Shown here: positions 1 through 64,000 of the stretch, piece by piece
Layout: every line of letters begins with the position of its first letter
How positions within the stretch are numbered: the stretch's first letter is position 1
The notes under the pieces: generated by a model
The model's input: the letters and a program-made list of their open reading frames with translations, nothing else
Told to the model about the DNA's origin: nothing
Databases searched by the model: none
Made by a program: the position numbers and the translations under genes
Assembly (NCBI RefSeq): GCF_947654275.1
Contig: NZ_CANTJS010000006.1
Location: 1 to 64,000 of the forward strand
Direction of reading: 5' to 3'
DNA length: 64,000 bases
DNA from: an uncultured Oscillibacter sp.
GTDB taxonomy: Bacteria; Bacillota; Clostridia; Oscillospirales; Oscillospiraceae

Positions 1-102
1 GGTCTGGGCATAGAGAGCCTCAAGCGCCGCCTGTTCCCCGGCGGCGGCACGGGCAAGCTGCCGGTCCAGGCCGTCCTCCGCCGAAGCGGTCTTGGTGCGC
101 AT
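1..102 (-). CDS. ECF-type RNA polymerase sigma factor, N-terminal fragment
   Basis: Only the first 34 codons lie in the window; the gene runs off the left edge. The start is an ATG at 102-100 preceded by an AGGGGGGAA ribosome binding site. The peptide has the charged opening followed by LARAAAGEQAALEALYAQT, which resembles the start of sigma-70 region 2 in ECF sigma factors (a helix with an 'A..G...A...LY' pattern). The function is inferred from this short stretch alone. Another helical protein is possible. Confidence 0.5.
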   Translation of the reverse strand, partial: MRTKTASAEDGLDRQLARAAAGEQAALEALYAQT

Positions 103-294
103 CGTCTGTTCCCCCCTGTCTATAATTGAAACGCATCAGCACGGCGTTTTATTGCGCCGGCTGAAAAAATTTTTTGGGATGATTGGGCGGAGCTTTTTCC
201 GCCGCCTCTATCATAGCAGGCCGGAAGGAAAAAATCCAGTCCCGGCGTGAGCCGGGGACCTTTGCAGATTTTCCGGCAAAAGCGGTCTTTTGGA

Positions 295-323
295 TTGACA
301 GGCCGGAAAAAAACGGGTAGAAT
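295..323 (+). promoter_or_regulatory. sigma-A promoter of the tRNA-Arg unit
   Basis: TTGACA at 295-300 and TAGAAT at 318-323 are separated by exactly 17 bases. The next gene on this strand is tRNA-Arg at 501, so the primary transcript would carry about 170 bases before the tRNA, including the decayed tRNA copy at 408-455. Confidence 0.65.
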
Positions 324-407
324 ACAAAGCGGACATTCGTTTCCCCGGACAGTCGCTTGGCTTCCAGGCTGAGGGAGCCCCCATGAAAACCGTATCATCC
401 CGTATAC

Positions 408-455
408 GCCCCGGCAGCTCAGGGGATGGAGCGGTTGTCTCCCAGGCGGGAGCGG
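408..455 (+). pseudogene. decayed tRNA-Arg copy (5' half only)
   Basis: Aligned to the intact tRNA at 501, this stretch keeps GCCCCG, AGCTCAG, GGAT, GAGCGGT, CTCC and GCG at the same spacing, i.e. the 5' acceptor strand, D arm and anticodon region. The anticodon stem no longer pairs well and there is no T arm or 3' acceptor strand. It lies 93 bases upstream of the true tRNA in the same predicted transcript. It is best explained as a degenerate tandem duplication, though a processing leader that mimics tRNA cannot be excluded. Confidence 0.5.
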
Positions 456-500
456 GAACGCTTTCCTAAAAGCACATATCCGGCGCATACAAGTGAACAG

Positions 501-577
501 GCCCCGATAGCTCAGATGGATAGAGCGGTCGCCTCCTAAGCGACAGGCCGCTGGTTCGAATCCAGTTCGGGGTGCCA
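501..577 (+). tRNA. tRNA-Arg (anticodon CCT)
   Basis: A full cloverleaf can be drawn. The acceptor stem is GCCCCGA with TCGGGGT. The D arm is GCTC/GAGC. The anticodon stem GTCGC/GCGAC encloses the loop CTCCTAA, so the anticodon is CCT (AGG codons, Arg). The T arm has the loop TTCGAAT, followed by discriminator G and an encoded CCA at 575-577. It probably reads the rare AGG codon. Confidence 0.95.
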
Positions 578-582
578 GCTCA

Positions 583-804
583 GAAATTCCCAACACCGCT
601 CCGTTTCCCGCCTTTGGCCGGAAACCTGTGCTGTGTTGGGAATTTCTTCGCCTTCCGCCGGGATATGCCGGATTCCCGGCGGAGAGGGAACGGGGCGGCG
701 GACCGCCTTGCCGGGCCGCGGTTTGGTTTGGGGCGCACGGCCATCAATTTAACGAGCGGACTCCGGCTCGGAAATTTCCAACACCCTCGCCGGATTCCCG
801 GCGG
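583..804. repeat. inverted-repeat cluster downstream of tRNA-Arg
   Basis: GAAATTCCCAACAC at 583-596 is perfectly complementary to GTGTTGGGAATTTC at 633-646, and the loop contains a further GTTTCC/GGAAAC pairing. A second hairpin, CCGCCGGGA/TCCCGGCGG, spans 655-682. A near copy of the first arm (GAAATTTCCAACAC, 771-784) is again followed by GCCGGATTCCCGGCGG (789-804), so the module is partly duplicated. The first hairpin could terminate the tRNA transcript, but it lacks a long T-run. From 805 to 1049 only a GAGGGCC-ATA-GGCCCTC hairpin (950-966) stands out; no gene is supported there. Confidence 0.6.
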
Positions 805-1049
805 AGACTTCGATTCAAAAATTTTACGCAGGGACCCTGTCCCGTCCGCCGGAGGCCGCGGCCGATTTCAAGAATTTACCCGGAACCAATCGAACCCAGC
901 TCTAAACAATGCAGTACAGCGCCCGGGACCACGGGCACGAGAACAGGCCGAGGGCCATAGGCCCTCCGCCTTCTGCGGTCCTGATCTGTACAGGGCTTGT
1001 GTCCGGCGTCACGGATTTTCCCCTGCCTCCCCGCCGCCGGCTGTGACGG

Positions 1050-1529
1050 TCAAAGCTGGAGCTTAGCCGCGGCAGCGGCGATGATACACGGAAGTATAAA
1101 ACACGTGAACCCTGCCCACCTCCTGTTTACGCGCTGCAAAACCGCTGAGATAATCGCTCCCATGACGGCGCATGAACCAACCGACTGTCTCTGACCGAAC
1201 GCCCAGTAAAGCGCGACGCCCCATATCAGCCAGCCCATAAGCATGACGCCAATCGTATGCTCAAGGTTACTGCTTGCCATCTCCTTTTCACTGTGGCCTT
1301 TGCGCCGCCTGTCTCCCTTGCGGTTATTACAGCAGTAGTCATAAAAAGACAACCGGTAGCCGCTGTCGACCGCTTTGATGTAAGCACGAATATTGGCTCT
1401 TGTGGCCAGGTTTCCGTCGCCGGCGTCTACCTTGTACTTTCTCAGCTCCATCTTCTCCGCAGGGCTGGCATCCATTCCCTGACCATGGGCCTTCTGATAA
1501 AGAAGCTGCTCTTTTCTTGCGTTATTCAC
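1050..1529 (-). CDS. unknown membrane protein, last gene of accessory operon
   Basis: This is a protein of about 159 residues starting at a GTG with a GGGAGG site five bases upstream; the site overlaps the stop codon of the preceding gene (two bases between genes). The N-terminal half is polar and basic (ELRKYKVDAGDGN..., then RKGDRRRKGH). The C-terminal 65 residues hold two to three hydrophobic segments (IGVMLMGWLIWGVALYW, AVMGAIISAVL, FTCFILPCIIAAAAA). I do not recognise a family. The tight spacing says it is co-translated with the gene at 1532-2053, which also ends in membrane segments, so the two may form a membrane pair (inference). The exact start may be off by one base. Confidence 0.6.
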   Translation of the reverse strand: MNNARKEQLLYQKAHGQGMDASPAEKMELRKYKVDAGDGNLATRANIRAYIKAVDSGYRLSFYDYCCNNRKGDRRRKGHSEKEMASSNLEHTIGVMLMGWLIWGVALYWAFGQRQSVGSCAVMGAIISAVLQRVNRRWAGFTCFILPCIIAAAAAKLQL

Positions 1530-1531
1530 GT

Positions 1532-2053
1532 TTACCTCCCTCGTCCGCTGAGTGAATCTATCATCGCGGCAACCGCTAAGGTCACAAGGATTGAGAAAAT
1601 CCATCCCCGTCCCATAAGTAGTTTCAATATAATAAATAACACACCTGCGATTATGATAGCATTATCAGACGAATTTTGCCTGCTGCCTGTATCGGCGCCT
1701 CTGGCCTGACCGCCGCCTGCGGGCCTGCCGGAAGAGCCAACGCCCAGCAAATCATCAAACAGCGGTTCATTGTCCCTCAGCCCATGGGGGTATCGGGACA
1801 CGACATTCAAAATCATGTCCTCCGTCACGCCCATTCCCCTGTAACGGCCTGTTATTTTGGTTCTGCCATAGGGATTGCCGACGGAGCCCCTGATGTTCCA
1901 CAGCTCCGCAATGGCAGAAAGCGCAAAGCCGAATCCCTCATGCTGGTTTGCCCCCGACACGCCTTCCACCGCTGCCAGATAGATGCTGTGCGCAACATTA
2001 CGCGGCGTCATGCCGGCATTTTGAACAACCTGAGACGCTTGTCCTTTATCCAT
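1532..2053 (-). CDS. unknown protein with C-terminal membrane hairpin
   Basis: This is a 173-residue protein. Residues 1-95 look like a soluble helical domain (SIYLAAVEGVSGANQHEGFGFALSAIAELWNIRG). A glycine/serine-rich linker with SSGRPAGGGQARG follows, then two short hydrophobic segments near the end (AIIIAGVLFIILKLLMG, FSILVTLAVAAMI). No family was recognised. It lies 16 bases after the propeller-like gene at 2070 and 2 bases before the 1050-1529 gene, so it is in the middle of a translationally linked operon. Confidence 0.6.
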   Translation of the reverse strand: MDKGQASQVVQNAGMTPRNVAHSIYLAAVEGVSGANQHEGFGFALSAIAELWNIRGSVGNPYGRTKITGRYRGMGVTEDMILNVVSRYPHGLRDNEPLFDDLLGVGSSGRPAGGGQARGADTGSRQNSSDNAIIIAGVLFIILKLLMGRGWIFSILVTLAVAAMIDSLSGRGR

Positions 2054-2069
2054 AATCCACCCTGCCTGT

Positions 2070-3779
2070 TCATCGTTCTATACATTTTATGTAATATTGT
2101 AATGTTTCTCTGATTGGCGCGTACTCCGGCGCAATGGCAAGAATCTCTTCCTCCACATCGGAAAGCAGGATTGTCCCATCAATCTCTTTGCCCTTGTATT
2201 TCTCAAAGACAGACATCAGCCCTTTTGCCTCCAGGGTTTTCCTGGTGTTGTTTCCGTTGTCGCCCTGGCCGATTGCAAAATTCATACACGCCGCGTCGCC
2301 GTGCTTCGGCCCGCGCACCCCAAGCAGAATGCCAACGAACGCATTATAATCCCATTTGTTGGCCAGACTCTTTCTGTAAAGGAGCAATTGATCCCGAAAG
2401 CGGGTCATGGCCGGCGCGCCGGCGCCGCGCCGGAACGCGGCCAATGTCAGCTTATCCAAAGCCCGGAAGGCAGAAACTGGCTCGCCTATCACTCCGACCT
2501 GTTCTATCTCCATTCTCCTCATGCCACTACTATCATAAAAAGGACGTGGTCTCACACGGTATTCTTCATAGCTGTTTGTAACATTCCAAAATCTATATAG
2601 CTGACTCTCATCTGGAACATGGTAGATATTATCAAAACACCAAAAATGGAGGTTAAGGTTATTGTAACGCTGAAAGTGTATTCTTTTCTTTTCTCCATCC
2701 TGTTTAAGATGATACACCTCAAACCCTGTTGGAATAAAAGCAAGTTTGCCGTCAAAATAATAGTATCTTGAATCATTGAAACCCAATGTACATAATTTCC
2801 AGCCTACAGAATATTTTCCCCGCAGCTGGACTACGCCCTGGATATCTGTGTGAACCAGCTGGATATCTTTATCGCTCGTTTTTACCCACATGGTATCGTC
2901 AAGCATATTAAACGAGAAAATATGCCGGTCATCCCATGACGGCAGAGAATCCTCATTTATCTTTGCTTTCCAGCTGGGCCTTGCAAAGCAATCCAGTACG
3001 CTCCATTGATTTTTCGATAAATCAATATGAACGATGTAAGAAATCCGATTCCCATCGCTTCTCGTATATCCCGCCACAACACGATGTTTATTCGCATACA
3101 AAAATTGGCAGGAGATATTACCAATATTTGAGGGGGCCTGAGAAAACGGCAGTTCTCTTCCCCATTCCTGCCGGTAGCTTTCCCGCAGACAATTGTCAAA
3201 TGCCAAGTCCCCTTTCTGGACGCCCCACAGCAGCGTCTTTTCCCCTGTCAGCATATTGACGCGGTAAATATCCGTACTCATTGCGGGCTGCCTTGTTTCG
3301 GAGTAAATCACTGTATTGTCATAGACATATACGCATTCCAGACGAGAATGACCATGACGGCTTTCTTTTCTGCCAAACACATGCGTATAAATCTTACGCC
3401 CGTCAAAGCCGAATAAGGAGATGGTTTCCATGTCGTAAAGGAAATAGCCACGGCGGTTGACCGCAATATAAGTATGGAAATTAAATGTTCTTCGGGTATG
3501 AAGCCTGATTGCATGGGATGTTTTCCGCTGTACATTGGATTTTATGACATAAACGCCGTAATTCCTGGCCTTGAGACTTCCTTCAGAGCGAAGAAAATAA
3601 ATATCACCCTGATATTTTGAATATTGGGAATATCCTTTCCTGAAATAATTCCTCTCCATAGTGGATGGAGCTGTGCGTCGCCAGTCAGGGTCAACATAAT
3701 ACTCGCTGTGAAACCCGAAGCAGTCCTCATTCTCCAGCTTGTCTGAAAGCGGATTGAATCCTGAATTTGTCATATTCAT
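2070..3779 (-). CDS. large unknown protein, possibly beta-propeller
   Basis: This is a 569-residue soluble protein with no signal peptide. The ATG at 3779 is chosen because GGAGGG lies seven bases upstream; a TTG six codons earlier would overlap that site. Residues about 50-400 are rich in aromatic beta-strand blocks that recur roughly every 40-50 residues (YFLYDMETISLFG, IYRVNMLTGEKTLLWG, SYIVHIDLSKNQWSVLD, MWVKTSDKDIQLVHTD, YYYFDGKLAFIPTGFEVYHL), as in beta-propellers. The C-terminal third is helical and charged. The base composition is clearly more AT-rich than the rest of the window, suggesting acquisition by transfer. Its function is unknown. It could be a repeat-based binding protein of an accessory system. 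Confidence 0.65.
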   Translation of the reverse strand: MNMTNSGFNPLSDKLENEDCFGFHSEYYVDPDWRRTAPSTMERNYFRKGYSQYSKYQGDIYFLRSEGSLKARNYGVYVIKSNVQRKTSHAIRLHTRRTFNFHTYIAVNRRGYFLYDMETISLFGFDGRKIYTHVFGRKESRHGHSRLECVYVYDNTVIYSETRQPAMSTDIYRVNMLTGEKTLLWGVQKGDLAFDNCLRESYRQEWGRELPFSQAPSNIGNISCQFLYANKHRVVAGYTRSDGNRISYIVHIDLSKNQWSVLDCFARPSWKAKINEDSLPSWDDRHIFSFNMLDDTMWVKTSDKDIQLVHTDIQGVVQLRGKYSVGWKLCTLGFNDSRYYYFDGKLAFIPTGFEVYHLKQDGEKKRIHFQRYNNLNLHFWCFDNIYHVPDESQLYRFWNVTNSYEEYRVRPRPFYDSSGMRRMEIEQVGVIGEPVSAFRALDKLTLAAFRRGAGAPAMTRFRDQLLLYRKSLANKWDYNAFVGILLGVRGPKHGDAACMNFAIGQGDNGNNTRKTLEAKGLMSVFEKYKGKEIDGTILLSDVEEEILAIAPEYAPIRETLQYYIKCIER

Positions 3780-3837
3780 ACCATTTCCCTCCCTCAATAT
3801 TCCCTTCCGTATGTCATACGCCGCAAAACCGCAGCCT

Positions 3838-4122
3838 TTATTTGCAGGTCAGCTTAATCCACTCCGAAAACTTCTTGAACAGGCCGTCAATCTGCGCGGA
3901 GGTATAGCCATATTTCAGCAGCCGTTCCTTGATGCCCTTCTTGCTTTTTGCGTTCCAGTTCGCTTTCACCCAGCCCTTTGTCTGGGTCCGAATCGTATTA
4001 TAGGGCCCGAACCACTCCATCCACTGCGCATAAAACGCGTTGAGCAGCTTCCCCTTGTTCGCCGCCTTGGCGGATTTCAGGTAATACTCGTCAAATCCCT
4101 TGTGGTCAAACCAGTCAATCAT
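3838..4122 (-). CDS. small unknown protein
   Basis: This is a basic, tryptophan- and lysine-rich protein of 94 residues (WMEWFGPYNTIRTQTKGWVKANW) with no membrane segment. The start ATG at 4122 has a GAGGAGG-type site. It ends with a helical segment (SAQIDGLFKKFSEWIKLTCK). It lies between the YdjM-like gene and the propeller-like gene with gaps of 43 and 58 bases, so probably on one transcript with them. No family was recognised. Confidence 0.6.
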   Translation of the reverse strand: MIDWFDHKGFDEYYLKSAKAANKGKLLNAFYAQWMEWFGPYNTIRTQTKGWVKANWNAKSKKGIKERLLKYGYTSAQIDGLFKKFSEWIKLTCK

Positions 4123-4165
4123 CTTCCCTTACCTCCTCAAAAATTTTGGCAGCGGCCCGCCGGGG

Positions 4166-4777
4166 TCACCGCCGGAATATCCTGACTGCAAATAATCCCA
4201 TCTCCAGTGCGGCCGCCGCGCATCCCGCCATGAAAAAGACCTGATTTGCCAGGCCATACGCGTGGAACAGTCCCAGGGATACCCCTCCCTTAAGCGGGTA
4301 CAAAAATCGCACCTTTTTCTTGTTGCATACATCCGTTGCCAGATGGGAGAGAAATCCCGCCGCAAACGAAACCACCGCCTTTTCCCACACCAGCCCAATG
4401 GCGAAACACAAGAGGGCCAATGCCAGAAAAGAATGCATAAAGGACCTGTGAGGCTGTTCCTTGCCAAACGCGCAGATGCAGATAAACAGCAAGATACCGG
4501 CGATAATACGGCCATAGCCGCTGTTTCGCACCACCTGTTCAATTACTCCGGTGTGGAAAAAACAGTCCAGCGCAAGCACCGCCAGCAGCACCACGGCGGA
4601 AAGCATGACAATTTTATCAGCATCACGGTGGGACCCTGATGTGCCGACGTCTATGTCGCTGATCAATGCGCCGAAAGCGCCTCCGCCGGCGGCCAATACA
4701 AGCTCCGGCACAGTCTCCGGCTGGGTGACCGCCATGGCCGCGGCAATTCCAATCACCATATGTGTTTTCCCTAACAA
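4166..4777 (-). CDS. YdjM-type membrane-bound metal-dependent hydrolase (DUF457)
   Basis: This 203-residue integral membrane protein has the hallmarks of the LexA-regulated YdjM/DUF457 family. These are an N-terminal KTHMVIGIAAA segment, the acidic GALISDIDVGTSGSHR motif, the HRSFMHSF histidine motif, and SHLATDVCNKKKVRFLYPL near the end; together they supply His/Asp ligands. About five hydrophobic segments are present. The start is a TTG at 4777 with GGGAGG six bases upstream. It is the first gene of the five-gene minus-strand operon and is served by the promoter at 4940-4968. The substrate of this family is not established. Confidence 0.8.
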   Translation of the reverse strand: MLGKTHMVIGIAAAMAVTQPETVPELVLAAGGGAFGALISDIDVGTSGSHRDADKIVMLSAVVLLAVLALDCFFHTGVIEQVVRNSGYGRIIAGILLFICICAFGKEQPHRSFMHSFLALALLCFAIGLVWEKAVVSFAAGFLSHLATDVCNKKKVRFLYPLKGGVSLGLFHAYGLANQVFFMAGCAAAALEMGLFAVRIFRR

Positions 4778-4939
4778 AACTGCCTCCCTTCCCCCCGGCA
4801 GCCGGACAACCCGCTTGTCCCTGTCACCTCCGAGGACACTGCGTTCAAATTCAGCTCCAGCAGCGAATCATCCGGGTTCATACCCCCGCCGCACGGGGCA
4901 TAACGCTTCAAACCGCCCCATCGTGTCGAACTATGTAAT

Positions 4940-4968
4940 ATCATACCCAATTGAGTTATAATTGTCAA
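4940..4968 (-). promoter_or_regulatory. strong promoter of the accessory operon
   Basis: Read on the minus strand, TTGACA (4968-4963), 17 bases and TATGAT (4945-4940) form a near-consensus sigma-A promoter. It would start transcripts about 150 bases before the TTG of the YdjM-like gene. Its spacer contains the CAATT/AATTG inverted repeat, and its -10 overlaps one arm of the operator-like repeat at 4943-4999. Confidence 0.75.
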
Positions 4969-4999
4969 TAGCCAACCCGTTTGTTCATCTATTGGGCAT
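4943..4999. promoter_or_regulatory. candidate operator shared by the divergent genes
   Basis: ATACCCAAT at 4943-4951 is repeated inverted as ATTGGGCAT at 4991-4999. One arm overlaps the -10 of the minus-strand promoter, and the other lies in the region that must contain the promoter of the plus-strand XRE gene. This arrangement fits a repressor site controlling both directions, most simply bound by the XRE protein at 5051 (inference). Confidence 0.4.
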
Positions 5000-5050
5000 C
5001 ACCCATTTTAGATAAACTTTTTTTCAGATGACGAAAGCGGGGCATATTGG

Positions 5051-5386
5051 ATGATAGAAAATGAGGTCCTGGGACGAATCCGGGAGTTCCTGAAATTGAA
5101 TCACTGGTCCATTTACAAGCTGGCAAAAGAGTCAGGCATTCCCTACTCAAGCCTCAACAACTGCTTTCTCCGCAACACCTGCCCGACAATCCCGACGCTT
5201 GAGAAGCTTTGCGCGGGGCTGAATATCAGCCTGTCGGACTTCTTCGATTTCAAGAAGAACCCTCTCCGTGACACAAGTTTATCCGAGGATGAACAGAATC
5301 TCCTGAGCGCGTACCGGAAGCTGTCCAAAAGAGACAGGGAGCTTCTCGGCGCATATTGTGACGGTCTGAGCAGGAAAAGAAGATAG
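5051..5386 (+). CDS. XRE-family helix-turn-helix regulator
   Basis: This is a 111-residue DNA-binding protein. Residues 6-62 form a Cro/C1-type HTH (GRIREFLKLNHWSIYKLAKESGIPYSSLNNCF...PTIPTLEKLCAGLNISLSDFF). The C-terminal part (LSEDEQNLLSAYRKLSKRDRELLGAYCDGL) is a helical tail common in such regulators, probably for dimerisation. It is divergent from the accessory operon ending at 1050 and shares its upstream region with that operon's promoter, which is typical of a local repressor. The ATG at 5051 has only a weak GGGG site. Confidence 0.85.
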   Translation: MIENEVLGRIREFLKLNHWSIYKLAKESGIPYSSLNNCFLRNTCPTIPTLEKLCAGLNISLSDFFDFKKNPLRDTSLSEDEQNLLSAYRKLSKRDRELLGAYCDGLSRKRR

Positions 5387-5487
5387 CGGCCGGAAGACCC
5401 CCGGGCCATCCCCCAGGCTCGAATACCGGCGGCCTTCCGGGCCGCCCCGGGGAATGGACAGCGCCCAGGAAAAAACGGCATATCGCA

Positions 5488-5537
5488 CAAACAGCGCCCT
5501 GCCCGAGTCGGAAGCAACTCGGACAGGGCGCTGTTTG
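5488..5537. terminator. long hairpin between convergent genes
   Basis: CAAACAGCGCCCTG (5488-5501) pairs perfectly with CAGGGCGCTGTTTG (5524-5537), and CCGAGT/ACTCGG extends the stem inside. It lies 100 bases after the XRE stop and before the TRAP gene end. There is no strong T-run, so it may be an inefficient two-way terminator or a structured repeat. Confidence 0.5.
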
Positions 5538-5621
5538 AACGTCTGCATGTACCGATGTTCAGCCGTGCTGACGGCATCACTCCGATGAACAGAGCTTTTT
5601 TCGCTTCATCCGCACAGGGAA

Positions 5622-5655
5622 ACGCCGCGAAGGAGACTCCTTCGCGGCGTTTTTC
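5622..5655 (-). terminator. terminator of the TAXI-TRAP operon
   Basis: ACGCCGCGAAGGA (5622-5634) pairs with TCCTTCGCGGCGT (5638-5650) over 13 bases with a three-base loop. It starts about 20 bases after the permease stop codon on the minus strand. On the plus strand it is followed by TTTTC, so it may also act on transcripts arriving from the XRE gene. Confidence 0.75.
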
Positions 5656-5672
5656 AGGCAGCCGGAACAGAA

Positions 5673-7610
5673 TCAGGCGGCAGCCTTGCTTCGGTTGGAA
5701 ATGCGGTTGCTGACATAGACCAGGGCAATCAGGGCGATGCCGATGACGTCCGTTGCGGCGCCGGGAATCACCAGACACAGGCCGCCCGCCAGGGACACCA
5801 CCCGCATGATGGGATTCACCGGGCCGTTGAGATAGCCGATGAAGCCCGCGCCGATGCCCACCAGGCCGATGACGGCGGTGCAGATCATGGGCAGAGCCTC
5901 CAGGAAGGTGCCGCCTATCATAATCATCTTGGGATTCATAGCGAACATGTAGGGTATCAGGAAGGCGGCAATGGCCAGCTTGGTGGCGTTGACGCCGGTT
6001 TTGAAGGCGTTGCCCTTGGCAATGGCGCTGCCGGCATAGGCCGCCAGAGCCACGGGCGGCGTGATGTCCGCCACAATGCCGAAGTAGAAGCAGAACATAT
6101 GGGACGCCAGCATGGGGATGCCCGCCTTGATGAGGATGGGGGCGGCGATGGTGGAGGTAATCAGGTAGTTGGAGGTGGTGGAGACGCCCATGCCCAGAAT
6201 CAGGGAGGTGAACATGGCGCACACCAGAGCCAGGAAGACGTTGTTGCCCACCAGGTCGAAGATGCCCGCGCCGATGCGCTGGCCCAGGCCTGTCAGAGTC
6301 ACCATACCGATGATGATGCCGGCGGTGGAGCAGGCGGTAGCCACGGAAACCACATTCCGTGCCGCCTGGGGCAGGGCGGTGAAAATCTGGAGGAAGGGCA
6401 CCCGGGTCCCCTTCCGGAGATAGGGAACGATGATGCAGATGAGACAGCCGATGAGGGCGGAGCGGGTGACGGTGAAGCCGGAAATCATCAGGTAGATAAT
6501 GCCGATCAGCGGCAGCAGCAGGTGTCCCTTGTCCCGCATCAGCGGCCAGAGCCTGGGCAGCTGGTCCCGGGGGGTTCCCTTGAGGCCCAGGCGCTTGGCT
6601 TCCAGGTGAACGCTGATCCAGATGCCAATGAAGTACAGCGCCGCGGGAATGACGGCGATAATCATCAGCTCCCGGTAGGGCACGGCGCAGGCCTCGGAGA
6701 TCAGGAAGGCGGCGGAACCCATGACCGGGGGCATGATCTGCCCGCCGGTGGAGGCGGCGGCTTCCACGGCTCCGGCAAACTCCGGCGTATAGCCCAGGGA
6801 CTTCATCAGGGGGATGGTGAAGGAGCCGGTGGACACGGTGTTGGACACGGAGGAGCCGGAGACGGTGCCCTGAAGGGCGGAGGACAGCACCGCCACCTTG
6901 GCGGGACCGCCGGCGGCCCAGCCTGCCAGGGAGTTGGCCAGGTCAATGAAGAACTGGCCGATGCCGGTTTTCTCCAGGAAGGCGCCGAAGAGGATGAACA
7001 GGAAGATGTAGGTGGAGCAGACCCCCAGGGGGTTGCCGATGATGCCCTCGGTGGTGATGAACAGATGGGTGATGATCCGCTTGAGGGAGAAGCCCCGGTG
7101 CTGGAGGAAGCTGCCCATGTACTTGCCCACCATGCCGTAGACAAAGAAGCAGGAGGCGATGATGACGATGGGCGGGCCCACCACACGCCAGCAGGCCGCC
7201 AGAACCAGCGCGATGCCGAGGCCCGCCATAACCGTGTCCATCATGGTGTAAGCGCCGGCCCGGAACTGGAGGGCCTTGTAGTTCAGAATGAAATAGGCCA
7301 CCACGCAGAAGAACAGCCCCGCCAGCAGGCAGTCATACCAGGGCAGCTTTTTCCGGTCGGCGTTCTTGGTGGCGGGGTAAATCAGAAAGGCCAGACAGAT
7401 GGCAAAGCCCAGGTGGGTATAGCGGAGAATCTGGAGGGGCACCTTGTTGGAGATGGAGGCGTAGAGCTGGAAGAGCGCGAAAACGGTCAGAACAATCCGG
7501 AGGAGCTTTTCACCCCTGGGGGAGAAAATTTTATACTTGGATTCCCGGTCGATGGCGGACAGGTCGATCTCCTCAGGAGGGGTCTGTACTTTTTTCTTGA
7601 AGAGGGCCAT
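5673..7610 (-). CDS. TRAP transporter permease, 4TM/12TM fusion (TAXI type)
   Basis: This 645-residue integral membrane protein fuses the small (DctQ-like) and large (DctM-like) TRAP permease parts, as is usual in TAXI-TRAP systems. The N-terminal 200 residues hold the first group of helices (RIVLTVFALFQLYASI, LGFAICLAFLIYP, LLAGLFFCVVAYFIL). The DctM part contains conserved glycine-rich stretches (SALQGTVSGSSVSNTVSTGSFTIPLMKSLGY, ASTGGQIMPPVMGSAAFLI, LGMGVSTTSNYLI, YFGIVADITPPVALAAYAGSAIA). It imports an organic solute using an ion gradient together with the binding protein at 7836-8900. An AGAAGGAG site precedes the ATG at 7610. The substrate is not deducible; TAXI systems are often linked to glutamate or other carboxylates. 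Confidence 0.93.
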   Translation of the reverse strand: MALFKKKVQTPPEEIDLSAIDRESKYKIFSPRGEKLLRIVLTVFALFQLYASISNKVPLQILRYTHLGFAICLAFLIYPATKNADRKKLPWYDCLLAGLFFCVVAYFILNYKALQFRAGAYTMMDTVMAGLGIALVLAACWRVVGPPIVIIASCFFVYGMVGKYMGSFLQHRGFSLKRIITHLFITTEGIIGNPLGVCSTYIFLFILFGAFLEKTGIGQFFIDLANSLAGWAAGGPAKVAVLSSALQGTVSGSSVSNTVSTGSFTIPLMKSLGYTPEFAGAVEAAASTGGQIMPPVMGSAAFLISEACAVPYRELMIIAVIPAALYFIGIWISVHLEAKRLGLKGTPRDQLPRLWPLMRDKGHLLLPLIGIIYLMISGFTVTRSALIGCLICIIVPYLRKGTRVPFLQIFTALPQAARNVVSVATACSTAGIIIGMVTLTGLGQRIGAGIFDLVGNNVFLALVCAMFTSLILGMGVSTTSNYLITSTIAAPILIKAGIPMLASHMFCFYFGIVADITPPVALAAYAGSAIAKGNAFKTGVNATKLAIAAFLIPYMFAMNPKMIMIGGTFLEALPMICTAVIGLVGIGAGFIGYLNGPVNPIMRVVSLAGGLCLVIPGAATDVIGIALIALVYVSNRISNRSKAAA

Positions 7611-7765
7611 GGCTGTTCTCCTTCTGTTGATGTTTTATATCAAAGAGCCTCCGGCACGGGGAACCGGGGGTTCCTTCGATTCCTGAGTTGAAGCCGCTTC
7701 ATGCGGCGGAGGCAGAGGCGCGGGGACTGCGCGGTTCTTTATGGGTTCTTAACGTCGGGAAGAGC

Positions 7766-7800
7766 ACGGGCAGGACAGAACCATTTTCTGTCCTGCCCGC
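7766..7800 (-). terminator. intra-operon hairpin between binding protein and permease
   Basis: CGGGCAGGACAGA (7767-7779) pairs perfectly with TCTGTCCTGCCCG (7787-7799) in the 225-base gap between the two transporter genes. It lacks a T-run. A likely role is partial termination or 3'-end protection that gives more binding protein than permease, a common arrangement for solute-binding proteins. Confidence 0.55.
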
Positions 7801-7835
7801 CGCTTCATACTGCAGGTATTTGCTTGTCTGCCGGA

Positions 7836-8900
7836 TTACTTCAGGTAGTCGGGGATCTCGATGCCCTGCTCCTCATAGTAGCGCATGGCGCCGGGATGCA
7901 GGTCGCTGGGGATACCGCTGAGGGCGGCGTCCAGGCTCATGTAATTGGCCTTGGCGTTGATTTCCTGCACATCGCCCAGGTTCTCATAGATGGCCTTGGT
8001 CAGGGCATAGATTTCGTCGTCAGAGAAGGTATCGTTGCACACCATCATGCACTTCACGGCCACAGAGGTGATGGGATGGCCCAGGTTATACTCGTCGGTC
8101 TCCGGGGTGAAGGAGGAATAGAAGGGATACTGCTCCAGCAGCTTGGCCATATGTTCGTCATCAATGGTGACCAGGTCGATGTTGCCGTTCAAAGACAGCT
8201 CGGTGACGTTGGAGTTGGGATAACCGGAGCACATGAACATGCCGTCGAAGGTGCCGTCCTGAACGCCGTTTTTGGCGGTGGACTGGTCGGCAAAGGTCTC
8301 ATTGATGTCGTCATAGGTCATGCCGTAAGCGCCCAGAATCTGACGGGCGGCCACCTCGTAGCCGGAGCCCACAGCGCCCACGCAGATGTTCTTGCCGGCC
8401 ATGTCGGAGATGGACTGAATGCCGCTGTCCTTCCGGACCACGATCTGCACCATCTCGGGATAGCAGGCGGTGATGGCCTTGAAGTTGGTGATGGGGGAGC
8501 CGTCGAAGAGCTCGATGCCGTCGTGGGCATAGCTGTACACGTCGGACTGAATCATGGCAAACTCATTTTCGCCGGAGCCCAGCAGACGGGCGTTTTCGGT
8601 GGAGCCGCCGGTGGCGTTGACGGTCAGATTCGCTCCCGTCACATTGTTGATAACGGTGCACATGGCGTTTCCGAACTGATAGTAGTTTCCGGTGGCGGAG
8701 CCGGTGCCCATCAGATAGCTGCCGGAGAAACCGGGCTCGGCAGCGTCGCCGGAACCGGAGTCGGCAGGGGCGGACGTACCGGAGTCCGCGGGAGCGGAAG
8801 TGCCGGAATCGCCGGAAGAGGACCCGCCGGAATTGCCGCCGCAGGCGGCCAGGGACAGGACCATCATCAGGACCAGAAGCAGAGACATAAACTTCTTCAT
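7836..8900 (-). CDS. TAXI-family TRAP solute-binding lipoprotein
   Basis: This is a 354-residue exported protein. The ATG at 8900 is chosen because GGAGGAAAGTTT precedes it and because MKKFMSLLLVLMMVLSLAAC is a lipoprotein signal peptide with lipobox LAAC (Cys20). A Ser/Gly/Ala/Asp-rich linker (to about residue 65) follows. The TAXI core then starts with YLMGTGSATGNYYQFG and contains TGGSTENARLLGSGENEFAMIQSDV and ICVGAVGSGYEVAARQIL. It captures the solute outside the membrane and delivers it to the permease at 5673-7610. It is divergent from the RpiR regulator at 9165, which probably controls it. Confidence 0.93.
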   Translation of the reverse strand: MKKFMSLLLVLMMVLSLAACGGNSGGSSSGDSGTSAPADSGTSAPADSGSGDAAEPGFSGSYLMGTGSATGNYYQFGNAMCTVINNVTGANLTVNATGGSTENARLLGSGENEFAMIQSDVYSYAHDGIELFDGSPITNFKAITACYPEMVQIVVRKDSGIQSISDMAGKNICVGAVGSGYEVAARQILGAYGMTYDDINETFADQSTAKNGVQDGTFDGMFMCSGYPNSNVTELSLNGNIDLVTIDDEHMAKLLEQYPFYSSFTPETDEYNLGHPITSVAVKCMMVCNDTFSDDEIYALTKAIYENLGDVQEINAKANYMSLDAALSGIPSDLHPGAMRYYEEQGIEIPDYLK

Positions 8901-8967
8901 AAACTTTCCTCCATTATCGGTTTGAAAGGGTATGCTTTGCTCCGCAGGCGCGGACCATAGCACCTCT

Positions 8968-8997
8968 ATTATAACAGGGACAGACATAAGATGTCCA
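8968..8997 (-). promoter_or_regulatory. promoter of the TAXI-TRAP operon
   Basis: On the minus strand TGGACA (8997-8992), 18 bases and TATAAT (8973-8968) form a good promoter about 60 bases ahead of the lipoprotein start codon. Confidence 0.65.
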
Positions 8998-9099
8998 GTT
9001 CGATATCCTACAAGGAAACAGTCGCTTTTTCATCAAATCATACAGAAAACGCCGGATAATTAAGTATTACTCATTATAACTTAAACAAATCAACAGCAA

Positions 9100-9116
9100 A
9101 ATGAGAAAAACTCATT
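9100..9116. promoter_or_regulatory. candidate RpiR operator
   Basis: AATGAG-AAAAA-CTCATT is a perfect inverted repeat just upstream of and touching the -35 of the regulator gene. The half-site ACTCATT recurs at 9070-9076 and again in the AT-rich hairpin at the end of the MFS gene (11234-11240). It is a likely autoregulatory site for the protein at 9165 (inference). Confidence 0.45.
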
Positions 9117-9142
9117 GAATTTTGAGGACAGATTGTTATAAT
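9115..9142 (+). promoter_or_regulatory. promoter of the RpiR-MFS operon
   Basis: TTGAAT (9115-9120), 16 bases and TATAAT (9137-9142) lie about 22 bases ahead of the GTG start, with the AAGGGGGCGG site between. Confidence 0.6.
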
Positions 9143-9164
9143 ACAAACAAAAGGGGGCGGTTTT

Positions 9165-10001
9165 GTGCTGGTAGAGCGGATTCGGGGCGGGTATGCCCAG
9201 ATGTCGGCGGTGGAGAAGCGGATTGCCGACATAATCCTGGAGGACCCGGTGCAGGTGACCAACAGCACCCTGGCCCACCTGGCCGCCCGGGCCGGCGTGT
9301 CGGAGGGCAGCGTCATCAACTTTGCCGGACGGCTGGGGGTGGGAGGGTTCAGCGCCCTGAAAATCGCCCTGGCCCGGGAAACCCACACCGGCTTTTCCTT
9401 TGGCGGCGTGACGGAGGAGGACACGCCTCTGTCGGCCTTCCGGAAAACGGCGGGCAACACCGCCGACGCCGTCCAGCGCACGGCCCGCGCCATTCAGAGC
9501 GCCCCTCTGGAGCAGGCGGCGGCGCTGCTGGCCTCCGCCCGGCGCATTGACATCTTCGGCGCAGGGGACTCCGCCCTGATTGCCCAGGACGCTTATTTTC
9601 ACTTTATGCGGGCAGGCCTGCCGGCCTATGCCATCACGGATTACCTGACCTTCAGCATCGACGCCGCCCAGCTGGACGAGAGCTGCGTCGCCCTGGCCGT
9701 TTCCCACTCCGGGCAGACGGCGGAGATTGTGGACGCCATGGAGCTGGCGAAGCGGCGGGGCGCGGCCACCATCTGCGTGACCTCCTATGGGGACAGCCGT
9801 CTGGCGAGGCTGTGCCAGGCGGCCCTGGTTACCGCCTCCAGCGAGGCGGAACGCCGCCAGGAGGCAGTGGCCGCCCGGCTGACCCATATGATGGTGCTGG
9901 ACGCCCTGTGCGCCTATCTGTCCGCCCGGCGGGGGAGCCGGGCCGTGGAGCGGGAGGACGCGGCGGAGCAGTATCTGTCCCGCCGGCGCTATCCCCGGTG
10001 A
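9165..10001 (+). CDS. MurR/RpiR-family transcriptional regulator
   Basis: This 278-residue protein has an N-terminal HTH_6 domain (residues about 1-75: MSAVEKRIADIILEDPVQVTNSTLAHLAARAGVSEGSVINFAGRLGVGGFSALKIAL). A C-terminal SIS sugar-isomerase fold follows (about 110-260, with FGAGDSALIAQDA and LAVSHSGQTAEIVDAMELAKRRGA). Such regulators sense phosphorylated sugars or related ligands. The GTG start has an AAGGGGGCGG site. It is co-transcribed with the MFS gene 17 bases downstream and divergent from the TAXI-TRAP genes, so it probably regulates both. Confidence 0.9.
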   Translation: MLVERIRGGYAQMSAVEKRIADIILEDPVQVTNSTLAHLAARAGVSEGSVINFAGRLGVGGFSALKIALARETHTGFSFGGVTEEDTPLSAFRKTAGNTADAVQRTARAIQSAPLEQAAALLASARRIDIFGAGDSALIAQDAYFHFMRAGLPAYAITDYLTFSIDAAQLDESCVALAVSHSGQTAEIVDAMELAKRRGAATICVTSYGDSRLARLCQAALVTASSEAERRQEAVAARLTHMMVLDALCAYLSARRGSRAVEREDAAEQYLSRRRYPR

Positions 10002-10018
10002 AAAGGAGGAGAACGGGA

Positions 10019-11257
10019 ATGAAACGGAACAACAGCCTGCGCGTGCTGCTTCTGGCGGCCTGGGGAACCTATATGACTGCCTATCTCTGCCGGGTGAACC
10101 TGTCCACGGTGCTGGATAAGCTGTCGGCAGGGCTGGGGGTCAGCGTGGAGTACCTGGGGCTTGCCAGCTCGCTGTATTTTGTGACCTATGCCGTGGGCCA
10201 GCTTCTCAACGGCGCGATCGGGGACCGGGTGAATCCCTACCGCTTTCTGATGCTGGCCCTGAGCCTCACCGGCGGCATCAACCTGATTCTGGCGTTTCAG
10301 ACCAGCGGAGCCCTGTTTACGGTCCTCTGGGGTCTGAACGGCTTTTGCCAGTCCATGTTCTGGAGCACGCTGCTGCGTCTGCTGTCCTTCCACGCCCGGG
10401 AGGACCAGCGGAAAAACGTCTCCACCATCATGTCCACCTGCTCCGTAACAGGCTATCTTCTCAGCTGGGTGGTGCTGAGCTGGCTGTTCCGGCCCCTGGA
10501 CTTCCGGCCCTATTTCCTGGTCCCGGCACTGGCGGCCCTGGCGCTGATTCCGGCGTGGCTCCTGCTGTCCCGCCGGATTCCCTATGAGGACAGGCGGGGA
10601 GAGCGGCCGTCCCCGCCGCCTCTGCCTCAGATTGCCCGGGAATTTGTTCAGGACCGGCTGTTTTTCATCTGTCTGCTCTGTCTGCTGGTGGGGGCCATTC
10701 AGGAGGGGGCGGTGTTCTGGCTGCCCATGATTTTCACCGGCGTCCTGGACCTGGGGGAAAACTCTCTGCTGCTTCTGGTGCTGATTCCCCTGGCCAAGCT
10801 GGCGGGGGTGTTTCTGGCCAGAGGGACCCTCTCCCACCTGGGAGACGACGCGCGCTGGGCGATGCAGGTAATGCTGGCCCTGGCCTGTGCCGCGGCAGGA
10901 TGCCTGGTTTTGACGGCGGAGCATACTTCCCTTGTGACGGTGCTGCTGATTGCCGCCCTCATTGCCGTGGTCAACGCCGGCAACTGGTATATGATCTCGT
11001 ACCTGCCCCTGTATTTCTCCGGCCGGAACATCGTCTCCACCCTGGTGGGCGTCTTCGATTTCTCCACCTACATCGGCGCGTCTCTGATGTCCGGCGCTCT
11101 AGGGGGCCTGCTGAGCCGGGTGGGCTGGGTCGCCCTGCCTGCCGCATGGCTGGCGCTGTCGGTGCTGGGGCTGCTGCTGGCCTTCACCGGCGCTGGCGGC
11201 TGCCTGGCGAGGAAGGGCGAACAGAGAGTGATACTCATTTCAAATAAAACTAAATAG
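10019..11257 (+). CDS. MFS transporter, resembling the GlpT/UhpC (OPA) family
   Basis: This 412-residue permease has about twelve hydrophobic segments. The opening (YMTAYLCRVNLSTVLDKL) and the loop YAVGQLLNGAIGDRVNPYRFL match the MFS motif between helices 2 and 3, and resemble organophosphate:phosphate antiporters and their UhpC-like relatives. The central charged loop (RRIPYEDRRGERPSPPPLPQ) separates the two six-helix halves. The ATG at 10019 has an AAGGAGGAG site and lies 17 bases after the regulator. The substrate is unknown. Confidence 0.85.
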   Translation: MKRNNSLRVLLLAAWGTYMTAYLCRVNLSTVLDKLSAGLGVSVEYLGLASSLYFVTYAVGQLLNGAIGDRVNPYRFLMLALSLTGGINLILAFQTSGALFTVLWGLNGFCQSMFWSTLLRLLSFHAREDQRKNVSTIMSTCSVTGYLLSWVVLSWLFRPLDFRPYFLVPALAALALIPAWLLLSRRIPYEDRRGERPSPPPLPQIAREFVQDRLFFICLLCLLVGAIQEGAVFWLPMIFTGVLDLGENSLLLLVLIPLAKLAGVFLARGTLSHLGDDARWAMQVMLALACAAAGCLVLTAEHTSLVTVLLIAALIAVVNAGNWYMISYLPLYFSGRNIVSTLVGVFDFSTYIGASLMSGALGGLLSRVGWVALPAAWLALSVLGLLLAFTGAGGCLARKGEQRVILISNKTK

Positions 11258-11270
11258 TTTTATTTGAAAT
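11237..11270 (+). terminator. AT-rich hairpin overlapping the MFS stop codon
   Basis: ATTTCAAATAAAAC (11237-11250) and GTTTTATTTGAAAT (11257-11270) form a perfect 14-base stem around TAAATA, with the TAG stop of the transporter at the start of the right arm. It also carries an ACTCATT half-site at its left edge, so it could be a regulator site as well as a 3'-end hairpin. Confidence 0.5.
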
Positions 11271-11323
11271 AGAACCCCACTCTGCGTTTCCGTTTTGCGC
11301 CGGAATGGCACAAAACACGTCTC

Positions 11324-11485
11324 AGAGCCTGTTTAAAATCTCAACGTGTGCGTATTGGCGAGGGGATTTTTTGTCCTGCAAGGCAAAAATCCGCAGGCAT
11401 CCTGACGGATGGCAAGGATTTTTAACGCAGTCAGGGCGGAAAATACACTGTCAAGACGTGTGCGGGGAGATTTTAAACAGGCTCT
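11324..11485. repeat. structured 162-bp repeat, copy 1
   Basis: The ends are a perfect 19-base terminal inverted repeat (AGAGCCTGTTTAAAATCTC). Further pairings sit at fixed offsets. Arm P2 is 11372-11378 with 11432-11438. Arm P3 is AAAAATCC (11385-11392) with GGATTTTT (11416-11423). The apical part is ATCC-TGAC-GGAT. The internal loops AAGGC and AACGCAG are shared with the copies at 11624 and 48014, while arm sequences differ but still pair. No open reading frame fits it. It looks like a non-autonomous mobile element or a structured RNA/DNA element. Confidence 0.85.
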
Positions 11486-11515
11486 CATAAGAATCCAACG
11501 CGTTTCCTGCGCTAT

Positions 11516-11542
11516 AAAAAGCTTTTGAAAGCTTTTTAATGG
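11516..11542 (+). terminator. terminator after the RpiR-MFS operon
   Basis: AAAAAGCTT-TTGA-AAGCTTTTT is a nine-base AT-rich stem ending in a T-run, between structured repeat copies 1 and 2. Confidence 0.5.
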
Positions 11543-11570
11543 ATTCCAGTATGAAGAACAGGGCCTGAAA

Positions 11571-11623
11571 AAACAGGAATCAGGAGCTGCCGGACGAATG
11601 GGGCAGTTCCTGATTCCTGTTTT
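11571..11623 (+). terminator. 20-base hairpin abutting repeat copy 2
   Basis: AACAGGAATCAGGAGCTGCC pairs along its whole length with GGCAGTTCCTGATTCCTGTT (one G-T pair) and is followed by TTTTA. It ends one base before repeat copy 2 begins at 11624. Confidence 0.65.
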
Positions 11624-11786
11624 AGAGGCTGTTTTAAAACCAGCGGAATGTCGGATGGGGGCAGATTGTTTCGCCAGACAAGGCGATTGGACGCGGGAAT
11701 CCTGACGGATTTCAAGTCCAATCAACGCAGTCCTGGCGGAATAAGATACCCCAAGACGGCGTTTTGACGGTTTTAAAACAGACTCT
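11624..11786. repeat. structured 163-bp repeat, copy 2
   Basis: This copy has the same architecture as the one at 11324, in the same orientation. The ends AGAGGCTGTTTTAAAACC and GGTTTTAAAACAGACTCT pair with one mismatch. P2 is CGCCAG (11672-11677) with CTGGCG (11733-11738). P3 is GATTGGAC (11685-11692) with GTCCAATC (11716-11723). The apical ATCCTGACGGAT and the internal AAGGC/AACGCAG are unchanged. No gene is present. From 11787 to 11871 nothing else is seen. Confidence 0.85.
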
Positions 11787-11871
11787 AGTACATTTCCCGG
11801 GAAACCCAGGACCATAACGGACTCACGGGGCTTCCGGACCGTCCAGGGCCTTCCGCCGCCCCGCGCTCCCC

Positions 11872-12399
11872 TCAGCGGAACCGGGTGGCGAACCGGTTCC
11901 CCAGCCTCTGGCGGAAGGTCTGCCGCAGTTCCGCCCGCTGTTCCTTTGTCAATGTCCGGCAGGGGAGGATGTAGAGGTCCTGGGCGGAGACATAAATCAT
12001 GAAAATCTGGTTCAGCTCAAAGACACAGGCCAGATTTCCAATCTGTTGGGAGGCCTTGATGCTCCGCTCCGGAATTTCAAACTGGACCCGGTGGGACTCC
12101 AGGACAGCGGTATAGGTGCAGCCCAGGAAGTTCCCCGGCGTCCGCATATACTGCCGGATGCTCCGCTCCGTCCCGGCGAACAGCAGGAGGCCCCAGCAGA
12201 GATAGGCCGCCGCCAGGAAGAACACCAGGGGGTTGGCCGTTCCCAGCCCCAGATAGGAGCCGGTCCCGTAAAGAACGGCCCCGATCAATACCACGAACAT
12301 GATCTGCAGGGGCCGGCGGTGCCGCAGAAAGAGGCCATAATAAGACGCCTTCCGGAAGTCGGAAACCGTCACCTTATACTCCACCTGTATTTTCTCCAT
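11872..12399 (-). CDS. YcxB-like membrane protein
   Basis: This protein of about 175 residues has two adjacent membrane segments (LQIMFVVLIGAVLYGTGSYLGLG, PLVFFLAAAYLCWGLLLFAG, residues about 30-80). A C-terminal cytoplasmic beta-rich domain follows (GCTYTAVLESHRVQFEIPERSIKASQQIGNLACVFELNQIFMIYVSAQDLYILPCRTLTKEQ), characteristic of YcxB-like proteins. The function is unknown. The ATG at 12399 is preferred because GGAGG lies 11 bases upstream and the promoter at 12436 would leave almost no leader for the tandem ATGs eight codons earlier. It is transcribed alone. Confidence 0.75.
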   Translation of the reverse strand: MEKIQVEYKVTVSDFRKASYYGLFLRHRRPLQIMFVVLIGAVLYGTGSYLGLGTANPLVFFLAAAYLCWGLLLFAGTERSIRQYMRTPGNFLGCTYTAVLESHRVQFEIPERSIKASQQIGNLACVFELNQIFMIYVSAQDLYILPCRTLTKEQRAELRQTFRQRLGNRFATRFR

Positions 12400-12435
12400 G
12401 CTTTTTTCAGCCTCCGTCATCATCAGAATGAGGCC

Positions 12436-12464
12436 ACTATATCAGAATTTTTCCCCTTTTTCAA
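12436..12464 (-). promoter_or_regulatory. promoter of the YcxB-like gene
   Basis: On the minus strand TTGAAA (12464-12459), 17 bases and TATAGT (12441-12436) form a good sigma-A promoter ending about 37 bases before the chosen start codon. Confidence 0.6.
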
Positions 12465-12673
12465 CCCGGGGACGGCGCAGGGAACGGGATTTACGCCCGC
12501 CCCCTGTCATAACGCCTGTGGCGGGTCTCTGTGCCCGCCCGTTTTCCCAATGATGCTGGGCTTCCGGCAGGCAGGCCGGACCGTTGGAAAAACGCCGCCC
12601 GTCAAAAATACCGGCAAAAAAATCAAAAGGGGCAAAATGCGCAAAAAACGCAAAAATGTCAAAAAACGCAAAA

Positions 12674-12703
12674 ATACTGCCCGGGATTTCTCCCAGGCAG
12701 TAT
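12674..12703 (-). terminator. terminator of the V-ATPase operon
   Basis: ATACTGCCCGGGA (12674-12686) pairs with TCCCAGGCAGTAT (12691-12703) around TTTC with one mismatch. On the minus strand it is followed by TTTTTGCG, about 50 bases after the subunit D stop. The 12465-12673 stretch beyond it holds only A-rich repeats of the type CGCAAAAA and no gene. Confidence 0.75.
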
Positions 12704-12751
12704 TTTTTCTTGACAGCGGGAAAGCGGCACAACCGCGGCAGGACTGCCCGT

Positions 12752-13465
12752 TTATACCTCTGCCGGAGCCTCGCTGGAATCCCCGAAGGTCTTCACGGCT
12801 CTGGCGGTTTCCGCTCTCTTCTCTTCCAGAGACTCCTTCAGAATCATGTCCTTGACCTTCATCAGCCGGATGGTGGTGGCCCGGTCGTTTTCGTCCAGCT
12901 TCATGTTGATATACCGGATGGCCTCCTGGGTGTTGGGGATCATCACATACTCCAGGGCGTTGACCCGGCGGCGGGTCTTTTCAATCTCCTCCGCCATCAG
13001 CTGGGCGGACTTCTCAATCTCCGCCAGCTTCAGCATCTTCCGGAAGACCTTCCCCAGGGCGTCCACGGCGGTGTCCAGCTCGCCGGAGGTGGCCGCGAAG
13101 CCGTAGGGATAGATGTCGGAATCCGACCGTGTCTGGGTCTGGAAGTCGTACACCGGCACGTTGACGGACATGATATTCTGGAAGGTCATGGTCAGCTCCA
13201 CGCTCTGCTTGGGGTAGACCAGAGCCTGTTCCAGGGCCTCGGAGCTCATGAGGGCGGAGGCCACGGTGAAGGCCCCATGGACCGTCATCAGCTCTTCTTC
13301 CACCTCCGCCCGGAGGGCGCGGACCTCCCGGACGGTGTCCAGGAACTGCTTCATCAGCTCATCCCGCTTGTCCTTCAGCAGCTTGTGGCCCCGCTGGGCG
13401 GTGCGCAGCTTGCCTTTCAGGCGGGTGAGCTCCATTCGGGTGGGGCTTACCGTGATATTCGCCAT
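12752..13465 (-). CDS. atpD: V-type ATPase subunit D (central stalk)
   Basis: This 237-residue protein is almost entirely alpha-helical and forms the rotating central shaft of the V1 motor with subunit F. The N-terminal SPTRMELTRLKGKLRTAQRGHKLLKDKRDELM is the diagnostic start of the archaeal/bacterial D subunit, and coiled-coil helices frame a short central beta region. An AAAGGAGGGGTGAG site precedes the ATG. It is the last gene of the operon, 14 bases after subunit B, and is followed by the terminator at 12674. Confidence 0.95.
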   Translation of the reverse strand: MANITVSPTRMELTRLKGKLRTAQRGHKLLKDKRDELMKQFLDTVREVRALRAEVEEELMTVHGAFTVASALMSSEALEQALVYPKQSVELTMTFQNIMSVNVPVYDFQTQTRSDSDIYPYGFAATSGELDTAVDALGKVFRKMLKLAEIEKSAQLMAEEIEKTRRRVNALEYVMIPNTQEAIRYINMKLDENDRATTIRLMKVKDMILKESLEEKRAETARAVKTFGDSSEAPAEV

Positions 13466-13479
13466 GGCTCACCCCTCCT

Positions 13480-14859
13480 TTAGTCTTTCTTTGGCCAATA
13501 CTTCTCGATCAGCTCAGGCTTGATGCGCTTCAGCTCCGCCTTGGGCAGGATGCTGAGGAGCTCCCAGCCCAGATTCAGCGTCTCTTCAATGGACCGGTTT
13601 TCGTCATAGCCCTGGTTGACATAGCGGCGCTCAAACTCGTCGGCAAACTTGGCATACAGCAAATCGGTGGGCGTCAGGGCCGCCTCGCCCAGAATGGACA
13701 TCAGCTCCTTGTTGTCCTTGCCGGTGGAGTACGCGGCGAACAGCTGGTTCATGGTGTCCGCGTGGTCCTCCCGGGTCTTGCCCTTGCCCACGCCCTTGTC
13801 CTTCAGACGGGAGAGGCTGGGCAGCACGTCCACAGGGGGATGGATGCCCTGGCGGTACAGGGACCGGGCCAGGATGATCTGACCCTCGGTGATATAGCCG
13901 GTCAGGTCGGGGATGGGGTGGGTCTTGTCGTCTTCGGGCATGGTGAGAATGGGAATCATGGTGATGGAACCCTTCTTGCCCAGCTGACGGCCGGCCCGCT
14001 CATACAGGGTGGCCAGGTCGGTGTACAGATAGCCCGGGAAGCCCCGGCGTCCGGGAACCTCCTTCTTGGCGGCGGAGACCTCGCGGAGGGCCTCGGCATA
14101 GTTGGTGATGTCGGTCATGATGACCAGCACGTGCATATCCTTCTCAAAGGCCAGATACTCCGCGGCGGTCAGAGCCATACGGGGGGTGGAGATGCGTTCC
14201 ACGGCGGGGTCGTTGGCCAGGTTGGAGAACAGGACGGTCCGCTCGATGGCGCCGGTCCGCTTGAACTCGCTGACGAAGAATTCGGACTCCTCGAAGGTGA
14301 TGCCGATGGCGGCGAAGACCACGGCGAAATTGCCGGCGTCGCCGCCCAGCACCTTGGCCTGACGGGCGATCTGGGCCGCCAGGTTGGCGTGGGGCAGGCC
14401 GGAGCCGGAGAAAATGGGCAGCTTCTGGCCCCGGACCAGGGTGTTCAGACCGTCAATGGTGGAAACGCCGGTCTGGATGAACTCGTTGGGGTAGTCCCGG
14501 GCGGCGGGGTTCATGGGCAGGCCGTTGATGTCCCGGTACTCCTCGGCCAGGATCTCGGGGCCGCCGTCGATGGGCTGGCCCATGCCGTTGAAGACCCGGC
14601 CCAGCATGTCGCCGGACACGCCCAGCTGAAGGGGGTGACCCAGAAAGCGGACCTTGGCGTCCGCCAGATTGATGCCGGCGGCGGCCTCAAAGAGCTGGAC
14701 CACGGCGGTGTCGCCGTTGACCTCCAGCACCTTGCCCCGGCGGATGGACCCGTCGTGAAGCTCCACTTCCACCAGCTCGTCATAGGTGACGTTTTCCACC
14801 ATCCGGACCATCATCAGAGGGCTGACGATCTCCTCTACGGTTTTATATTCACGAATCAT
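13480..14859 (-). CDS. atpB: V-type ATPase subunit B
   Basis: This 459-residue non-catalytic nucleotide-binding subunit alternates with A in the V1 head. The sequence has the expected [37 protein letters not shown] region, with the P-loop replaced by SGSGLPHA as is normal for B. It also has [58 protein letters not shown]. The ATG overlaps the TGA of subunit A by one base (TGATG), which couples translation of the two subunits at matched levels. Its length is normal for the family. Confidence 0.97.
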
Positions 14860-16628
14860 CAGTTCTCACCTCCCTGGGCGGCAACCTCTTCGATCTGCCG
14901 CTCCATATCGGCCTCGATCTCCTCATAGACCTTGACGTAGTCCTCGGCGGGGACGCTCTTGGCCCGGCCGATTTTCTCACGGGCGGGAATATCGAAGAGC
15001 TTCATCGCGGACGCGCCCTTGGCAATAGCGTCCCGGCACAGAGTTTCGTAATGGAGAATCATGGCCAGCAGCCTGCCCTGGCGGTCGTAGCTGGAATAGC
15101 CGTCGATATCCGTAAAGGCGTTCTGCTGGAGGAAGTCCTCCCGGACCATCCGGGCCACTTCCAGAGTCAACTGGTCGGAGGGGGACAGGGCATCCTTGCC
15201 GACGAGCTGGACAATCTCGTTGAGGTTGGCCTCCTGCTGGAGGATGCTCATGGCCTTGGTCCGGTCCTGCATGAAGCTCTCGCCGAAGTTCTCGTCGAAC
15301 CAGGGCTTGAGGGTGTCCAGATACAGGGAGTAGGAATTCAGCCAGTTGATGGCGGGGAAGTGGCGCTTATAGGCCAGAGACGCGTCCAGAGCCCAGAACA
15401 CCTTGACAATCCGCATCGTGGCCTGAGACACGGGCTCGGACAGGTCGCCGCCGGGAGGGGACACAGCGCCCACGGCGGTCAGACTGCCCCGGCGCTCGTC
15501 GCCGCCCAGGCACTCCACGCTGCCGGCCCGCTCGTAAAACTGGGCCAGACGGGAAGACAGATAGGCGGGGTAGCCCTCTTCGCCGGGCATCTCCTCCAGA
15601 CGTCCGGACATCTCGCGGAGGGCCTCGGCCCAGCGGGAGGTGGAGTCTGCGATAACGGCCACGTCATAGCCCATGTCCCGGAAATACTCGGCAATGGTGA
15701 TGCCGGTATATACGGAGGCCTCCCGGGCCGCCACGGGCATGTCGGAGGTGTTGGCAATCAGCACCGTCCGCTTCATCAGGGACTCGCCGGTGCGGGGGTC
15801 CTTCAGCTCGGGGAATTCCCGCAGCACGTCGGTCATCTCGTTGCCGCGCTCGCCGCAGCCGATGTAGACCACGATATCCACATCAGACCACTTGGCCAGC
15901 TGGTGCTGAACCACGGTCTTGCCGGAGCCGAAGGGGCCGGGAACGGCGGCGGTGCCGCCCTTGGCGATGGGGAACATGGTGTCGATGATCCGCTGGCCGG
16001 AGCACAGGGGCTTCACCGGGGGATATTTCTTCTCATAGGGCCGGCCCACACGGACGGGCCACTTCTGGGTCATGGTCAGGGGGACGTCCCTGCCGTCCTC
16101 TGTGGTGAGGATGCCGATGGTCTCCGTGACATTGAAGCTGCCGCTTTTCAGCTCCTTGATGGTTCCCTTCATTTTGGGGGGAATCATAATTTTATGGAGC
16201 ACCACGGGGGTCTCGGGGACGGTGCCGATGATGTCGCCGCCCACCACCTTGTCGCCGGCCTTGGCGATGGCGGTGAATTCCCACTTCTTTTCGTGGTCCA
16301 GGGCGGAAACCTCCACGCCGCGGGTGATGTTTGCGCCCACCTTTTCCACAATCTTTTCCAGGGGACGCTGGATGCCGTCGTAGATGCCCTCGATCATGCC
16401 GGGGCCCAGCTCCACGCTCATGGGCGCGCCGGTGGTTTCCACCACAGCGCCGGGGCCCAGGCCCGAGGTCTCCTCATAGACCTGGATGGAGGCGGCGTCG
16501 CCCTTCATGGTCAGGATCTCACCGATCAGGCGCTGAGGACCGACGCGGACCACGTCGGACATGTTGGCGTCCGACAGACCCGTGGCAACCACCAGCGGCC
16601 CGGAAACTTTAACAACTTTGCCGCTCAA
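14859..16628 (-). CDS. atpA: V-type ATPase catalytic subunit A
   Basis: This 589-residue subunit hydrolyses or synthesises ATP. The Walker A motif GPFGSGKT is at residues 231-238, with [17 protein letters not shown] and [39 protein letters not shown] downstream. The long insert before the nucleotide-binding domain, typical of A rather than B subunits, is at about 115-200. The start appears to be a TTG (16628) with an AAGAAGG site. It is separated from subunit F by about 300 non-coding bases, unusual in this otherwise compact operon, and is coupled to B by TGATG. Confidence 0.97.
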
Positions 16629-16929
16629 ATTTATGCAACCTTCTTTCAGGATAAATTTGCCGGAAAAACCCTCTTCAGGCTCCGCCCGAACAGGGGTCCA
16701 GGGGCAGGCCCCCCGGTTTCTCCGCCGGAGGCGGAGAACTGCATTTCAATCATGTTCGCGACGGCATGTGCGTCACGAAGCTCCCCCGGCCGTCCTGCCG
16801 GACGACAGGGGAGACAGACGGGGGCGGAGCCCCGTCCTTACAGGGCAATCCTGCAAAAAACACTCCGCACAGGGGGCGGGCTCTGTCCCGCCCGAACGGT
16901 GCGCCGGTTCCGGAAAACAGGCTTGCCGG
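16629..16929. other. 300-base non-coding gap inside the V-ATPase operon
   Basis: The other intergenic gaps in this operon are at most about 25 bases. This stretch has no supported reading frame. It is rich in short GC hairpins such as TTCTCCGCC/GGCGGAGAA, GACGGGGC/GCCCCGTC and GGGCGGG/CCCGCCC. It may be an inserted repeat or a processing/attenuation region ahead of the A-B-D genes. Confidence 0.5.
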
Positions 16930-17247
16930 TTACAGAATATCCGCGCCTACCGCCCGCTCGATGGCCCTCTGGATGTTGTTCTTTCCAATGCCCAGGGAGC
17001 CTCCCCGGCCGGGAATCAGGATAATGGCGGGCCGCAGCTCGTCCTTGTAGCGGGCCAGCACGTCGTCCATGTCCCTGGCCAGCTGCTCGGTCAGGTAAAT
17101 CACCGCGCAGTTTTCCTTTGCCAGCTCCCGGATCTTCTCCCTGGCCTCCGCCGCGTCTGCGACAGGGTAGGTGTCCAGCCCCAGGGCCCGGAAGCCCATG
17201 ACGGATTCCCAGTCGCCTACGGCCGCAATTCGATAAGTCACTGCCAT
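16930..17247 (-). CDS. atpF: V-type ATPase subunit F
   Basis: This 105-residue small alpha/beta subunit of the central stalk binds subunit D. Conserved features are IAAVGDWESVMGFRALGLDTYPV at the start, NCAVIYLTEQLARDMDDVLARY in the middle and ILIPGRGGSLGIGKNNIQRAIERAVG near the end, all typical of the family. The ATG has an AAGGCGGTGA site and follows subunit C by 12 bases. Confidence 0.95.
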   Translation of the reverse strand: MAVTYRIAAVGDWESVMGFRALGLDTYPVADAAEAREKIRELAKENCAVIYLTEQLARDMDDVLARYKDELRPAIILIPGRGGSLGIGKNNIQRAIERAVGADIL

Positions 17248-17259
17248 ACGTTCACCGCC

Positions 17260-18264
17260 TTACACATAGCCAGTCCGCAGCCGGGACCGGATGACGCCGG
17301 CGCTGAGCCCGGCCCCCCGGCCCATCAGAAGGATGCGGATGTTGGTGTACTCCGTTTCCCGGGCGGCCAGATAGCCCAGCAGGGGCGCCTCTCCAAAGGG
17401 CACGAACTGGGCCCCGGACAGGTAATCGCCCACCGCGTCGTCGCAGCGCTTCTCAAACTCCGTCAGGGAGCCGCCCCGCAGGGCCTCGGCGCCGGCCTCC
17501 GCCGCCGCCTGGAGGGGCGTGGGTCCGTAGAGCTCCGTCAGTCCGGAGCCCCCTGCCGTCCCCACCGCCAGAATGGAACCGGGTTCCACGTCGCCGCCCT
17601 CCAGCAGCACCGTTTTCAGGAAGTCCGCGCTCTTGCCCATCCGGAGGGTCCGGATCAGGCTGCGGAGATTGGCCGCGTCAATCTGGGAACGGACGTAGCC
17701 CGCCAGAAAGGCGCTGCCGGTCTCCTCCGCCACCCCGGCCATCTCCCGGTAGCACCAGCGGTCCAGCACGATGTCGCTGAGCTGGGGGTCCCGGGTGGCG
17801 TCCAGGGTCTCCCTGGCCTCCGCCGCGGCGGCGGCCAGAGACTCCGGCAGCTCATCCAGGCGTCCTGCCTGGACGGCCTCCTTCAGCACCTTGGCCTCCA
17901 CCCGGCCCATGTCCATCAGCATCCGGTCGGGGCTGGTGTCCATGGCCTGGGCCTTCAGAATGGCCTTGATATTGTGATAGTCGTATTTCAGCTTGAAAAT
18001 GTCGATATACCTGGGGTCCGGCGCGCCGCCGGTCAGGTCCGCCAGGGTGGCCTCCCGGACGGCGGACAGCGCCGCGTCCATGGCCTCCGGATCGCTGGCG
18101 TTCAGCTCCGGATAGCCGCACTCCTGAAGGATTTTCACCGCTTCCTCGTCTGTGCGGGCGTCCAGAATCTGTTCCATCCGCTCCCGGCTCAGGAGACCTG
18201 TCTCCATGGCCTTGACCCGGGCGGAGATGGCCAGGTAATCGGTGTCTCTGATTTTTTTAGTCAA
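17260..18264 (-). CDS. atpC: V-type ATPase subunit C (d-like)
   Basis: This 334-residue helical subunit caps the membrane ring and links it to the central stalk. It starts with the conserved DTDYLAISARVKAMETGLLSRERMEQILDARTDEEAVKIL and contains FKLKYDYHNIKAILKA, typical of the archaeal-type C subunit. A TTG start is preceded by GGAGGAAGTGTC. It lies 15 bases after subunit E. Confidence 0.95.
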   Translation of the reverse strand: MTKKIRDTDYLAISARVKAMETGLLSRERMEQILDARTDEEAVKILQECGYPELNASDPEAMDAALSAVREATLADLTGGAPDPRYIDIFKLKYDYHNIKAILKAQAMDTSPDRMLMDMGRVEAKVLKEAVQAGRLDELPESLAAAAAEARETLDATRDPQLSDIVLDRWCYREMAGVAEETGSAFLAGYVRSQIDAANLRSLIRTLRMGKSADFLKTVLLEGGDVEPGSILAVGTAGGSGLTELYGPTPLQAAAEAGAEALRGGSLTEFEKRCDDAVGDYLSGAQFVPFGEAPLLGYLAARETEYTNIRILLMGRGAGLSAGVIRSRLRTGYV

Positions 18265-18279
18265 GACACTTCCTCCTTG

Positions 18280-18864
18280 TCACGCGAAGAGCTTCCGCGC
18301 CACGTCCCCGGCTGTCTCCGCCTTCTGGAGGCGGACCAGGGTGTCGAAGGCACAGTTGACCTCCACGTTTTCCGCCCGCAGGATAAAGCCGCCCTGAATG
18401 GCCCGGGTCTCGCCGGAGAGCTTCAGCTTTTTCCCGCCGGCCTTGTTGGCCTGCTCCACGGCGGCCTTGCCCACGGTCTCCCGGTCCTTGGGGGAGAAAA
18501 TAACCTCCTCCGTTCCGGTGGAGGACGCCTGAGCCAGCAGCTCCGCCAGCACAGATGTATATTTCTCCGCAGGCATGGCGCGGAGCTTTTTCAGGGCCAG
18601 GTCATAGGCCTTTTCCACCATTTCCTGTTTGGCGGCAAGGGCCAGCTTCCGAGCCTCCATCTGGGCGGTGCCCGCCAGGCGCTCTTTCCGCTCGGCGGCG
18701 GCCTTTTCGTTCTTCGCCGCGATCTGGGCGGCCTCGGCGTCGGCCTGGGCCTTATAGCCGGCGGTAATCTCCGCCGCCTGGGCTCTGGCCTCGCTCAGCA
18801 CCCGGTCAATCTCGGCCTGCGCGTCAGCCTGGATGCGCTGGGTGATTTTTTCAATTCCGTTCAT
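18280..18864 (-). CDS. atpE: V-type ATPase subunit E (peripheral stalk)
   Basis: This 194-residue protein has a long N-terminal helix rich in Ala/Gln/Glu (ITQRIQADAQAEIDRVLSEARAQAAEITAGYKAQADAEAA...) that pairs with subunit G to form the peripheral stalk. A globular C-terminal part (VIFSPKDRETVGKAAVEQANKAGGKKLKL) binds the A/B head. A GAGAAAGGGG site precedes the ATG. Confidence 0.93.
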   Translation of the reverse strand: MNGIEKITQRIQADAQAEIDRVLSEARAQAAEITAGYKAQADAEAAQIAAKNEKAAAERKERLAGTAQMEARKLALAAKQEMVEKAYDLALKKLRAMPAEKYTSVLAELLAQASSTGTEEVIFSPKDRETVGKAAVEQANKAGGKKLKLSGETRAIQGGFILRAENVEVNCAFDTLVRLQKAETAGDVARKLFA

Positions 18865-18889
18865 GTCAGTCCCCTTTCTCCGGGGCGGC

Positions 18890-21342
<2,453 letters not shown>

Positions 21343-21343
21343 C

Positions 21344-21658
21344 TCAGTGCTTCACAACCCTTCCGACAATAAAGTCCGCGGCCTCCTCCAGGCGTTTGCC
21401 CGCGGCCTCCTGCATGGCGGCGGCCTCCTTCCGGGCGGACTGGGCGGTTTTCTCCGCCTGGACCGCGGCGGCCTCCTCGGCCTTTCGCAGCAGCTGCCGC
21501 CCGGCCTCCAGCCCGTCGTCCTGCACCCTGCGCAGAAGCGCCTGGCCCTCCCGCTCGGCGTCGGCGACCAGCTGCCGTGCCTCCGCCTCAGCGGCGGCCC
21601 GGCGTTCCCGGCATTCGGTTTCCGCCTGTGTGACCTTTTCGATTGCTTCCAGGGACAT
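21344..21658 (-). CDS. V-type ATPase subunit G/H (peripheral stalk)
   Basis: This 104-residue protein is a single long charged helix rich in Ala/Glu/Arg (TECRERRAAAEAEARQLVADAEREGQALLRRV), as expected of the G-type stalk partner of subunit E. It is the first gene of the operon, with an AGGAGGAAGG site, and ends one base before subunit I. Confidence 0.85.
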   Translation of the reverse strand: MSLEAIEKVTQAETECRERRAAAEAEARQLVADAEREGQALLRRVQDDGLEAGRQLLRKAEEAAAVQAEKTAQSARKEAAAMQEAAGKRLEEAADFIVGRVVKH

Positions 21659-21756
21659 CCGTTTTCACCTTCCTCCTGTTCTTGGCGCTGGCGTTGCGGC
21701 CCCCCATACCGGTACGGCGGGAATCTTTTCCCTCAGGCCGCAGGCTCACTGACTGT

Positions 21757-21785
21757 ATTATATGGCACAACGCCGCGCAATGCAA
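21757..21785 (-). promoter_or_regulatory. promoter of the V-ATPase operon
   Basis: On the minus strand TTGCAT (21785-21780), 17 bases and TATAAT (21762-21757) lie about 100 bases before the first gene. The -10 is perfect and the -35 partial. Confidence 0.6.
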
Positions 21786-21944
21786 GGGATATTTTGCCCG
21801 ACAGGCAAAAAGCCGCCCCGGTTCTCCGAAAAACAGCGGCGCTTTTATCCGCCTTCTTCTTTCCTTTTTTTCAGGGCTGTGCTATACTGGTCTTAGAATC
21901 TGTATTCACAACCGCTGCACGCCGTCCAGGCGGCAGACTTCACA

Positions 21945-22001
21945 AAAAAACCGCATGGCGGGCAAAAAACCGCGCGGCGGGCAAAAAACCGCGCGGCGGG
22001 G
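21945..22001. repeat. three tandem 19-base repeats
   Basis: AAAAAACCGCATGGCGGGC is followed by two copies reading AAAAAACCGCGCGGCGGG(C/G), directly upstream of niaR and in its probable leader. Each unit contains a small CCGC/GCGG palindrome. It could be a regulator-binding array or simple slippage. Confidence 0.7.
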
Positions 22002-22017
22002 TATCGGGAGGGCATCC

Positions 22018-22530
22018 ATGAACGGAGAGGAACGGCGGCAGGCCATTTTAAGCATCCTGCAAAACAGCGGCGGACCGGTCAGCGCCGGGAGCCTGGCGGC
22101 CCGCTTCGCCGTCAGCCGGCAGGTCATCGTGGGAGACGTGGCCCTGCTCCGGGCCGGCGGCGCGGAAATCTTCGCCACGCCCAGGGGCTACGCCGCCGCC
22201 CGGCCCGCCGCCGGCCTGACCCGGCAGATTCCCTGCCGCCACGACGGGGCGGGGATGGAAGCGGAGCTCAACGCCATGGTGGACCATGGCTGCTCCGTGC
22301 TGGACGTCATTGTGGACCATCCCGTTTACGGCCAGCTCACCGGCCCCCTTCAGCTCTCCAGCCGCTATGACGTGGGGCAGTTCCTGGCCCAGTGCGCCGC
22401 CTCGGACGCCCGGCCCCTCTCGGACCTCACCGGCGGCATCCACCTCCATACCCTGGCCTGCCCCGACGAGGACGCCTTCTGCCGGGTGCGGCAGGCCCTG
22501 CGGACACTGGGCGTTTTGCTGGAGGACTGA
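22018..22530 (+). CDS. niaR: NiaR-type transcriptional repressor (HTH + 3H domain)
   Basis: This 170-residue protein has an N-terminal HTH_11 (MNGEERRQAILSILQNSGGPVSAGSLAARFAVSRQVIVGDVALLRAGGAEIFATPRGY). A 3H domain follows, in which three conserved histidines are visible (CRHDG, VDHPVYGQL, GGIHLHTL). Members repress NAD salvage or niacin transport genes in response to nicotinate. The ATG at 22018 has a GGGAGGGC site. An extended -10 (TGCTATACT near 21880) may be its promoter. No NAD genes are adjacent here. Confidence 0.88.
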   Translation: MNGEERRQAILSILQNSGGPVSAGSLAARFAVSRQVIVGDVALLRAGGAEIFATPRGYAAARPAAGLTRQIPCRHDGAGMEAELNAMVDHGCSVLDVIVDHPVYGQLTGPLQLSSRYDVGQFLAQCAASDARPLSDLTGGIHLHTLACPDEDAFCRVRQALRTLGVLLED

Positions 22531-22535
22531 CATTC

Positions 22536-22609
22536 AATTAGGAATGAGGAATTGCCCAACGCTGTCAGCCGCTCAATCATTCCTCATTCCTAATTCCTAA
22601 TGCCTAATT
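22536..22609. repeat. heptad repeat (ATTAGGA/TCCTAAT) between niaR and MATE
   Basis: AATTAGGAATGAGGAATT on the left and ATTCCTCATTCCTAATTCCTAAT on the right form an inverted, internally repetitive element. It ends ten bases before the MATE ribosome binding site. A second element of the same composition precedes tyrA (38725-38814). Confidence 0.75.
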
Positions 22610-22629
22610 ATCAGGAAAGGGGTTTTCCC

Positions 22630-23994
22630 ATGAACAAATCCTCGGGAATGAGAGACATGACGGCGGGAAATCCCGCCGGGCACATCCTCTATTTCGCCCT
22701 GCCCCTTCTGGCAGGGAGCCTGCTTCAGCAGTTTTACAACATGGTGGACAGCTGGGTCGTCGGGCGCTACGTGGGAGACGGAGCCCTGGCCGCCGTAGGC
22801 GTGGGCTTCCCGGTGCTGACCATGTTCTCCTCGCTGTTTATCGGACTGTCCAACGGCGGAACCGTGGTCATCGCCCAGTTTTTCGGCGCGGGGAAGATGG
22901 ACCGGGTCCGGGACGCAGTGGACACCGTCTATGCCGCCTTTCTCATGTCCATCGTCCCCCTGACGGCCCTGGCCCTGCTGGCGGTGGGGCCCATCCTCCG
23001 CCTGCTCCAGGTGGAGCCCGGGGCCTATGACGAGGCCTATCTCTATTTAATGGTGGTCTGCGCCGGCCTCATCGGCAGCGTGGGCTACAACCTCAACGCC
23101 GGCATCCTGGGGGGCCTGGGCAACAGCCGGAGCACCCTGCTGTTTCTGGCGGTGGCGTCGGTGATGAACATCGTGCTGGATCTGGCGCTGGTCCTCGCCT
23201 GCGGACTGGGGGTTCTGGGCGTGGCTCTGGGAACCATCATCGCCCAGGCCTTTTCCTGGCTCTTCGGCGTGGCCTATATCAACCGCCGCTATCCGGAGAT
23301 TTCCCTCCGCTTATTCCCCCGGACCTTCGACCGGGCCCTGTTCCGGCAGATCATGGGCATCGGCCTCCCGGCGGGGGTGCAGATGTCCCTGGTGGCCCTG
23401 GGGGCCATGGTGGTCATGGGGAAAATCAACAGCTACGGCAAGGAGTTCACCGCCGGATATAACGTGGGCTTCCGGCTGGACCAGCTGGCCTTCCTGCCCA
23501 TCCAGAGCCTTTCCAGCGCCGTCGTCTCCTTTGTGGGGCAGAACATCGGCGCGCGGCAGCTGGACCGGGCCCGGCAGGGCATCCAAATCACGGTGATGCT
23601 CTCCGCCGCCTGGGCGGTGCTGATGACGGCGGTGCTGATGCCCTTCAGCGAGCCCCTGGTGGCCTTCTTCTCGGACACGCCGGCGGTGGTTCACGCCGGG
23701 GCGGTGTATCTGAACTGCATCATGCCCTTTTACTTCCTGTTCGCCATCATGTTCTGCCTGAACAACGCCATGCGGGGCGCGGGAGACAGTGTGTTTCCCA
23801 TGGTGAACGTGATTCTGTCCCTGATTCTGGTGCGGGTGCCGGCGGTGTACTGGCTGGCGGACCGGTTCGGGCCCGATTATATGTATTACGGTATGGCCGT
23901 GGGCTGGACGGTGGGACTGGCCCTCTCCGCCGCCCATTACTTCTCGGGCCGCTGGAAGCAAAAGAGCGTCACCGGCGGCGAAAACAGCCCCTGA
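22630..23994 (+). CDS. MATE-family efflux transporter
   Basis: This 454-residue permease of about twelve helices has two homologous halves. It begins with the typical AGHILYFALPLLAGSLLQQFYNMVDSWVVGRYVGDGALAAVGVGFPV and has the matching second-half segment IMGIGLPAGVQMSLVALGAMVVMGKIN. It exports drugs or metabolites in exchange for Na+ or H+. The ATG at 22630 has an AGGAAAGGGG site. The substrate cannot be predicted. Confidence 0.93.
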   Translation: MNKSSGMRDMTAGNPAGHILYFALPLLAGSLLQQFYNMVDSWVVGRYVGDGALAAVGVGFPVLTMFSSLFIGLSNGGTVVIAQFFGAGKMDRVRDAVDTVYAAFLMSIVPLTALALLAVGPILRLLQVEPGAYDEAYLYLMVVCAGLIGSVGYNLNAGILGGLGNSRSTLLFLAVASVMNIVLDLALVLACGLGVLGVALGTIIAQAFSWLFGVAYINRRYPEISLRLFPRTFDRALFRQIMGIGLPAGVQMSLVALGAMVVMGKINSYGKEFTAGYNVGFRLDQLAFLPIQSLSSAVVSFVGQNIGARQLDRARQGIQITVMLSAAWAVLMTAVLMPFSEPLVAFFSDTPAVVHAGAVYLNCIMPFYFLFAIMFCLNNAMRGAGDSVFPMVNVILSLILVRVPAVYWLADRFGPDYMYYGMAVGWTVGLALSAAHYFSGRWKQKSVTGGENSP

Positions 23995-24099
23995 GGGGCG
24001 CGCCCCCCACCAAAAAAATTTCCCGGGTAATATGCCCGCGCCTGCCGGGGCAGGCGGCCCCTCAAAAAGCGCTCGGGGCGCGGATCACCGGAGGCTGCT

Positions 24100-24504
24100 A
24101 TGAAACATCCCGACAAACAAGGCTGGACCGCCCTGGCGGCCATCGTCCTGTTCTACCTGGTCATCGAGAGTCTGGGCGTCACCTGCCCCATCCGCTTTAT
24201 GACCGGCGTCTCCTGCGCCGGCTGCGGCATGAGCCGGGCCTGGCTGGCCCTGCTTCGGGGAAACTTGGCGGAGGCGGCCCGGTTTCATCCCCTCTTCTGG
24301 CTGCCGGTTCCGGCGGCGGCGCTGCTGTTGTTCCGGCGGCGGCTGCCCCGGCGGGTTTTCCTCTGGGCCATGGGGGCCGTCTGCGCCCTGTTTCTGGGGG
24401 TCTATCTGGTCCGCCTCTTCAGTCCCGGGGACGCCGTTGTGGTGTTCCGGCCCGCCCAGGGCTTCCTGGTTCAAATGCTCCGGCGGCTTTGCGGCGGAGC
24501 CTGA
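24100..24504 (+). CDS. DUF2752 membrane protein
   Basis: This 134-residue protein carries the DUF2752 signature CPIRFMTGVSCAGCGMSRAW (residues 29-48) followed by FHPLFW and two further membrane segments (PVPAAALLLF, VFLWAMGAVCALFLGVYLV). The function is unknown; the conserved cysteines suggest metal or redox chemistry at the membrane. It precedes a zinc-ribbon membrane protein by about 50 bases, and a small GGACCG/CGGTCC hairpin lies between them. Confidence 0.85.
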   Translation: MKHPDKQGWTALAAIVLFYLVIESLGVTCPIRFMTGVSCAGCGMSRAWLALLRGNLAEAARFHPLFWLPVPAAALLLFRRRLPRRVFLWAMGAVCALFLGVYLVRLFSPGDAVVVFRPAQGFLVQMLRRLCGGA

Positions 24505-24556
24505 CAGATACATACAAAAGCACCGGACCGGAGCGGTCCAAAGAAAGGAGATCATT

Positions 24557-25876
24557 ATGAAATGTTGGAAATGCGGAGCCGAGCTCCCGGAGGGCGTCCA
24601 GTACTGCGGCAGCTGCGGCGCGAAACAGGCCCAGTACAGCGGAAACCCCTTTGCGGGTCCGGCCCCCTCCGCGCCGCCTCCCCCCGGCAGCGGTCCCCGG
24701 AGGCCTGAGGAGAATCCCGGCGGCTTCGGCGGTCCAAATCCCGGCGGGCAGCCCGGGGGACCGAATCCCGGCGGCTTCGGCGGTCAAAACCCCGGCAGGC
24801 AGCCCGGCGGTCCGAATCCCGGAGGCTCCGGCGGCGGCTATAACGGCCGCCCTGGCGGCGGAGACCAGAAAATTGTCCTCACCGTCTTCGCAGCGGTCTG
24901 CGGCGCGGTTTACGGCCTCCGGGCCCTGAGCGGAGGAGCGGGGCTGCTGCGGCAGCTGTTCCAGGTGATGCCCGGGCGGCATTACTTCGGCCTCCTCGGC
25001 CCTGTGGTCTCCCTGTTTTTCAGCGCTCTGTTCACCGCCACAGCCCTGTGGATGTGCCTGATTCTGCTGATGCTGGCCTTCCGGCGGACCCGGCAGAACT
25101 CCGACGGGCTGCTCCTCTGCCTGTGCAGCGGCGCTGCCGCCATGGTGATTCTTCGGGTTCTGTACATGCCTGTCTGCCTGGTGCTCCCCAGCATGGGCCT
25201 GAACTTCAGCATTTATCTGGGCCTTCTTCTCCGCTCCATTGCCGGGGCCGCCGTCTCCGCAGGCGGCGTGTACTGTATCCTCCGGTTCCTGCTGGGGGAG
25301 ATGCCCCTGGCCGGGAAGAACGCCGACGACCTCCGGAACGACGTCCGGGAGGCCTTCCGCGCCTCCGCCCAAGCCGCCGGGGAGGCGGGCAGTCAGGCCG
25401 CCCAGGCCGCCCGGAACACCCGGAACGACTGGAATGACCGGAGAACCCAACAGACGCCTCCCCCGCCCGGCGGCGGCATGCTGCTGAAGACGGACCGGAG
25501 CCTGCTGGTGTACATCCTGCTGAGCTTCGTCACCTGCGGCATTTACGCCTGGTATTTCATTTATGCCCTGGCCAGGGATGTGAACATCGCCTGCGCCGGA
25601 GACGGGCGGAGCACCGCCGGGCTTCTCAAGCTGGTGATTTTCAGCTTCCTCACCTGCGGACTCTATGGAATCTACTGGTATTACAGCCTGGGGAACCGCC
25701 TGGCCTACAACGCCCCCCGGTACGGTCTGAACTTCCAGGAGAACGGCACCACCATCCTGCTGTGGCATCTGGTGGGCCTCGTTCTCTGCGGCGTGGGCCC
25801 CCTGGTGGCTCTGTACATCATCATCAAAAACACCAACGCCCTCTGCGGGGCCTTTAACGCCCGCCGGGGCATGTAA
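24557..25876 (+). CDS. zinc-ribbon membrane protein with DUF4234-like domain
   Basis: This is a 439-residue protein. Residues 1-25 form a zinc ribbon (CWKCGAELPEGVQYCGSCG). Residues 30-95 are a low-complexity Gly/Pro/Asn linker with repeats of GGPNPGG. About five membrane segments follow in the middle. The C-terminal region (TDRSLLVYILLSFVTCGIYAWYFIYALARDVN... FLTCGLYGIYWYYSLGNRL) matches the DUF4234 pattern. The ATG at 24557 has AAAGGAG upstream. The function is unknown. Confidence 0.8.
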   Translation: MKCWKCGAELPEGVQYCGSCGAKQAQYSGNPFAGPAPSAPPPPGSGPRRPEENPGGFGGPNPGGQPGGPNPGGFGGQNPGRQPGGPNPGGSGGGYNGRPGGGDQKIVLTVFAAVCGAVYGLRALSGGAGLLRQLFQVMPGRHYFGLLGPVVSLFFSALFTATALWMCLILLMLAFRRTRQNSDGLLLCLCSGAAAMVILRVLYMPVCLVLPSMGLNFSIYLGLLLRSIAGAAVSAGGVYCILRFLLGEMPLAGKNADDLRNDVREAFRASAQAAGEAGSQAAQAARNTRNDWNDRRTQQTPPPPGGGMLLKTDRSLLVYILLSFVTCGIYAWYFIYALARDVNIACAGDGRSTAGLLKLVIFSFLTCGLYGIYWYYSLGNRLAYNAPRYGLNFQENGTTILLWHLVGLVLCGVGPLVALYIIIKNTNALCGAFNARRGM

Positions 25877-25894
25877 GAAAGGAACCGGTCTTTT

Positions 25895-26557
25895 ATGAAC
25901 CATTATCAAACCTGGGCGGAGGCGGAACTCCGGTGGACGGAGGACCTCCGCCGCAGGAAGCGGAAGCAGCTCGGAAAGGCCGCGCTGCTGACCCTGCTCC
26001 CCTTTCTGGGAGGCGCCGTCCTGACGCCTCTGATCATGGCCCTCCAGGGCTTCCTGTCCGACCCGGCGGAGGGCCTGGCCTATGGCCTGCTGTTCCTCTT
26101 CTTCGGCCTGTTCCTCATACTCCTGTTCTATCTCATCATCTTCCCCCAGACCACGAGGCATTCCTATGCCAAGCGGCTGAGGCGCATGGCCAAACGCCTC
26201 TCCCCGGAGGACCGGGAGGACCTGGGCCGGGACCTGCTGGAGGCGCTGAGCGACCCCCGCCGGCACTTCGAGTTTGCCGACAGCGTCCAGGCTGGCACGC
26301 CCTTCCATTTTCTCCTGGGGCGGCGCTGGGCCTTCCTCTCCGGCGGACAGCGCTACGAGCCTGCCGCCCTGCCGCTGGCGAAGGTTCACGGCTTTTCCAC
26401 GGGGCAGGACGCCCTGGCGGTGGGGGGCAAGGTGGTACGGTTTTTCTATGTCTATTTCGACGGCCTGCCGGACAGGGACCGGATGGGCTTCCACGACGAG
26501 GCCAACCGGGACCGGGTCCTCTCCATGCTCCGCGCCTGGCAGGCGGAAATCCTCTGA
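25895..26557 (+). CDS. unknown membrane protein
   Basis: This 220-residue protein has a charged N-terminus, two membrane segments (LGKAALLTLLPFLGGAVLTPLIMALQ and GLAYGLLFLFFGLFLILLFYLIIFP), and a C-terminal cytoplasmic domain that is rich in beta strands (HFLLGRRWAFLSGGQRYEPAALPLAKVHGF, GGKVVRFFYVYFDG). It lies 18 bases after the zinc-ribbon gene and is probably co-transcribed. No family was recognised. Confidence 0.7.
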   Translation: MNHYQTWAEAELRWTEDLRRRKRKQLGKAALLTLLPFLGGAVLTPLIMALQGFLSDPAEGLAYGLLFLFFGLFLILLFYLIIFPQTTRHSYAKRLRRMAKRLSPEDREDLGRDLLEALSDPRRHFEFADSVQAGTPFHFLLGRRWAFLSGGQRYEPAALPLAKVHGFSTGQDALAVGGKVVRFFYVYFDGLPDRDRMGFHDEANRDRVLSMLRAWQAEIL

Positions 26558-26635
26558 GCCTCTTTTGCGTCCCCGCGTTCCTTCCGTTGCGTCCCCATGT
26601 CCCTTCCATATTTGAGCAGATTATGAGGTGATGGT

Positions 26636-27313
26636 ATGAAACGACTGAACAATGCGGTTCTTTCCCTCTGCGTACTGGTCCCGCTCTGCCTTCTGCCCGG
26701 CTGCCAGAAGGGCGGGGGGTCCGCCGTTCCGCTGCCGGAGGAGGCGGCGGTTCTGGACGCGCTGGAAAAATCCGGCCTGCCGGGGACGATTCACGAGTCC
26801 GAATCACAGATATCCCCTCAGACGGAGGGCGGCGCCCGGTATGTCCGTTACGTAATCTGGGAGGAAATAGAGTCCTCCGAGGATGTCGAAACCGGCTGGC
26901 TTGTGGCGAATTTGACTTCCGCGGATTATAAGGGGCGGCGGGTGATGGATACGCTGTTCTTCGAGCAAAGCGCCGCTTCGGAGCAGATTGTGTGGGCGGA
27001 CTGGAAGCCGCACATGGCGTTCGCGGCGCTGGTCTGGGGCGGCCTTGACAGTGAGGATGAGATTTATCAGGCTTTCTGCGAAAAAGAGCTTCCGGAGGGC
27101 AAACGCACATACACGTGGGAAGCCCGGCTTTCAGGGGGATACTGTACGGTGTCCTATTCCCTCCGTCCCAGCCGTACCGTTTATGACGAAGCCGGATTCG
27201 AGGTAAAGGAACAGTCTGCCCATGTAAGAGTCGGTCTCTATGAGTCCCGGGAGCTCTATGAGGAGCTCAGAACGAATCCGGACGGAACAGGCCCGGAGCC
27301 GGCGGAACCGTGA
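26636..27313 (+). CDS. unknown lipoprotein
   Basis: This 225-residue exported protein has a lipoprotein signal peptide with lipobox LPGC (Cys23). The mature part is acidic and contains no motif I recognise. It may be a folded beta-rich domain (GARYVRYVIWEEIESSEDVETGWLVANL). A GAGGTGAT site precedes the ATG. It is less GC-rich than its neighbours. Downstream lies the metG promoter. Confidence 0.7.
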   Translation: MKRLNNAVLSLCVLVPLCLLPGCQKGGGSAVPLPEEAAVLDALEKSGLPGTIHESESQISPQTEGGARYVRYVIWEEIESSEDVETGWLVANLTSADYKGRRVMDTLFFEQSAASEQIVWADWKPHMAFAALVWGGLDSEDEIYQAFCEKELPEGKRTYTWEARLSGGYCTVSYSLRPSRTVYDEAGFEVKEQSAHVRVGLYESRELYEELRTNPDGTGPEPAEP

Positions 27314-27373
27314 CGCGGAGGCCCGCCGCCGGATGAAAAGCGCGGAAGGCCGCGCCCTCAGCCGCTTTTCCTC

Positions 27374-27401
27374 TTGTCTTTTCCAGATCTTGCGGTATAA
27401 T
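27374..27401 (+). promoter_or_regulatory. promoter of metG
   Basis: TTGTCT (27374-27379), 16 bases and TATAAT (27396-27401) lie about 70 bases upstream of the metG start codon. Confidence 0.6.
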
Positions 27402-27473
27402 AGAGTCGTTACGCCAGTTTCAAATTCCGGCGCCCTTCCATTCGGGGCCGCCGCCCAAAGGAGAACACCCGCC

Positions 27474-29441
27474 ATGGACAACAAGAAATTCTATGTCACC
27501 ACACCCATTTATTATCCCTCGGACAAGCTCCACATCGGCCACACCTACTGCACCGTAGCCACCGACGTGCTGGCCCGCTATCACCGCCTGCTGGGGGAGG
27601 ACGTCATGTTCCTCACCGGCACCGACGAGCACGGCCAGAAAATCGAGGAGAAGGCCAAGGAGGCCGGCGTCACCCCCCAGGAATTCGTGGACCGCATCGT
27701 GGAGGGCCCCCGGGGCGTCCGGGACCTGTGGAAGCTGATGAATATTTCCAACGACCGGTTCATCCGCACCACCGACGACTACCATGTCAAAGCCATCCAG
27801 TATATTTTCCGGAAAATGCACGAAAACGGAGACATCTACAAAGGGGCCTACAAGGGCAAATACTGCACCCCCTGCGAGTCCTTCTGGACGGAAAGCCAGC
27901 TGAAGGACGGCTGCTGTCCCGACTGCGGCCGCCCCGTCAAGGACGCCGAAGAGGAGGCCTATTTCTTCCGCCTGAGCAAGTATGCCGATAAAATCCGGGA
28001 CCTGCTGGAGAACACCGATTTCCTGGAGCCCCGGAGCCGGGTCCACGAGATGGTGAAAAACTTCATCGACCCCGGCCTTGAGGATCTCTGCGTCTCCCGG
28101 ACCAGCTTCTCCTGGGGCGTGCCGGTGGACTTTGATCCCGGCCACGTGGTCTACGTCTGGGTGGACGCCCTTTCCAACTATATCACCGCCCTGGGCTATG
28201 GAAACGACCGGTATGACGACTATGACAAGGGCTGGTGGCCCGGCGTCAACATCGTGGGCAAGGAGATTGTGCGCTTCCACTCCATCATCTGGCCCGCCAT
28301 GCTCATGAGCCTGGGGGAGCCGGCGCCCAAGAAGTGCTTCGGTCACGGCTGGCTGCTGCTGGACGGCGGCAAGATGTCCAAATCCAAGGGCAACGTGGTG
28401 GACCCCTATATTCTGGCGGAGCAGTTCGGCGTGGACGCCCTGCGCTTCTTCCTCATGCGGACCTTCCCCTTCGGCTCCGACGGCAACTTCTCCAACGAGC
28501 TCTTGATCCAGACCATCAACACCGATCTCGCCAACGACCTGGGCAACCTGGTCTCCCGCACCACCGCCATGGCGGGCAAATACTTTGGCGGCACCCTGCC
28601 CACGGCCCGGAGCTATGACAAGGAGAAGGACGACGAGCTGGTGTCCCTGGTGCTGGGTCTCCGGGAGAAGTACGAGGACGCCATGGAGCACTACGCTCCC
28701 CACAAGGCTCTGGAGGAGATTTTCAAGGTCATCCAGCGGGCCAACAAATATATCGACGAGAATATGCCCTGGGCCCTGGCCAAGGACATGGAGGCCAACG
28801 GCCCCCGTCTGGCCAGCGTCCTGTACCACCTGCTGGAGGCCACCCGCATCTGCGGCATCCTGCTGACCCCCTTCATGCCCCAGCGCATGGAAAAGCTCTT
28901 CGAGCAGATCGGCGCGGAGGAGAACTGCCGCACCTGGCTCAGCGCCTCCATGTGGGCGGCCCTGGACGCGGACGTCACCGTCACCAAGGGTGAAAACCTC
29001 TTCCCCCGGGTGGATATGGACAAGGCCCTGGAGGAGCTGGAGGCCGCCGTGGAGGCCGCCCGTCAGGCGGAGTCCGGCGTGGAGCTGGAGCCCCAGAATC
29101 CGGAAAAGGTGGACTTCGACACCTTCTGCAAGTCCGATTTCCGGGCCGTGAAGGTGAAGGCCTGCGAGGCGGTGAAGAAGAGCGACAAGCTGCTGCGCTT
29201 CACCCTGGACGACGGCACCGGCACGGACCGGCAGATTCTCTCCGGCATCCACAAGTGGTATGAGCCGGAGACGTTAGTGGGCAAGACCCTGGTAGCCATT
29301 GTGAACCTGCCGCCCCGGAAGATGATGGGTCTGGAGAGCAACGGCATGCTGATTTCCGCCGTCCACAAGGAGAAGGGGGAGGAATGCCTCCACCTGCTGA
29401 TAGTGGACGACGCCATCCCCGCCGGCGCGAAAATGTGCTGA
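27474..29441 (+). CDS. metG: methionyl-tRNA synthetase
   Basis: This 655-residue enzyme charges tRNA-Met for protein synthesis. The HIGH motif is at residues 20-23 and KMSKS at 300-304. The zinc knuckle has CTPC (131-134) and CCPDC. The C-terminal 110 residues (VDFDTFCKSDFRAVKVKACEAV...) form the EMAP-like tRNA-binding domain that dimerises the enzyme. The ATG at 27474 has an AAAGGAG site. It is monocistronic, with its own promoter and the terminator at 29451. Confidence 0.97.
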   Translation: MDNKKFYVTTPIYYPSDKLHIGHTYCTVATDVLARYHRLLGEDVMFLTGTDEHGQKIEEKAKEAGVTPQEFVDRIVEGPRGVRDLWKLMNISNDRFIRTTDDYHVKAIQYIFRKMHENGDIYKGAYKGKYCTPCESFWTESQLKDGCCPDCGRPVKDAEEEAYFFRLSKYADKIRDLLENTDFLEPRSRVHEMVKNFIDPGLEDLCVSRTSFSWGVPVDFDPGHVVYVWVDALSNYITALGYGNDRYDDYDKGWWPGVNIVGKEIVRFHSIIWPAMLMSLGEPAPKKCFGHGWLLLDGGKMSKSKGNVVDPYILAEQFGVDALRFFLMRTFPFGSDGNFSNELLIQTINTDLANDLGNLVSRTTAMAGKYFGGTLPTARSYDKEKDDELVSLVLGLREKYEDAMEHYAPHKALEEIFKVIQRANKYIDENMPWALAKDMEANGPRLASVLYHLLEATRICGILLTPFMPQRMEKLFEQIGAEENCRTWLSASMWAALDADVTVTKGENLFPRVDMDKALEELEAAVEAARQAESGVELEPQNPEKVDFDTFCKSDFRAVKVKACEAVKKSDKLLRFTLDDGTGTDRQILSGIHKWYEPETLVGKTLVAIVNLPPRKMMGLESNGMLISAVHKEKGEECLHLLIVDDAIPAGAKMC

Positions 29442-29450
29442 TTTGGAAAA

Positions 29451-29480
29451 CAGGAGGGGCGGAACCCCTCCTGTCCTGCT
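29451..29480 (+). terminator. terminator of metG
   Basis: CAGGAGGGG (29451-29459) pairs with CCCCTCCTG (29465-29473), followed by TCCTGCTTTT. Confidence 0.75.
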
Positions 29481-29508
29481 TTTACGATGATTCGGAGAGG
29501 TGATGCAC

Positions 29509-29736
29509 ATGTATCCCAGAATTCGTGATATGCGTGAGGACCATGATCTGACGCAGACCCAGCTGGCCAAGCTGCTGGATATGTCCCAAACCGGCTATTC
29601 CAAATACGAGACAGGGGAAAATGACATCCCTGTCGACATCCTGAGCAAGCTGGCGGACCTCTATCATACCAGCATGGACTATCTGGCGGGCCGCACAGAT
29701 CAGCGGAAGCCTTACCCCAGGAAAACAAATACCTGA
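29509..29736 (+). CDS. small XRE-family regulator
   Basis: This 75-residue protein is a complete Cro/C1 HTH (RIRDMREDHDLTQTQLAKLLDMSQTGYSKYETGENDIPVDILSKLADLYHTSMDYLAGRTD). The ATG at 29509 is chosen because GGAGAGG is eight bases upstream and because sister proteins at 29992 and 31209 also begin MY. The target genes are unknown. Confidence 0.85.
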   Translation: MYPRIRDMREDHDLTQTQLAKLLDMSQTGYSKYETGENDIPVDILSKLADLYHTSMDYLAGRTDQRKPYPRKTNT

Positions 29737-29784
29737 GAGCGGGTCATTCGTGGTTTTTTGCAGGGCGTGTCCAACGCGGAAATT

Positions 29785-29935
29785 TTATGCAGGGGCCTGT
29801 CCCGGCCCGTCTTCAGGAAGCCTTGCGCCAGCGGAAGAACGGGCGGGCGCAGAGGCCCGCCCCTACAGGCGTTCTTACGGGGGTCAGGCATAAAGACTGC
29901 CCCATCCTTCTGATAAAATGCGTGAACGGGCCTGT
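29785..29935. repeat. dispersed intergenic repeat, copy 1
   Basis: TTATGCAGGGGCC at the left, CCCTACAGGCGTTCTT in the middle, and CTGATAAAATG near the right end all recur in the same order at 56288-56435. The stretch has several GC hairpins and no gene. It fills the gap between the two XRE genes. Confidence 0.7.
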
Positions 29936-29991
29936 TTAGGTCCCCATCACCCTAACGGCTCCTGCCGTCTGTGCTATCATGTTTCCCGGTG

Positions 29992-30216
29992 ATGTATATG
30001 ACGCAGATGAGAGCGCTTCGGGAGCTTCGCGGCTATTCGCAGAAAAAGATGCAGGAGCTGACGGGGATTGACCGAGGTAATTACTCAAAAATCGAAAACG
30101 GAAAAAGAACGATGACACTTTCCCAATGTATCCGGATTTCCGCGGCCTTAAATACCAGCATTGATTATCTGCTGGGCCGCACGGACTGTCCGGACCCTTA
30201 TCCTCCTGCAAAATAG
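29992..30216 (+). CDS. small XRE-family regulator
   Basis: This 74-residue Cro/C1-type protein (MRALRELRGYSQKKMQELTGIDRGNYSKIENGKRTMTLSQCIRISAALNTSIDYLLGRTD) is similar in length and C-terminus (TSIDYLLGRTD) to the regulators at 29509 and 31209. The ATG at 29992 is chosen by that similarity; the ribosome binding site is weak. It is less GC-rich than its surroundings. Its target is unknown. Confidence 0.78.
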   Translation: MYMTQMRALRELRGYSQKKMQELTGIDRGNYSKIENGKRTMTLSQCIRISAALNTSIDYLLGRTDCPDPYPPAK

Positions 30217-30284
30217 CAGGTTTCGGGAATAATTCCGGCCATTCGGAGAAAACTTCCTGTACCAAACAACAGGAGGCCATCCAT

Positions 30285-30896
30285 ATGCCCGACATGAAAA
30301 ACAGCGAGACTCTGCAAAACCTGATGCGGTCCTTTGCCGGCGAGAGCCAGGCCCGGAACCGCTACACCTTCGCCGCCAATCTCTGCCAGAAGCAGCAGCT
30401 TCACGTCCTGGAGGCGGTTTTTACCTTCACCGCCAACCAGGAAAAGGAGCACGCCGAAATCTTCTACAATCACATGAAGGCCCTGGCAGGGGAGACTGTC
30501 CAGATTGACGGCGGCTATCCCGTGGACATCACCAACAACGTGACGGAGCTCCTCCGCCGGGCCCAGCACAACGAGTATGAGGAACACGACCCGGTTTATC
30601 CCACTTTCGCCGCCGCGGCCCAGAAGGAGGGCTTCCCGGAGGTGGCCGCCTCCTTCCAGCAGATTGCCAAAATCGAGGAGGCCCACGGAAACCGCTTCGG
30701 CCATCTGGCGGACCTGCTGGAGGCGGGGAAGCTCTTCGTCTCCGACACAAAGTGCGGCTGGATGTGCCTGAACTGCGGCCATATCCACGAGGGACTCCAG
30801 GCCCCCAAAACCTGTCCCGTCTGCTCCCACGACCAGGGCTTTTTCATCCGCCTGGAGATGGCGCCCTACGGCGGCAGCGTCCTGAAACGCGCCTGA
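30285..30896 (+). CDS. rubrerythrin
   Basis: This 203-residue peroxide-scavenging iron protein has a ferritin-like di-iron domain (residues about 8-160) with the expected glutamate/histidine ligands (FAGESQARNRY, NQEKEHAE, IAKIEEAHGNRF). A C-terminal rubredoxin-like Fe(Cys)4 site follows (CLNCGHIHEG ... CPVCSHDQGFF). It reduces hydrogen peroxide in anaerobes using rubredoxin or NADH-linked donors. An ACAGGAGG site precedes the ATG, and the gene is followed by a strong terminator. Confidence 0.95.
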   Translation: MPDMKNSETLQNLMRSFAGESQARNRYTFAANLCQKQQLHVLEAVFTFTANQEKEHAEIFYNHMKALAGETVQIDGGYPVDITNNVTELLRRAQHNEYEEHDPVYPTFAAAAQKEGFPEVAASFQQIAKIEEAHGNRFGHLADLLEAGKLFVSDTKCGWMCLNCGHIHEGLQAPKTCPVCSHDQGFFIRLEMAPYGGSVLKRA

Positions 30897-30901
30897 CAGC
30901 C

Positions 30902-30939
30902 AAAAACGGCGGCCGCTCCACTGCGGCCCGCCGTTTTTT
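30902..30939 (+). terminator. terminator of the rubrerythrin gene
   Basis: AAAAACGGCGGCCGC and GCGGCCCGCCGTTTTTT form a GC-rich stem followed by a run of T directly after the stop codon. Confidence 0.85.
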
Positions 30940-30944
30940 CGTTC

Positions 30945-31003
30945 TCAACTCCCGTTTCTCGACTCTCCACTCTCCACTCTCAACTCTCCACTCTCATCTC
31001 TGA
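30945..31003. repeat. CT-rich heptad repeat (ACTCTCC/ACTCTCA)
   Basis: A run of imperfect seven-base units (ACTCTCC, ACTCTCA, ACTCCCG and variants) overlaps the 3' end of the minus-strand XRE gene. The same units occur in reverse complement at 55034-55105. Confidence 0.7.
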
Positions 31004-31209
31004 TAGGGTTCCGCCTCATCGGTCAGCCCCACCAGATAGTCGATGCTGGTGCCGTAAAACAGGGCCAGGGCAATCAGCGCCCCGCTGGGCACGTCCAGCC
31101 CGCCGCTCTCATAGCGGGAATAGGTGGCCTGGGAGACATGGAGCAGCTCCGCCAGCCTCCGCTGAGGCAGATCCCGGTCCTCCCGCAGATCCCGCAGCCG
31201 CCGGTACAT
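30994..31209 (-). CDS. small XRE-family regulator
   Basis: This 71-residue Cro/C1 HTH protein (RLRDLREDRDLPQRRLAELLHVSQATYSRYESGGLDVPSGALIALALFYGTSIDYLVGLTD) is of the same small class as those at 29509 and 29992. AAGGGGGGAA precedes the ATG. Upstream, two copies of an ATRCGAAAATYGCAT site lie between it and the divergent small gene at 31344, so it probably represses both (inference). Confidence 0.85.
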   Translation of the reverse strand: MYRRLRDLREDRDLPQRRLAELLHVSQATYSRYESGGLDVPSGALIALALFYGTSIDYLVGLTDEAEPYQR

Positions 31210-31266
31210 CGCCGTTCCCCCCTTCGTCCGCCGGACCCCGACGCGTTTTCTTTCCTATCTTAGGAT

Positions 31267-31306
31267 ATGCGAAAATTGCATATTGATTTTTATACGAAAA
31301 TCGCAT
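31267..31306. promoter_or_regulatory. two operator-like sites between divergent genes
   Basis: ATGCGAAAATTGCAT (31267-31281) and ATACGAAAATCGCAT (31292-31306) match at 13 of 15 positions, are each partly palindromic, and are spaced 25 bases start to start. They lie in the promoter region shared by the XRE gene and the 57-residue gene, and are the likely binding sites of that XRE protein. Confidence 0.55.
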
Positions 31307-31343
31307 AGAACGGGGAAAAGACTTGGTGGACGGAGGCAGCGGC

Positions 31344-31517
31344 GTGGCAAAGAAAAAGAAGGAACCGGCTGAGAGCTGGCGGATTTGGGTGGATACGGAA
31401 CGGCGGGTGGTCTCTTTTCACGAGGTCCCCGGCGGGCAGCTGCTGGAGTTTTACAGCCGGGAGCTGTTTCAGAGCTGCATCGACCGCTACACCGCCCAGC
31501 GGTACCGCTATCAGTAG
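31344..31517 (+). CDS. small conserved-type protein of unknown function
   Basis: This is a 57-residue protein starting at a GTG with GGAGG seven bases upstream. A lysine-rich start (MAKKKKEPAESW) is followed by a compact beta-like part (IWVDTERRVVSFHEVPGGQLLEFYSRELFQSCIDRYTAQRYRYQ). Divergent from the XRE regulator at 31209. I do not recognise a family. Confidence 0.6.
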   Translation: MAKKKKEPAESWRIWVDTERRVVSFHEVPGGQLLEFYSRELFQSCIDRYTAQRYRYQ

Positions 31518-31571
31518 CGGCGGAGGCTTCGGGGGCTTCGAGAATTTCGGGCATTTCGGGGATTTTTCCAG

Positions 31572-31599
31572 TTGACAAACGGAAAAAACGTGATATGAT
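31572..31599 (+). promoter_or_regulatory. promoter of the T-box/ileS operon
   Basis: A perfect TTGACA (31572-31577), 16 bases and TATGAT (31594-31599) lie directly before the T-box leader. Confidence 0.75.
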
Positions 31600-31605
31600 A
31601 ATTTG

Positions 31606-31885
31606 CAATTGAAGATTATGGCGAAGATAAGGACGAGTAACCCGCTGGCTTCTCCCAAGAGAGCCGCCGTCTGGTGCGAGGCGGTGAGAAGGGACGGGCG
31701 AACATCACCTTGGAGCCTCCTGCTGAAAGACTGCGCGAGTAGGCAAGGACGTGCGGCGGGCGTTACTCCGCCGGCCCGTATCGGCGGGCTGTAAGGGGCC
31801 GCTTTCCGGAAGGAGGCGGCAACGAGAGTGGTACCGCGGAGCGTTTTTGGCCCTCCGTCTCTTGAAAGAGACGGGGGCTTTTTAT
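31606..31885 (+). promoter_or_regulatory. T-box riboswitch, isoleucine type
   Basis: This leader of about 280 bases contains the hallmark T-box sequence AGAGTGGTACCGCG (31825-31838). The bulge TGGT at 31829-31832 matches an uncharged tRNA ending ACCA, as tRNA-Ile does. The specifier is read as ATC (31704-31706) within GAACATCACC, an Ile codon. The terminator GCCCTCCGTCTC/GAGACGGGGGC with T-run (about 31850-31885) completes it. Uncharged tRNA-Ile should stabilise the antiterminator and switch on the genes from 31908 to ileS. Confidence 0.92.
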
Positions 31886-31907
31886 TTTTGGGAAGGGAGG
31901 CTGTGCC

Positions 31908-32675
31908 ATGACAAAAGACGAGTGCCGGGCGTATCTGCCGGACAGCTGGCTGCCGGTGCTTGAAGCGGACCCGGTGCTGTGGGACATTTTCTCCGAGCAT
32001 GAATATCATCTGGAGGAGGAGGCCGTGCCCCCCTTCCTGATACAGGAGCTGCGGGGCGGACACCTGGAGCATCTGCGGCCCCTTCTAGCCCTCTACGGGG
32101 AACCGGGACTGGAATTGCTGCAAGGTCTTCTGGAGATCGACGAGGCCGCCAGGGACACCGCCCAGCTCCGCCTGCCCAACGGCCAGACGGCTTATGCGGG
32201 ATACTTTTTTGCGCGGTTCGGCAGGGAGGACCAGGAGAAGGCCGTGAAAACCGCCAAGAGCTATCTCCGGGCCGTCTGCCGGGTCTATGAAGAGGTGTTT
32301 CACGAACCGTCCCCGGTGGGGCCCCAGGCGGGCGTGCTGCTGCTGACGGGTCAGGAGGCCCGGGACATGCGGGAGAAGGTCCATCAGGCCTATGTCCACG
32401 GGAAGCCCTATCTGCCGGATTTGCAGATTCACGATGAAATGGGCGACTGGTTCGCGGACCTGCCCTGCCGGGAGAACTGCGGCGAGCTGGCGGGCCTGTT
32501 CCACGAGGCCCTCTACCATATCAGCAACGATTACTTTTTGTCCTACTGTCTGCAATGGCCCCTGACGGAGCACCCGGACATGGAAAATCCCTTCCGGCCT
32601 CATTTCCAGCTGTGGAAAATGGGACTGACGCCTCAGTTCTTCCACCACGACCAGATGGCCCTGGTGGACTGCTGA
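31908..32675 (+). CDS. unknown protein under T-box control
   Basis: This 255-residue soluble, acidic, aromatic-rich protein (LPDSWLPVLEADPVLWDIFSEHEYHLEEEAVPPFLIQELRGG) has no signal peptide, membrane segment or motif I recognise. A GGGAGGCTG site precedes the ATG. It is the first gene after the Ile T-box and lies 12 bases before the next unknown gene. The link to isoleucine starvation through the shared leader is the only clue to its role. Confidence 0.75.
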   Translation: MTKDECRAYLPDSWLPVLEADPVLWDIFSEHEYHLEEEAVPPFLIQELRGGHLEHLRPLLALYGEPGLELLQGLLEIDEAARDTAQLRLPNGQTAYAGYFFARFGREDQEKAVKTAKSYLRAVCRVYEEVFHEPSPVGPQAGVLLLTGQEARDMREKVHQAYVHGKPYLPDLQIHDEMGDWFADLPCRENCGELAGLFHEALYHISNDYFLSYCLQWPLTEHPDMENPFRPHFQLWKMGLTPQFFHHDQMALVDC

Positions 32676-32687
32676 AAGGAGCCGCCT

Positions 32688-33329
32688 ATGAATCGAGCGA
32701 AAAAAGAGGCGGCAGACAAATCCGCGCCGGAGCTGAACATTCTTTTCCGGGATACGCCGGAGAAGCTCCGGCCCCTGGCGGAGGAGGCCGCCGAAGCCCT
32801 TTCGGCGCTGCTGCGGGAGCTGGCGGCCATGGAAGACAAAGCCTTTGCCCAATATACCCGCCTGTGCCGTCAGGGCCGGGTCATCGAGTTCCGGGACGGA
32901 GAGCGGAGAGCGTTCACGGACATCCAGGCTTGGAAGGAGGAGAACAAAGCCCGGTTCGCCGCCTTTCTGGACCCTCACTGCACTCAAAAGCTGATCTTAC
33001 AGCGGCGGGGCTGTCTCCATGCCGCTCAGTTTCCCTCCGCGTTCAGCTGCCTGAACACCGGCTGTGAGCTGGCCGTCACCGTGAAAAGCGGGACCAGGGC
33101 GGTGATATGGCTGACGCCCGACGGCGGCAGCGTTTCCTTCGACCTGTCCAATCCGGACGTCCGGTATCTGGTGGAGAGCGCGAAGCGCCGGGGACACAGC
33201 GCGGTGACCTACAGCTTTTTTGAGAAATTCCGCTTTACCCTGAAATGGGAGGGGGAGGACTGGAGACTGGACGAGGTCTTTGTGAGCAGCCTCCACGAGG
33301 ACCGCTGGCGGAGAGATTTTTACTTCTGA
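32688..33329 (+). CDS. unknown protein under T-box control
   Basis: This is a 213-residue soluble protein. The N-terminal half is helical (EKLRPLAEEAAEALSALLRELAAMEDKAFAQYTRL). The C-terminal half is beta-rich (ELAVTVKSGTRAVIWLTPDGGSVSFDLSNP, YSFFEKFRFTLKWEGEDWRLDEVFVSS), in the style of NTF2-like or immunity-type folds, but no family can be named. AAAGGAG precedes the ATG. Confidence 0.7.
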   Translation: MNRAKKEAADKSAPELNILFRDTPEKLRPLAEEAAEALSALLRELAAMEDKAFAQYTRLCRQGRVIEFRDGERRAFTDIQAWKEENKARFAAFLDPHCTQKLILQRRGCLHAAQFPSAFSCLNTGCELAVTVKSGTRAVIWLTPDGGSVSFDLSNPDVRYLVESAKRRGHSAVTYSFFEKFRFTLKWEGEDWRLDEVFVSSLHEDRWRRDFYF

Positions 33330-33400
33330 CTTCTGACTCCCGGCTTCTGAAAAACCGGCGGCCCCCGGGTTTTGGCCCTGCGGGCCGGAAAGGAGCCACC

Positions 33401-33673
33401 ATGAACTGTCCCCAATGCGGCCTTCCCATGGAGGAAGGAAATCTGCATACACAGAAATACCCCTTCTGGACCCGGCAGGAGCTGCGCTTTTTCTGGGACC
33501 CCACCGACAAAGTGGAGATCGGCCCCGCCGGGGACGACGACACCACCGTATTTACCCGGGACCACTTTCCCACGTTTCCCGGGGCTGGGCTCTGCCGGGC
33601 CTGCGGTTTGATTTGTTTTACCGGAACGCTGATTGAAAAATCCAATACAAAACGCAATACAAAAAAGGAGTAA
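33401..33673 (+). CDS. zinc-ribbon protein of the DUF6487 type
   Basis: This is a 90-residue protein. It opens with MNCPQCGLPMEEGNLHTQ and has a second Cys pair (CRACGLICF) near residue 70, giving a four-cysteine zinc site separated by a beta-rich insert. The pattern matches small PF20097-like proteins of unknown role. GGAAAGGAG precedes the ATG. It ends six bases before ileS and so shares its T-box control. Confidence 0.75.
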   Translation: MNCPQCGLPMEEGNLHTQKYPFWTRQELRFFWDPTDKVEIGPAGDDDTTVFTRDHFPTFPGAGLCRACGLICFTGTLIEKSNTKRNTKKE

Positions 33674-33679
33674 TACAAA

Positions 33680-36445
33680 ATGGACTACAACAAGACCATC
33701 CACCTGCCGAAAACCGACTTCCCCATGCGGGCGGGCCTGCCCAAGCGGGAGCCGGAGATGCTGAAGCGCTGGGAGGCCGAGGACCTCTATCACGAGCTTC
33801 TGAAAAAGAACGAGGGCAAGCCCCTCTTCAGCCTCCATGACGGCCCTCCCTTCTCCAACGGGTCCATCCACATGGGCACCGCCATGAACAAGGCCATCAA
33901 GGACATCATCACCCGGTCCTACGCCATGCGGGGCTATTATACCCCCTATATTCCCGGCTGGGACAACCACGGAATGCCCATTGAGTCCAACATCATCAAA
34001 CAAAACAAGCTGAACCACAAGGCCATGAGCATCCCCGACTTCCGCTCTGCCTGCCACGATTTTGCCCTGCACTATGTGAATGTCCAGCGGGACGCCTTCA
34101 AGCGCATCGGCGTCGTCGGCGACTGGGACCACCCCTATCTCACCATGGACCCCGGCTTTGAGGCCGAGGAGGTGAAGGTCTTCGGAGCCATGTACAAGAA
34201 GGGCTATATCTACAAGGGCCTGAAGCCCGTCTACTGGTGCCCCCATGACGAAACCGCCCTGGCCGAGGCCGAGATTGAGTACCAGGACGACCCCTGCACC
34301 ACCGTCTATGTGAAATTCCCCATGCACGATGACCAGGGCAAGCTCTCCTCCTATGACCGGAGCAAGCTCTTCTTCGTGATCTGGACCACGACGATTTGGA
34401 CCCTGCCGGGCAACCTGGCCATCGCCCTCCACCCCGCTGAGAGCTATGCCATTGTGAAGGCCTCCAACGGGGAGCACTATATCATGGCCGAGGCCCTGAC
34501 GGAGAAGGTCATGGGCCTGGGCGGCTTCGACAACTGGGAAATCGTGGAAACCCACCCCGGCAGCTTCTTTGAAAACATGCTGGCGGATCACCCCTTCCTG
34601 CCCAAGACCAGCCGCCTGCTGCTGGCGGACTATGTCACCATGGACTCCGGCACCGGCTGCGTCCACACCGCCCCGGGCTTCGGCGCGGACGACTACCAGA
34701 CCTGCCGCCGCTACGGCATGGACATGGTGGTCCCTGTGGACGACCAGGGCAAACACACGGACTATGCCGGAAAATACGCCGGCATGACCACCGACGCCTC
34801 CAACCCCGTCATTCTGGCGGACATGAAGGAGAGCGGCATGCTCTTCGCCCAGGAGGACATCGTTCACAGCTACCCCCACTGCTGGCGCTGCAAGAGCCCC
34901 ATCATCTTCCGGGCCACTCCTCAGTGGTTCTGCTCCGTGGACAGCTTCAAGGAGGAGGCGGTGGCCGCCGCCGACGAGGTCCGCTGGGTGCCCAAGTGGG
35001 GCATCGACCGGATGAAGTCCATGATTCGGGAGCGGGCGGACTGGTGCATCTCCCGCCAGCGCCGCTGGGGCCTGCCCATCCCCGTGGTGTACTGCAAGGA
35101 CTGCGGCAAGCCCGTGGTCACCGACGAGACCATTTCCGCCATTTCCGCCCTCTTCGCCGCTGAGGGCTCCAACGCCTGGTTCGCCAAAGAGGCGGAGGAG
35201 ATTCTCCCCGCCGGGTTCGCCTGCCCCCACTGCGGCGGAAAGACCGGCTTTGAGAAGGAGACCGACACCCTGGACGGCTGGTTTGACTCCGGCTCCACCC
35301 ACTACGCCGCCATGAAGAAGGACCAGGGCTTCTGGCCCGCCACCATGTATATGGAGGGCCTGGACCAGTACCGCGGATGGTTCCAGAGCTCCCTGCTCAC
35401 CGCCGTGGGCGCTTTCGGCAAGGGCGCGCCCTTCAAGGAGTGCGTCACCCACGGGTGGACCGTGGACGGCGAGGGCAAGGCCATGCACAAGTCCGCCGGA
35501 AACGGCATGGACCCCGCCGAGGTCATTGACAAATACGGCGCGGACATCCTCCGCCTCTGGGCCGCCAACACGGATTACCACGCCGACGTCCGCTGCTCCC
35601 ACGAGATTTTCAAGCAGCTGAGCCAGAACTATCTGAAATTCCGCAACACCGCCCGGTACTGCCTGGGCAACCTGGACGGCTTCAACCCCAACGACCTGGT
35701 GAAGCCGAAGGAGATGCTGGAGCTGGACCGCTGGGCCGTGACCCGGCTGAACGGACTGATGGAAAAGTGCTTTGCCGCCTATGACGACTATGAGTTCCTG
35801 GCGGCCACCCATGCCGTCAATGACTTCTGCGTGGTGGACATGTCCAACTTCTATCTGGACATCATCAAGGACCGGCTCTACTGCGACGAGACCGACGGCC
35901 TCAGCCGCCGCAGCGCCCAGACCGCCCTGTTCCTGATTCTGGATACGCTGACGAAAATCATGGCCCCTATCCTCTGCTTCACCTGCGACGAGATCTGGCA
36001 GGCCATGCCCCACCGGGAGGGCGACGATACCCGGAACGTGCTGTTCAACGACATGAACCAGACCTTTGCGGAGTATGCCCTGGACGGCGAAACCATGAAG
36101 AAGTGGGAGTGTATCGTCAAGACCCGCGACGCTGTCAATGCCGCGCTGGAGGCCGCCCGGGCGGAGAAGAAAATCGGCAAGAGCCTGGAGGCCAAAGTCA
36201 TCCTGACCGTCACCCCGGCGGAGCTGGAGAGTCTGGACGATGAGGAGTTGGCCGACCTGCTGATCGTCTCCCAGACAGAGCGCCGCAAGGGCGACGGGAA
36301 CGTAATGACGGTGGTCGTGGAGCCCGCCGCCGGAGCTAAGTGCGAGCGCTGCTGGAAGATTCTTCCCACCGTGGGGTCCGACAAGGACCACCCCGCTCTG
36401 TGCCCCCGCTGCGCCGCGGCAGTGCGGAACCTGCCCCGGTTCTGA
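33680..36445 (+). CDS. ileS: isoleucyl-tRNA synthetase
   Basis: This 921-residue enzyme charges tRNA-Ile. The HIGH-type motif is HMGT (residues 64-67), followed by IPGWDNHGMPIE. The KMSKS region reads KAMHKS (600-605). The editing domain lies between (WTTTIWTLPGNLAIALHP ... GTGCVHTAPGFGADDY). A C-terminal zinc finger has CERCWKI and CPRC. The length fits the bacterial type I enzyme. It is the last gene of the T-box operon and is followed by a strong terminator. Confidence 0.97.
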   Translation: MDYNKTIHLPKTDFPMRAGLPKREPEMLKRWEAEDLYHELLKKNEGKPLFSLHDGPPFSNGSIHMGTAMNKAIKDIITRSYAMRGYYTPYIPGWDNHGMPIESNIIKQNKLNHKAMSIPDFRSACHDFALHYVNVQRDAFKRIGVVGDWDHPYLTMDPGFEAEEVKVFGAMYKKGYIYKGLKPVYWCPHDETALAEAEIEYQDDPCTTVYVKFPMHDDQGKLSSYDRSKLFFVIWTTTIWTLPGNLAIALHPAESYAIVKASNGEHYIMAEALTEKVMGLGGFDNWEIVETHPGSFFENMLADHPFLPKTSRLLLADYVTMDSGTGCVHTAPGFGADDYQTCRRYGMDMVVPVDDQGKHTDYAGKYAGMTTDASNPVILADMKESGMLFAQEDIVHSYPHCWRCKSPIIFRATPQWFCSVDSFKEEAVAAADEVRWVPKWGIDRMKSMIRERADWCISRQRRWGLPIPVVYCKDCGKPVVTDETISAISALFAAEGSNAWFAKEAEEILPAGFACPHCGGKTGFEKETDTLDGWFDSGSTHYAAMKKDQGFWPATMYMEGLDQYRGWFQSSLLTAVGAFGKGAPFKECVTHGWTVDGEGKAMHKSAGNGMDPAEVIDKYGADILRLWAANTDYHADVRCSHEIFKQLSQNYLKFRNTARYCLGNLDGFNPNDLVKPKEMLELDRWAVTRLNGLMEKCFAAYDDYEFLAATHAVNDFCVVDMSNFYLDIIKDRLYCDETDGLSRRSAQTALFLILDTLTKIMAPILCFTCDEIWQAMPHREGDDTRNVLFNDMNQTFAEYALDGETMKKWECIVKTRDAVNAALEAARAEKKIGKSLEAKVILTVTPAELESLDDEELADLLIVSQTERRKGDGNVMTVVVEPAAGAKCERCWKILPTVGSDKDHPALCPRCAAAVRNLPRF

Positions 36446-36457
36446 ACTCACGCGCCC

Positions 36458-36484
36458 AAAACCCCGCCGCAAGGCGGGGTTTTC
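36458..36484 (+). terminator. terminator of the ileS operon
   Basis: AAAACCCCGCC-GCAA-GGCGGGGTTTT is a perfect 11-base stem ending in T residues, 12 bases after the stop. Confidence 0.9.
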
Positions 36485-36534
36485 AGCGGCTTCCGTAATA
36501 TTTCGGTTTTTCCTGTTTTCGGCCATTTTCGAAA

Positions 36535-36605
36535 TTTTTCGAGCTTTTTTTGAGATTTTCAGAGACTTTTCGAGACTTTTCGAGACTTTTCGAGACCTTC
36601 CGAAG
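36535..36605. repeat. tandem 10-base repeat GAGACTTTTC
   Basis: After the ileS terminator, a run of GAGCTTTTTTT, GAGATTTTCA and then about three exact GAGACTTTTC units is seen. The surrounding 36485-36729 stretch has no supported gene. Confidence 0.7.
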
Positions 36606-36729
36606 CGCTCCGGCAGGGCCCCGGCCCGCCGGCGGACAGATCAAACGGCCCTGAATGGCCGTGTGTTCAGCCAACCCGTTTTTCGTCAGGTTTGCCAATC
36701 TTTTTCCATCATTTTTAGAGAGTCTTCTC

Positions 36730-36758
36730 TTGTCTCCCGGCCGAAAATGTGGTATAAT
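36730..36758 (+). promoter_or_regulatory. promoter of the phospholipase-like gene
   Basis: TTGTCT (36730-36735), 17 bases and TATAAT (36753-36758) lie about 30 bases before the start codon. Confidence 0.65.
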
Positions 36759-36790
36759 GAGACTCACCTTTGAAGTTAGGAGGAGCTAAC

Positions 36791-37336
36791 TTGCAGAAAC
36801 GCAGTCACACCTTACTGGCTCAGACCCTCCTGAGAACCGAAAGCGGTTTTGGGGCCCGCCGCTTTGAATGGGCCTTCCTCTTCGGCTCGTTCCAGCCGGA
36901 TGTGAACCCGTTCAGCTATTTGAAGGGCTCCGTCCGTTATCATAAGCTGAAGGGCCATAATTACGTAAATTCCCGGCAGTACATCAACGCACAGATCCGC
37001 AAGCTCCAGAAGCGGAGCCGCTGGACCGTCTGGCAGTACTACACCCTGGGCAAGCTGACCCACTATCTGGCGGACGCCTATACCTATCCCCATAACGAAA
37101 ACTATCCCGACAGCATGCTGAACCACCACAATTATGAGACAAACCTCCGGGCCTTCCTCCGGGGCTACCTGGCCCACCAGTATGTCCGCCGCCAGCAGGC
37201 CCGCCGGGACCTCATCGCCGCTCTGGAGGAGCTTCACGAGCAGTACATGGCCACCCGGGCCAGCATGTACCGGGACGCCAGCTACATTCTGAAAGCCACC
37301 AGCCTTCTCATGGCGGGCTGTCTGCCCGCCGCCTGA
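36791..37336 (+). CDS. zinc-dependent phospholipase C-like protein
   Basis: This 181-residue protein resembles the PF00882 zinc-dependent phospholipase C domain. Spaced histidine/aspartate ligands are visible (RYHKLKGHNYVNSRQYI, YYTLGKLTHYLADAYTYPHNENY, LNHHNYETNL), including the characteristic GKLTHYLADAYTYPH. No signal peptide is present, so it is probably cytoplasmic or the enzyme has another role. The start is a TTG with AGGAGG seven bases upstream. Monocistronic. Confidence 0.8.
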   Translation: MQKRSHTLLAQTLLRTESGFGARRFEWAFLFGSFQPDVNPFSYLKGSVRYHKLKGHNYVNSRQYINAQIRKLQKRSRWTVWQYYTLGKLTHYLADAYTYPHNENYPDSMLNHHNYETNLRAFLRGYLAHQYVRRQQARRDLIAALEELHEQYMATRASMYRDASYILKATSLLMAGCLPAA

Positions 37337-37400
37337 CGCGCCCCCGTCAAATCCCACAAGGGGCGTGCCCCCCAGTCTCCGGATTTGTAGGAACTCACAG

Positions 37401-37429
37401 TTTTCATTTCCGGGATGTTGTGTTATGCT
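37401..37429 (+). promoter_or_regulatory. promoter of the aromatic amino acid operon
   Basis: TTTTCA (37401-37406), 17 bases and TATGCT (37424-37429) lie upstream of the leader peptide. Moderate match; no better candidate is seen. Confidence 0.5.
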
Positions 37430-37467
37430 TTAAATATCTAAAGAGCCCGACAAAGGAGAACCACACC

Positions 37468-37569
37468 ATGACCGCTGTGAACCGCATCGCTGAATACGGC
37501 TATTTCTACTTTAGCTTTACCTATTTTGGTAAGGCTTTTCGTGGTTTGGCTGAAAGTGCGCGCGGCTGA
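37468..37569 (+). CDS. Phe/Tyr-rich leader peptide of the aromatic operon
   Basis: This is a 33-codon reading frame with a good AAGGAG site nine bases before the ATG. Codons 10-20 read EYGYFYFSFTYF in the main, i.e. four Tyr and four Phe in eleven codons, with another Phe at 24. It ends with TGA at 37567-37569, just before the terminator at 37608. Its composition matches the end products of the operon it precedes (Phe and Tyr), the hallmark of ribosome-mediated attenuation. There is no homology to a stable protein; it is a regulatory peptide. Confidence 0.88.
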   Translation: MTAVNRIAEYGYFYFSFTYFGKAFRGLAESARG

Positions 37570-37636
37570 GACGGCGGCCCTCAGGGGAGGCATGGAACGT
37601 ACAGCGACCCGCAGCCAAACCGGCTGCGGGATTTTT
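37543..37636 (+). terminator. transcription attenuator (terminator/antiterminator pair)
   Basis: The terminator is CCCGCAGCC (37608-37616) with GGCTGCGGG (37622-37630), then ATTTTT. The segment GGTTTGGCTG (37543-37552), within leader codons 26-29, is perfectly complementary to CAGCCAAACC (37612-37621), i.e. the left arm and loop of the terminator. If ribosomes stall at the Tyr/Phe codons (37495-37527), this segment is free to block the terminator. If they reach the stop codon, they cover it and the terminator forms. Confidence 0.85.
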
Positions 37637-37698
37637 GCGTTTTCCAGGCTTCCCGCGGAACTCCATTACAGGATTTGGGACTAAGGAGGAACCTCGTC

Positions 37699-38715
37699 AT
37701 GATTGTCATTCTGAAGCACAACCCCAACAGGGACCAGCTGGACAGCCTGATTACCTGGCTCCAGGAAAAGGGTATCATCATCCACACCAGCATCGGCGAA
37801 GCCAACACCATTCTGGGCCTTGTGGGAGACACATCCAAGCTGGACATCGACCTGATTGCCGCCCTGGACATTGTGGAGGATGTGAAGCGGGTCCAGGAGC
37901 CCTACAAAAACGCCAACCGGAAGTTCCACCCTGAGGACACGGTGATTCCCGTGGGCAATACCCAGATCGGCGGCGGCACCCTGACCCTGATGGCGGGCCC
38001 CTGCTCCGTGGAGAGCGAGGAACAGGTGGTGGCCATTGCCAAAGCGGTGAAGGCCAGCGGAGCGACGATGCTCCGGGGCGGCGCCTTCAAGCCCCGGACC
38101 TCTCCCTACGCCTTCCAGGGCCTGGGGGCCACAGGCCTGGAGTATCTGAAGGTGGCCCGGCAGGAGACCGGTCTGCCCATTGTGACGGAGCTGATGGACC
38201 TGACCCAGCTGCCCCTGTTCAAGGACGTGGATGTCATCCAGATCGGCGCCCGGAACATGCAGAACTTCGACCTGCTGAAGGCCGTGGGGCACCAGGACAA
38301 GCCCGTTATGATCAAGAGGGGCATGTCCGCCACCTATGAAGAATGGCTGATGAGCGCCGAGTACGTCATGGCCGGAGGCAACGAGAATGTGATTCTCTGT
38401 GAGCGGGGCATCCGGACCTTCGAGAGCTACACCCGGAACACCCTGGACCTGGCCGCCATTGCCGTGCTCCGGCGGCTGACCCATCTGCCCGTCATCATCG
38501 ACCCCAGCCACGCCACCGGCAAGAGCTGGCTGGTGGAGCCCCTGGCCCGGGCCGCCGTGGCCGGCGGGGCCGACGGCCTTCAGATTGAGGTCCACAACGA
38601 CCCCGCCCGGGCCCTGTGCGACGGTCCGCAGTCCCTCAAGCCCGAGGCCTTCGACCCCCTGGCGAAGAAGCTGCTGAAGCTCCACGCCTTCATGCAGAGC
38701 CTGGACCAAGAGTAA
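37699..38715 (+). CDS. aroF: DAHP synthase (3-deoxy-7-phosphoheptulonate synthase), AroF/type Ib
   Basis: This 338-residue enzyme catalyses the first step of the shikimate pathway (erythrose 4-phosphate + PEP). Residues 1-65 form the small ferredoxin-like regulatory domain ([31 protein letters not shown]). The barrel follows with [40 protein letters not shown] and [34 protein letters not shown]. The ATG at 37699 has a TAAGGAGGA site. It is the first structural gene behind the Phe/Tyr attenuator. Confidence 0.97.
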
Positions 38716-38724
38716 ACTGGTTGT

Positions 38725-38814
38725 CAAATTAGGAATGAGAAATGAGGAATTAGGACTGGTTCCATCTGTTCGCCCCCCTTAATTCCTAATTCCTAACTCC
38801 TAATTCCTAATTTG
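38725..38814. repeat. heptad repeat (ATTAGGA/TCCTAAT) between aroF and tyrA
   Basis: CAAATTAGGAAT (38725-38736) is perfectly complementary to ATTCCTAATTTG (38803-38814), with further TCCTAAT/TCCTAAC units inside. It is the same family as the element at 22536-22609, here inside an operon and ending directly at the tyrA ribosome binding site. Confidence 0.75.
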
Positions 38815-38833
38815 AGAGGAAGGGTGAAACAAT

Positions 38834-39670
38834 ATGAATATCGGCATTGTGGGCCTGGGCCTCATCGGCGGCTCCATGGCCAAGAGCACCAAGGCCCGGA
38901 CGGCTCACACCGTCTGGGGGACGGACCTGGACCAGGAGACCATGACCCTGGCCCGGATGAGCGGGGCCGTGGACGGGCCCCTGACGGACGAGAATCTGCG
39001 GTTGTGCGACCTGATTCTGGTGGCTATCTGCCCCAGTGCGGCCATTGAGTGGGTCCGCAGCCACGGGGACAAAATTTCCAAAAGCGCCATTCTGGTGGAC
39101 CTGTGCGGGGTGAAACGGGTGGTGGTGGAGGCCCTGACCCCCGTCGCTGAGCGGCACGGCTTTGCCTACATCGGCGGGCACCCCATGGCGGGCCGGGAGC
39201 GGGGGGGCTTCACCGCCTCCAGCGAGGACCTCTATGTGGGAGCCTCCATGATTCTGACCCCGGACAAGCGGACGGACATGCAGCTGCTGGAGACGCTGAA
39301 GGCCTATTTCCTGGACATCGGCTTTGCCGGCCTCACCTTCTCCGACCCGGAGGAGCACGACCGCATCATCGCCTTCACCTCCCAGCTGGCCCACATCGCT
39401 TCCAGCGCCTATGTGAAGTCGCCGGAGGCCCAGCGCCGCCGGGGCTTTTCGGCGGGCAGCTTCCAGGACATGACCCGGGTGGCCCGGCTGGATGAAAACA
39501 TGTGGACGGAGCTGTTTCTGGACGACGCGGACTATCTGGTGAAGGAGCTGGATATTCTGATTCAGAACCTGACGGACTATTCCGACGCGCTGAAATCCGG
39601 CGACGCGGAGCGGGTCCGGGCTCTCCTGCGGGAGGGCCGGGAGATGAAGGCCGCCGCCGGAGGAAATTAA
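38834..39670 (+). CDS. tyrA: prephenate dehydrogenase
   Basis: This 278-residue NAD(P)-dependent enzyme converts prephenate to hydroxyphenylpyruvate for tyrosine. The Rossmann motif GIVGLGLIGGSMAKS opens the protein. Catalytic-site features follow: YIGGHPMAGRERGGF, and HDRIIAFTSQLAHIASSAYV in the helical domain. There is no C-terminal ACT domain, so control by tyrosine must be through other means, such as the operon attenuator. GAGAGGAAGG precedes the ATG. Confidence 0.95.
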   Translation: MNIGIVGLGLIGGSMAKSTKARTAHTVWGTDLDQETMTLARMSGAVDGPLTDENLRLCDLILVAICPSAAIEWVRSHGDKISKSAILVDLCGVKRVVVEALTPVAERHGFAYIGGHPMAGRERGGFTASSEDLYVGASMILTPDKRTDMQLLETLKAYFLDIGFAGLTFSDPEEHDRIIAFTSQLAHIASSAYVKSPEAQRRRGFSAGSFQDMTRVARLDENMWTELFLDDADYLVKELDILIQNLTDYSDALKSGDAERVRALLREGREMKAAAGGN

Positions 39671-39683
39671 AGGAGGACCGCCA

Positions 39684-40769
39684 ATGCCGGACTATAAAGA
39701 GATACGGGTGAACACAGTTCCCGCCTATACGTTCACCATCGGCCCCGGCCTGCTGAGGGACTGCGGCCAACGGCTGCGGGAGGTCCTGTCCCCCTGCCGC
39801 ATGGCCGTGGTCACCGACTCCGCCGTGGCCCCCCTGTACTTGGACACGGTGCGGCAGAGTCTGGAGGCGGCGGGCTTCGCCGTCTGCTCCTATGTGTTCC
39901 CCGCCGGGGAGGGGAGCAAGCACCTTGGGACGCTTTCCGAGATTCTGGAATTCCTGGCCTCGGAGCGCCTGACCCGCACCGACTGCGTGGCGGCCCTGGG
40001 GGGCGGGGTCGTGGGGGACATGGCAGGCTTTGCCGCCGCCTGTTATCTCCGGGGCATCCGCTATGTCCAGCTGCCCACCACGCTGCTGGCGGCGGTGGAC
40101 TCTTCCGTGGGCGGGAAAACCGCCATTGACCTGAGCGCCGGAAAGAACCTGGCCGGGGCCTTCCTCCAGCCCGCCGCCGTCATCTGCGACACGGACTGTC
40201 TGGAGACCCTTTCCCCGGAGGTCTTTGCCGACGGGGCGGCGGAGGCTGTCAAAACCGCCGTGCTGGCAGACCCGGGACTGTTCAACAGCCTGGAGGACGG
40301 CTTCATCCGGATCCTGGACCCGGCGGCCCTGATTGCCGGCTGCGTGGCCTACAAGGCCGGCGTGGTGGAGCGGGACGAGAAGGAGCAGGGGGAACGGAAG
40401 CTGCTGAACCTGGGCCACACCGTGGGCCACGCCATTGAGAAGTGCAGCGGCTATACCATCCCCCACGGCCACGCCGTGGCGGCGGGCCTTGCCATAATGG
40501 CCCGGGCCTCCGAGCGCCTGGGCTGGATGTCTCCGGAGGGCATCAGGCAGCACGACGCGGAGCGCATCTGCTCCACCCTGCGCCTCTCGGGACTGCCCAT
40601 TTCCACGGATTACTCCCCCGAGGCCCTGGCGGAGGCCGCCCTTGCCGACAAGAAACGGGCCGGGGACTCCATCACCATTGTGGTCCCCAGGGAAATCGGG
40701 CGCTGTGAGCTGAAAACAATCCCCGTGACGGAGCTGCTGCCGGTTATCCGGGCGGGATGGGAGGCGTAG
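39684..40769 (+). CDS. aroB: 3-dehydroquinate synthase
   Basis: This 361-residue enzyme performs the second shikimate step, cyclising DAHP with NAD and a divalent metal. Conserved parts are VAALGGGVVGDMAGFAA, QLPTTLLAAVDSSVGGKTAIDL and metal-ligand regions NLGHTVGHAIE and HGHAVAAGLAIM. AAAGGAGG precedes the ATG; its TAG stop abuts the ATG of aroA. Confidence 0.97.
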   Translation: MPDYKEIRVNTVPAYTFTIGPGLLRDCGQRLREVLSPCRMAVVTDSAVAPLYLDTVRQSLEAAGFAVCSYVFPAGEGSKHLGTLSEILEFLASERLTRTDCVAALGGGVVGDMAGFAAACYLRGIRYVQLPTTLLAAVDSSVGGKTAIDLSAGKNLAGAFLQPAAVICDTDCLETLSPEVFADGAAEAVKTAVLADPGLFNSLEDGFIRILDPAALIAGCVAYKAGVVERDEKEQGERKLLNLGHTVGHAIEKCSGYTIPHGHAVAAGLAIMARASERLGWMSPEGIRQHDAERICSTLRLSGLPISTDYSPEALAEAALADKKRAGDSITIVVPREIGRCELKTIPVTELLPVIRAGWEA

Positions 40770-41996
40770 ATGGACGTACAGATCACTCCCCGGCGGCTCT
40801 CCGGCGTGGTGACGCCGCCCCCCAGCAAGTCCATGGCCCACCGCCTGGTCATCGCCGCCGCCCTGGCGGCGGGGACCAGCACGATTCACAATCTGACCCT
40901 CTCCCAGGACATCAAGGCTACCCTCCGCTGCATGTCGGGCCTCCGCTGTCAATGGGAGTGGCAGGACGAAAACACCCTGAAGGTCCGGGGCTGCATCAAC
41001 CGGGAGCGGGACCAAAGCGGCCTGCCCCGGCTGGACTGCGGGGAATCCGGGTCCACCCTGCGGTTCCTGATTCCCATTGCCCTGGCTCTGGAGGGAGGCG
41101 GGACGTTCACCGGCCGGGGCCGTCTCATGGAGCGGCCGTTGGACCCCTATTTCCAGATTTTTGACCGCCAGGGCATCTCCCACCGGCTGGAGGACAGCCT
41201 TCTCACCATAGAGGGCGACCTGTGGCCCGGGGAGTACCGTCTGCCGGGGAACGTGTCCAGCCAGTTTTTCACCGGCCTCCTTATGGCTCTGCCTCTTCTG
41301 AACGGGCCCAGCGTGGTCATCAGCACCACAAAGCTGGAGTCCGCCGCCTACACCTCCATGACCATGGGCGTGCTGGCCCGGTGCGGCATCCACGTCCGCT
41401 GGTCCCATGGCCTCAACGGCTTCGGCATCGAGCCGGGGGTCTACAGCCCCTTTGAGGAAAGCGTGGAGGCGGACTGGTCCCAGGCGGCCTTCTGGTACGC
41501 CGCCATTGCCCTGGGAAGCACGCTCCGGCTCCGGGGGCTGGATGCCGGGTCCTATCAGGGGGACAAGGTGGTCTCGGAGCACGCCCGGACCCTGAGCCGG
41601 CCCGGGGATGTGTCCATCGACCTCTCCGGCTGTCCCGACCTGCTGCCCCCTCTGGCGGTGATGGCGGCGGTCCGGAAGGGGGACACCCGCTTTGTCAATG
41701 CCGCCCGCCTCCGGCTGAAGGAGAGCGACCGCCTTTCCACCGTCCGGGACATGCTGCTGGACCTGGGGGGTCTGGCAGACGAGGGGCCCGACAGCCTCAC
41801 CGTCCACGGCGTGGAGCGCCTGGCCGGGGGCACGGTGGACGGGGCCAACGACCACCGCATCGTCATGGCGGCAGCAGCCGCCGCCTGCGGCTGTGAGAGG
41901 CCCGTCACCATTCTGGGGGCCGAGGCGGTGAGAAAATCCTATCCCCGCTTCTGGCGGGATTACGAAAACTTAGGAGGTGAGGTCCGTGTCCTCTGA
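40770..41996 (+). CDS. aroA: EPSP synthase (3-phosphoshikimate 1-carboxyvinyltransferase)
   Basis: This 408-residue enzyme adds PEP to shikimate 3-phosphate. Conserved elements are PPPSKSMAHRLVIAAALA near the start, LDCGESGSTLRFLIPIAL and RLKESDRLSTVRDMLLDLGG. It is slightly shorter than the usual 425-430 residues but all key blocks are present. The start codon follows the aroB stop directly and the end overlaps aroC by 11 bases, indicating coupled translation. Confidence 0.96.
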   Translation: MDVQITPRRLSGVVTPPPSKSMAHRLVIAAALAAGTSTIHNLTLSQDIKATLRCMSGLRCQWEWQDENTLKVRGCINRERDQSGLPRLDCGESGSTLRFLIPIALALEGGGTFTGRGRLMERPLDPYFQIFDRQGISHRLEDSLLTIEGDLWPGEYRLPGNVSSQFFTGLLMALPLLNGPSVVISTTKLESAAYTSMTMGVLARCGIHVRWSHGLNGFGIEPGVYSPFEESVEADWSQAAFWYAAIALGSTLRLRGLDAGSYQGDKVVSEHARTLSRPGDVSIDLSGCPDLLPPLAVMAAVRKGDTRFVNAARLRLKESDRLSTVRDMLLDLGGLADEGPDSLTVHGVERLAGGTVDGANDHRIVMAAAAAACGCERPVTILGAEAVRKSYPRFWRDYENLGGEVRVL

Positions 41997-43077
41997 ATTC
42001 GGCAGGGCGCTCCGCATCAGCGTCTTCGGCCAGTCCCACGGGAGGGCTATCGGCGTCGTCATGGACGGCCTTCCCGCCGGGGAGGCCGTCGACCTGGAGG
42101 AGCTCCAGCGCTTTCTGAACCGGCGGCGTCCCGGCAAAAATCCCCTTTCCACCGCCCGGAGGGAGGGGGACGTTCCGGAATTCCTCTCCGGACTGGAGAA
42201 TGGAAAAACCTGCGGCGCGCCCCTGTGCGCCGTCATCCCCAACACCGACCAGCGCTCCGGGGACTATTCCGAACTTCAGGATAAGCCCCGGCCCGGCCAC
42301 GCGGATTACACCGCCGCCGTCAAGTGGGCCGGTCAGGCCGACATGCGGGGCGGCGGGCACTTCTCCGGGCGGCTCACCGCGCCCCTCTGCATAGCCGGAG
42401 GCATCGCCAGGCAGATTCTGGCCCGGCGGGGCGTCTATGTGGGAGCCCACCTGTTTTCCGTGGGCCACGCCCGGGATATGCTCTTTCCCCTGCATCCCAC
42501 GCCGGAGCTTTTTGACGCCGTGGCAGCCAAGCCCCTGCCCGTTTTAAACGACCACGCCATTGAGGCCATGGAGACGGCCATTCTGGCGGCCAGGGAGTCC
42601 CAGGACAGCGTGGGGGGCACGATTGAGTGCGCCGCCGTGGGCCTTCCCGCCGGACTGGGGGAACCTATGTTTGGCGGCGTGGAAAACCGGCTGGCCGCGG
42701 CCCTGTTCGGCATCCCGGCGGTGAAGGGCGTGGAGTTTGGCGAGGGCTTTCACGCCGCCGCGCTCCGGGGCTCGGAAAACAACGACGCCTTCACCGTGGA
42801 AAACGGCCTGGTCCGCACGGAGACCAACCACGCCGGCGGCATTCTGGGGGGCATCACCACCGGTATGCCCCTGATTCTCCGGGTGGCCGTGAAGCCCACG
42901 CCGTCCATCGGGAGGCCGCAGAAAACCGTCAGCCTCTCCGCCGGAGAAACCGCGGAGCTGACCATACACGGACGCCACGACCCCTGCATCGCCCACCGGG
43001 CCGTCCCGGTGGTGGAAGCGGTGACCGCCGCGGTCCTTTTAGATTTGCTTTTGGAGGGAAATCATGGAACTTTCTGA
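41986..43077 (+). CDS. aroC: chorismate synthase
   Basis: This 363-residue FMN-dependent enzyme makes chorismate, the last common precursor. SVFGQSHGRAIGVVMDGLPAG, KPRPGHADYTAAVKW and DMRGGGHFSGRLTA are family signatures. The GTG at 41986 is chosen because TAGGAGGTGA lies five bases upstream; it overlaps the end of aroA by 11 bases. The 3' end overlaps pheA by 14 bases. Confidence 0.96.
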   Translation: MSSEFGRALRISVFGQSHGRAIGVVMDGLPAGEAVDLEELQRFLNRRRPGKNPLSTARREGDVPEFLSGLENGKTCGAPLCAVIPNTDQRSGDYSELQDKPRPGHADYTAAVKWAGQADMRGGGHFSGRLTAPLCIAGGIARQILARRGVYVGAHLFSVGHARDMLFPLHPTPELFDAVAAKPLPVLNDHAIEAMETAILAARESQDSVGGTIECAAVGLPAGLGEPMFGGVENRLAAALFGIPAVKGVEFGEGFHAAALRGSENNDAFTVENGLVRTETNHAGGILGGITTGMPLILRVAVKPTPSIGRPQKTVSLSAGETAELTIHGRHDPCIAHRAVPVVEAVTAAVLLDLLLEGNHGTF

Positions 43078-44200
43078 AATTCGCGCCAGAATTGACGCCG
43101 TAGACGACCAATTGCTGAAGCTCTTCTTGGAGCGCATGGAGCTGGCGGAGGCGGTGGCCGTCTATAAAAACGAGCACCGCCTGCCGATTTTGAACCGGGA
43201 GCGGGAGCGGGCCATTCTGGCCAAGGTGACGGAGAACGCCGGGGACAAGGAGCGCTACGCCTATCATCTCTATTCCACCCTCTTCGAGCTGGCCCGGTCC
43301 CGGCAGGCGGAGCTCATCGGAGCGCCCACCCGCGTCGGCGCGCAGATTCAGGCCTCCCTGGACGCCGGAAGCCAGATGTTCCCCCAGACGGGCCTGGTGG
43401 CCTGCCAGGGCATCGAGGGGGCCAACTCCCAGGTGGCCTGCGACCGTCTGGTTCCCAGGGGAAGCATCGTCTATGTCAAGACCTTTGAGGCCGTGGCGTC
43501 GGCGGTGGAGTCCGGTCTGTGCAAGTTCGGCGTGCTGCCCATTGAAAACAGCTCCAACGGCTCCGTCCGGGCGGTGTACCAGCTTTTGCAGGAGCGGAGC
43601 CTGTCCATCGTCCGGTCCACCCGCCTCTGCATCCGCCACGAGCTGCTGGCCCTCCCCGGCGTGAAGCTGGAGGAAATTACGGAAATCTACTCCCATCAGC
43701 AGGCGATTGGCCAGTGCTCCCGGTTCCTGGACGGGCTGAAGGACGTGAAGGTCATCCCCTGCGACAACACCGCGGTGGCCGCGAAGCTGGTGGCCGAATC
43801 CGGCAGCCGCCATGCCGCCGCCATCTCCTCCCACCCCTGCGCGGCGCTGTACGGCCTGGAGTGCCTCAGCAATGCCATTCAAAACAGCGACAACAACTAT
43901 ACCCGCTTCGTCTGCGTGGCCCGGGACCCCGCCATCTATGCCGGGGCCAGCCGCATCAGCCTCATCATCGCCTTTGAGAACAAGCCCGGCGCGCTGTACG
44001 ACATCCTCTCCAAGCTGGCGGCGCTGGACATCAACATGACCAAGCTGGAATCCTGCCCGGTGGTGGGCAGCGACTTTGAATTCATCTTCTTCATCGAGCT
44101 GGAGGCCGACGTCCGGGACCCCAGCGTCCGGGCCATGCTGGAGGAGATGGAGCGCAGCTGCGCCCAGTTCCAGTTCCTGGGCAACTACGCCGAAGCGTAA
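43064..44200 (+). CDS. pheA: bifunctional chorismate mutase / prephenate dehydratase (P-protein)
   Basis: This is a 378-residue protein. Residues 1-85 form an AroQ-type chorismate mutase (MELSEIRARIDAVDDQLLKLFLERMELAEAVAVYK). Residues about 100-285 form prephenate dehydratase (CQGIEGANSQVACDRL, VLPIENSSNGSV, NNYTRFVCV). Residues 295-375 form a C-terminal ACT domain. The ACT Phe-binding motifs read GALYD and ESCP (329-332) where the usual form is GAL(V/I) and ESRP, so feedback control may be altered. It overlaps aroC by 14 bases. Confidence 0.95.
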   Translation: MELSEIRARIDAVDDQLLKLFLERMELAEAVAVYKNEHRLPILNRERERAILAKVTENAGDKERYAYHLYSTLFELARSRQAELIGAPTRVGAQIQASLDAGSQMFPQTGLVACQGIEGANSQVACDRLVPRGSIVYVKTFEAVASAVESGLCKFGVLPIENSSNGSVRAVYQLLQERSLSIVRSTRLCIRHELLALPGVKLEEITEIYSHQQAIGQCSRFLDGLKDVKVIPCDNTAVAAKLVAESGSRHAAAISSHPCAALYGLECLSNAIQNSDNNYTRFVCVARDPAIYAGASRISLIIAFENKPGALYDILSKLAALDINMTKLESCPVVGSDFEFIFFIELEADVRDPSVRAMLEEMERSCAQFQFLGNYAEA

Positions 44201-44203
44201 GCC

Positions 44204-45511
44204 ATGGAACGGATTTACGGTCTTCTGGGCCGCCGCCTGGGCCACAGCTGGTCCGTACCCATCCACGCCGCCTGCGGCTGCGGGGGCTACCGCCTCATCG
44301 AGCTGGAGCCGCCGGAGCTGGAGGCCTTCCTCCGGCGGGAGGACATCGGCGGACTCAATGTTACCATCCCCTACAAACGGGAGGTCCTGCAATACTGCGA
44401 TGTGATTGACCCGGCGGCCCGGGCCATCGGCAGCGTGAACACCCTGGTCCGCCGGGGCGGGAGCCCCGCTGGCGGCGGAAAGCTGTACGGCTATAACACG
44501 GACATCGACGGCTTTCTCTACATGCTCCGCCGGGCGGATATCTCCCTGACGGGGAAAAAGGTCCTCATCCTGGGCAGCGGCGGGGCCTCTCTCACGGCCC
44601 AGGCGGCGGCGCGGCAGGAGGGAGCGAAACAAATCGTGGTGGTCTCCCGCTCCGGCCCGGACAACTACGAAAACCTCCCGGAGCGCCACGCCGACGCCGG
44701 GGTCCTCATCAACACCACGCCTGTGGGGATGTGGCCGGACCTGGAGGGGCGGCCTATCGATCTGCGGCTGCTGCCCGGCGTGACGGACGTGGCGGATATG
44801 ATTTACAACCCTGGGCGAACCGGACTGCTGCTCCAGGCGGAGGCGCTGGGATGTGCCGCTCCGGCGGACCGGTACGTGAAAAATCCCGCCCGGCCCCGCC
44901 AGCTCCGGTGGACCGGGGGCCTGCCCATGCTGGTCCGGCAGGCGGTGCGGGCGGAGGAGCTGTTTTTTGGAAAGCCCATCCCCGAGGAGACGACGGAGCA
45001 AATCATCTCCCGGCTCCGGCAGGACATGACGAATATTGTCCTCGTCGGAATGCCCGGCTGCGGCAAGACCACCGTGGGCCGCTGCGTGGCGGAGCGCTCC
45101 GGCAGACCCTTCGCGGATGTGGACGAGGAAATTGTCAAAAGGGCGGGCCGGTCCATCCCGGACATCTTCGCCTCTGAGGGCGAGGGGGCCTTCCGGAGAC
45201 TGGAGCACGAGGTTCTGACGGAGGTCTGCGCCAGAGGCGGCCAGGTGGTGGCCACCGGCGGCGGGGCGGTGCTCTGGAGCGAGAACCGAACCGCCATGCG
45301 CCGCACCGGCTGGGTCTGCCGGCTCAAGCGGGACCTGAGCCGGCTGCCCAAGGAGGGCAGGCCACTGTCCCAGTCCGGCAGTCTGGAGGAGATGGAGCGG
45401 GTGCGGGGACCCCTGTACGGCGCGGCCATGGATTTTGAGATTCAGAATGACGGCAGTCCGGAGGAGACCGCCGCCATTGTCTGGAAAAATTTTATGGAGG
45501 GATTTATATGA
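44204..45511 (+). CDS. fused shikimate dehydrogenase - shikimate kinase
   Basis: This is a 435-residue two-domain protein. Residues 1-265 are shikimate dehydrogenase: substrate-binding NVTIPYK with catalytic Lys58, GYNTDIDGF with Asp100, NADP-binding LGSGGAS and NTTPVGMWP. Residues from about 276 are shikimate kinase: P-loop GMPGCGKT (282-289), FADVDEEI, and the shikimate/lid region TGGGAVL...RPL. The two activities are consecutive pathway steps (AroE then AroK), so the fusion places them in one chain. It starts three bases after pheA and overlaps aroQ by four bases (ATGA). Confidence 0.95.
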   Translation: MERIYGLLGRRLGHSWSVPIHAACGCGGYRLIELEPPELEAFLRREDIGGLNVTIPYKREVLQYCDVIDPAARAIGSVNTLVRRGGSPAGGGKLYGYNTDIDGFLYMLRRADISLTGKKVLILGSGGASLTAQAAARQEGAKQIVVVSRSGPDNYENLPERHADAGVLINTTPVGMWPDLEGRPIDLRLLPGVTDVADMIYNPGRTGLLLQAEALGCAAPADRYVKNPARPRQLRWTGGLPMLVRQAVRAEELFFGKPIPEETTEQIISRLRQDMTNIVLVGMPGCGKTTVGRCVAERSGRPFADVDEEIVKRAGRSIPDIFASEGEGAFRRLEHEVLTEVCARGGQVVATGGGAVLWSENRTAMRRTGWVCRLKRDLSRLPKEGRPLSQSGSLEEMERVRGPLYGAAMDFEIQNDGSPEETAAIVWKNFMEGFI

Positions 45512-45948
45512 GCGAAAAAAAGAAAAGCATCCTGGTCATCAACGGACCCAACATGAACCTGCTGGGCATCCGCCAGCCGGAAATTTACGGCAATTCGGAC
45601 TATGTGGATCTGGAGAACATGATTACCGCCGAGGCGGAAACGCTGGGTGTGGCAGTCTCCTTCTTCCAGTCCAACCATGAGGGGGACCTGGTGGACGCCA
45701 TTCAGCAGGCCTACTTTGACAAGGCGGACGGCATTCTCATCAACCCCGGCGCCTACACCCACACCAGCATCGCCCTGCTGGACGCGGTGAAATCCGTGGG
45801 CATCCCCACGGTGGAGGTTCACATCTCCGACCCGGACACCCGGGAGGAGTTCCGCCGCGTGTCCTATATCCGGCAGGCCTGCATCGCCACCATCAAGGGC
45901 CGCGGCCCGGAGGGCTATCTGGAGGCCCTGCGGCTGCTGGCGAAGTGA
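45508..45948 (+). CDS. aroQ: 3-dehydroquinate dehydratase, type II
   Basis: This 146-residue dodecamer-forming enzyme performs the third shikimate step. The conserved opening ILVINGPNMNLLGIRQPEIYG, FFQSNHEGDLVDAIQQA, LINPGAYTHTSIALLDA and VEVHISD are all present. The start overlaps the aroEK stop (ATGA). Last gene of the operon; the terminator is at 45974. Confidence 0.97.
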   Translation: MSEKKKSILVINGPNMNLLGIRQPEIYGNSDYVDLENMITAEAETLGVAVSFFQSNHEGDLVDAIQQAYFDKADGILINPGAYTHTSIALLDAVKSVGIPTVEVHISDPDTREEFRRVSYIRQACIATIKGRGPEGYLEALRLLAK

Positions 45949-45973
45949 GGCCGGGGACCGCCCATACACAACA

Positions 45974-46006
45974 AAAAGAGAGGGCATCCGCCCTCTCTTT
46001 TGATTT
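45974..46006 (+). terminator. terminator of the aromatic operon
   Basis: AAAAGAGAGGGC-ATCC-GCCCTCTCTTTT is a perfect 12-base stem ending in T residues. It may also serve the convergent gene at 46027. Confidence 0.88.
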
Positions 46007-46026
46007 GCCTCTTTGCGCCCGGCGTG

Positions 46027-46572
46027 TCAGACCTCCGTCCAGGCCTCCCGTCTGACCGGGGGAAGCACCTTTTTCGGGTCCGGCCAGGAATCCGGTCCGT
46101 CGGTTTCCGCCACCTCCTTCAAATCCCGGATTTCCCCGGCGAAGGCGTGCATGGCGTGGGCAATGGCATAGAGCTGGGGATAGGTCTCCACGCAGCGTGC
46201 CTTGGCGTTCTCCCCCTCAAAGGCATAGAGCCACTCGTCGCCCGCCGCCCGGCGGGCCTCCAGATAGCGGGCCACGGCGTCGCTGAAATCGTCGTTCTCC
46301 CCCTTCTCCGCCCGCCCGGCGTACTCCACATAGGACAGCAGGGCATATTCCGCCTTGGACAGGCATTCGTTCACACGGCAGCCCAGATAGGCGGCAATGA
46401 CGTCCCCGGCGTAGCTGAGCATTTTATCCGCCCGGAGATAGCAGCGTGTGAACTCCCTGGCGTGGCGCCGGGCAAACTCCCCCGGGTCGAAGTTCAGGGC
46501 CCGGCAGACAGCCAGCATCAATTCCGGCCGCAGCTTCATTTCAGTTCCCGGAACGGGGGACTCCTCCGGCAT
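46027..46572 (-). CDS. unknown soluble protein
   Basis: This is a 181-residue largely helical protein (LMLAVCRALNFDPGEFARRHAREFTRCYLRADKMLSYAGDVIAAYLGCRVNECLSKAEYALLSYVEYAGRAEKG) with no membrane segment or known motif. An AAAGGAAG site precedes the ATG. Monocistronic with its own promoter at 46641. No family was recognised. Confidence 0.7.
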   Translation of the reverse strand: MPEESPVPGTEMKLRPELMLAVCRALNFDPGEFARRHAREFTRCYLRADKMLSYAGDVIAAYLGCRVNECLSKAEYALLSYVEYAGRAEKGENDDFSDAVARYLEARRAAGDEWLYAFEGENAKARCVETYPQLYAIAHAMHAFAGEIRDLKEVAETDGPDSWPDPKKVLPPVRREAWTEV

Positions 46573-46640
46573 GGCACATCTTCCTTTCTGTCCAGGTTTT
46601 ACAAAATCCGACGGAATGCGGCGGATTTTTTAGTACATTT

Positions 46641-46669
46641 ATTGTACCACGCCGGTTCTGCCTTTGCAA
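46641..46669 (-). promoter_or_regulatory. promoter of the 46027-46572 gene
   Basis: On the minus strand TTGCAA (46669-46664), 17 bases and TACAAT (46646-46641) lie about 70 bases before the start codon. Confidence 0.55.
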
Positions 46670-46742
46670 GAGGGATTCTGCCCCGGAATCGACGGTGTTG
46701 GCGGCTTCCGGTCCGTCTCCGCACCGCCGGGGAAGAACGCAG

Positions 46743-46778
46743 AAGCCGGGGCAGCCCCGCAAGGGAGCTGTCCCGGCC
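46743..46778 (-). terminator. terminator of degV
   Basis: On the minus strand GCCGGGACAGCTCCC and GGGGCTGCCCCGGC form a long GC-rich stem around TTGC, about 40 bases after the degV stop, followed by TTCTGCGTTCTT. Confidence 0.55.
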
Positions 46779-46813
46779 TCTGAACCGTCTGGGGAAATCA
46801 GAAGGGGCGGCGC

Positions 46814-47653
46814 TCAGTAGCCCACAATCAGGCCCTTCTCCATGGCATAGAAGCTGGTCAGACCCCGGCAGGACTGGATATCCACCCGCTTCACCGGCAG
46901 GTCCTTCAGAATCTGCTCCTTGAGCTTCAGGGCCCCCGGCAGATTTTCGCAGTGGGAGATCACCACCTCCGCGCCTGCGCAGTCCTTGCTGTCCCGCATC
47001 AGCGCCGTGAGCACCTGATAGGTCCGGGCCTCGCCCCGGGCCTTGCCGGACACGTGGATGGTGCCCTGGGGGGTGGCGTCCGCCACCACGTGGATGCCTA
47101 GGGAGTGGAGCAGGGTGCCCACCAGGGGGCGCATCCGGCCGTTTTTAATGAGATTGTCGAAATTCTCCAGGGTAAAGCAGGTCCGAAGCGCCGCCTGATA
47201 CAGCCGCAGCTGCGCGCAGATGTTCTCGAAGGCCTCCCCGGCCTCCATCAGCTCCTTGGCCCGGCGAATCAGCAGTACCATGGCCCCGGCGGTGGCCTTG
47301 GAGTCGATGACGCAGATTTCCTTTTCCGGGTGCTCCTCCAGCACCATGTCCCGGGCCATCACCGCCGCGTTATATGTGCCGGAAAGGTTGGCGGAAATGG
47401 TAAAGCACACCGTTTTCTCCCCCTTCTCAAAGGCCCGGGCAAAGGCGGCGGGAGAGGGGCAGGCGGTGGAGGAGGCGGTTTTTTCCGCGTTCATGGCCGC
47501 AAGCAGCTCCGGGACCTCCAAATAGTCGTTGTCCAGGAACTCCCGTTCTCCCACCTGGAGACGCAGGGGCACCGTCTCAAACCCAACGGTCTCGCTGGCG
47601 AAATCGCTCATCCGCAGGTCGCAGCTGCTGTCGCTTACAATGTTCCACATCAT
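46814..47653 (-). CDS. DegV-family fatty-acid-binding protein
   Basis: This 279-residue protein matches DegV/FakB. Matching segments are WNIVSDSSCDLR at the start, VPLRLQVGEREFLDN, ASSTACPSPAAFARAFE, CFTISANLSGTYNAAVMARDMV, CVIDSKATAGAMVLLIRRA and SCRGLTSFYAMEKGLIVGY. Such proteins hold a fatty acid for phosphorylation by FakA, and the STACPSP and ISANLSGTY loops are the ligand site. A GGGGTG site lies six bases before the ATG at 47653. A 17-base palindrome between its promoter and start suggests repressor control. Confidence 0.92.
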   Translation of the reverse strand: MMWNIVSDSSCDLRMSDFASETVGFETVPLRLQVGEREFLDNDYLEVPELLAAMNAEKTASSTACPSPAAFARAFEKGEKTVCFTISANLSGTYNAAVMARDMVLEEHPEKEICVIDSKATAGAMVLLIRRAKELMEAGEAFENICAQLRLYQAALRTCFTLENFDNLIKNGRMRPLVGTLLHSLGIHVVADATPQGTIHVSGKARGEARTYQVLTALMRDSKDCAGAEVVISHCENLPGALKLKEQILKDLPVKRVDIQSCRGLTSFYAMEKGLIVGY

Positions 47654-47670
47654 ATAAATCACCCCATGAT

Positions 47671-47687
47671 ATGGTTTTCAAAACCAT
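47671..47687. promoter_or_regulatory. palindromic operator of degV
   Basis: ATGGTTTTCAAAACCAT is a perfect palindrome around one central base. It lies 11-27 bases downstream of the -10, between promoter and start codon, where a bound repressor would block elongation or initiation. Confidence 0.6.
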
Positions 47688-47697
47688 GTTTGATATT

Positions 47698-47726
47698 ATG
47701 ATAACACAGAACGTCCGTCTTGTCAA
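47698..47726 (-). promoter_or_regulatory. promoter of degV
   Basis: On the minus strand a perfect TTGACA (47726-47721), 17 bases and TATCAT (47703-47698). From 47727 to 48013 no gene or clear element is seen. Confidence 0.75.
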
Positions 47727-48013
47727 CGGGGAATTCAGCGGCGGATTCCGGCTCATCTCTCCATGAAGAGACGGAATCTTTTGCTCTGTTCCGTCGTTGA
47801 CATAACGCCGTGCAAAACTCTGTGGAAAATGTGTAAAACCCCTGAGAGCCTCAGCCTTTTCCCGGGCGGCAGGCCACGTTATGAAAACAGGCCTCCCACA
47901 ACATTTTCCGAAAAATTCCCGGCCCGGACGCCGCCGGAACCGCCGGGGGGGAGGGAAAACCGCCGGGCGGCGGAAAGCCCGCCGGAGATTTTTTCCGGAG
48001 GCGAAACCGCCTC

Positions 48014-48176
48014 AGAGCCTGTTTAAAATCCGGCGGAGTGCCGGATTGGGGCAGATTTTTTTGTCGGGCAAGGCGGTTTGACGCAGGCATCCTGGCGGAT
48101 TTCAAGTCAAACCAACGCAGCACCGGCGGAAAAAGATGCCCTGTGACGGCATTTCGATGGATTTTAATCAGGCTCT
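48014..48176. repeat. structured 163-bp repeat, copy 3
   Basis: This is the same element as at 11324 and 11624, same orientation. The ends AGAGCCTGTTTAAAATCC and GGATTTTAATCAGGCTCT pair with one mismatch. P2 is 48062-48067 with 48123-48128. P3 is GGTTTGAC (48075-48082) with GTCAAACC (48106-48113). The apical ATCCTGGCGGAT and internal AAGGC/AACGCAG are kept. Offsets of all arms from the left end are identical in the three copies. It lies between degV and the hybrid kinase. Confidence 0.85.
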
Positions 48177-48245
48177 CAGACTCCGGGGGAGCGTGATTTT
48201 TCCGCGGCCGGCTCCGCCGGAGTGCATTCGGGCCCAGGGTGTCTA

Positions 48246-48275
48246 TTGACACTGGAAGCGCGGGAATAGTATAAT
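48246..48275 (+). promoter_or_regulatory. promoter of the kinase/binding-protein genes
   Basis: A perfect TTGACA (48246-48251), 18 bases and TATAAT (48270-48275) lie about 75 bases before the kinase start. Confidence 0.75.
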
Positions 48276-48348
48276 ATCATATCATCACGCACCGGCGGCG
48301 GGCGGGACCCGCGGCGCTTTTTGAGAGCCATCGAAACGGAGACTGACA

Positions 48349-50904
48349 ATGAGCGAGAAGACAAACCGGAAGGAAACACAGAGGGGAATGCCCCTGCTCC
48401 TCTCTATAATATTGGTATTCATCATGTTCGGGACGGTGGTGTTTTCCGTGTCCCGGCGGATATCCAGCGAGATGTCCGCGTCGGCTGTCCAGAATCTGCA
48501 GGAGAGTCTGGACCTGATTGAGGGCACCATTGAGGCCATTCTCCGCAGCCAGGCGGAATTTCAGACGCTGATTGCCCGGGAGATTGCCGGGACGGAGGAC
48601 CCGGAAGCCTATATCCGGGCCTATGAGGGGAACCAGACCATGCCCGGACTGGCCCTGATCCGGACGGGCGAGACGGAGGGCATCTCCAATACCGGCGAGG
48701 TCTTCAGCGGGGAGGACCTGGACTTCTCCGCCGGGGGGACGGTGATGGGCCTGCCGGTGTCCCGGTCCTATCTGAACGATATGGGAACCTGGGCCTATAC
48801 CATCAAGTGTCCCGTGGAGCTGGACGGCCAGACCCTGGGGACCCTGTATGCCGAATATATCTACACCGCTCTGGACCGCACCCTGCCCGACGGATTTTAC
48901 AACAAGCAGGCCACTCTGTACATCATGGACAGGGAGAGCCGGCGCTTTGTCCTCCAGCCCAAGGGGATGGGACAGCGGAGCGCGGGGCACCTGAATCTGG
49001 ACGACTTCTACCGGGCCAACGACATGAAGGACCCGGAGATTCTGACGCAGGCGGACGCCTGCCTGGAAAACGGGCAGAACTACCTGTTCTACCACGACGT
49101 CCGGGCGGTCCAGTCCCTCAGCTACATGTGGTCCGTCAATGACGGGACGCTCTACCTGGTGGGCTATGTGCCGGTCCAGGCCATTCAGCAGGAGGGCCGG
49201 TCCGTCACTTGGAGCATCCTCGCCGTTGTAATCTCCATGCTGGCGGCGTTTTTCCTGTGCATCCTCCTTTATTATCTCAACTGGCGGCAGCAGGACCAGC
49301 TGCGGAGAGAGCAGGAGGAGGAGCGGAGCCTGCACAGCCGGCAGCTGACGGAGGCCCTGCGGGCCGCCCAGATTGCCAGCGAGTCCAAGACCACCTTCCT
49401 CTCCAACATGTCCCACGATATCCGCACGCCCATGAACGCGGTGCTGGGCTTTGCGGCGCTTCTGGCCAAGGACGCGGAAAACCCCGCCAGGGTCCGTGAA
49501 TACACCCGGAAAATCATGGCCTCCGGGCAGCATCTGCTCAGTCTGATCAACGACATTCTGGACGTCTCCAAGATTGAGAGCGGAAAAGTGGCGCTCAGCC
49601 TGGAGGCCTTTACCTTCAGCGACATGATCGCCTCCGTGGAGGCCATGATCCAGCCCATGGCCAAGGCCAGAGGGCAGATCTTCCGTTTGGAGGTCACGGG
49701 CATCCGGCACGAATGCCTGATGGGAGACGAGACCCGCATCAATCAGGTTTTAATTAACCTGCTCTCCAACGCCGTGAAATATACGCCGGAGGGGGGACGC
49801 ATCTGGTTCCGCATCATCGGCCTCCCCCAGCGCTCCAGCCAGTATGAGCGCATCCGCATCGAAGTGGAGGACAACGGCTACGGCATGACGCCGGAGTACC
49901 TGGAGATCATTTTCGACGCCTTCACCCGGGCGGAGAACAGCACCACCAACAAGGTTCAGGGCACCGGGCTGGGCATGGCCATTACCAAGAGCATTGTGGA
50001 GCTGATGGGCGGAACCATATCGGTCCAAAGCGAGGTGGGACGGGGGTCCCTCTTCCAGGTGGACCTGGAGCTCCGCATTGCCGAGGAGCAGGACAGCCGG
50101 CGCTTCTGGGAGCGGCAGGGCGTCTCCTGCCTTCTGGCGGCAGGCGGGGACCCGGAGAGCCGGGAGAACATCCGGGTGCTGATGGAATCCACCGGGGTCG
50201 CGCTGGAAACCGCCGGCCGCCCGGAGGAGGCCGCCGCCTGGCTGAGGAACGGAGGGGACTGCCAGCTGGCCCTGGCGGACTGGGAAGCCTGCGGACTCCA
50301 GGGCTTCCGGACCCTGCGGGAGGCCCTGCCTCCCGGCGTGCCGCTGCTGCTTCTGGCGGAGTTTGACGCCGGGGACACAGAGGAGGCCCTGGCGCTGAAC
50401 CGGACCGCCCTGCTGACGAAGCCCTTCTTCGTCTCCGCCCTTCAGGAGCGGGCGGCAGAGCTGTGGGCGGAGCCCGGCGGGGCGGAGGAGGCCGGGGACC
50501 TGCGGGGCCTTCACTTCCTGGCGGCGGAGGACAATGAAATCAACGCCGAGATTCTATCGGAGCTGATGGAGCTGGAGGGCGTCTCCTGCGAGATTGTGGA
50601 AAACGGCCTTTTGGCGGTGGAGCGCTTCCGGCAGTCGGAGCCGGGGACCTATGACGCCATTCTGCTGGATGTTCAGATGCCGGTGATGAACGGCCACGAG
50701 GCCGCCCGGGCCATCCGGGCCCTGGAACGGCCGGACGCCGGACGCATCCCCATCATCGCCATGACGGCCAACGCCTTCACTGAGGACGAACGGGCGGCTC
50801 TGGACGCCGGCATGGACGCCCATGCGGCCAAGCCTCTGGATATGGAGCTGCTGAAGAAGCTCATTCATCAACTGATTAAGCGAAAAGAGGCCTCTAACCC
50901 ATGA
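48349..50904 (+). CDS. hybrid sensor histidine kinase with receiver domains
   Basis: This is an 851-residue membrane kinase. A membrane helix (LLLSIILVFIMFGTVVFSVS) is followed by a 250-residue extracellular sensor region and a second helix (ILAVVISMLAAFFLCILLYYL). The DHp domain has phospho-acceptor His356 in NMSHDIRTPMN. The HATPase has NLLSNAVKYT, DNGYGM and GTGLGMAI. A degenerate receiver-like segment (about 590-700) comes next, and a true receiver has acceptor Asp774 in ILLDVQMPVMNG. It overlaps the solute-binding lipoprotein gene by four bases, suggesting that protein feeds the sensor. There is no transporter gene nearby. Confidence 0.93.
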   Translation: MSEKTNRKETQRGMPLLLSIILVFIMFGTVVFSVSRRISSEMSASAVQNLQESLDLIEGTIEAILRSQAEFQTLIAREIAGTEDPEAYIRAYEGNQTMPGLALIRTGETEGISNTGEVFSGEDLDFSAGGTVMGLPVSRSYLNDMGTWAYTIKCPVELDGQTLGTLYAEYIYTALDRTLPDGFYNKQATLYIMDRESRRFVLQPKGMGQRSAGHLNLDDFYRANDMKDPEILTQADACLENGQNYLFYHDVRAVQSLSYMWSVNDGTLYLVGYVPVQAIQQEGRSVTWSILAVVISMLAAFFLCILLYYLNWRQQDQLRREQEEERSLHSRQLTEALRAAQIASESKTTFLSNMSHDIRTPMNAVLGFAALLAKDAENPARVREYTRKIMASGQHLLSLINDILDVSKIESGKVALSLEAFTFSDMIASVEAMIQPMAKARGQIFRLEVTGIRHECLMGDETRINQVLINLLSNAVKYTPEGGRIWFRIIGLPQRSSQYERIRIEVEDNGYGMTPEYLEIIFDAFTRAENSTTNKVQGTGLGMAITKSIVELMGGTISVQSEVGRGSLFQVDLELRIAEEQDSRRFWERQGVSCLLAAGGDPESRENIRVLMESTGVALETAGRPEEAAAWLRNGGDCQLALADWEACGLQGFRTLREALPPGVPLLLLAEFDAGDTEEALALNRTALLTKPFFVSALQERAAELWAEPGGAEEAGDLRGLHFLAAEDNEINAEILSELMELEGVSCEIVENGLLAVERFRQSEPGTYDAILLDVQMPVMNGHEAARAIRALERPDAGRIPIIAMTANAFTEDERAALDAGMDAHAAKPLDMELLKKLIHQLIKRKEASNP

Positions 50905-52199
50905 AAAAGTTCACCGGAAAGCGAAGGGCCGCGCTGGCTCTGGCGGCGCTGCTCTGTCTGACGGCCTGCGGGGGGAACGGCCCCAGGGGCATGGTCATCG
51001 AGGACCAGGAGGAAATACGGAAGGTCAACCTGTTCAGCCCCATGGAGAAAACCGATCCCGATGCGGACAATGTGGCCCGGACCGCCTCGGACCTGACGGC
51101 AGCCATGGCAGAGGAGGCCCTGGACATCACCATGGTCTACAGAACCTATACGGCGGAGGACCACCAGGACAAAACCTATGACGACGTGGCTCTGGACCGG
51201 GCCCGCAGCAATCTGGACGATCTCTATCTCCTGAACCCGGACACCCTTCTGGTCCTGGGATCCGAAGGGAGGCTGGCGGACCTGTCGGGTCTGGAGAGCG
51301 CCCAGAACCTGCGGCAGATTGTCCGCACCGCCAACACCGTGGACGGTAAGCTGGTGGCCATTCCCCAGGAGGTGGCGGCCTACGGCCTGTTTGTCAACAT
51401 GGACCTGTTCCGCCAATACGGGCTGACTCTGCCGGAGACGCCGGAGGAGTTTCTGGAGTGCTGCCGGGTGTTTCAGGAAAACGGCATTGAAACCCCTGTT
51501 GGGGCCAACCGCTGGTGGCTGGAGACCTTCGTCTTCGCCCAGGCCTATGCCGGGCTGTACAACGGCGGAAACATCGAAGCTGAAATCGCGGCGCTGAACA
51601 GCGGCGAGGCAAAATACAGCAGCTATATGCGCCCCGGCTTTGAATTTTTGCAGACCCTCATCGACCGGGGCTATATCGACCGGGAAAAGGCCCTGGTCAG
51701 CGAGGCCATCGAGGCGGAGCGGCCGGATTTTCTGGCGGGAAAGACCCCCATTGTCATGGCTTACTGGGGGGCGGCCAATGCGGACAGCGCCTATGGAAAG
51801 ACGGACTTTGAGATGCGGGTCATCGGCTTTCCCAGCAGCCTGGGGCAGATGCCGGTGGTGTCCATGACCGGCTTTGCCGTGGGCGCCGGGGCGGAGCACC
51901 GGGAGGACGCCCTCCGGGCCCTGGATATCATGACCTCCGACGAGGCCCTCCGGCTTTACTCGGAGACCAACCGGGTCATCTCCCCTTCGCGGAACATTCA
52001 GGTGGACTGCGTGCCCGCCCTGCGTCCTCTGAACGACCGGATTGAGGAGGGCGTCTATGTCCTGGGCTCCAACGCGGGCATGAATGTGGAGCAGTGGGGC
52101 AACACCTGCCAGATCGTCCGGGAGCTGCTGGCCGGGGCGTCTGTGGACGCGTGCATGGCGGCCTTTGACCGGCTTCAGGAGGAGGCCCTGGCCCGGTAG
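50901..52199 (+). CDS. family 1-type extracellular solute-binding lipoprotein
   Basis: This 432-residue exported protein has lipobox LTAC (Cys23). It is organised like ABC sugar-binding proteins (LVAIPQEVAAYGLFVNMDLFRQYGLTLPETPEEFLECCRVFQENGIETPVG ... FLAGKTPIVMAYWG). Its start overlaps the kinase stop codon (ATGA), so it is co-translated with the sensor kinase instead of with permease genes. The likely role is ligand capture for signalling (inference), though it could serve a transporter encoded elsewhere. Confidence 0.88.
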   Translation: MKKFTGKRRAALALAALLCLTACGGNGPRGMVIEDQEEIRKVNLFSPMEKTDPDADNVARTASDLTAAMAEEALDITMVYRTYTAEDHQDKTYDDVALDRARSNLDDLYLLNPDTLLVLGSEGRLADLSGLESAQNLRQIVRTANTVDGKLVAIPQEVAAYGLFVNMDLFRQYGLTLPETPEEFLECCRVFQENGIETPVGANRWWLETFVFAQAYAGLYNGGNIEAEIAALNSGEAKYSSYMRPGFEFLQTLIDRGYIDREKALVSEAIEAERPDFLAGKTPIVMAYWGAANADSAYGKTDFEMRVIGFPSSLGQMPVVSMTGFAVGAGAEHREDALRALDIMTSDEALRLYSETNRVISPSRNIQVDCVPALRPLNDRIEEGVYVLGSNAGMNVEQWGNTCQIVRELLAGASVDACMAAFDRLQEEALAR

Positions 52200-52243
52200 T
52201 CCTCCGGCGGGAGGGGCGCGGAAAATTTCCTCCCCTCCCCGGA

Positions 52244-52272
52244 TTGATTCTTGACAGGCACTGTGGTATAAT
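52244..52272 (+). promoter_or_regulatory. promoter of the PAS/GGDEF genes
   Basis: TTGATT (52244-52249), 17 bases and TATAAT (52267-52272), in the gap after the binding-protein gene. Confidence 0.6.
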
Positions 52273-52359
52273 CAGCTCGAACATATGAGCCCCGCGCCCG
52301 GAGCGGCCGATGCCGCCCCCTCCCCGGAGGCGGGCTTTTGCGGGACTGGAGGAATGAAC

Positions 52360-53922
52360 TTGGAGAACCAGGATTATGAAAATATTCTGAACACCATGCC
52401 GGGGACAGGCGTCTATGTTATCCGGGAAGAGGATCATGGGATCCTCTATTTTAATAAAAAGGCCAAAGAGGCGACGCCGGAGGCGGCCCTGGGCGTTCCC
52501 TGCCGCGATGTGTGGGGCGGGTCCTGCGCCGGCTGTCCTCTGGAGACCATGGAGGACCGGCGGGAGAGCCGCTCCGTCGGCTATCACGATTCCTATGGCG
52601 GCGTGGTGGACATCACCGCCGCCCGGACCCTCTGGGAGGGCCGGACCCCCGCCGTTGTGCTGACCGTGACCCCCCGGGCTGAGGACGGTTTTGCCTGCCG
52701 CAAGCTTCTCCGCCTGGATCTGGAGGGAGACGCCTGCACTGTGCTGAAGTCCGACGGCGAGGGCTGGCAGCCCCAGGACGGCCCCCTCTCCCTTCAGCTG
52801 GAGGACCTGGCCCGGAACGGCGGCGTCCACCCCGGGGACCGGGCCCGCCTCGCCGCATACATCCGTCCGGAGGGGCTCCGCGACGCCCTCCGGAAGGGCG
52901 GAACCCTGCTTTACCGCCGCCGGGACGCGGCGGGCGTCCGATGGAACCTGATGGAGGTTTTTCCAGACCTCTCCGGCGAGGACCGCTTCGCCGTCCTCTG
53001 CATCAGGGATGTCCACGGCGCTCCGGGAGAGGACCCGGACAGCCCGGAGGAGCAGGCCCGGCCCCAGCCGGCCTATACCCGGCGGGACATGCAGATGGCC
53101 GCCATTCTGAAATCCCGCTTCAAGATGATGAACACGGTGGACCTGGAGACGGGGTTGTGCGAGCGGGTGGACCTCAGCCGTCCCACCGGGCCGGAAAACA
53201 CCCGTTCCGGGGACTACAGCCACTTTGTTCAGTATGCCCTGGACCGGGTGGTACACCCTGACGACGCCGGGACCTATCAGGAGCAGCTTTCTTTGGAGCA
53301 TCTCCGGAAAAAGGCGGAGACCGTGGAGGACTTTGCCGAGGAGGTCTGCCTCTACCGGCAGCTTGCCGGAGACGAAGACCCCCGCTGGATTGAGCTGCGG
53401 GTGATTTACACCCGGCAGCAGGACGGGGTGACGGTAAACATCCTGGGTCAGGACGTCACCCGGGCCAAGTGTCAGGAGGCCTCCCGCCTCCAGGCGCTGG
53501 AGGACCGGGCCGCTGTCATCAGCAGCCTGAGCAGCCTGTTTTTTTCGACCTATTACATCAACCTGGAGCAGGATACGTTCCGGGCGGTGGTGCAGATGCG
53601 CCGGGTGGGCGACATATTGGGCGAAGAGGTGGAATGCTCCGCCGCCTTCCAAATCTACGCCAATCATTTCATCCACCCCGAAGACCGCCAGGAATATTTG
53701 CAGGTCATGAACACCCGAAATCTGCGGGAGACGCTGCGCTGGTGGAATCCCTGCGCGGCAGTGGAATACCGGATGGCGCCGGGGACCCCGGAGGAGGGGC
53801 GCCGGGTCCGGGCCACCGCTGTGCTGGCCCAGACGGGTCCGGACGACATTCCCATGACCGTGGTCTACGTGGCCCAGGACATCAGCGGCAGCCGCCGGAC
53901 GGAGGGAGAGACCCATGGATAA
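52360..53922 (+). CDS. PAS-like multi-domain signalling protein
   Basis: This cytoplasmic protein of about 520 residues starts at a TTG with GGAGG seven bases upstream (an ATG two codons earlier is too close to that site). Repeated PAS-like units are visible: residues 5-110 (ILNTMPGTGVYVIREEDHGILYFNKKAKE, with a CxxC-like WGGSCAGCPLETM), about 245-375 (MMNTVDLETGLCERVDLS ... VHPDDAGTYQEQ ... VNILGQDVTRAK) and 400-515 (STYYINLEQDTFRAVVQM ... FIHPEDRQEYLQ). No kinase or output domain is present. It overlaps the REC-GGDEF gene by 8 bases, so it probably works with it. Confidence 0.8.
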   Translation: MENQDYENILNTMPGTGVYVIREEDHGILYFNKKAKEATPEAALGVPCRDVWGGSCAGCPLETMEDRRESRSVGYHDSYGGVVDITAARTLWEGRTPAVVLTVTPRAEDGFACRKLLRLDLEGDACTVLKSDGEGWQPQDGPLSLQLEDLARNGGVHPGDRARLAAYIRPEGLRDALRKGGTLLYRRRDAAGVRWNLMEVFPDLSGEDRFAVLCIRDVHGAPGEDPDSPEEQARPQPAYTRRDMQMAAILKSRFKMMNTVDLETGLCERVDLSRPTGPENTRSGDYSHFVQYALDRVVHPDDAGTYQEQLSLEHLRKKAETVEDFAEEVCLYRQLAGDEDPRWIELRVIYTRQQDGVTVNILGQDVTRAKCQEASRLQALEDRAAVISSLSSLFFSTYYINLEQDTFRAVVQMRRVGDILGEEVECSAAFQIYANHFIHPEDRQEYLQVMNTRNLRETLRWWNPCAAVEYRMAPGTPEEGRRVRATAVLAQTGPDDIPMTVVYVAQDISGSRRTEGETHG

Positions 53923-54934
53923 CAGAGAGAGGAAGCAGGGCGCGGAAAAGAAGCAGGGCGCGGAAAAGAAGCAGGGCGCAGAAAAAAAGCTGGGCGCGGG
54001 GAAAGAAGCCGGGAGCAGAGAGAAGATTCTGGTCATTGACGACAGCGCCGTTCAGACCGAGCACCTTTATTCCATTTTGAAGGAAGACTACGAGGTGGTC
54101 CGCTGCCAGACCGCCCAGGAGGGTCTCCGCGCCGCCAAGGACGGGAATTTCTCTCTGATTCTGCTGGACGTCATCATGCCGGACATGGACGGCTTCATGC
54201 TGCTCCAGGAGCTGAAGGCCACGGAGCTGACCCGCCATATCCCGGTGATTCTGCTGACCAGCCTGGCGGATATCCAGTATGAGGAACGGGGTCTGCTGCT
54301 GGGCGCGGTGGACTACGTGGCCAAGCCATTCAGCCCGGTGATTATCCGGGCCAGGGTGAACACCCATGTGCAGCTGTACCACTATCAGATGGAATACCGG
54401 GAACAGGCCATGGTGGACGGTCTCACCGGCGTGGCCAACCGGCGGCGCTATGAGGACGTGAGCCGGAACAAGTGGGAGGACGCCATGCGCTTCGGCCTGC
54501 CGCTGTCCATCTGCATGTTTGACATTGACAAGTTCAAGCTCTACAACGACACCTTCGGCCACCCGGCGGGAGACCAGGTCATCATCTCCGTGGCGAAAAG
54601 CGTGTCCGCCCATTTCCAGCGGGCCACGGACCTCTTTGCCCGCTACGGCGGCGAGGAATTTGTGGCGATGTTCATGGGCAGCGCCGGGAAATCGGCCTTC
54701 GAGTTCATGAAAACCGTCCGGCAGGCGGTGGAGGACCTCCACATCCCCCACAATTCCCCGGTGTGCGAATGGGTGACCATCAGCGCCGGCGGCGTGACCT
54801 GCGTGCCCAAGGCCGGGGACAGCTATGACACGTTTTTGAAGCTGGCGGACACCATGCTTTACGACGCCAAGCGCCTGGGCCGGAACCGGGTGGTCTGGAT
54901 GGGCGAGAACGGAGCCCAGTGGCGGGAGAAGTGA
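53915..54934 (+). CDS. response regulator with GGDEF domain (diguanylate cyclase)
   Basis: This is a 339-residue protein. Residues 1-35 are a lysine-rich repeat region (EKKQGA units). Residues 36-155 form a receiver with acceptor Asp85 (LILLDVIMPDMDG) and Lys137 (VAKPF). Residues about 165-330 form the GGDEF domain with active site GGEEF (245-249) and the inhibitory RxxD site RATD (236-239) correctly five residues before it. It makes c-di-GMP when phosphorylated, most likely by the hybrid kinase at 48349. The N-terminal repeat comes from an 18-base tandem repeat. Confidence 0.93.
   Translation: MDNRERKQGAEKKQGAEKKQGAEKKLGAGKEAGSREKILVIDDSAVQTEHLYSILKEDYEVVRCQTAQEGLRAAKDGNFSLILLDVIMPDMDGFMLLQELKATELTRHIPVILLTSLADIQYEERGLLLGAVDYVAKPFSPVIIRARVNTHVQLYHYQMEYREQAMVDGLTGVANRRRYEDVSRNKWEDAMRFGLPLSICMFDIDKFKLYNDTFGHPAGDQVIISVAKSVSAHFQRATDLFARYGGEEFVAMFMGSAGKSAFEFMKTVRQAVEDLHIPHNSPVCEWVTISAGGVTCVPKAGDSYDTFLKLADTMLYDAKRLGRNRVVWMGENGAQWREK
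53934..54005 (+). repeat. 18-base tandem repeat inside the GGDEF gene
   Basis: GCAGGGCGCGGAAAAGAA is repeated about three and a half times, encoding EKKQGA units. Being in frame (18 bases), copy-number change would lengthen or shorten the N-terminal tail without breaking the gene. Confidence 0.85.
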
Positions 54935-54988
54935 GGATTCCGCATTTGGAACGGAGCGTTCTTTTTCCGCCTGAAACAGCATAAAATA

Positions 54989-55018
54989 GGGGAGGGGCTT
55001 GCCCCTCCCCGCCTTCGT
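54989..55018 (+). terminator. terminator of the PAS/GGDEF genes
   Basis: GGGGAGGGG and CCCCTCCCC pair around CTTG, followed by GCCTTCGTTT. Confidence 0.6.
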
Positions 55019-55033
55019 TTCGGAAGCGGAGAT

Positions 55034-55105
55034 GAAAAGAGAGTTAAGAGTTGAGAGTGGAGATGCCGAGAGACGCCGGCTGGGAACCCTCCAGACTCAA
55101 AACTC
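55034..55105. repeat. GA-rich heptad repeat (GAGAGTT/GAGAGTG)
   Basis: GAGAGTTAAGAGTTGAGAGTGGAGA on the left and ACTCAAAACTCAAAAA on the right are imperfect seven-base units, the reverse complement type of the element at 30945-31003. Confidence 0.6.
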
Positions 55106-55150
55106 AAAAACCCCAAAAATCCTGACGCAAAAAATATACGGAGGCGGACT

Positions 55151-56275
55151 ATGAAAAGACAAAAACCCAGCCGGGTCCAGCAGAGTGCGGCGGTGTCCGC
55201 CCTGCTGCTGGCGGCGCTGTTTTTGCTGCCCCTGGCGGTAATCGCCCCCTTCCGCGGGCCCCTGCTCAGCCGGACGGAGACCCCGGACGAAACGGAACAG
55301 CCGCTCCCCTTTACCAGCGGGGACCTGGACGGGGGAACGGTTCTGCGGGTGCTGGACGGGGAGGAGGTCCGGGAGATGGACCTGGGAACCTATCTGGTGG
55401 GGGTGGTCCGGGCGGAGATGCCCGCCTCCTTTGAGCCGGAGGCGCTGAAGGCCCAGGCCGCGGCGGCCCGGACCTATACGCTGTACAAGCTCCAGACCGG
55501 CGGGAACCATGGGAAGACCGCCGACATCTGCACCGACTCCACCTGCTGTCAGGCCTATATCAGCGAGGACCGGGCTCGGTCCAACTGGGGGGAGGACGCC
55601 GACGCCTATGAGGCCAAAATCGAGACGGCGGTCCGGGAGACCGACGGGGAAACGGTGCTCTACGGCGGCGTGCCCATTCTGGCGGTGTTCCACGCCTCTT
55701 CCGCCGGGCTGACCCGGGCGGCGGGTCAGGTCTGGCTCAACGACCTGCCCTATCTCCAGGCGGTTTCCTCCCCGGAGCAGGGGGACCGGATTCCCAACTA
55801 CTACAGCCGCGTGGAGTTCACGGCGGCGGAGCTGAGGGAAAAGCTGCTGGCGGCCTGGCCGGAGGCGGACCTCTCCGGCGGTCTCTCCGGCTGGCTGCAG
55901 GACCCGGTAACCGACGCCGCCGGCAGCGTGGCCACGCTGTCCGTGGGGGACGTCACCGTGAAGGGAAGCCAGCTCCGTTCCGCCCTGGGCCTGCGGTCCG
56001 CCTGTTTCGAGTGGGAAACCCAGGACAACGGACAGGGCATGGTCTTTTTTGTCACCGGCCACGGTCACGGCGTGGGGCTGAGCCAGTACGGAGCCAATCA
56101 GATGGCGGCGGAGGGGGCAGACTACCGGGAAATCCTGACCCATTACTACAGCGGGACGACGGTGGAGCCCTTTTCCGCCTCCACCTTCCGCCCGCCGGAG
56201 AGAGGCGAAGACGCCGGGGGCCCGGAGGAGGGCCCGCCTGATGAAACGCAGCAACAGACGCCCCCCGAGGAGTGA
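55151..56275 (+). CDS. spoIID: SpoIID-type peptidoglycan lytic transglycosylase
   Basis: This 374-residue protein has an N-terminal membrane anchor (AAVSALLLAALFLLPLAVIAPF). The SpoIID domain follows: YLVGVVRAEMPASFEPEALKAQAAAARTYTLY with the catalytic Glu of the AEMP motif, CQAYISEDRARSNWG, ILAVFHASSAGLTRAAG and GHGHGVGLSQYGANQMAAEGADYREIL. It cuts glycan strands during engulfment of the forespore, so its presence supports a spore-former. The Pro/Glu-rich tail is unusual but harmless. A GGAGGCGG site precedes the ATG. Confidence 0.93.
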   Translation: MKRQKPSRVQQSAAVSALLLAALFLLPLAVIAPFRGPLLSRTETPDETEQPLPFTSGDLDGGTVLRVLDGEEVREMDLGTYLVGVVRAEMPASFEPEALKAQAAAARTYTLYKLQTGGNHGKTADICTDSTCCQAYISEDRARSNWGEDADAYEAKIETAVRETDGETVLYGGVPILAVFHASSAGLTRAAGQVWLNDLPYLQAVSSPEQGDRIPNYYSRVEFTAAELREKLLAAWPEADLSGGLSGWLQDPVTDAAGSVATLSVGDVTVKGSQLRSALGLRSACFEWETQDNGQGMVFFVTGHGHGVGLSQYGANQMAAEGADYREILTHYYSGTTVEPFSASTFRPPERGEDAGGPEEGPPDETQQQTPPEE

Positions 56276-56287
56276 CCCACTGGGAGC

Positions 56288-56435
56288 GTTTATGCAGGGG
56301 CCAGACTCTGGCCCGTCTGCCGAAGGCAGGGAGAGCCCGGAAGCGCGGGAGAGGATCCCTTCCCTACAGGCGTTCTTGCGGGAGGCAGGCGTAAAGCCTG
56401 CCCCTGCGCCCCATCTCTCTGATAAAATGTGTAAG
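56288..56435. repeat. dispersed intergenic repeat, copy 2
   Basis: This shares TTATGCAGGGGCC, CCCTACAGGCGTTCTT and CTGATAAAATG, in the same order and similar spacing, with 29785-29935. The middle (GCAGGGAGAGCCCGGAAG...) differs. No gene. Confidence 0.7.
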
Positions 56436-56530
56436 CGGACATTCCGCGCCCCATTGCCGCTTTACAAAAAGCGGAGGTCTGTGCTAAAATAACGGTGCGT
56501 TTCACAAAAGAGGAGAAGGAGGGACGGACC

Positions 56531-57685
56531 ATGAACAAACGGCGGCTGCCCGCCCTGCTTGCGCTGCTGGCCATGCTGGCCTGCCTGTGCCCCGTCCCCG
56601 TCAGGGCCTCCGGCAGCGTCTACTTTACCGCCGCCGGCAGCTATGTCCTGCCCCTCAGCGACAGCACCATGCCCTTCTGGACCGGCGGCTATCTCTATAT
56701 CCCCACCACCGTGTTCACCGGCTCGGCGCGGGAGGCCCTGGGCATCTCCCAGGTGCTGAACAACGCCCAGAACCGCGTGGTTCTCTACAGCGGCGGCCGC
56801 TCTCTGACCTATGAGCTGGGGAACAACTATGCCCGGGACAACGACGGCGTAACCTACTATCCCGGCGCCGTCCGGCGAAACGGCGTGGTCTTCGTGCCGG
56901 CCTACTCCGTTTCCCGCTGCTTCGACATCGTGTATTCCGTCATTGACGTGAACCGGGGCAGTCTGGTCTGGCTCCGGCAGCCGGATTATACCCTCTCCGA
57001 CAGTCTCTATGCCGACGCGGCCAGGCCCACCATGGAAGCCGTCTATGCGGAGTATCTCCGGGCCAAGGAACAGGCCAGCCCGCCGGCTACCGGCAGCCCG
57101 CCGGCCTCCTCCGGGGACAAACCCGCCCCGCCGCCGGAGCCCGCCGCCACGGAGCTGGACGGCAAACGTGTCTTCCTCTGTCTGGAGGGCGGCAGGGACA
57201 GCGGCGCTCTGCTGGACGCTTTGGACAGCTATGGCGTTCAGGCGGCTTTCTTCTTCCCGCCTCAGGAGCTGGAGCCCTCCGGCGATCTGCTCCGCCGCAT
57301 GACGGCGGAGGGTCACAGCGTGGGACTGCTGCTGGACGGCGCGGAGGGCCCCCTGGAGGAACAAATGGAGGCGGGCAACCGGGCGTTGGCCCAGGCCACC
57401 TGCCGCAAGACCCGGCTGGCGGCCCTCCGGGACGGCGGAGACGGGCAGCCGCTTCGGGACATGGGGGTTCTCTGCCTCCGTCCGGATCTGGACCGGAGCG
57501 GCCAGCCCCTGCGGACCTCCGCCCAGGCTGAAAACCTTTTGCAGCGGATTTCCCTCTCTTCTGGGGATACTGCCGTCTGGCTGGGCGGCGCTTCCAGCGC
57601 CGGGGGCCTGCGGGCCCTGCTGTCCGCCGTGGAAGAGGCGGGCGGCGTCTGCCAGGCGCTGACGGAGACATCCCAGAGAGGCTGA
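56531..57685 (+). CDS. exported protein with degenerate polysaccharide-deacetylase-like domain
   Basis: This is a 384-residue secreted protein. It has a signal peptide (LPALLALLAMLACLCPVPVRAS). Residues 30-165 resemble the copper-amine-oxidase-type stalk domain (FWTGGYLYIPTTVFTGSAREALGISQVLN ... GVVFVPAYSVSRCFDIVYSVID). A Pro-rich linker (about 180-215) follows. The C-terminal 165 residues are laid out like a NodB domain (VQAAFFFPPQELEPSGDLLRRMTAEGHSVGLLLDG) but the metal-binding His/Asp residues of active deacetylases are not seen. Probably a non-catalytic cell-wall protein. Confidence 0.7.
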   Translation: MNKRRLPALLALLAMLACLCPVPVRASGSVYFTAAGSYVLPLSDSTMPFWTGGYLYIPTTVFTGSAREALGISQVLNNAQNRVVLYSGGRSLTYELGNNYARDNDGVTYYPGAVRRNGVVFVPAYSVSRCFDIVYSVIDVNRGSLVWLRQPDYTLSDSLYADAARPTMEAVYAEYLRAKEQASPPATGSPPASSGDKPAPPPEPAATELDGKRVFLCLEGGRDSGALLDALDSYGVQAAFFFPPQELEPSGDLLRRMTAEGHSVGLLLDGAEGPLEEQMEAGNRALAQATCRKTRLAALRDGGDGQPLRDMGVLCLRPDLDRSGQPLRTSAQAENLLQRISLSSGDTAVWLGGASSAGGLRALLSAVEEAGGVCQALTETSQRG

Positions 57686-57710
57686 GGAACGGGAGCGCCG
57701 GAGCCGCGCC

Positions 57711-58545
57711 GCCGCGTGGGACCATCTCCCGCAGCCGCCAGACTGGAACGCGGCGGAAAGAGTGCAGAATTTTTCGGAACTGCCAGACCGCCGCCGCGTG
57801 GGAGCGGCTTCCGTAATCGCCAGACTTAAACGCGGCACAAGAAAGAAGAGTGCTTTCTGGAAACACCAGAACCACAGCCGCGTGGGACCAAGCTCTGTCA
57901 ATCACCAATCCAAAACGCGGCACAAAATAGAGGAATTTACAGAAAATTCAACACCCCGGCCAGCCGTCGGGTATAATAAGGGTGGACACCCGCCGGACTC
58001 ACAAACGTGTGGGCCTGGCTTCCATAATCCTTGGACCGAACCGCGGAACAGAAGAAGGGCATTTTCCGGAAATGCCGAAGTTACAGCCGCGTGGAACCAG
58101 CTTCTGTAACCGCCGGGCCGAAACGCGGCACAAAAAAAGGACCATTCCTCGGACGCGCCAGAGTCACAGCCGCGTGGGACCAAGCTCTGTCAATCACCAA
58201 TCCAAAACGCGGCACAAAAAAGAGGGAGTCCAGGGGATTCTTCCACCGTCGCGGCATTACAGTTTGCGGTTTCGAAGAGCCGCAAACTGTGCCGCTTCCT
58301 CGAAAGCGGCTTGCTTACTCCGCCGCTGGCGGCGCTTCGCCGCTTCCCCCCGGCGCGGCACAAGAAAGAAGAGGCGCTTTCTGGTCCTGCGCCAGATTTA
58401 CGACCGCGTGGAACCAGCTTCCGTAACCACTGGGCTGAAACGCGGCACGAAAAAGGACCATTCCTCGGACGCGCCAGATTTACGACCGCGTGGAACCAGC
58501 TTCTGTAACCGTCAGACCAAAACGCGGCACAAAAAAGAGAAAATG
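57711..58545. repeat. array of ~82-base structured tandem repeats
   Basis: The core CGCGTGG occurs at 57713, 57795, 57879, 58088, 58171, 58405 and 58487, with a degenerate CGTGTGG at 58006, so periods are 82-84 bases apart from two insertions. Each unit has an outer stem GCCGCGT/ACGCGGC around about 33 bases. A linker follows that in several units forms a second hairpin of changing sequence (e.g. GGCATTT/AAATGCC in 58059-58077, GAATTT/AAATTC in 57932-57949, GGCGC/GCGCC in 58373-58393). No coding frame is supported. It fills the whole gap between two genes and may be the transcribed leader of the two-component operon. Confidence 0.8.
57972..57977 (+). promoter_or_regulatory. possible -10 element inside the repeat array
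   Basis: A perfect TATAAT lies in the first insertion of the array; its -35 is weak (TTCAAC, 19 bases upstream). If used, the RNA would carry a structured leader of nearly 600 bases containing five or so repeat units. Confidence 0.3.
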
Positions 58546-58565
58546 AAACGCTTGGAGGGACCGCC

Positions 58566-59270
58566 ATGGGACGCAACATCCTGGTCGTGGAGGACGACCG
58601 CAATATCTCCGACCTCATTCATATGTATCTGGTGAAGGAGGGCTTTGACGTCCGCATTGCCGGAGACGGAGGCAGGGCCATTGAGGAATTCCAGAAGGCC
58701 GAGCCGGACCTGATTCTGCTGGACATCATGCTGCCCGTCATGGACGGCTGGACCGTCTGCTCCAGAATCCGGGAGAGCTCCCGGGTGCCCATCATCATGC
58801 TCACCGCCAAGAGCGAGGTCTTCGACCGCATCCAGGGTCTGGAAATGGGTGCGGACGATTACATTGTCAAGCCCTTCGAGATGAAGGAGCTGATTGCCCG
58901 AATCAACGCCGTGCTCCGCCGCACGGAGATTCCCAACGACACCAGCAAGCGCCTGCTGTTCGACAAGCTGGTGATAGACCTGGATTCCTACGAGCTCATT
59001 GTAGACGGGCGAAAGGTGGACACGCCGCCCAAGGAGCTGGAACTGCTCTACCACCTGGCGTCCACGCCCAACCGGGTCTACACCCGCAACCAGCTTCTGG
59101 ACGAGGTGTGGGGCTTTGACTACTTCGGTGACAGCCGGACGGTGGACGTACACATCAAGCGCCTGCGGGAGAAGGTGGAGAACGTCTCCAATCAGTGGGC
59201 GCTGAAAACCGTGTGGGGCGTGGGCTATAAGTTCGAGCTGACCATCTCCCCGGAGAAGATGGAGACATGA
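58566..59270 (+). CDS. OmpR-family response regulator
   Basis: This is a 234-residue protein. The receiver (1-118) has acidic pocket EDD, acceptor Asp53 in LILLDIMLPVMDG and Lys102 in YIVKPF. The C-terminal winged helix (about 135-228) has PPKELELLYHLASTPNRVYTRNQLLDEVWGFDYFGDSRTVDVHIKRLREKVE. CTTGGAGGGACC precedes the ATG. It overlaps the kinase at 59267 by four bases (ATGA). Its DNA targets are unknown; the repeat array directly upstream is a candidate. Confidence 0.96.
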   Translation: MGRNILVVEDDRNISDLIHMYLVKEGFDVRIAGDGGRAIEEFQKAEPDLILLDIMLPVMDGWTVCSRIRESSRVPIIMLTAKSEVFDRIQGLEMGADDYIVKPFEMKELIARINAVLRRTEIPNDTSKRLLFDKLVIDLDSYELIVDGRKVDTPPKELELLYHLASTPNRVYTRNQLLDEVWGFDYFGDSRTVDVHIKRLREKVENVSNQWALKTVWGVGYKFELTISPEKMET

Positions 59271-60721
59271 GCCGGCTCAAATTCCGGTGCCGGGGCCTGT
59301 ACTGGCGGCAGCTCTTTGTTACCGCCGGCATGGTGCTGCTGACGCTGTGCCTGCTGGGTGTGTCCTTTTTCTCCCTGAGCTATAACTATGCCCGGAGCCA
59401 GGAGGTCCAGGAGATCGCCGCCAAGGCCCGAGTCATGAGCCAGCTGTCCGCCAGCTATCTGGAGAGCGGCCGGTATCTGGAAATCGAGGACCTGCGGAAC
59501 GACCAGGACTTTCAGCGGCTGGCCGCCTTCGGGGCCATGGTGTCCGATGTGCAGTTTCTGATCTGCGACACGGAGGGCCGGGTCCTCCTCTCCACCGACG
59601 AGGCCCTCAGCGGCCTCACCATCACCATTCCGGCGGAGATGACCCGGAAGGTGATGGAACGGGGCTCCGCCCACTGGCGGGACGACCTGGGTGGAATTTA
59701 CGCCCATTCCCGTTTTGCCGTGGGGGTGGCCGCCGTCAGCCCCGCCACCGGGGAGCTGGTGGGCGAGGTCGTGTCCCTGTCCACCACCGCCTCCCTGGAC
59801 GCCATGTGGGGGGGCTTTATCGGCTTGTTTTTCATGACCTCCTTCGTGGTGCTGATGGTGGCTTTTATGGCCTCTTCCGTTACCGCCATGCGGCAGGTGA
59901 AGCCCATCCGGGAGATGGTGGAGGCCACCCGGCGCTATGCCGAGGGGGACTTTGACATCCGCATGAACGACTATGGCCGGGACGACGAGGTGGGGGAGCT
60001 GGCCGCATCCTTCAACGCCATGGCGGATTCCCTCCAGCAGACGGAGCGGCAGCGCCGGGAGTTCATCGCCAATATCTCCCACGAGCTGAAAACCCCCATG
60101 ACCACCATCGCCGGCTACACCGACGGCATTCTGGACGGCACCATTCCCCCGGAGAACGAAAAGCAGTACCTGTCCATCATCGCCGGGGAGAGCCGCCGCC
60201 TCAGCCGCCTGGTGCGGCGGATGCTGGACGTGAGCCAGCTCCAGGCCATCAACCCCCTGGTAAACGGAAACCACTTCGACCTCTGCGAGAGCATGCGCCG
60301 GGTGCTGATCTCCATGGAGAAGAAGATCACCGACCGGAATCTGGACGTGGAGGCAGACATTCCCGACGGCCCCATTCTGGTGCTGGGGGACAACGACCTG
60401 ATTACCCAGGTCATCTATAATCTGCTGGAAAACGCCGCCAAGTTCGCCCGGCAGGGGTCCACCCTCTATCTGGGCGCGGTGGTGCGGGACGGAAAGGCCT
60501 GGGTCACCGTGCGGAACCTGGGGGATACCATCCCCGCCGCGGAGCTGCCATTGCTGTTCGAGCGGTTCCACAAAAGCGACAAGTCCCGCAGCGAGGACAA
60601 GGACGGCGTGGGCCTGGGGCTCTACATCGTCAAGACCATTCTGGAACAGCACAAGGAAAAAATCAACGTCACCAGCGAGAACGGCGTGACCACCTTCTCC
60701 TTCTCACTGGCAATGGAGTGA
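59267..60721 (+). CDS. sensor histidine kinase
   Basis: This is a 484-residue membrane kinase. Two membrane helices (LFVTAGMVLLTLCLLGVSFFSLS and FIGLFFMTSFVVLMVAFMA) flank an extracellular sensor of about 140 residues. HAMP follows (VKPIREMVEATRRYAEGDFDIRM), then DHp with phospho-acceptor in ANISHELKTPMTTIAGY, and HATPase (NLLENAAKFA, GVGLGLYIVKTI). It pairs with the OmpR-type regulator at 58566 and ends just before the HtrA gene, suggesting an envelope-stress circuit (inference). Confidence 0.96.
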   Translation: MSRLKFRCRGLYWRQLFVTAGMVLLTLCLLGVSFFSLSYNYARSQEVQEIAAKARVMSQLSASYLESGRYLEIEDLRNDQDFQRLAAFGAMVSDVQFLICDTEGRVLLSTDEALSGLTITIPAEMTRKVMERGSAHWRDDLGGIYAHSRFAVGVAAVSPATGELVGEVVSLSTTASLDAMWGGFIGLFFMTSFVVLMVAFMASSVTAMRQVKPIREMVEATRRYAEGDFDIRMNDYGRDDEVGELAASFNAMADSLQQTERQRREFIANISHELKTPMTTIAGYTDGILDGTIPPENEKQYLSIIAGESRRLSRLVRRMLDVSQLQAINPLVNGNHFDLCESMRRVLISMEKKITDRNLDVEADIPDGPILVLGDNDLITQVIYNLLENAAKFARQGSTLYLGAVVRDGKAWVTVRNLGDTIPAAELPLLFERFHKSDKSRSEDKDGVGLGLYIVKTILEQHKEKINVTSENGVTTFSFSLAME

Positions 60722-60729
60722 AAAGGCCT

Positions 60730-62199
60730 ATGGGAGAGTATCGGGAGATTGTGAGCACATACCGCCGGCCCCTGCCGGAGAGCTGGAGGGACAGCCGGGT
60801 TCCGGAGGAGGTGGTGGAGGTCTACCGCCGGTCCTTCCCGGCGGAGACAGTGGAGCGGTACAGCCGCCCCCTGCCCCCCTCCCACCCGGAGGCGGGGCGG
60901 CAGAAGCCCCTGGAGATGCGGACCGTCCTCATCCCCCTCCGCCGGGACGGCCACTCCCCGGCGGAGACCTGTCCGGACATGGCGGAGCGGGACGGCCAAA
61001 AGGGCCGGAAGGGTCGAAAAGGCAGAAAAAACCGGAAAAACCGGAACGGGCCGGAAAACCCTCATAAACGCCGGCGGGCCGGGCTGGCCGTCTTCCTCCT
61101 CTGCGTGGGGGTGCTGGTGGGAATCACCGTTGCCGTCCGGCTCTGGGAGGACCGGCAGGAAGAGGACCTGGACCGCTATGAATTTGACTGGACCAACAGC
61201 GGGGAGGGCCGGGAAATCACCATTCCCACCTGGCCCACCGGCCAGGGCGCAGCCCTCTCCCTGGTCCGGGAGCAGGGAGAGGCCCTGACGGCCCAGGAGG
61301 TCTACCGCACCGTGAACCCCTCGGTGGTGACGGTGCTGGCAGGGGTGGGCGGAGACCGTATGAGCGTGGGCACCGGCGTCATTTTCACCCCGGACGGCTA
61401 TATCGTCACCAACTACCACGTGGTAGAGGGGGGAGAATCCTGCACAGTGGTGCTGGACAGCGGCTACCGCTGCTACGCCTGCTATGTGGCCGGAGACGCG
61501 GCCCAGGACCTGGCCGTTCTGAAGGTCTCGCCCCAGGACCTGGAGGATCTGGGGGGCTCTCTGCCCGCCGCCCGGTTCGGGGACTCGGACCTGCTGACGG
61601 TGGGGGACCCGGTATATGCCATCGGAAATCCCCTGGGCTGGGAGCTCCGGGGCACGCTGACCGACGGCATCGTGTCCGCCATCAACCGGGACGTCCAGGT
61701 GGACGGCCGGACCATGACCCTGATTCAGACCAATGCCGCCCTGAACTCCGGCAACTCCGGCGGCCCCCTGATTAACGACCGGGGCCAGGTGGTGGGCATC
61801 AACGTCATCAAAATGAGCTCCAAGTACTCCACCGTGGAGGGCCTTGGGTTTGCCATCCCCTCCGCCCTGATGGAGCGGATGGTCAACGATCTTCTGGAGT
61901 GGGGGATTCTCCAGCCGGAACCCCTGCTGGGTGTGTCCGTCCTCATCGTCGCTGAGCCTCTGGGGGAGGGCCTGCAGGGGCTGAAGGTCCAGACCGTGGA
62001 GGACGGGTCCCCGGCGGACCGGGCGGGAATCCGCGAGGGGGATTATATCCTCTCCGCCCAGGGGGAACCCCTCTCCGCCAGTCAGGACCTGCTGCGGGTC
62101 CGCCGCCGCCTCTATCTGGGGGACGAGATGACCCTGACCCTCTGGCGGGACGGAGAGACCTTCGACGTCACCCTGGAGCTGGACCAGGCTGTGGAATGA
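60730..62199 (+). CDS. HtrA/DegP-type serine protease
   Basis: This is a 489-residue membrane-anchored protease. An unusual 110-residue charged, Arg/Pro/Lys-rich cytoplasmic N-terminus is followed by a membrane helix (GLAVFLLCVGVLVGITVAV). The trypsin-like domain has triad His230 (TNYHVV), Asp260 (AQDLAVLK) and Ser343 (GNSGGP). A PDZ domain ends the protein (LKVQTVEDGSPADRAGIREGDYILSAQG). It degrades misfolded proteins outside the cell membrane. Co-transcribed with the two-component genes; the ATG at 60730 is preferred to an overlapping GTG at 60718 because GGAG lies upstream of it. Confidence 0.93.
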   Translation: MGEYREIVSTYRRPLPESWRDSRVPEEVVEVYRRSFPAETVERYSRPLPPSHPEAGRQKPLEMRTVLIPLRRDGHSPAETCPDMAERDGQKGRKGRKGRKNRKNRNGPENPHKRRRAGLAVFLLCVGVLVGITVAVRLWEDRQEEDLDRYEFDWTNSGEGREITIPTWPTGQGAALSLVREQGEALTAQEVYRTVNPSVVTVLAGVGGDRMSVGTGVIFTPDGYIVTNYHVVEGGESCTVVLDSGYRCYACYVAGDAAQDLAVLKVSPQDLEDLGGSLPAARFGDSDLLTVGDPVYAIGNPLGWELRGTLTDGIVSAINRDVQVDGRTMTLIQTNAALNSGNSGGPLINDRGQVVGINVIKMSSKYSTVEGLGFAIPSALMERMVNDLLEWGILQPEPLLGVSVLIVAEPLGEGLQGLKVQTVEDGSPADRAGIREGDYILSAQGEPLSASQDLLRVRRRLYLGDEMTLTLWRDGETFDVTLELDQAVE

Positions 62200-62207
62200 A
62201 TGCTGTC

Positions 62208-62243
62208 AAAAAGGACCGGAGGCTGTGCCTCCGGTCCTTTTCT
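62208..62243 (+). terminator. terminator of the two-component/HtrA operon
   Basis: AAAAGGACCGGAGGC pairs perfectly with GCCTCCGGTCCTTTT around TGT, followed by CTGCG; nine bases after the stop. Confidence 0.88.
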
Positions 62244-62296
62244 GCGTTTTCAAGGGGGCCCGGCCCGGGCCGGGACCGATCAGTGAACAGCCGCTT

Positions 62297-63202
62297 CTAA
62301 TCTCCCGCTCCCAATTCCCGCAGGGCTCTGTCCGCCGCCTCCCCCACGGTCCATGCGTAGTCCGTTCCGCAGCCGGTGACGCTGTATTCCCCCGGCGGCT
62401 TCTTCCGTACCGAACGGGCCTGCTCCAGGAAGGGCCGGGCCTCCTTCACCCGGTACTGCTTCGCCATGGTGATGCCCCGCCATTTCACCCGCAGGTCCTC
62501 ACAGGCAATCATGGCGCAGACCATCTCCCGGCCCTCGGCGGAGAGGGTTTTGGGCCGCTTGTCCTGTACCCAGCGCTGAATCCAGCTTTTTTTCGGCTCC
62601 ATCTGCCGGAACAGCCAGTCCATAAAGTGGTGCCCGAAGGCGGAGACCTCCAGCAGCTTCAAATAGGCGGCCCGGATATAGGCGTCGTTGTACTCTATTT
62701 CCGGCTCCGGCGGCAGGCGTTTCCCCGGCTCCCGGGGGCCCCTTTTCGTGCGGACGGCCCACTCCCCGTCCTCGCCGTACCAGACGGCCTCGGTCCCGCC
62801 GTCCGGGGCCGTGCGCCGTTCCTCCCGAAGGGGGCCGGAAGGGTAGTACTCCCGCCGCCAGCCCTCTCCCTCCTCCAGGGCCAGGGTTCCGTCCCGGAAC
62901 CAGTATTGGACCTGACCGCCGGCCTCCCGGCGGTGAATCACGTCCCCGGGGGCCCACCAGGAGGTACTTTCCACAATCTCCCCATGGTCCAGCACCTCGT
63001 CCAGGGACAGCTTTCCGTTCTGATACCACCAGCGGCACCGGCCGTGGGCCACGCCCTCCTCATAGGAGAGCTCGCAGGTCTCCCGGCCATCCTCTCCCCA
63101 GGCCACGCCGGTGAAGGGGCGGCCCTGATACACGGCGTCCCGGTAAATATCCTCGTCTGAGGTCTCCAGCTCCCTCAGCGGCACCCGCAGCGTCTCGTCC
63201 AT
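62297..63202 (-). CDS. MORN/YwqK-type repeat protein
   Basis: This is a 301-residue soluble protein. Residues about 20-150 contain MORN-like repeats with the G...Y..G.L pattern (RPFTGVAWGEDGRETCELSYEEGVAHGRCRWWYQNGKLSLDEVLDHGEIVESTSWW ... VQYWFRDGTLALEEGEGWRREYYPSGPLREE). The C-terminal part is helical and unassigned. YwqK-like proteins are often named as antitoxin or immunity partners in contact-dependent toxin loci. It follows the SUFU-domain gene by one base, so the two are co-translated. Confidence 0.8.
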   Translation of the reverse strand: MDETLRVPLRELETSDEDIYRDAVYQGRPFTGVAWGEDGRETCELSYEEGVAHGRCRWWYQNGKLSLDEVLDHGEIVESTSWWAPGDVIHRREAGGQVQYWFRDGTLALEEGEGWRREYYPSGPLREERRTAPDGGTEAVWYGEDGEWAVRTKRGPREPGKRLPPEPEIEYNDAYIRAAYLKLLEVSAFGHHFMDWLFRQMEPKKSWIQRWVQDKRPKTLSAEGREMVCAMIACEDLRVKWRGITMAKQYRVKEARPFLEQARSVRKKPPGEYSVTGCGTDYAWTVGEAADRALRELGAGD

Positions 63203-63203
63203 G

Positions 63204-63986
63204 TCAGTCCAGAATCTCGGTGAAGTCGGCGCAGAGGTTGGGCCGGTGAATGTCCAGCACCAGGGGCAGTTCCCCCTCGCTGAAGCGCTTGGAGAGGCCC
63301 TCCATGCCGTATTTCAGTTTATACTCGATTTCCTGCTTATAGGCGGGAATGACGTAGTACAGCATCACGTCGTGGCCCTCGGGGTTCTCCACCCGGCCAT
63401 ATTCCTTCCCCAGCCAGTCCAGCACGACGCCGCCGAAGCCCACGCCCCCGCACATGGGGGCGTAGTCCGGGCCGTTGGGCATGGTGTGGCCGAAACCCAG
63501 CCACGTGTGATACTCGTGGGGGAACCGGGCCAGGAACTTCAGCATGTTGATGGGCCAATAGCTCTCATAGGGCAGGTCCTTGGCGGAGACATATTCCTCA
63601 CCCACGTTCCAGCTGCCGGGGAGGAACAGGAACAGCTCCGCGTATTTCAGTTCCTCCCGGTTCTCCAGCCCCTCCGGCAGGGTCATGGGCAGGTCGCTCA
63701 TGCCGGTGGTGTAGAGCACATAGAAATTCTGCTCCTCTGTGGGCCGGAGGATGTGGACGTCCACATGGACCCGGTCGCTGATCATCTCGTGGTAGACGAA
63801 GTGGCCCCGGCCGGGGAACAGCTGGCTGAAATGCTCCTCCACCAGCTTCGCGTAAACCCCTACGTCAACAGGGGGCTGAAAGCCCTCCTCCCGGTGGTCC
63901 TCATAGCGGTAGACCGGGGACCCGCCGGGGGTGTATTCGTCGGTCTTCGGCCCCTGCGCGCCGGGCCGGGACTCCTCCTGTTCCAC
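63204..63986 (-). CDS. SUFU (suppressor of fused) domain protein, 5' end uncertain
   Basis: This protein of at least 260 residues matches the bacterial SUFU domain: FSQLFPGRGHFVYHEMISDRVHVDVHILRPTEEQNFYVLYTTGMSDLPMTLPEGLENREELKYAELFLFLPGSWNV ... YWPINMLKFLARFPHEYHTWLGFGHTMPNG. Bacterial SUFU proteins are commonly immunity proteins of polymorphic toxin systems. The frame stays open to the right edge of the window, so the GTG at 63986 may not be the true start and the gene may be 5'-truncated here. Paired with the MORN protein downstream. Confidence 0.85.
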   Translation of the reverse strand: MEQEESRPGAQGPKTDEYTPGGSPVYRYEDHREEGFQPPVDVGVYAKLVEEHFSQLFPGRGHFVYHEMISDRVHVDVHILRPTEEQNFYVLYTTGMSDLPMTLPEGLENREELKYAELFLFLPGSWNVGEEYVSAKDLPYESYWPINMLKFLARFPHEYHTWLGFGHTMPNGPDYAPMCGGVGFGGVVLDWLGKEYGRVENPEGHDVMLYYVIPAYKQEIEYKLKYGMEGLSKRFSEGELPLVLDIHRPNLCADFTEILD

Positions 63987-64000
63987 GGGAGCGCGCCGGT

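Follow-up and report, generated by a model that had tools for sequence, protein, structure and literature searches.

The window analysed here (the whole stretch of 64,000 nt from an uncultured Oscillibacter sp., NZ_CANTJS010000006.1) carries three copies of a short repeat, all on the + strand, with limits set by their terminal repeats and flanking duplications. Copy 1 (class A; 11325–11484, 160 bp) has the ends GAGCCTGTTTAAAATC and GATTTTAAACAGGCTC, and lies between two 3 bp target duplications reading TCA (11322–11324 and 11485–11487). Copy 2 (class C; 11625–11785, 161 bp; ends GAGGCTGTTTTAAAACC and GGTTTTAAAACAGACTC) is flanked by TA duplications (11623–11624 and 11786–11787), and copy 3 (class B; 48015–48175, 161 bp; ends GAGCCTGTTTAAAATCC and GGATTTTAATCAGGCTC) again by 3 bp target duplications of TCA (48012–48014 and 48176–48178). 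All three had been recognised in a preliminary description, and they are real, with the letters of the P3 arm just as given there. A truncated class D end (TTA, then GAATCTGTATTCACAACCGCTG) is found on the − strand at 21893–21945 (the outer limit, 21945, was placed by eye), next to a short tandem repeat and without a core; the pattern match covers 21896–21913 with 2 mismatches, and the core model R2 has no match there.

The structured core of copy 1 (11364–11448) consists of P2, twin CAAG/CGCAG loops, P3 and an apical hairpin, and the corresponding cores of copies 2 and 3 are at 11663–11749 and 48053–48139, all on the + strand. In the window, R2 found the three copies at E 3e-18 to 5e-20 (1.8e-19, 3.1e-18 and 4.8e-20, respectively) and its next match at E 0.77; the E-values at the copies are not independent, as the R2 training set held a core identical to that of copy 1 (L001). 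The 63 bp cores of copies 1 and 2 share 71% identity. Within the limits used in the preliminary description, the + strands of copies 1, 2 and 3 each fold into one long hairpin (−81.8, −84.7 and −91.3 kcal/mol), while the opposite strands give −56.5, −63.6 and −67.6 kcal/mol. The loops had been said to be fixed, which holds for most of their letters; the exception is the apical loop, which reads ATCCTGGCGGAT in copy 3.

Two minus-strand open frames cross the copies (11333–11815 and 47851–48252), and no Pfam family matches either of them. A promoter-like site was not found at copies 1 and 2. An inverted repeat with 22 nt arms (95% complementary) occupies 11570–11623, directly left of copy 2, and a perfect 16 bp inverted repeat with a 2 nt loop is present at 11237–11270. 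The window also carries a tRNA gene (501–574, Rfam match) and a T-box leader (31615–31865; RF00230, 113 bits). No described Rfam family matches the copies at gathering level; the region 11280–11820 gave four weak matches, far under gathering scores, and eight distant loci gave only a T-box adjoining the repeat in L352. A TTCGA-like flank had raised the idea that distant copies are embedded in tRNA genes, and was set aside after ARAGORN found none at ten loci. A search of an open-access library found no description of the element family.

The genome to which the window belongs (3.05 Mb, hereafter the own genome) holds about 100 places of this family, located by BLAST and then by R1, a covariance model with 59 pairs built from 22 own copies of five classes. 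The collection studied comprises 102 own copies, including truncated and insert-bearing ones (some insert-bearing or fragmentary copies had their limits set by hand), and at least three own places lie outside it (C34:26728, C39:10755 and C93:46). Most copies (78/102) are 155–170 nt long and so are too short for a transposase. Among 60 relatives, R1 matched 30; across the order it matched 69 of 295 genomes (40 of 149 genera), and across the phylum 14 of 398 genomes, the own genome being counted each time. R2 matched 19 of the 398 phylum genomes, its training having included some loci of that same sample. Matches per genome are lower bounds, and copy number ranges from 0 to at least 49 in a single genus. 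Carriers of the core pattern among the matches listed include Oscillibacter, Flavonifractor, Lawsonibacter, Candidatus Intestinimonas and Anaerotruncus colihominis; for the last of these, the cultured strain DSM 17241 has a copy (L265). R1, trained on the own genome alone, reaches other families at E about 1e-21 to 1e-28. Sets of phage and virus sequences gave one partial phage match and one IMG/VR contig, and the plasmid set had no match to the element.

Terminal inverted repeats are present in the element family, and clustering of 16+16 terminal letters at one cut-off gave 25 end clusters, one of which (T09) mixes unlike ends. The ends are GAGCCTGTTTAAAATC in classes A and B, GAG(G/T)CTGTTTTAAAACC in class C, GAACCTGTATTCATAGCC in class D, GGAAGCACTGATTAAATC in class E, GGG(T/C/G)CTGTTCACATAA in class F and GGCCTTGTTTGA in class G. 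Seven near-identical class A copies, copy 1 among them, occur in the own genome. Identical TNA flanks were seen in 6/7 copies of class A, 11/12 of class B and 29/49 of class D. Class C duplications are of TA/CTAG type; TA was present on both sides in 11/14 copies of this class (a count that includes L023, class B by its interior), 4/5 of class F and 2/2 of class G. The single class E copy showed no flanking duplication, and unclassed copies had identical 3 bp flanks in 2/12 cases; the chance expectation for identical 3 bp flanks would be 1/64.

An IS5-type insertion sequence of the own genome (L175) sits within CTAG and carries PF01609 (DDE_Tnp_1) together with DUF4096. One of its ends (GAGTCTGTTTTAAAACCGTCAAA) is identical to the right end of copy 2 over 23 bases; the other reads GCGTCTGTTTTAAAAC (GCGTCTG) and is an imperfect partner end. 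In genomes of the genus, L374 (a 1191 bp element of G033, with several differing bases at its other end) carries one class E end (TAAGGAAGCACTGATTAAA), and the insertion sequence L371 of G070 carries one end of L226 (TAGGGCTTGTTTGAAAAATA). Ends matching an autonomous element were found for class C in the own genome and, at one end each within the genus, for class E and the class of L226. Ends of class A, B or D were not seen on any insertion sequence among the transposase loci surveyed (27 new ones, drawn from 71 matches in 13 genomes, plus 30 others); L185 and L191 show partial likeness to these ends. R2 matched 5 of 59 transposase loci, at three places. Two of these (L371/L182 and L194/L206) represent neighbouring small elements, with no core found inside a partner insertion sequence, and the third is L189.

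Judged by their terminal repeats, duplications, about 100 places and a matching insertion sequence, the copies are MITE-like, and a partner transposase would carry out the transposition step in trans. No clean empty site was found among the relatives searched, the orthologous regions that lack a recognisable element being too diverged or rearranged. Two such regions, in L216, are too diverged to provide a clean junction, and a search with joined flanks found the downstream gene alone in relatives, the upstream sequence differing in the six relatives aligned.

Covariation is found in all helices of the hairpin. With 22 own copies of five classes, RNAalifold gave 59 pairs, 38 of which have changes on both sides. 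Among 110 copies aligned with MAFFT (171 copies before redundancy filtering), 18 pairs reached E < 0.05 under a tree-aware null computed by our own script with 60 simulations, rather than by R-scape; all 18 lie within the nested hairpin, in P1, P2, P3 and P4. In 62 diverse cores (76 listed, minus 14 left out by eye), changes on both sides were seen at all 23 pairs, and 89% of cells pair compared with 62% after shuffling and 37–51% after sliding. The compensatory changes that had been described from three copies are confirmed by both of these larger sets, and significant pairs survive our tree-aware null.

Within the ~85 nt core, the internal loop CAAG/CGCAG occurs twice, in opposite orientation, around P3. 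In loop 1, positions 55–58 (CAAG) lie opposite 102–106 (CGCAG), and in loop 2, positions 89–92 (CAAG) lie opposite 68–72 (CGCAG). Each letter of the twin loops is conserved in 80–97% of 175 rows, except for the A of CGCAG (63 and 67%), and the letters of P3 vary almost freely with pairing retained. In three other families of the order (f4, f24 and f26), the core lies within repeats of 270–278 nt that have their own terminal repeats; in one more (f16), the contig end cuts off the left side of the core repeat. In further families of the phylum, the core is carried by elements whose ends read, for example, AGTACTCTGT or GGGCGTGTCTGAAAA. The 270–278 nt repeats at L345, L348, L351, L352, L353 and L355 have several hairpins, one of which is the core.

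A hairpin insert of ~54 nt (ACCCAATGGGC...CTATCCAAT) is present in 14 of the 102 own copies, always at the same place in the 5′ P2 arm. Its carriers belong to two classes, B and C (e.g., L051:1392–1607 and L171:2743–2958). The insert motif was seen in 31 of 427 retrieved loci (the loci overlap each other), and every occurrence inspected was inside such an element. At L371:2012–2230 (G070), where an insertion sequence adjoins an element with D-like ends, that element has a different hairpin inserted at the same 5′ P2 point. Side hairpins can apparently be accommodated at this position.

As judged by comparing copies, ends and interiors have been exchanged among elements, and the core is common to many unlike ends. 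L240 is identical to a class A copy at its ends (34/34) and 61% identical in the interior; compared with L215, which has D-like ends, its interior matches at 89% and its ends at only 53%. Similarly, L108 resembles L209 far more closely in the interior (94% shared) than at the ends (59%). On a tree of interiors (169 of the 181 rows with both ends), the 25 end clusters need 41 changes, against a minimum of 24 and an average of 95.8 in shuffles; the tree was made by a quick method from 122 columns, and 86 of its 162 inner branches are open. Under the constraints of its starred branches, the minimum number of changes is five for T09 (the mixed cluster), four for T15, three for T13 and likewise for T11, and two for T12. 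Class C copies adjoin the end GAGGGTGTCTTCAAACTC across a shared TA, near contig ends, at one place covered by L030 and L171, and also at L040 and L043. That end resembles the end of L236, and such junctions are a possible route for the exchange of ends.

In 101 of the 102 own copies, the + strand folds more stably than its complement. For copies of 155–170 nt, it is more stable in 78/78 with RNA parameters (mean −23.5 kcal/mol) and also in 78/78 with DNA parameters (−8.0), a strand gap about three times larger with the former. One strand folds better because G-U pairs are kept on it. G-U cells outnumber A-C cells by 717 to 182 in 94 own rows and by 452 to 117 in 76 rows from other genomes, the latter taken on their better-scoring strand and both alignments being fitted to R1. 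In ten class consensuses the ratio is 64 to 13, with a weak bias in class F (4 to 3) and class C (4 to 2). The class D consensus (46 own rows) has ten G-U pairs and no A-C, or one A-C in a second row set. Either a palindrome in double-stranded DNA or copying from arm to arm would favour neither strand.

The bias is not seen among rare changes of class D (those in two rows or fewer), with 26 G-U and 21 A-C (p 0.56). Counting all single changes at paired consensus positions of class D, shared ones included, 73 lead to G-U and 98 to A-C. Singletons of the other classes are biased to G-U (33 to 12, by subtraction); these classes mix source lineages of several genomes, and the neutral-decay result rests on class D. 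Given rare class D changes without G-U bias, selection seems to act on source copies: these look constrained, and inserted copies look as though they decay. The preference for one strand supports, in part, structural selection on that strand in the source lineages.

Most own copies (81/102) overlap no called gene, as judged by a home-made caller trained on 27 ORFs. Orientation to genes showed no clear preference (same/opposite 38/48 upstream and 33/44 downstream, neighbours being missing for copies in short loci), and a regulatory role in neighbouring genes, considered as a candidate, was rejected on the lack of a clear orientation bias.

The reading that we favour, with a probability of about 60%, is that of a MITE-like family (~160 bp, without a recognised gene) moved by IS5-type transposases, in which the + strand of the core acts as a folded RNA that aids spread. 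The DDE transposases of IS5-type insertion sequences would recognise the outer ~17 bp and move the elements in trans. The + strand of the ~85 nt core would act as a folded RNA, and its two like loops (CAAG opposite CGCAG, around a helix of ~8 bp) may be read by a factor tied to no single transposase. This reading of the loops would help a source copy to spread, a role of the core that we infer, and most copies would not be maintained once inserted. Because the core is independent of particular ends, new ends would have been acquired repeatedly, perhaps where an element adjoins another insertion sequence, with the long hairpin letting one arm copy the other. The preliminary description had left the choice between a mobile element and a non-coding RNA. 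Each alternative is partly borne out: the copies are MITE-like, and one strand appears to be selected for its structure, probably as RNA. More tentatively, and somewhat doubtful at present, the core may be a portable module independent of the transposase: an RNA with a function of its own, or single-stranded DNA in folded form, that has moved through many transposon end systems (the 25 end clusters above) across the phylum, also occurs in differently built repeats of ~270–280 nt in distant families, and confers mobility or persistence on any ends it picks up.

If the selected form in the same mobile family were single-stranded DNA, the + strand would fold during replication or DNA uptake, in the manner of attC sites or single-strand origins. 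With DNA parameters, too, that strand is the more stable one (78/78 copies), DNA hairpins tolerate G-T wobbles, and copies 1 and 2 lack a promoter-like site. The larger strand gap with RNA parameters is the reason for favouring RNA, and DDE elements of the IS5 type are not known to require single-stranded DNA; this variant is unlikely. The family might also consist of ordinary MITEs, with compensatory changes produced by quasipalindrome correction, one arm templating the other, and no selection on structure. Long near-perfect arms are known substrates of this process, and both ends do change together when ends are exchanged. Correction yields Watson–Crick pairs, yet one strand retains its G-U pairs, and the unpaired loops remain conserved, so that we regard such an origin as quite improbable.

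Strong covariation, conserved loops and the many copies clear of called genes would also fit a regulatory or non-coding RNA that serves the host, spreads by transposition and is kept where useful. The absence of a clear orientation preference on either side of genes, the lack of structural constraint in rare class D changes, and a copy number that varies from 0 to at least 49 within one genus all argue against it, and make service to the host very improbable. Hairpins are common in intergenic DNA, and unrelated ones with similar loops might converge by chance, an explanation that can practically be dismissed given that loop letters and spacing are shared and that the own-genome model R1 matches other families at the E-values given above.

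The nearest insertion sequences are presumably the IS427- and IS1031-like groups of the IS5 family, with CTAG/TNA targets; the likeness to this family lies in matching ends, in duplications of CTAG or TNA type, and in PF01609 plus DUF4096 on L175. The bcr1 repeats of the Bacillus cereus group are about 155 bp long, mobile and folded; likened by description only, they resemble the present elements in size, mobility and folding, and differ in host. REP/REPIN sequences with their RAYT are likewise abundant, palindromic and non-autonomous when compared by description, and they have shorter units and a different type of transposase (RAYT). RUP and BOX of pneumococcus, Correia/NEMIS, ERIC and Nezha are described as elements of less than 200 bp with terminal repeats, target duplications and long stem-loop transcripts (PMC2229807, PMC3049150). 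The same reports note that RUP ends resemble those of IS630-Spn1, and that Nezha has been proposed to be moved by ISNpu3-like elements (PMC2229807, PMC3049150). The present family is like these in being short, with terminal repeats, duplications and folding, and unlike them, as far as those descriptions extend, in a twin-loop core common to many ends (PMC2229807, PMC3049150).

No part of the element is shared more widely than its middle, and its ends can be exchanged; therefore, something in the middle appears to be selected. The combination of exchangeable ends and a conserved middle points to an undescribed function of the middle. The usual view of small non-autonomous elements treats them as insertion sequences that have decayed and whose middles are passive. 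The family found here, with a covariance model that allows the core to be found elsewhere, provides a testable case of a nucleic-acid module that may serve transposition or survival independently of the transposase.
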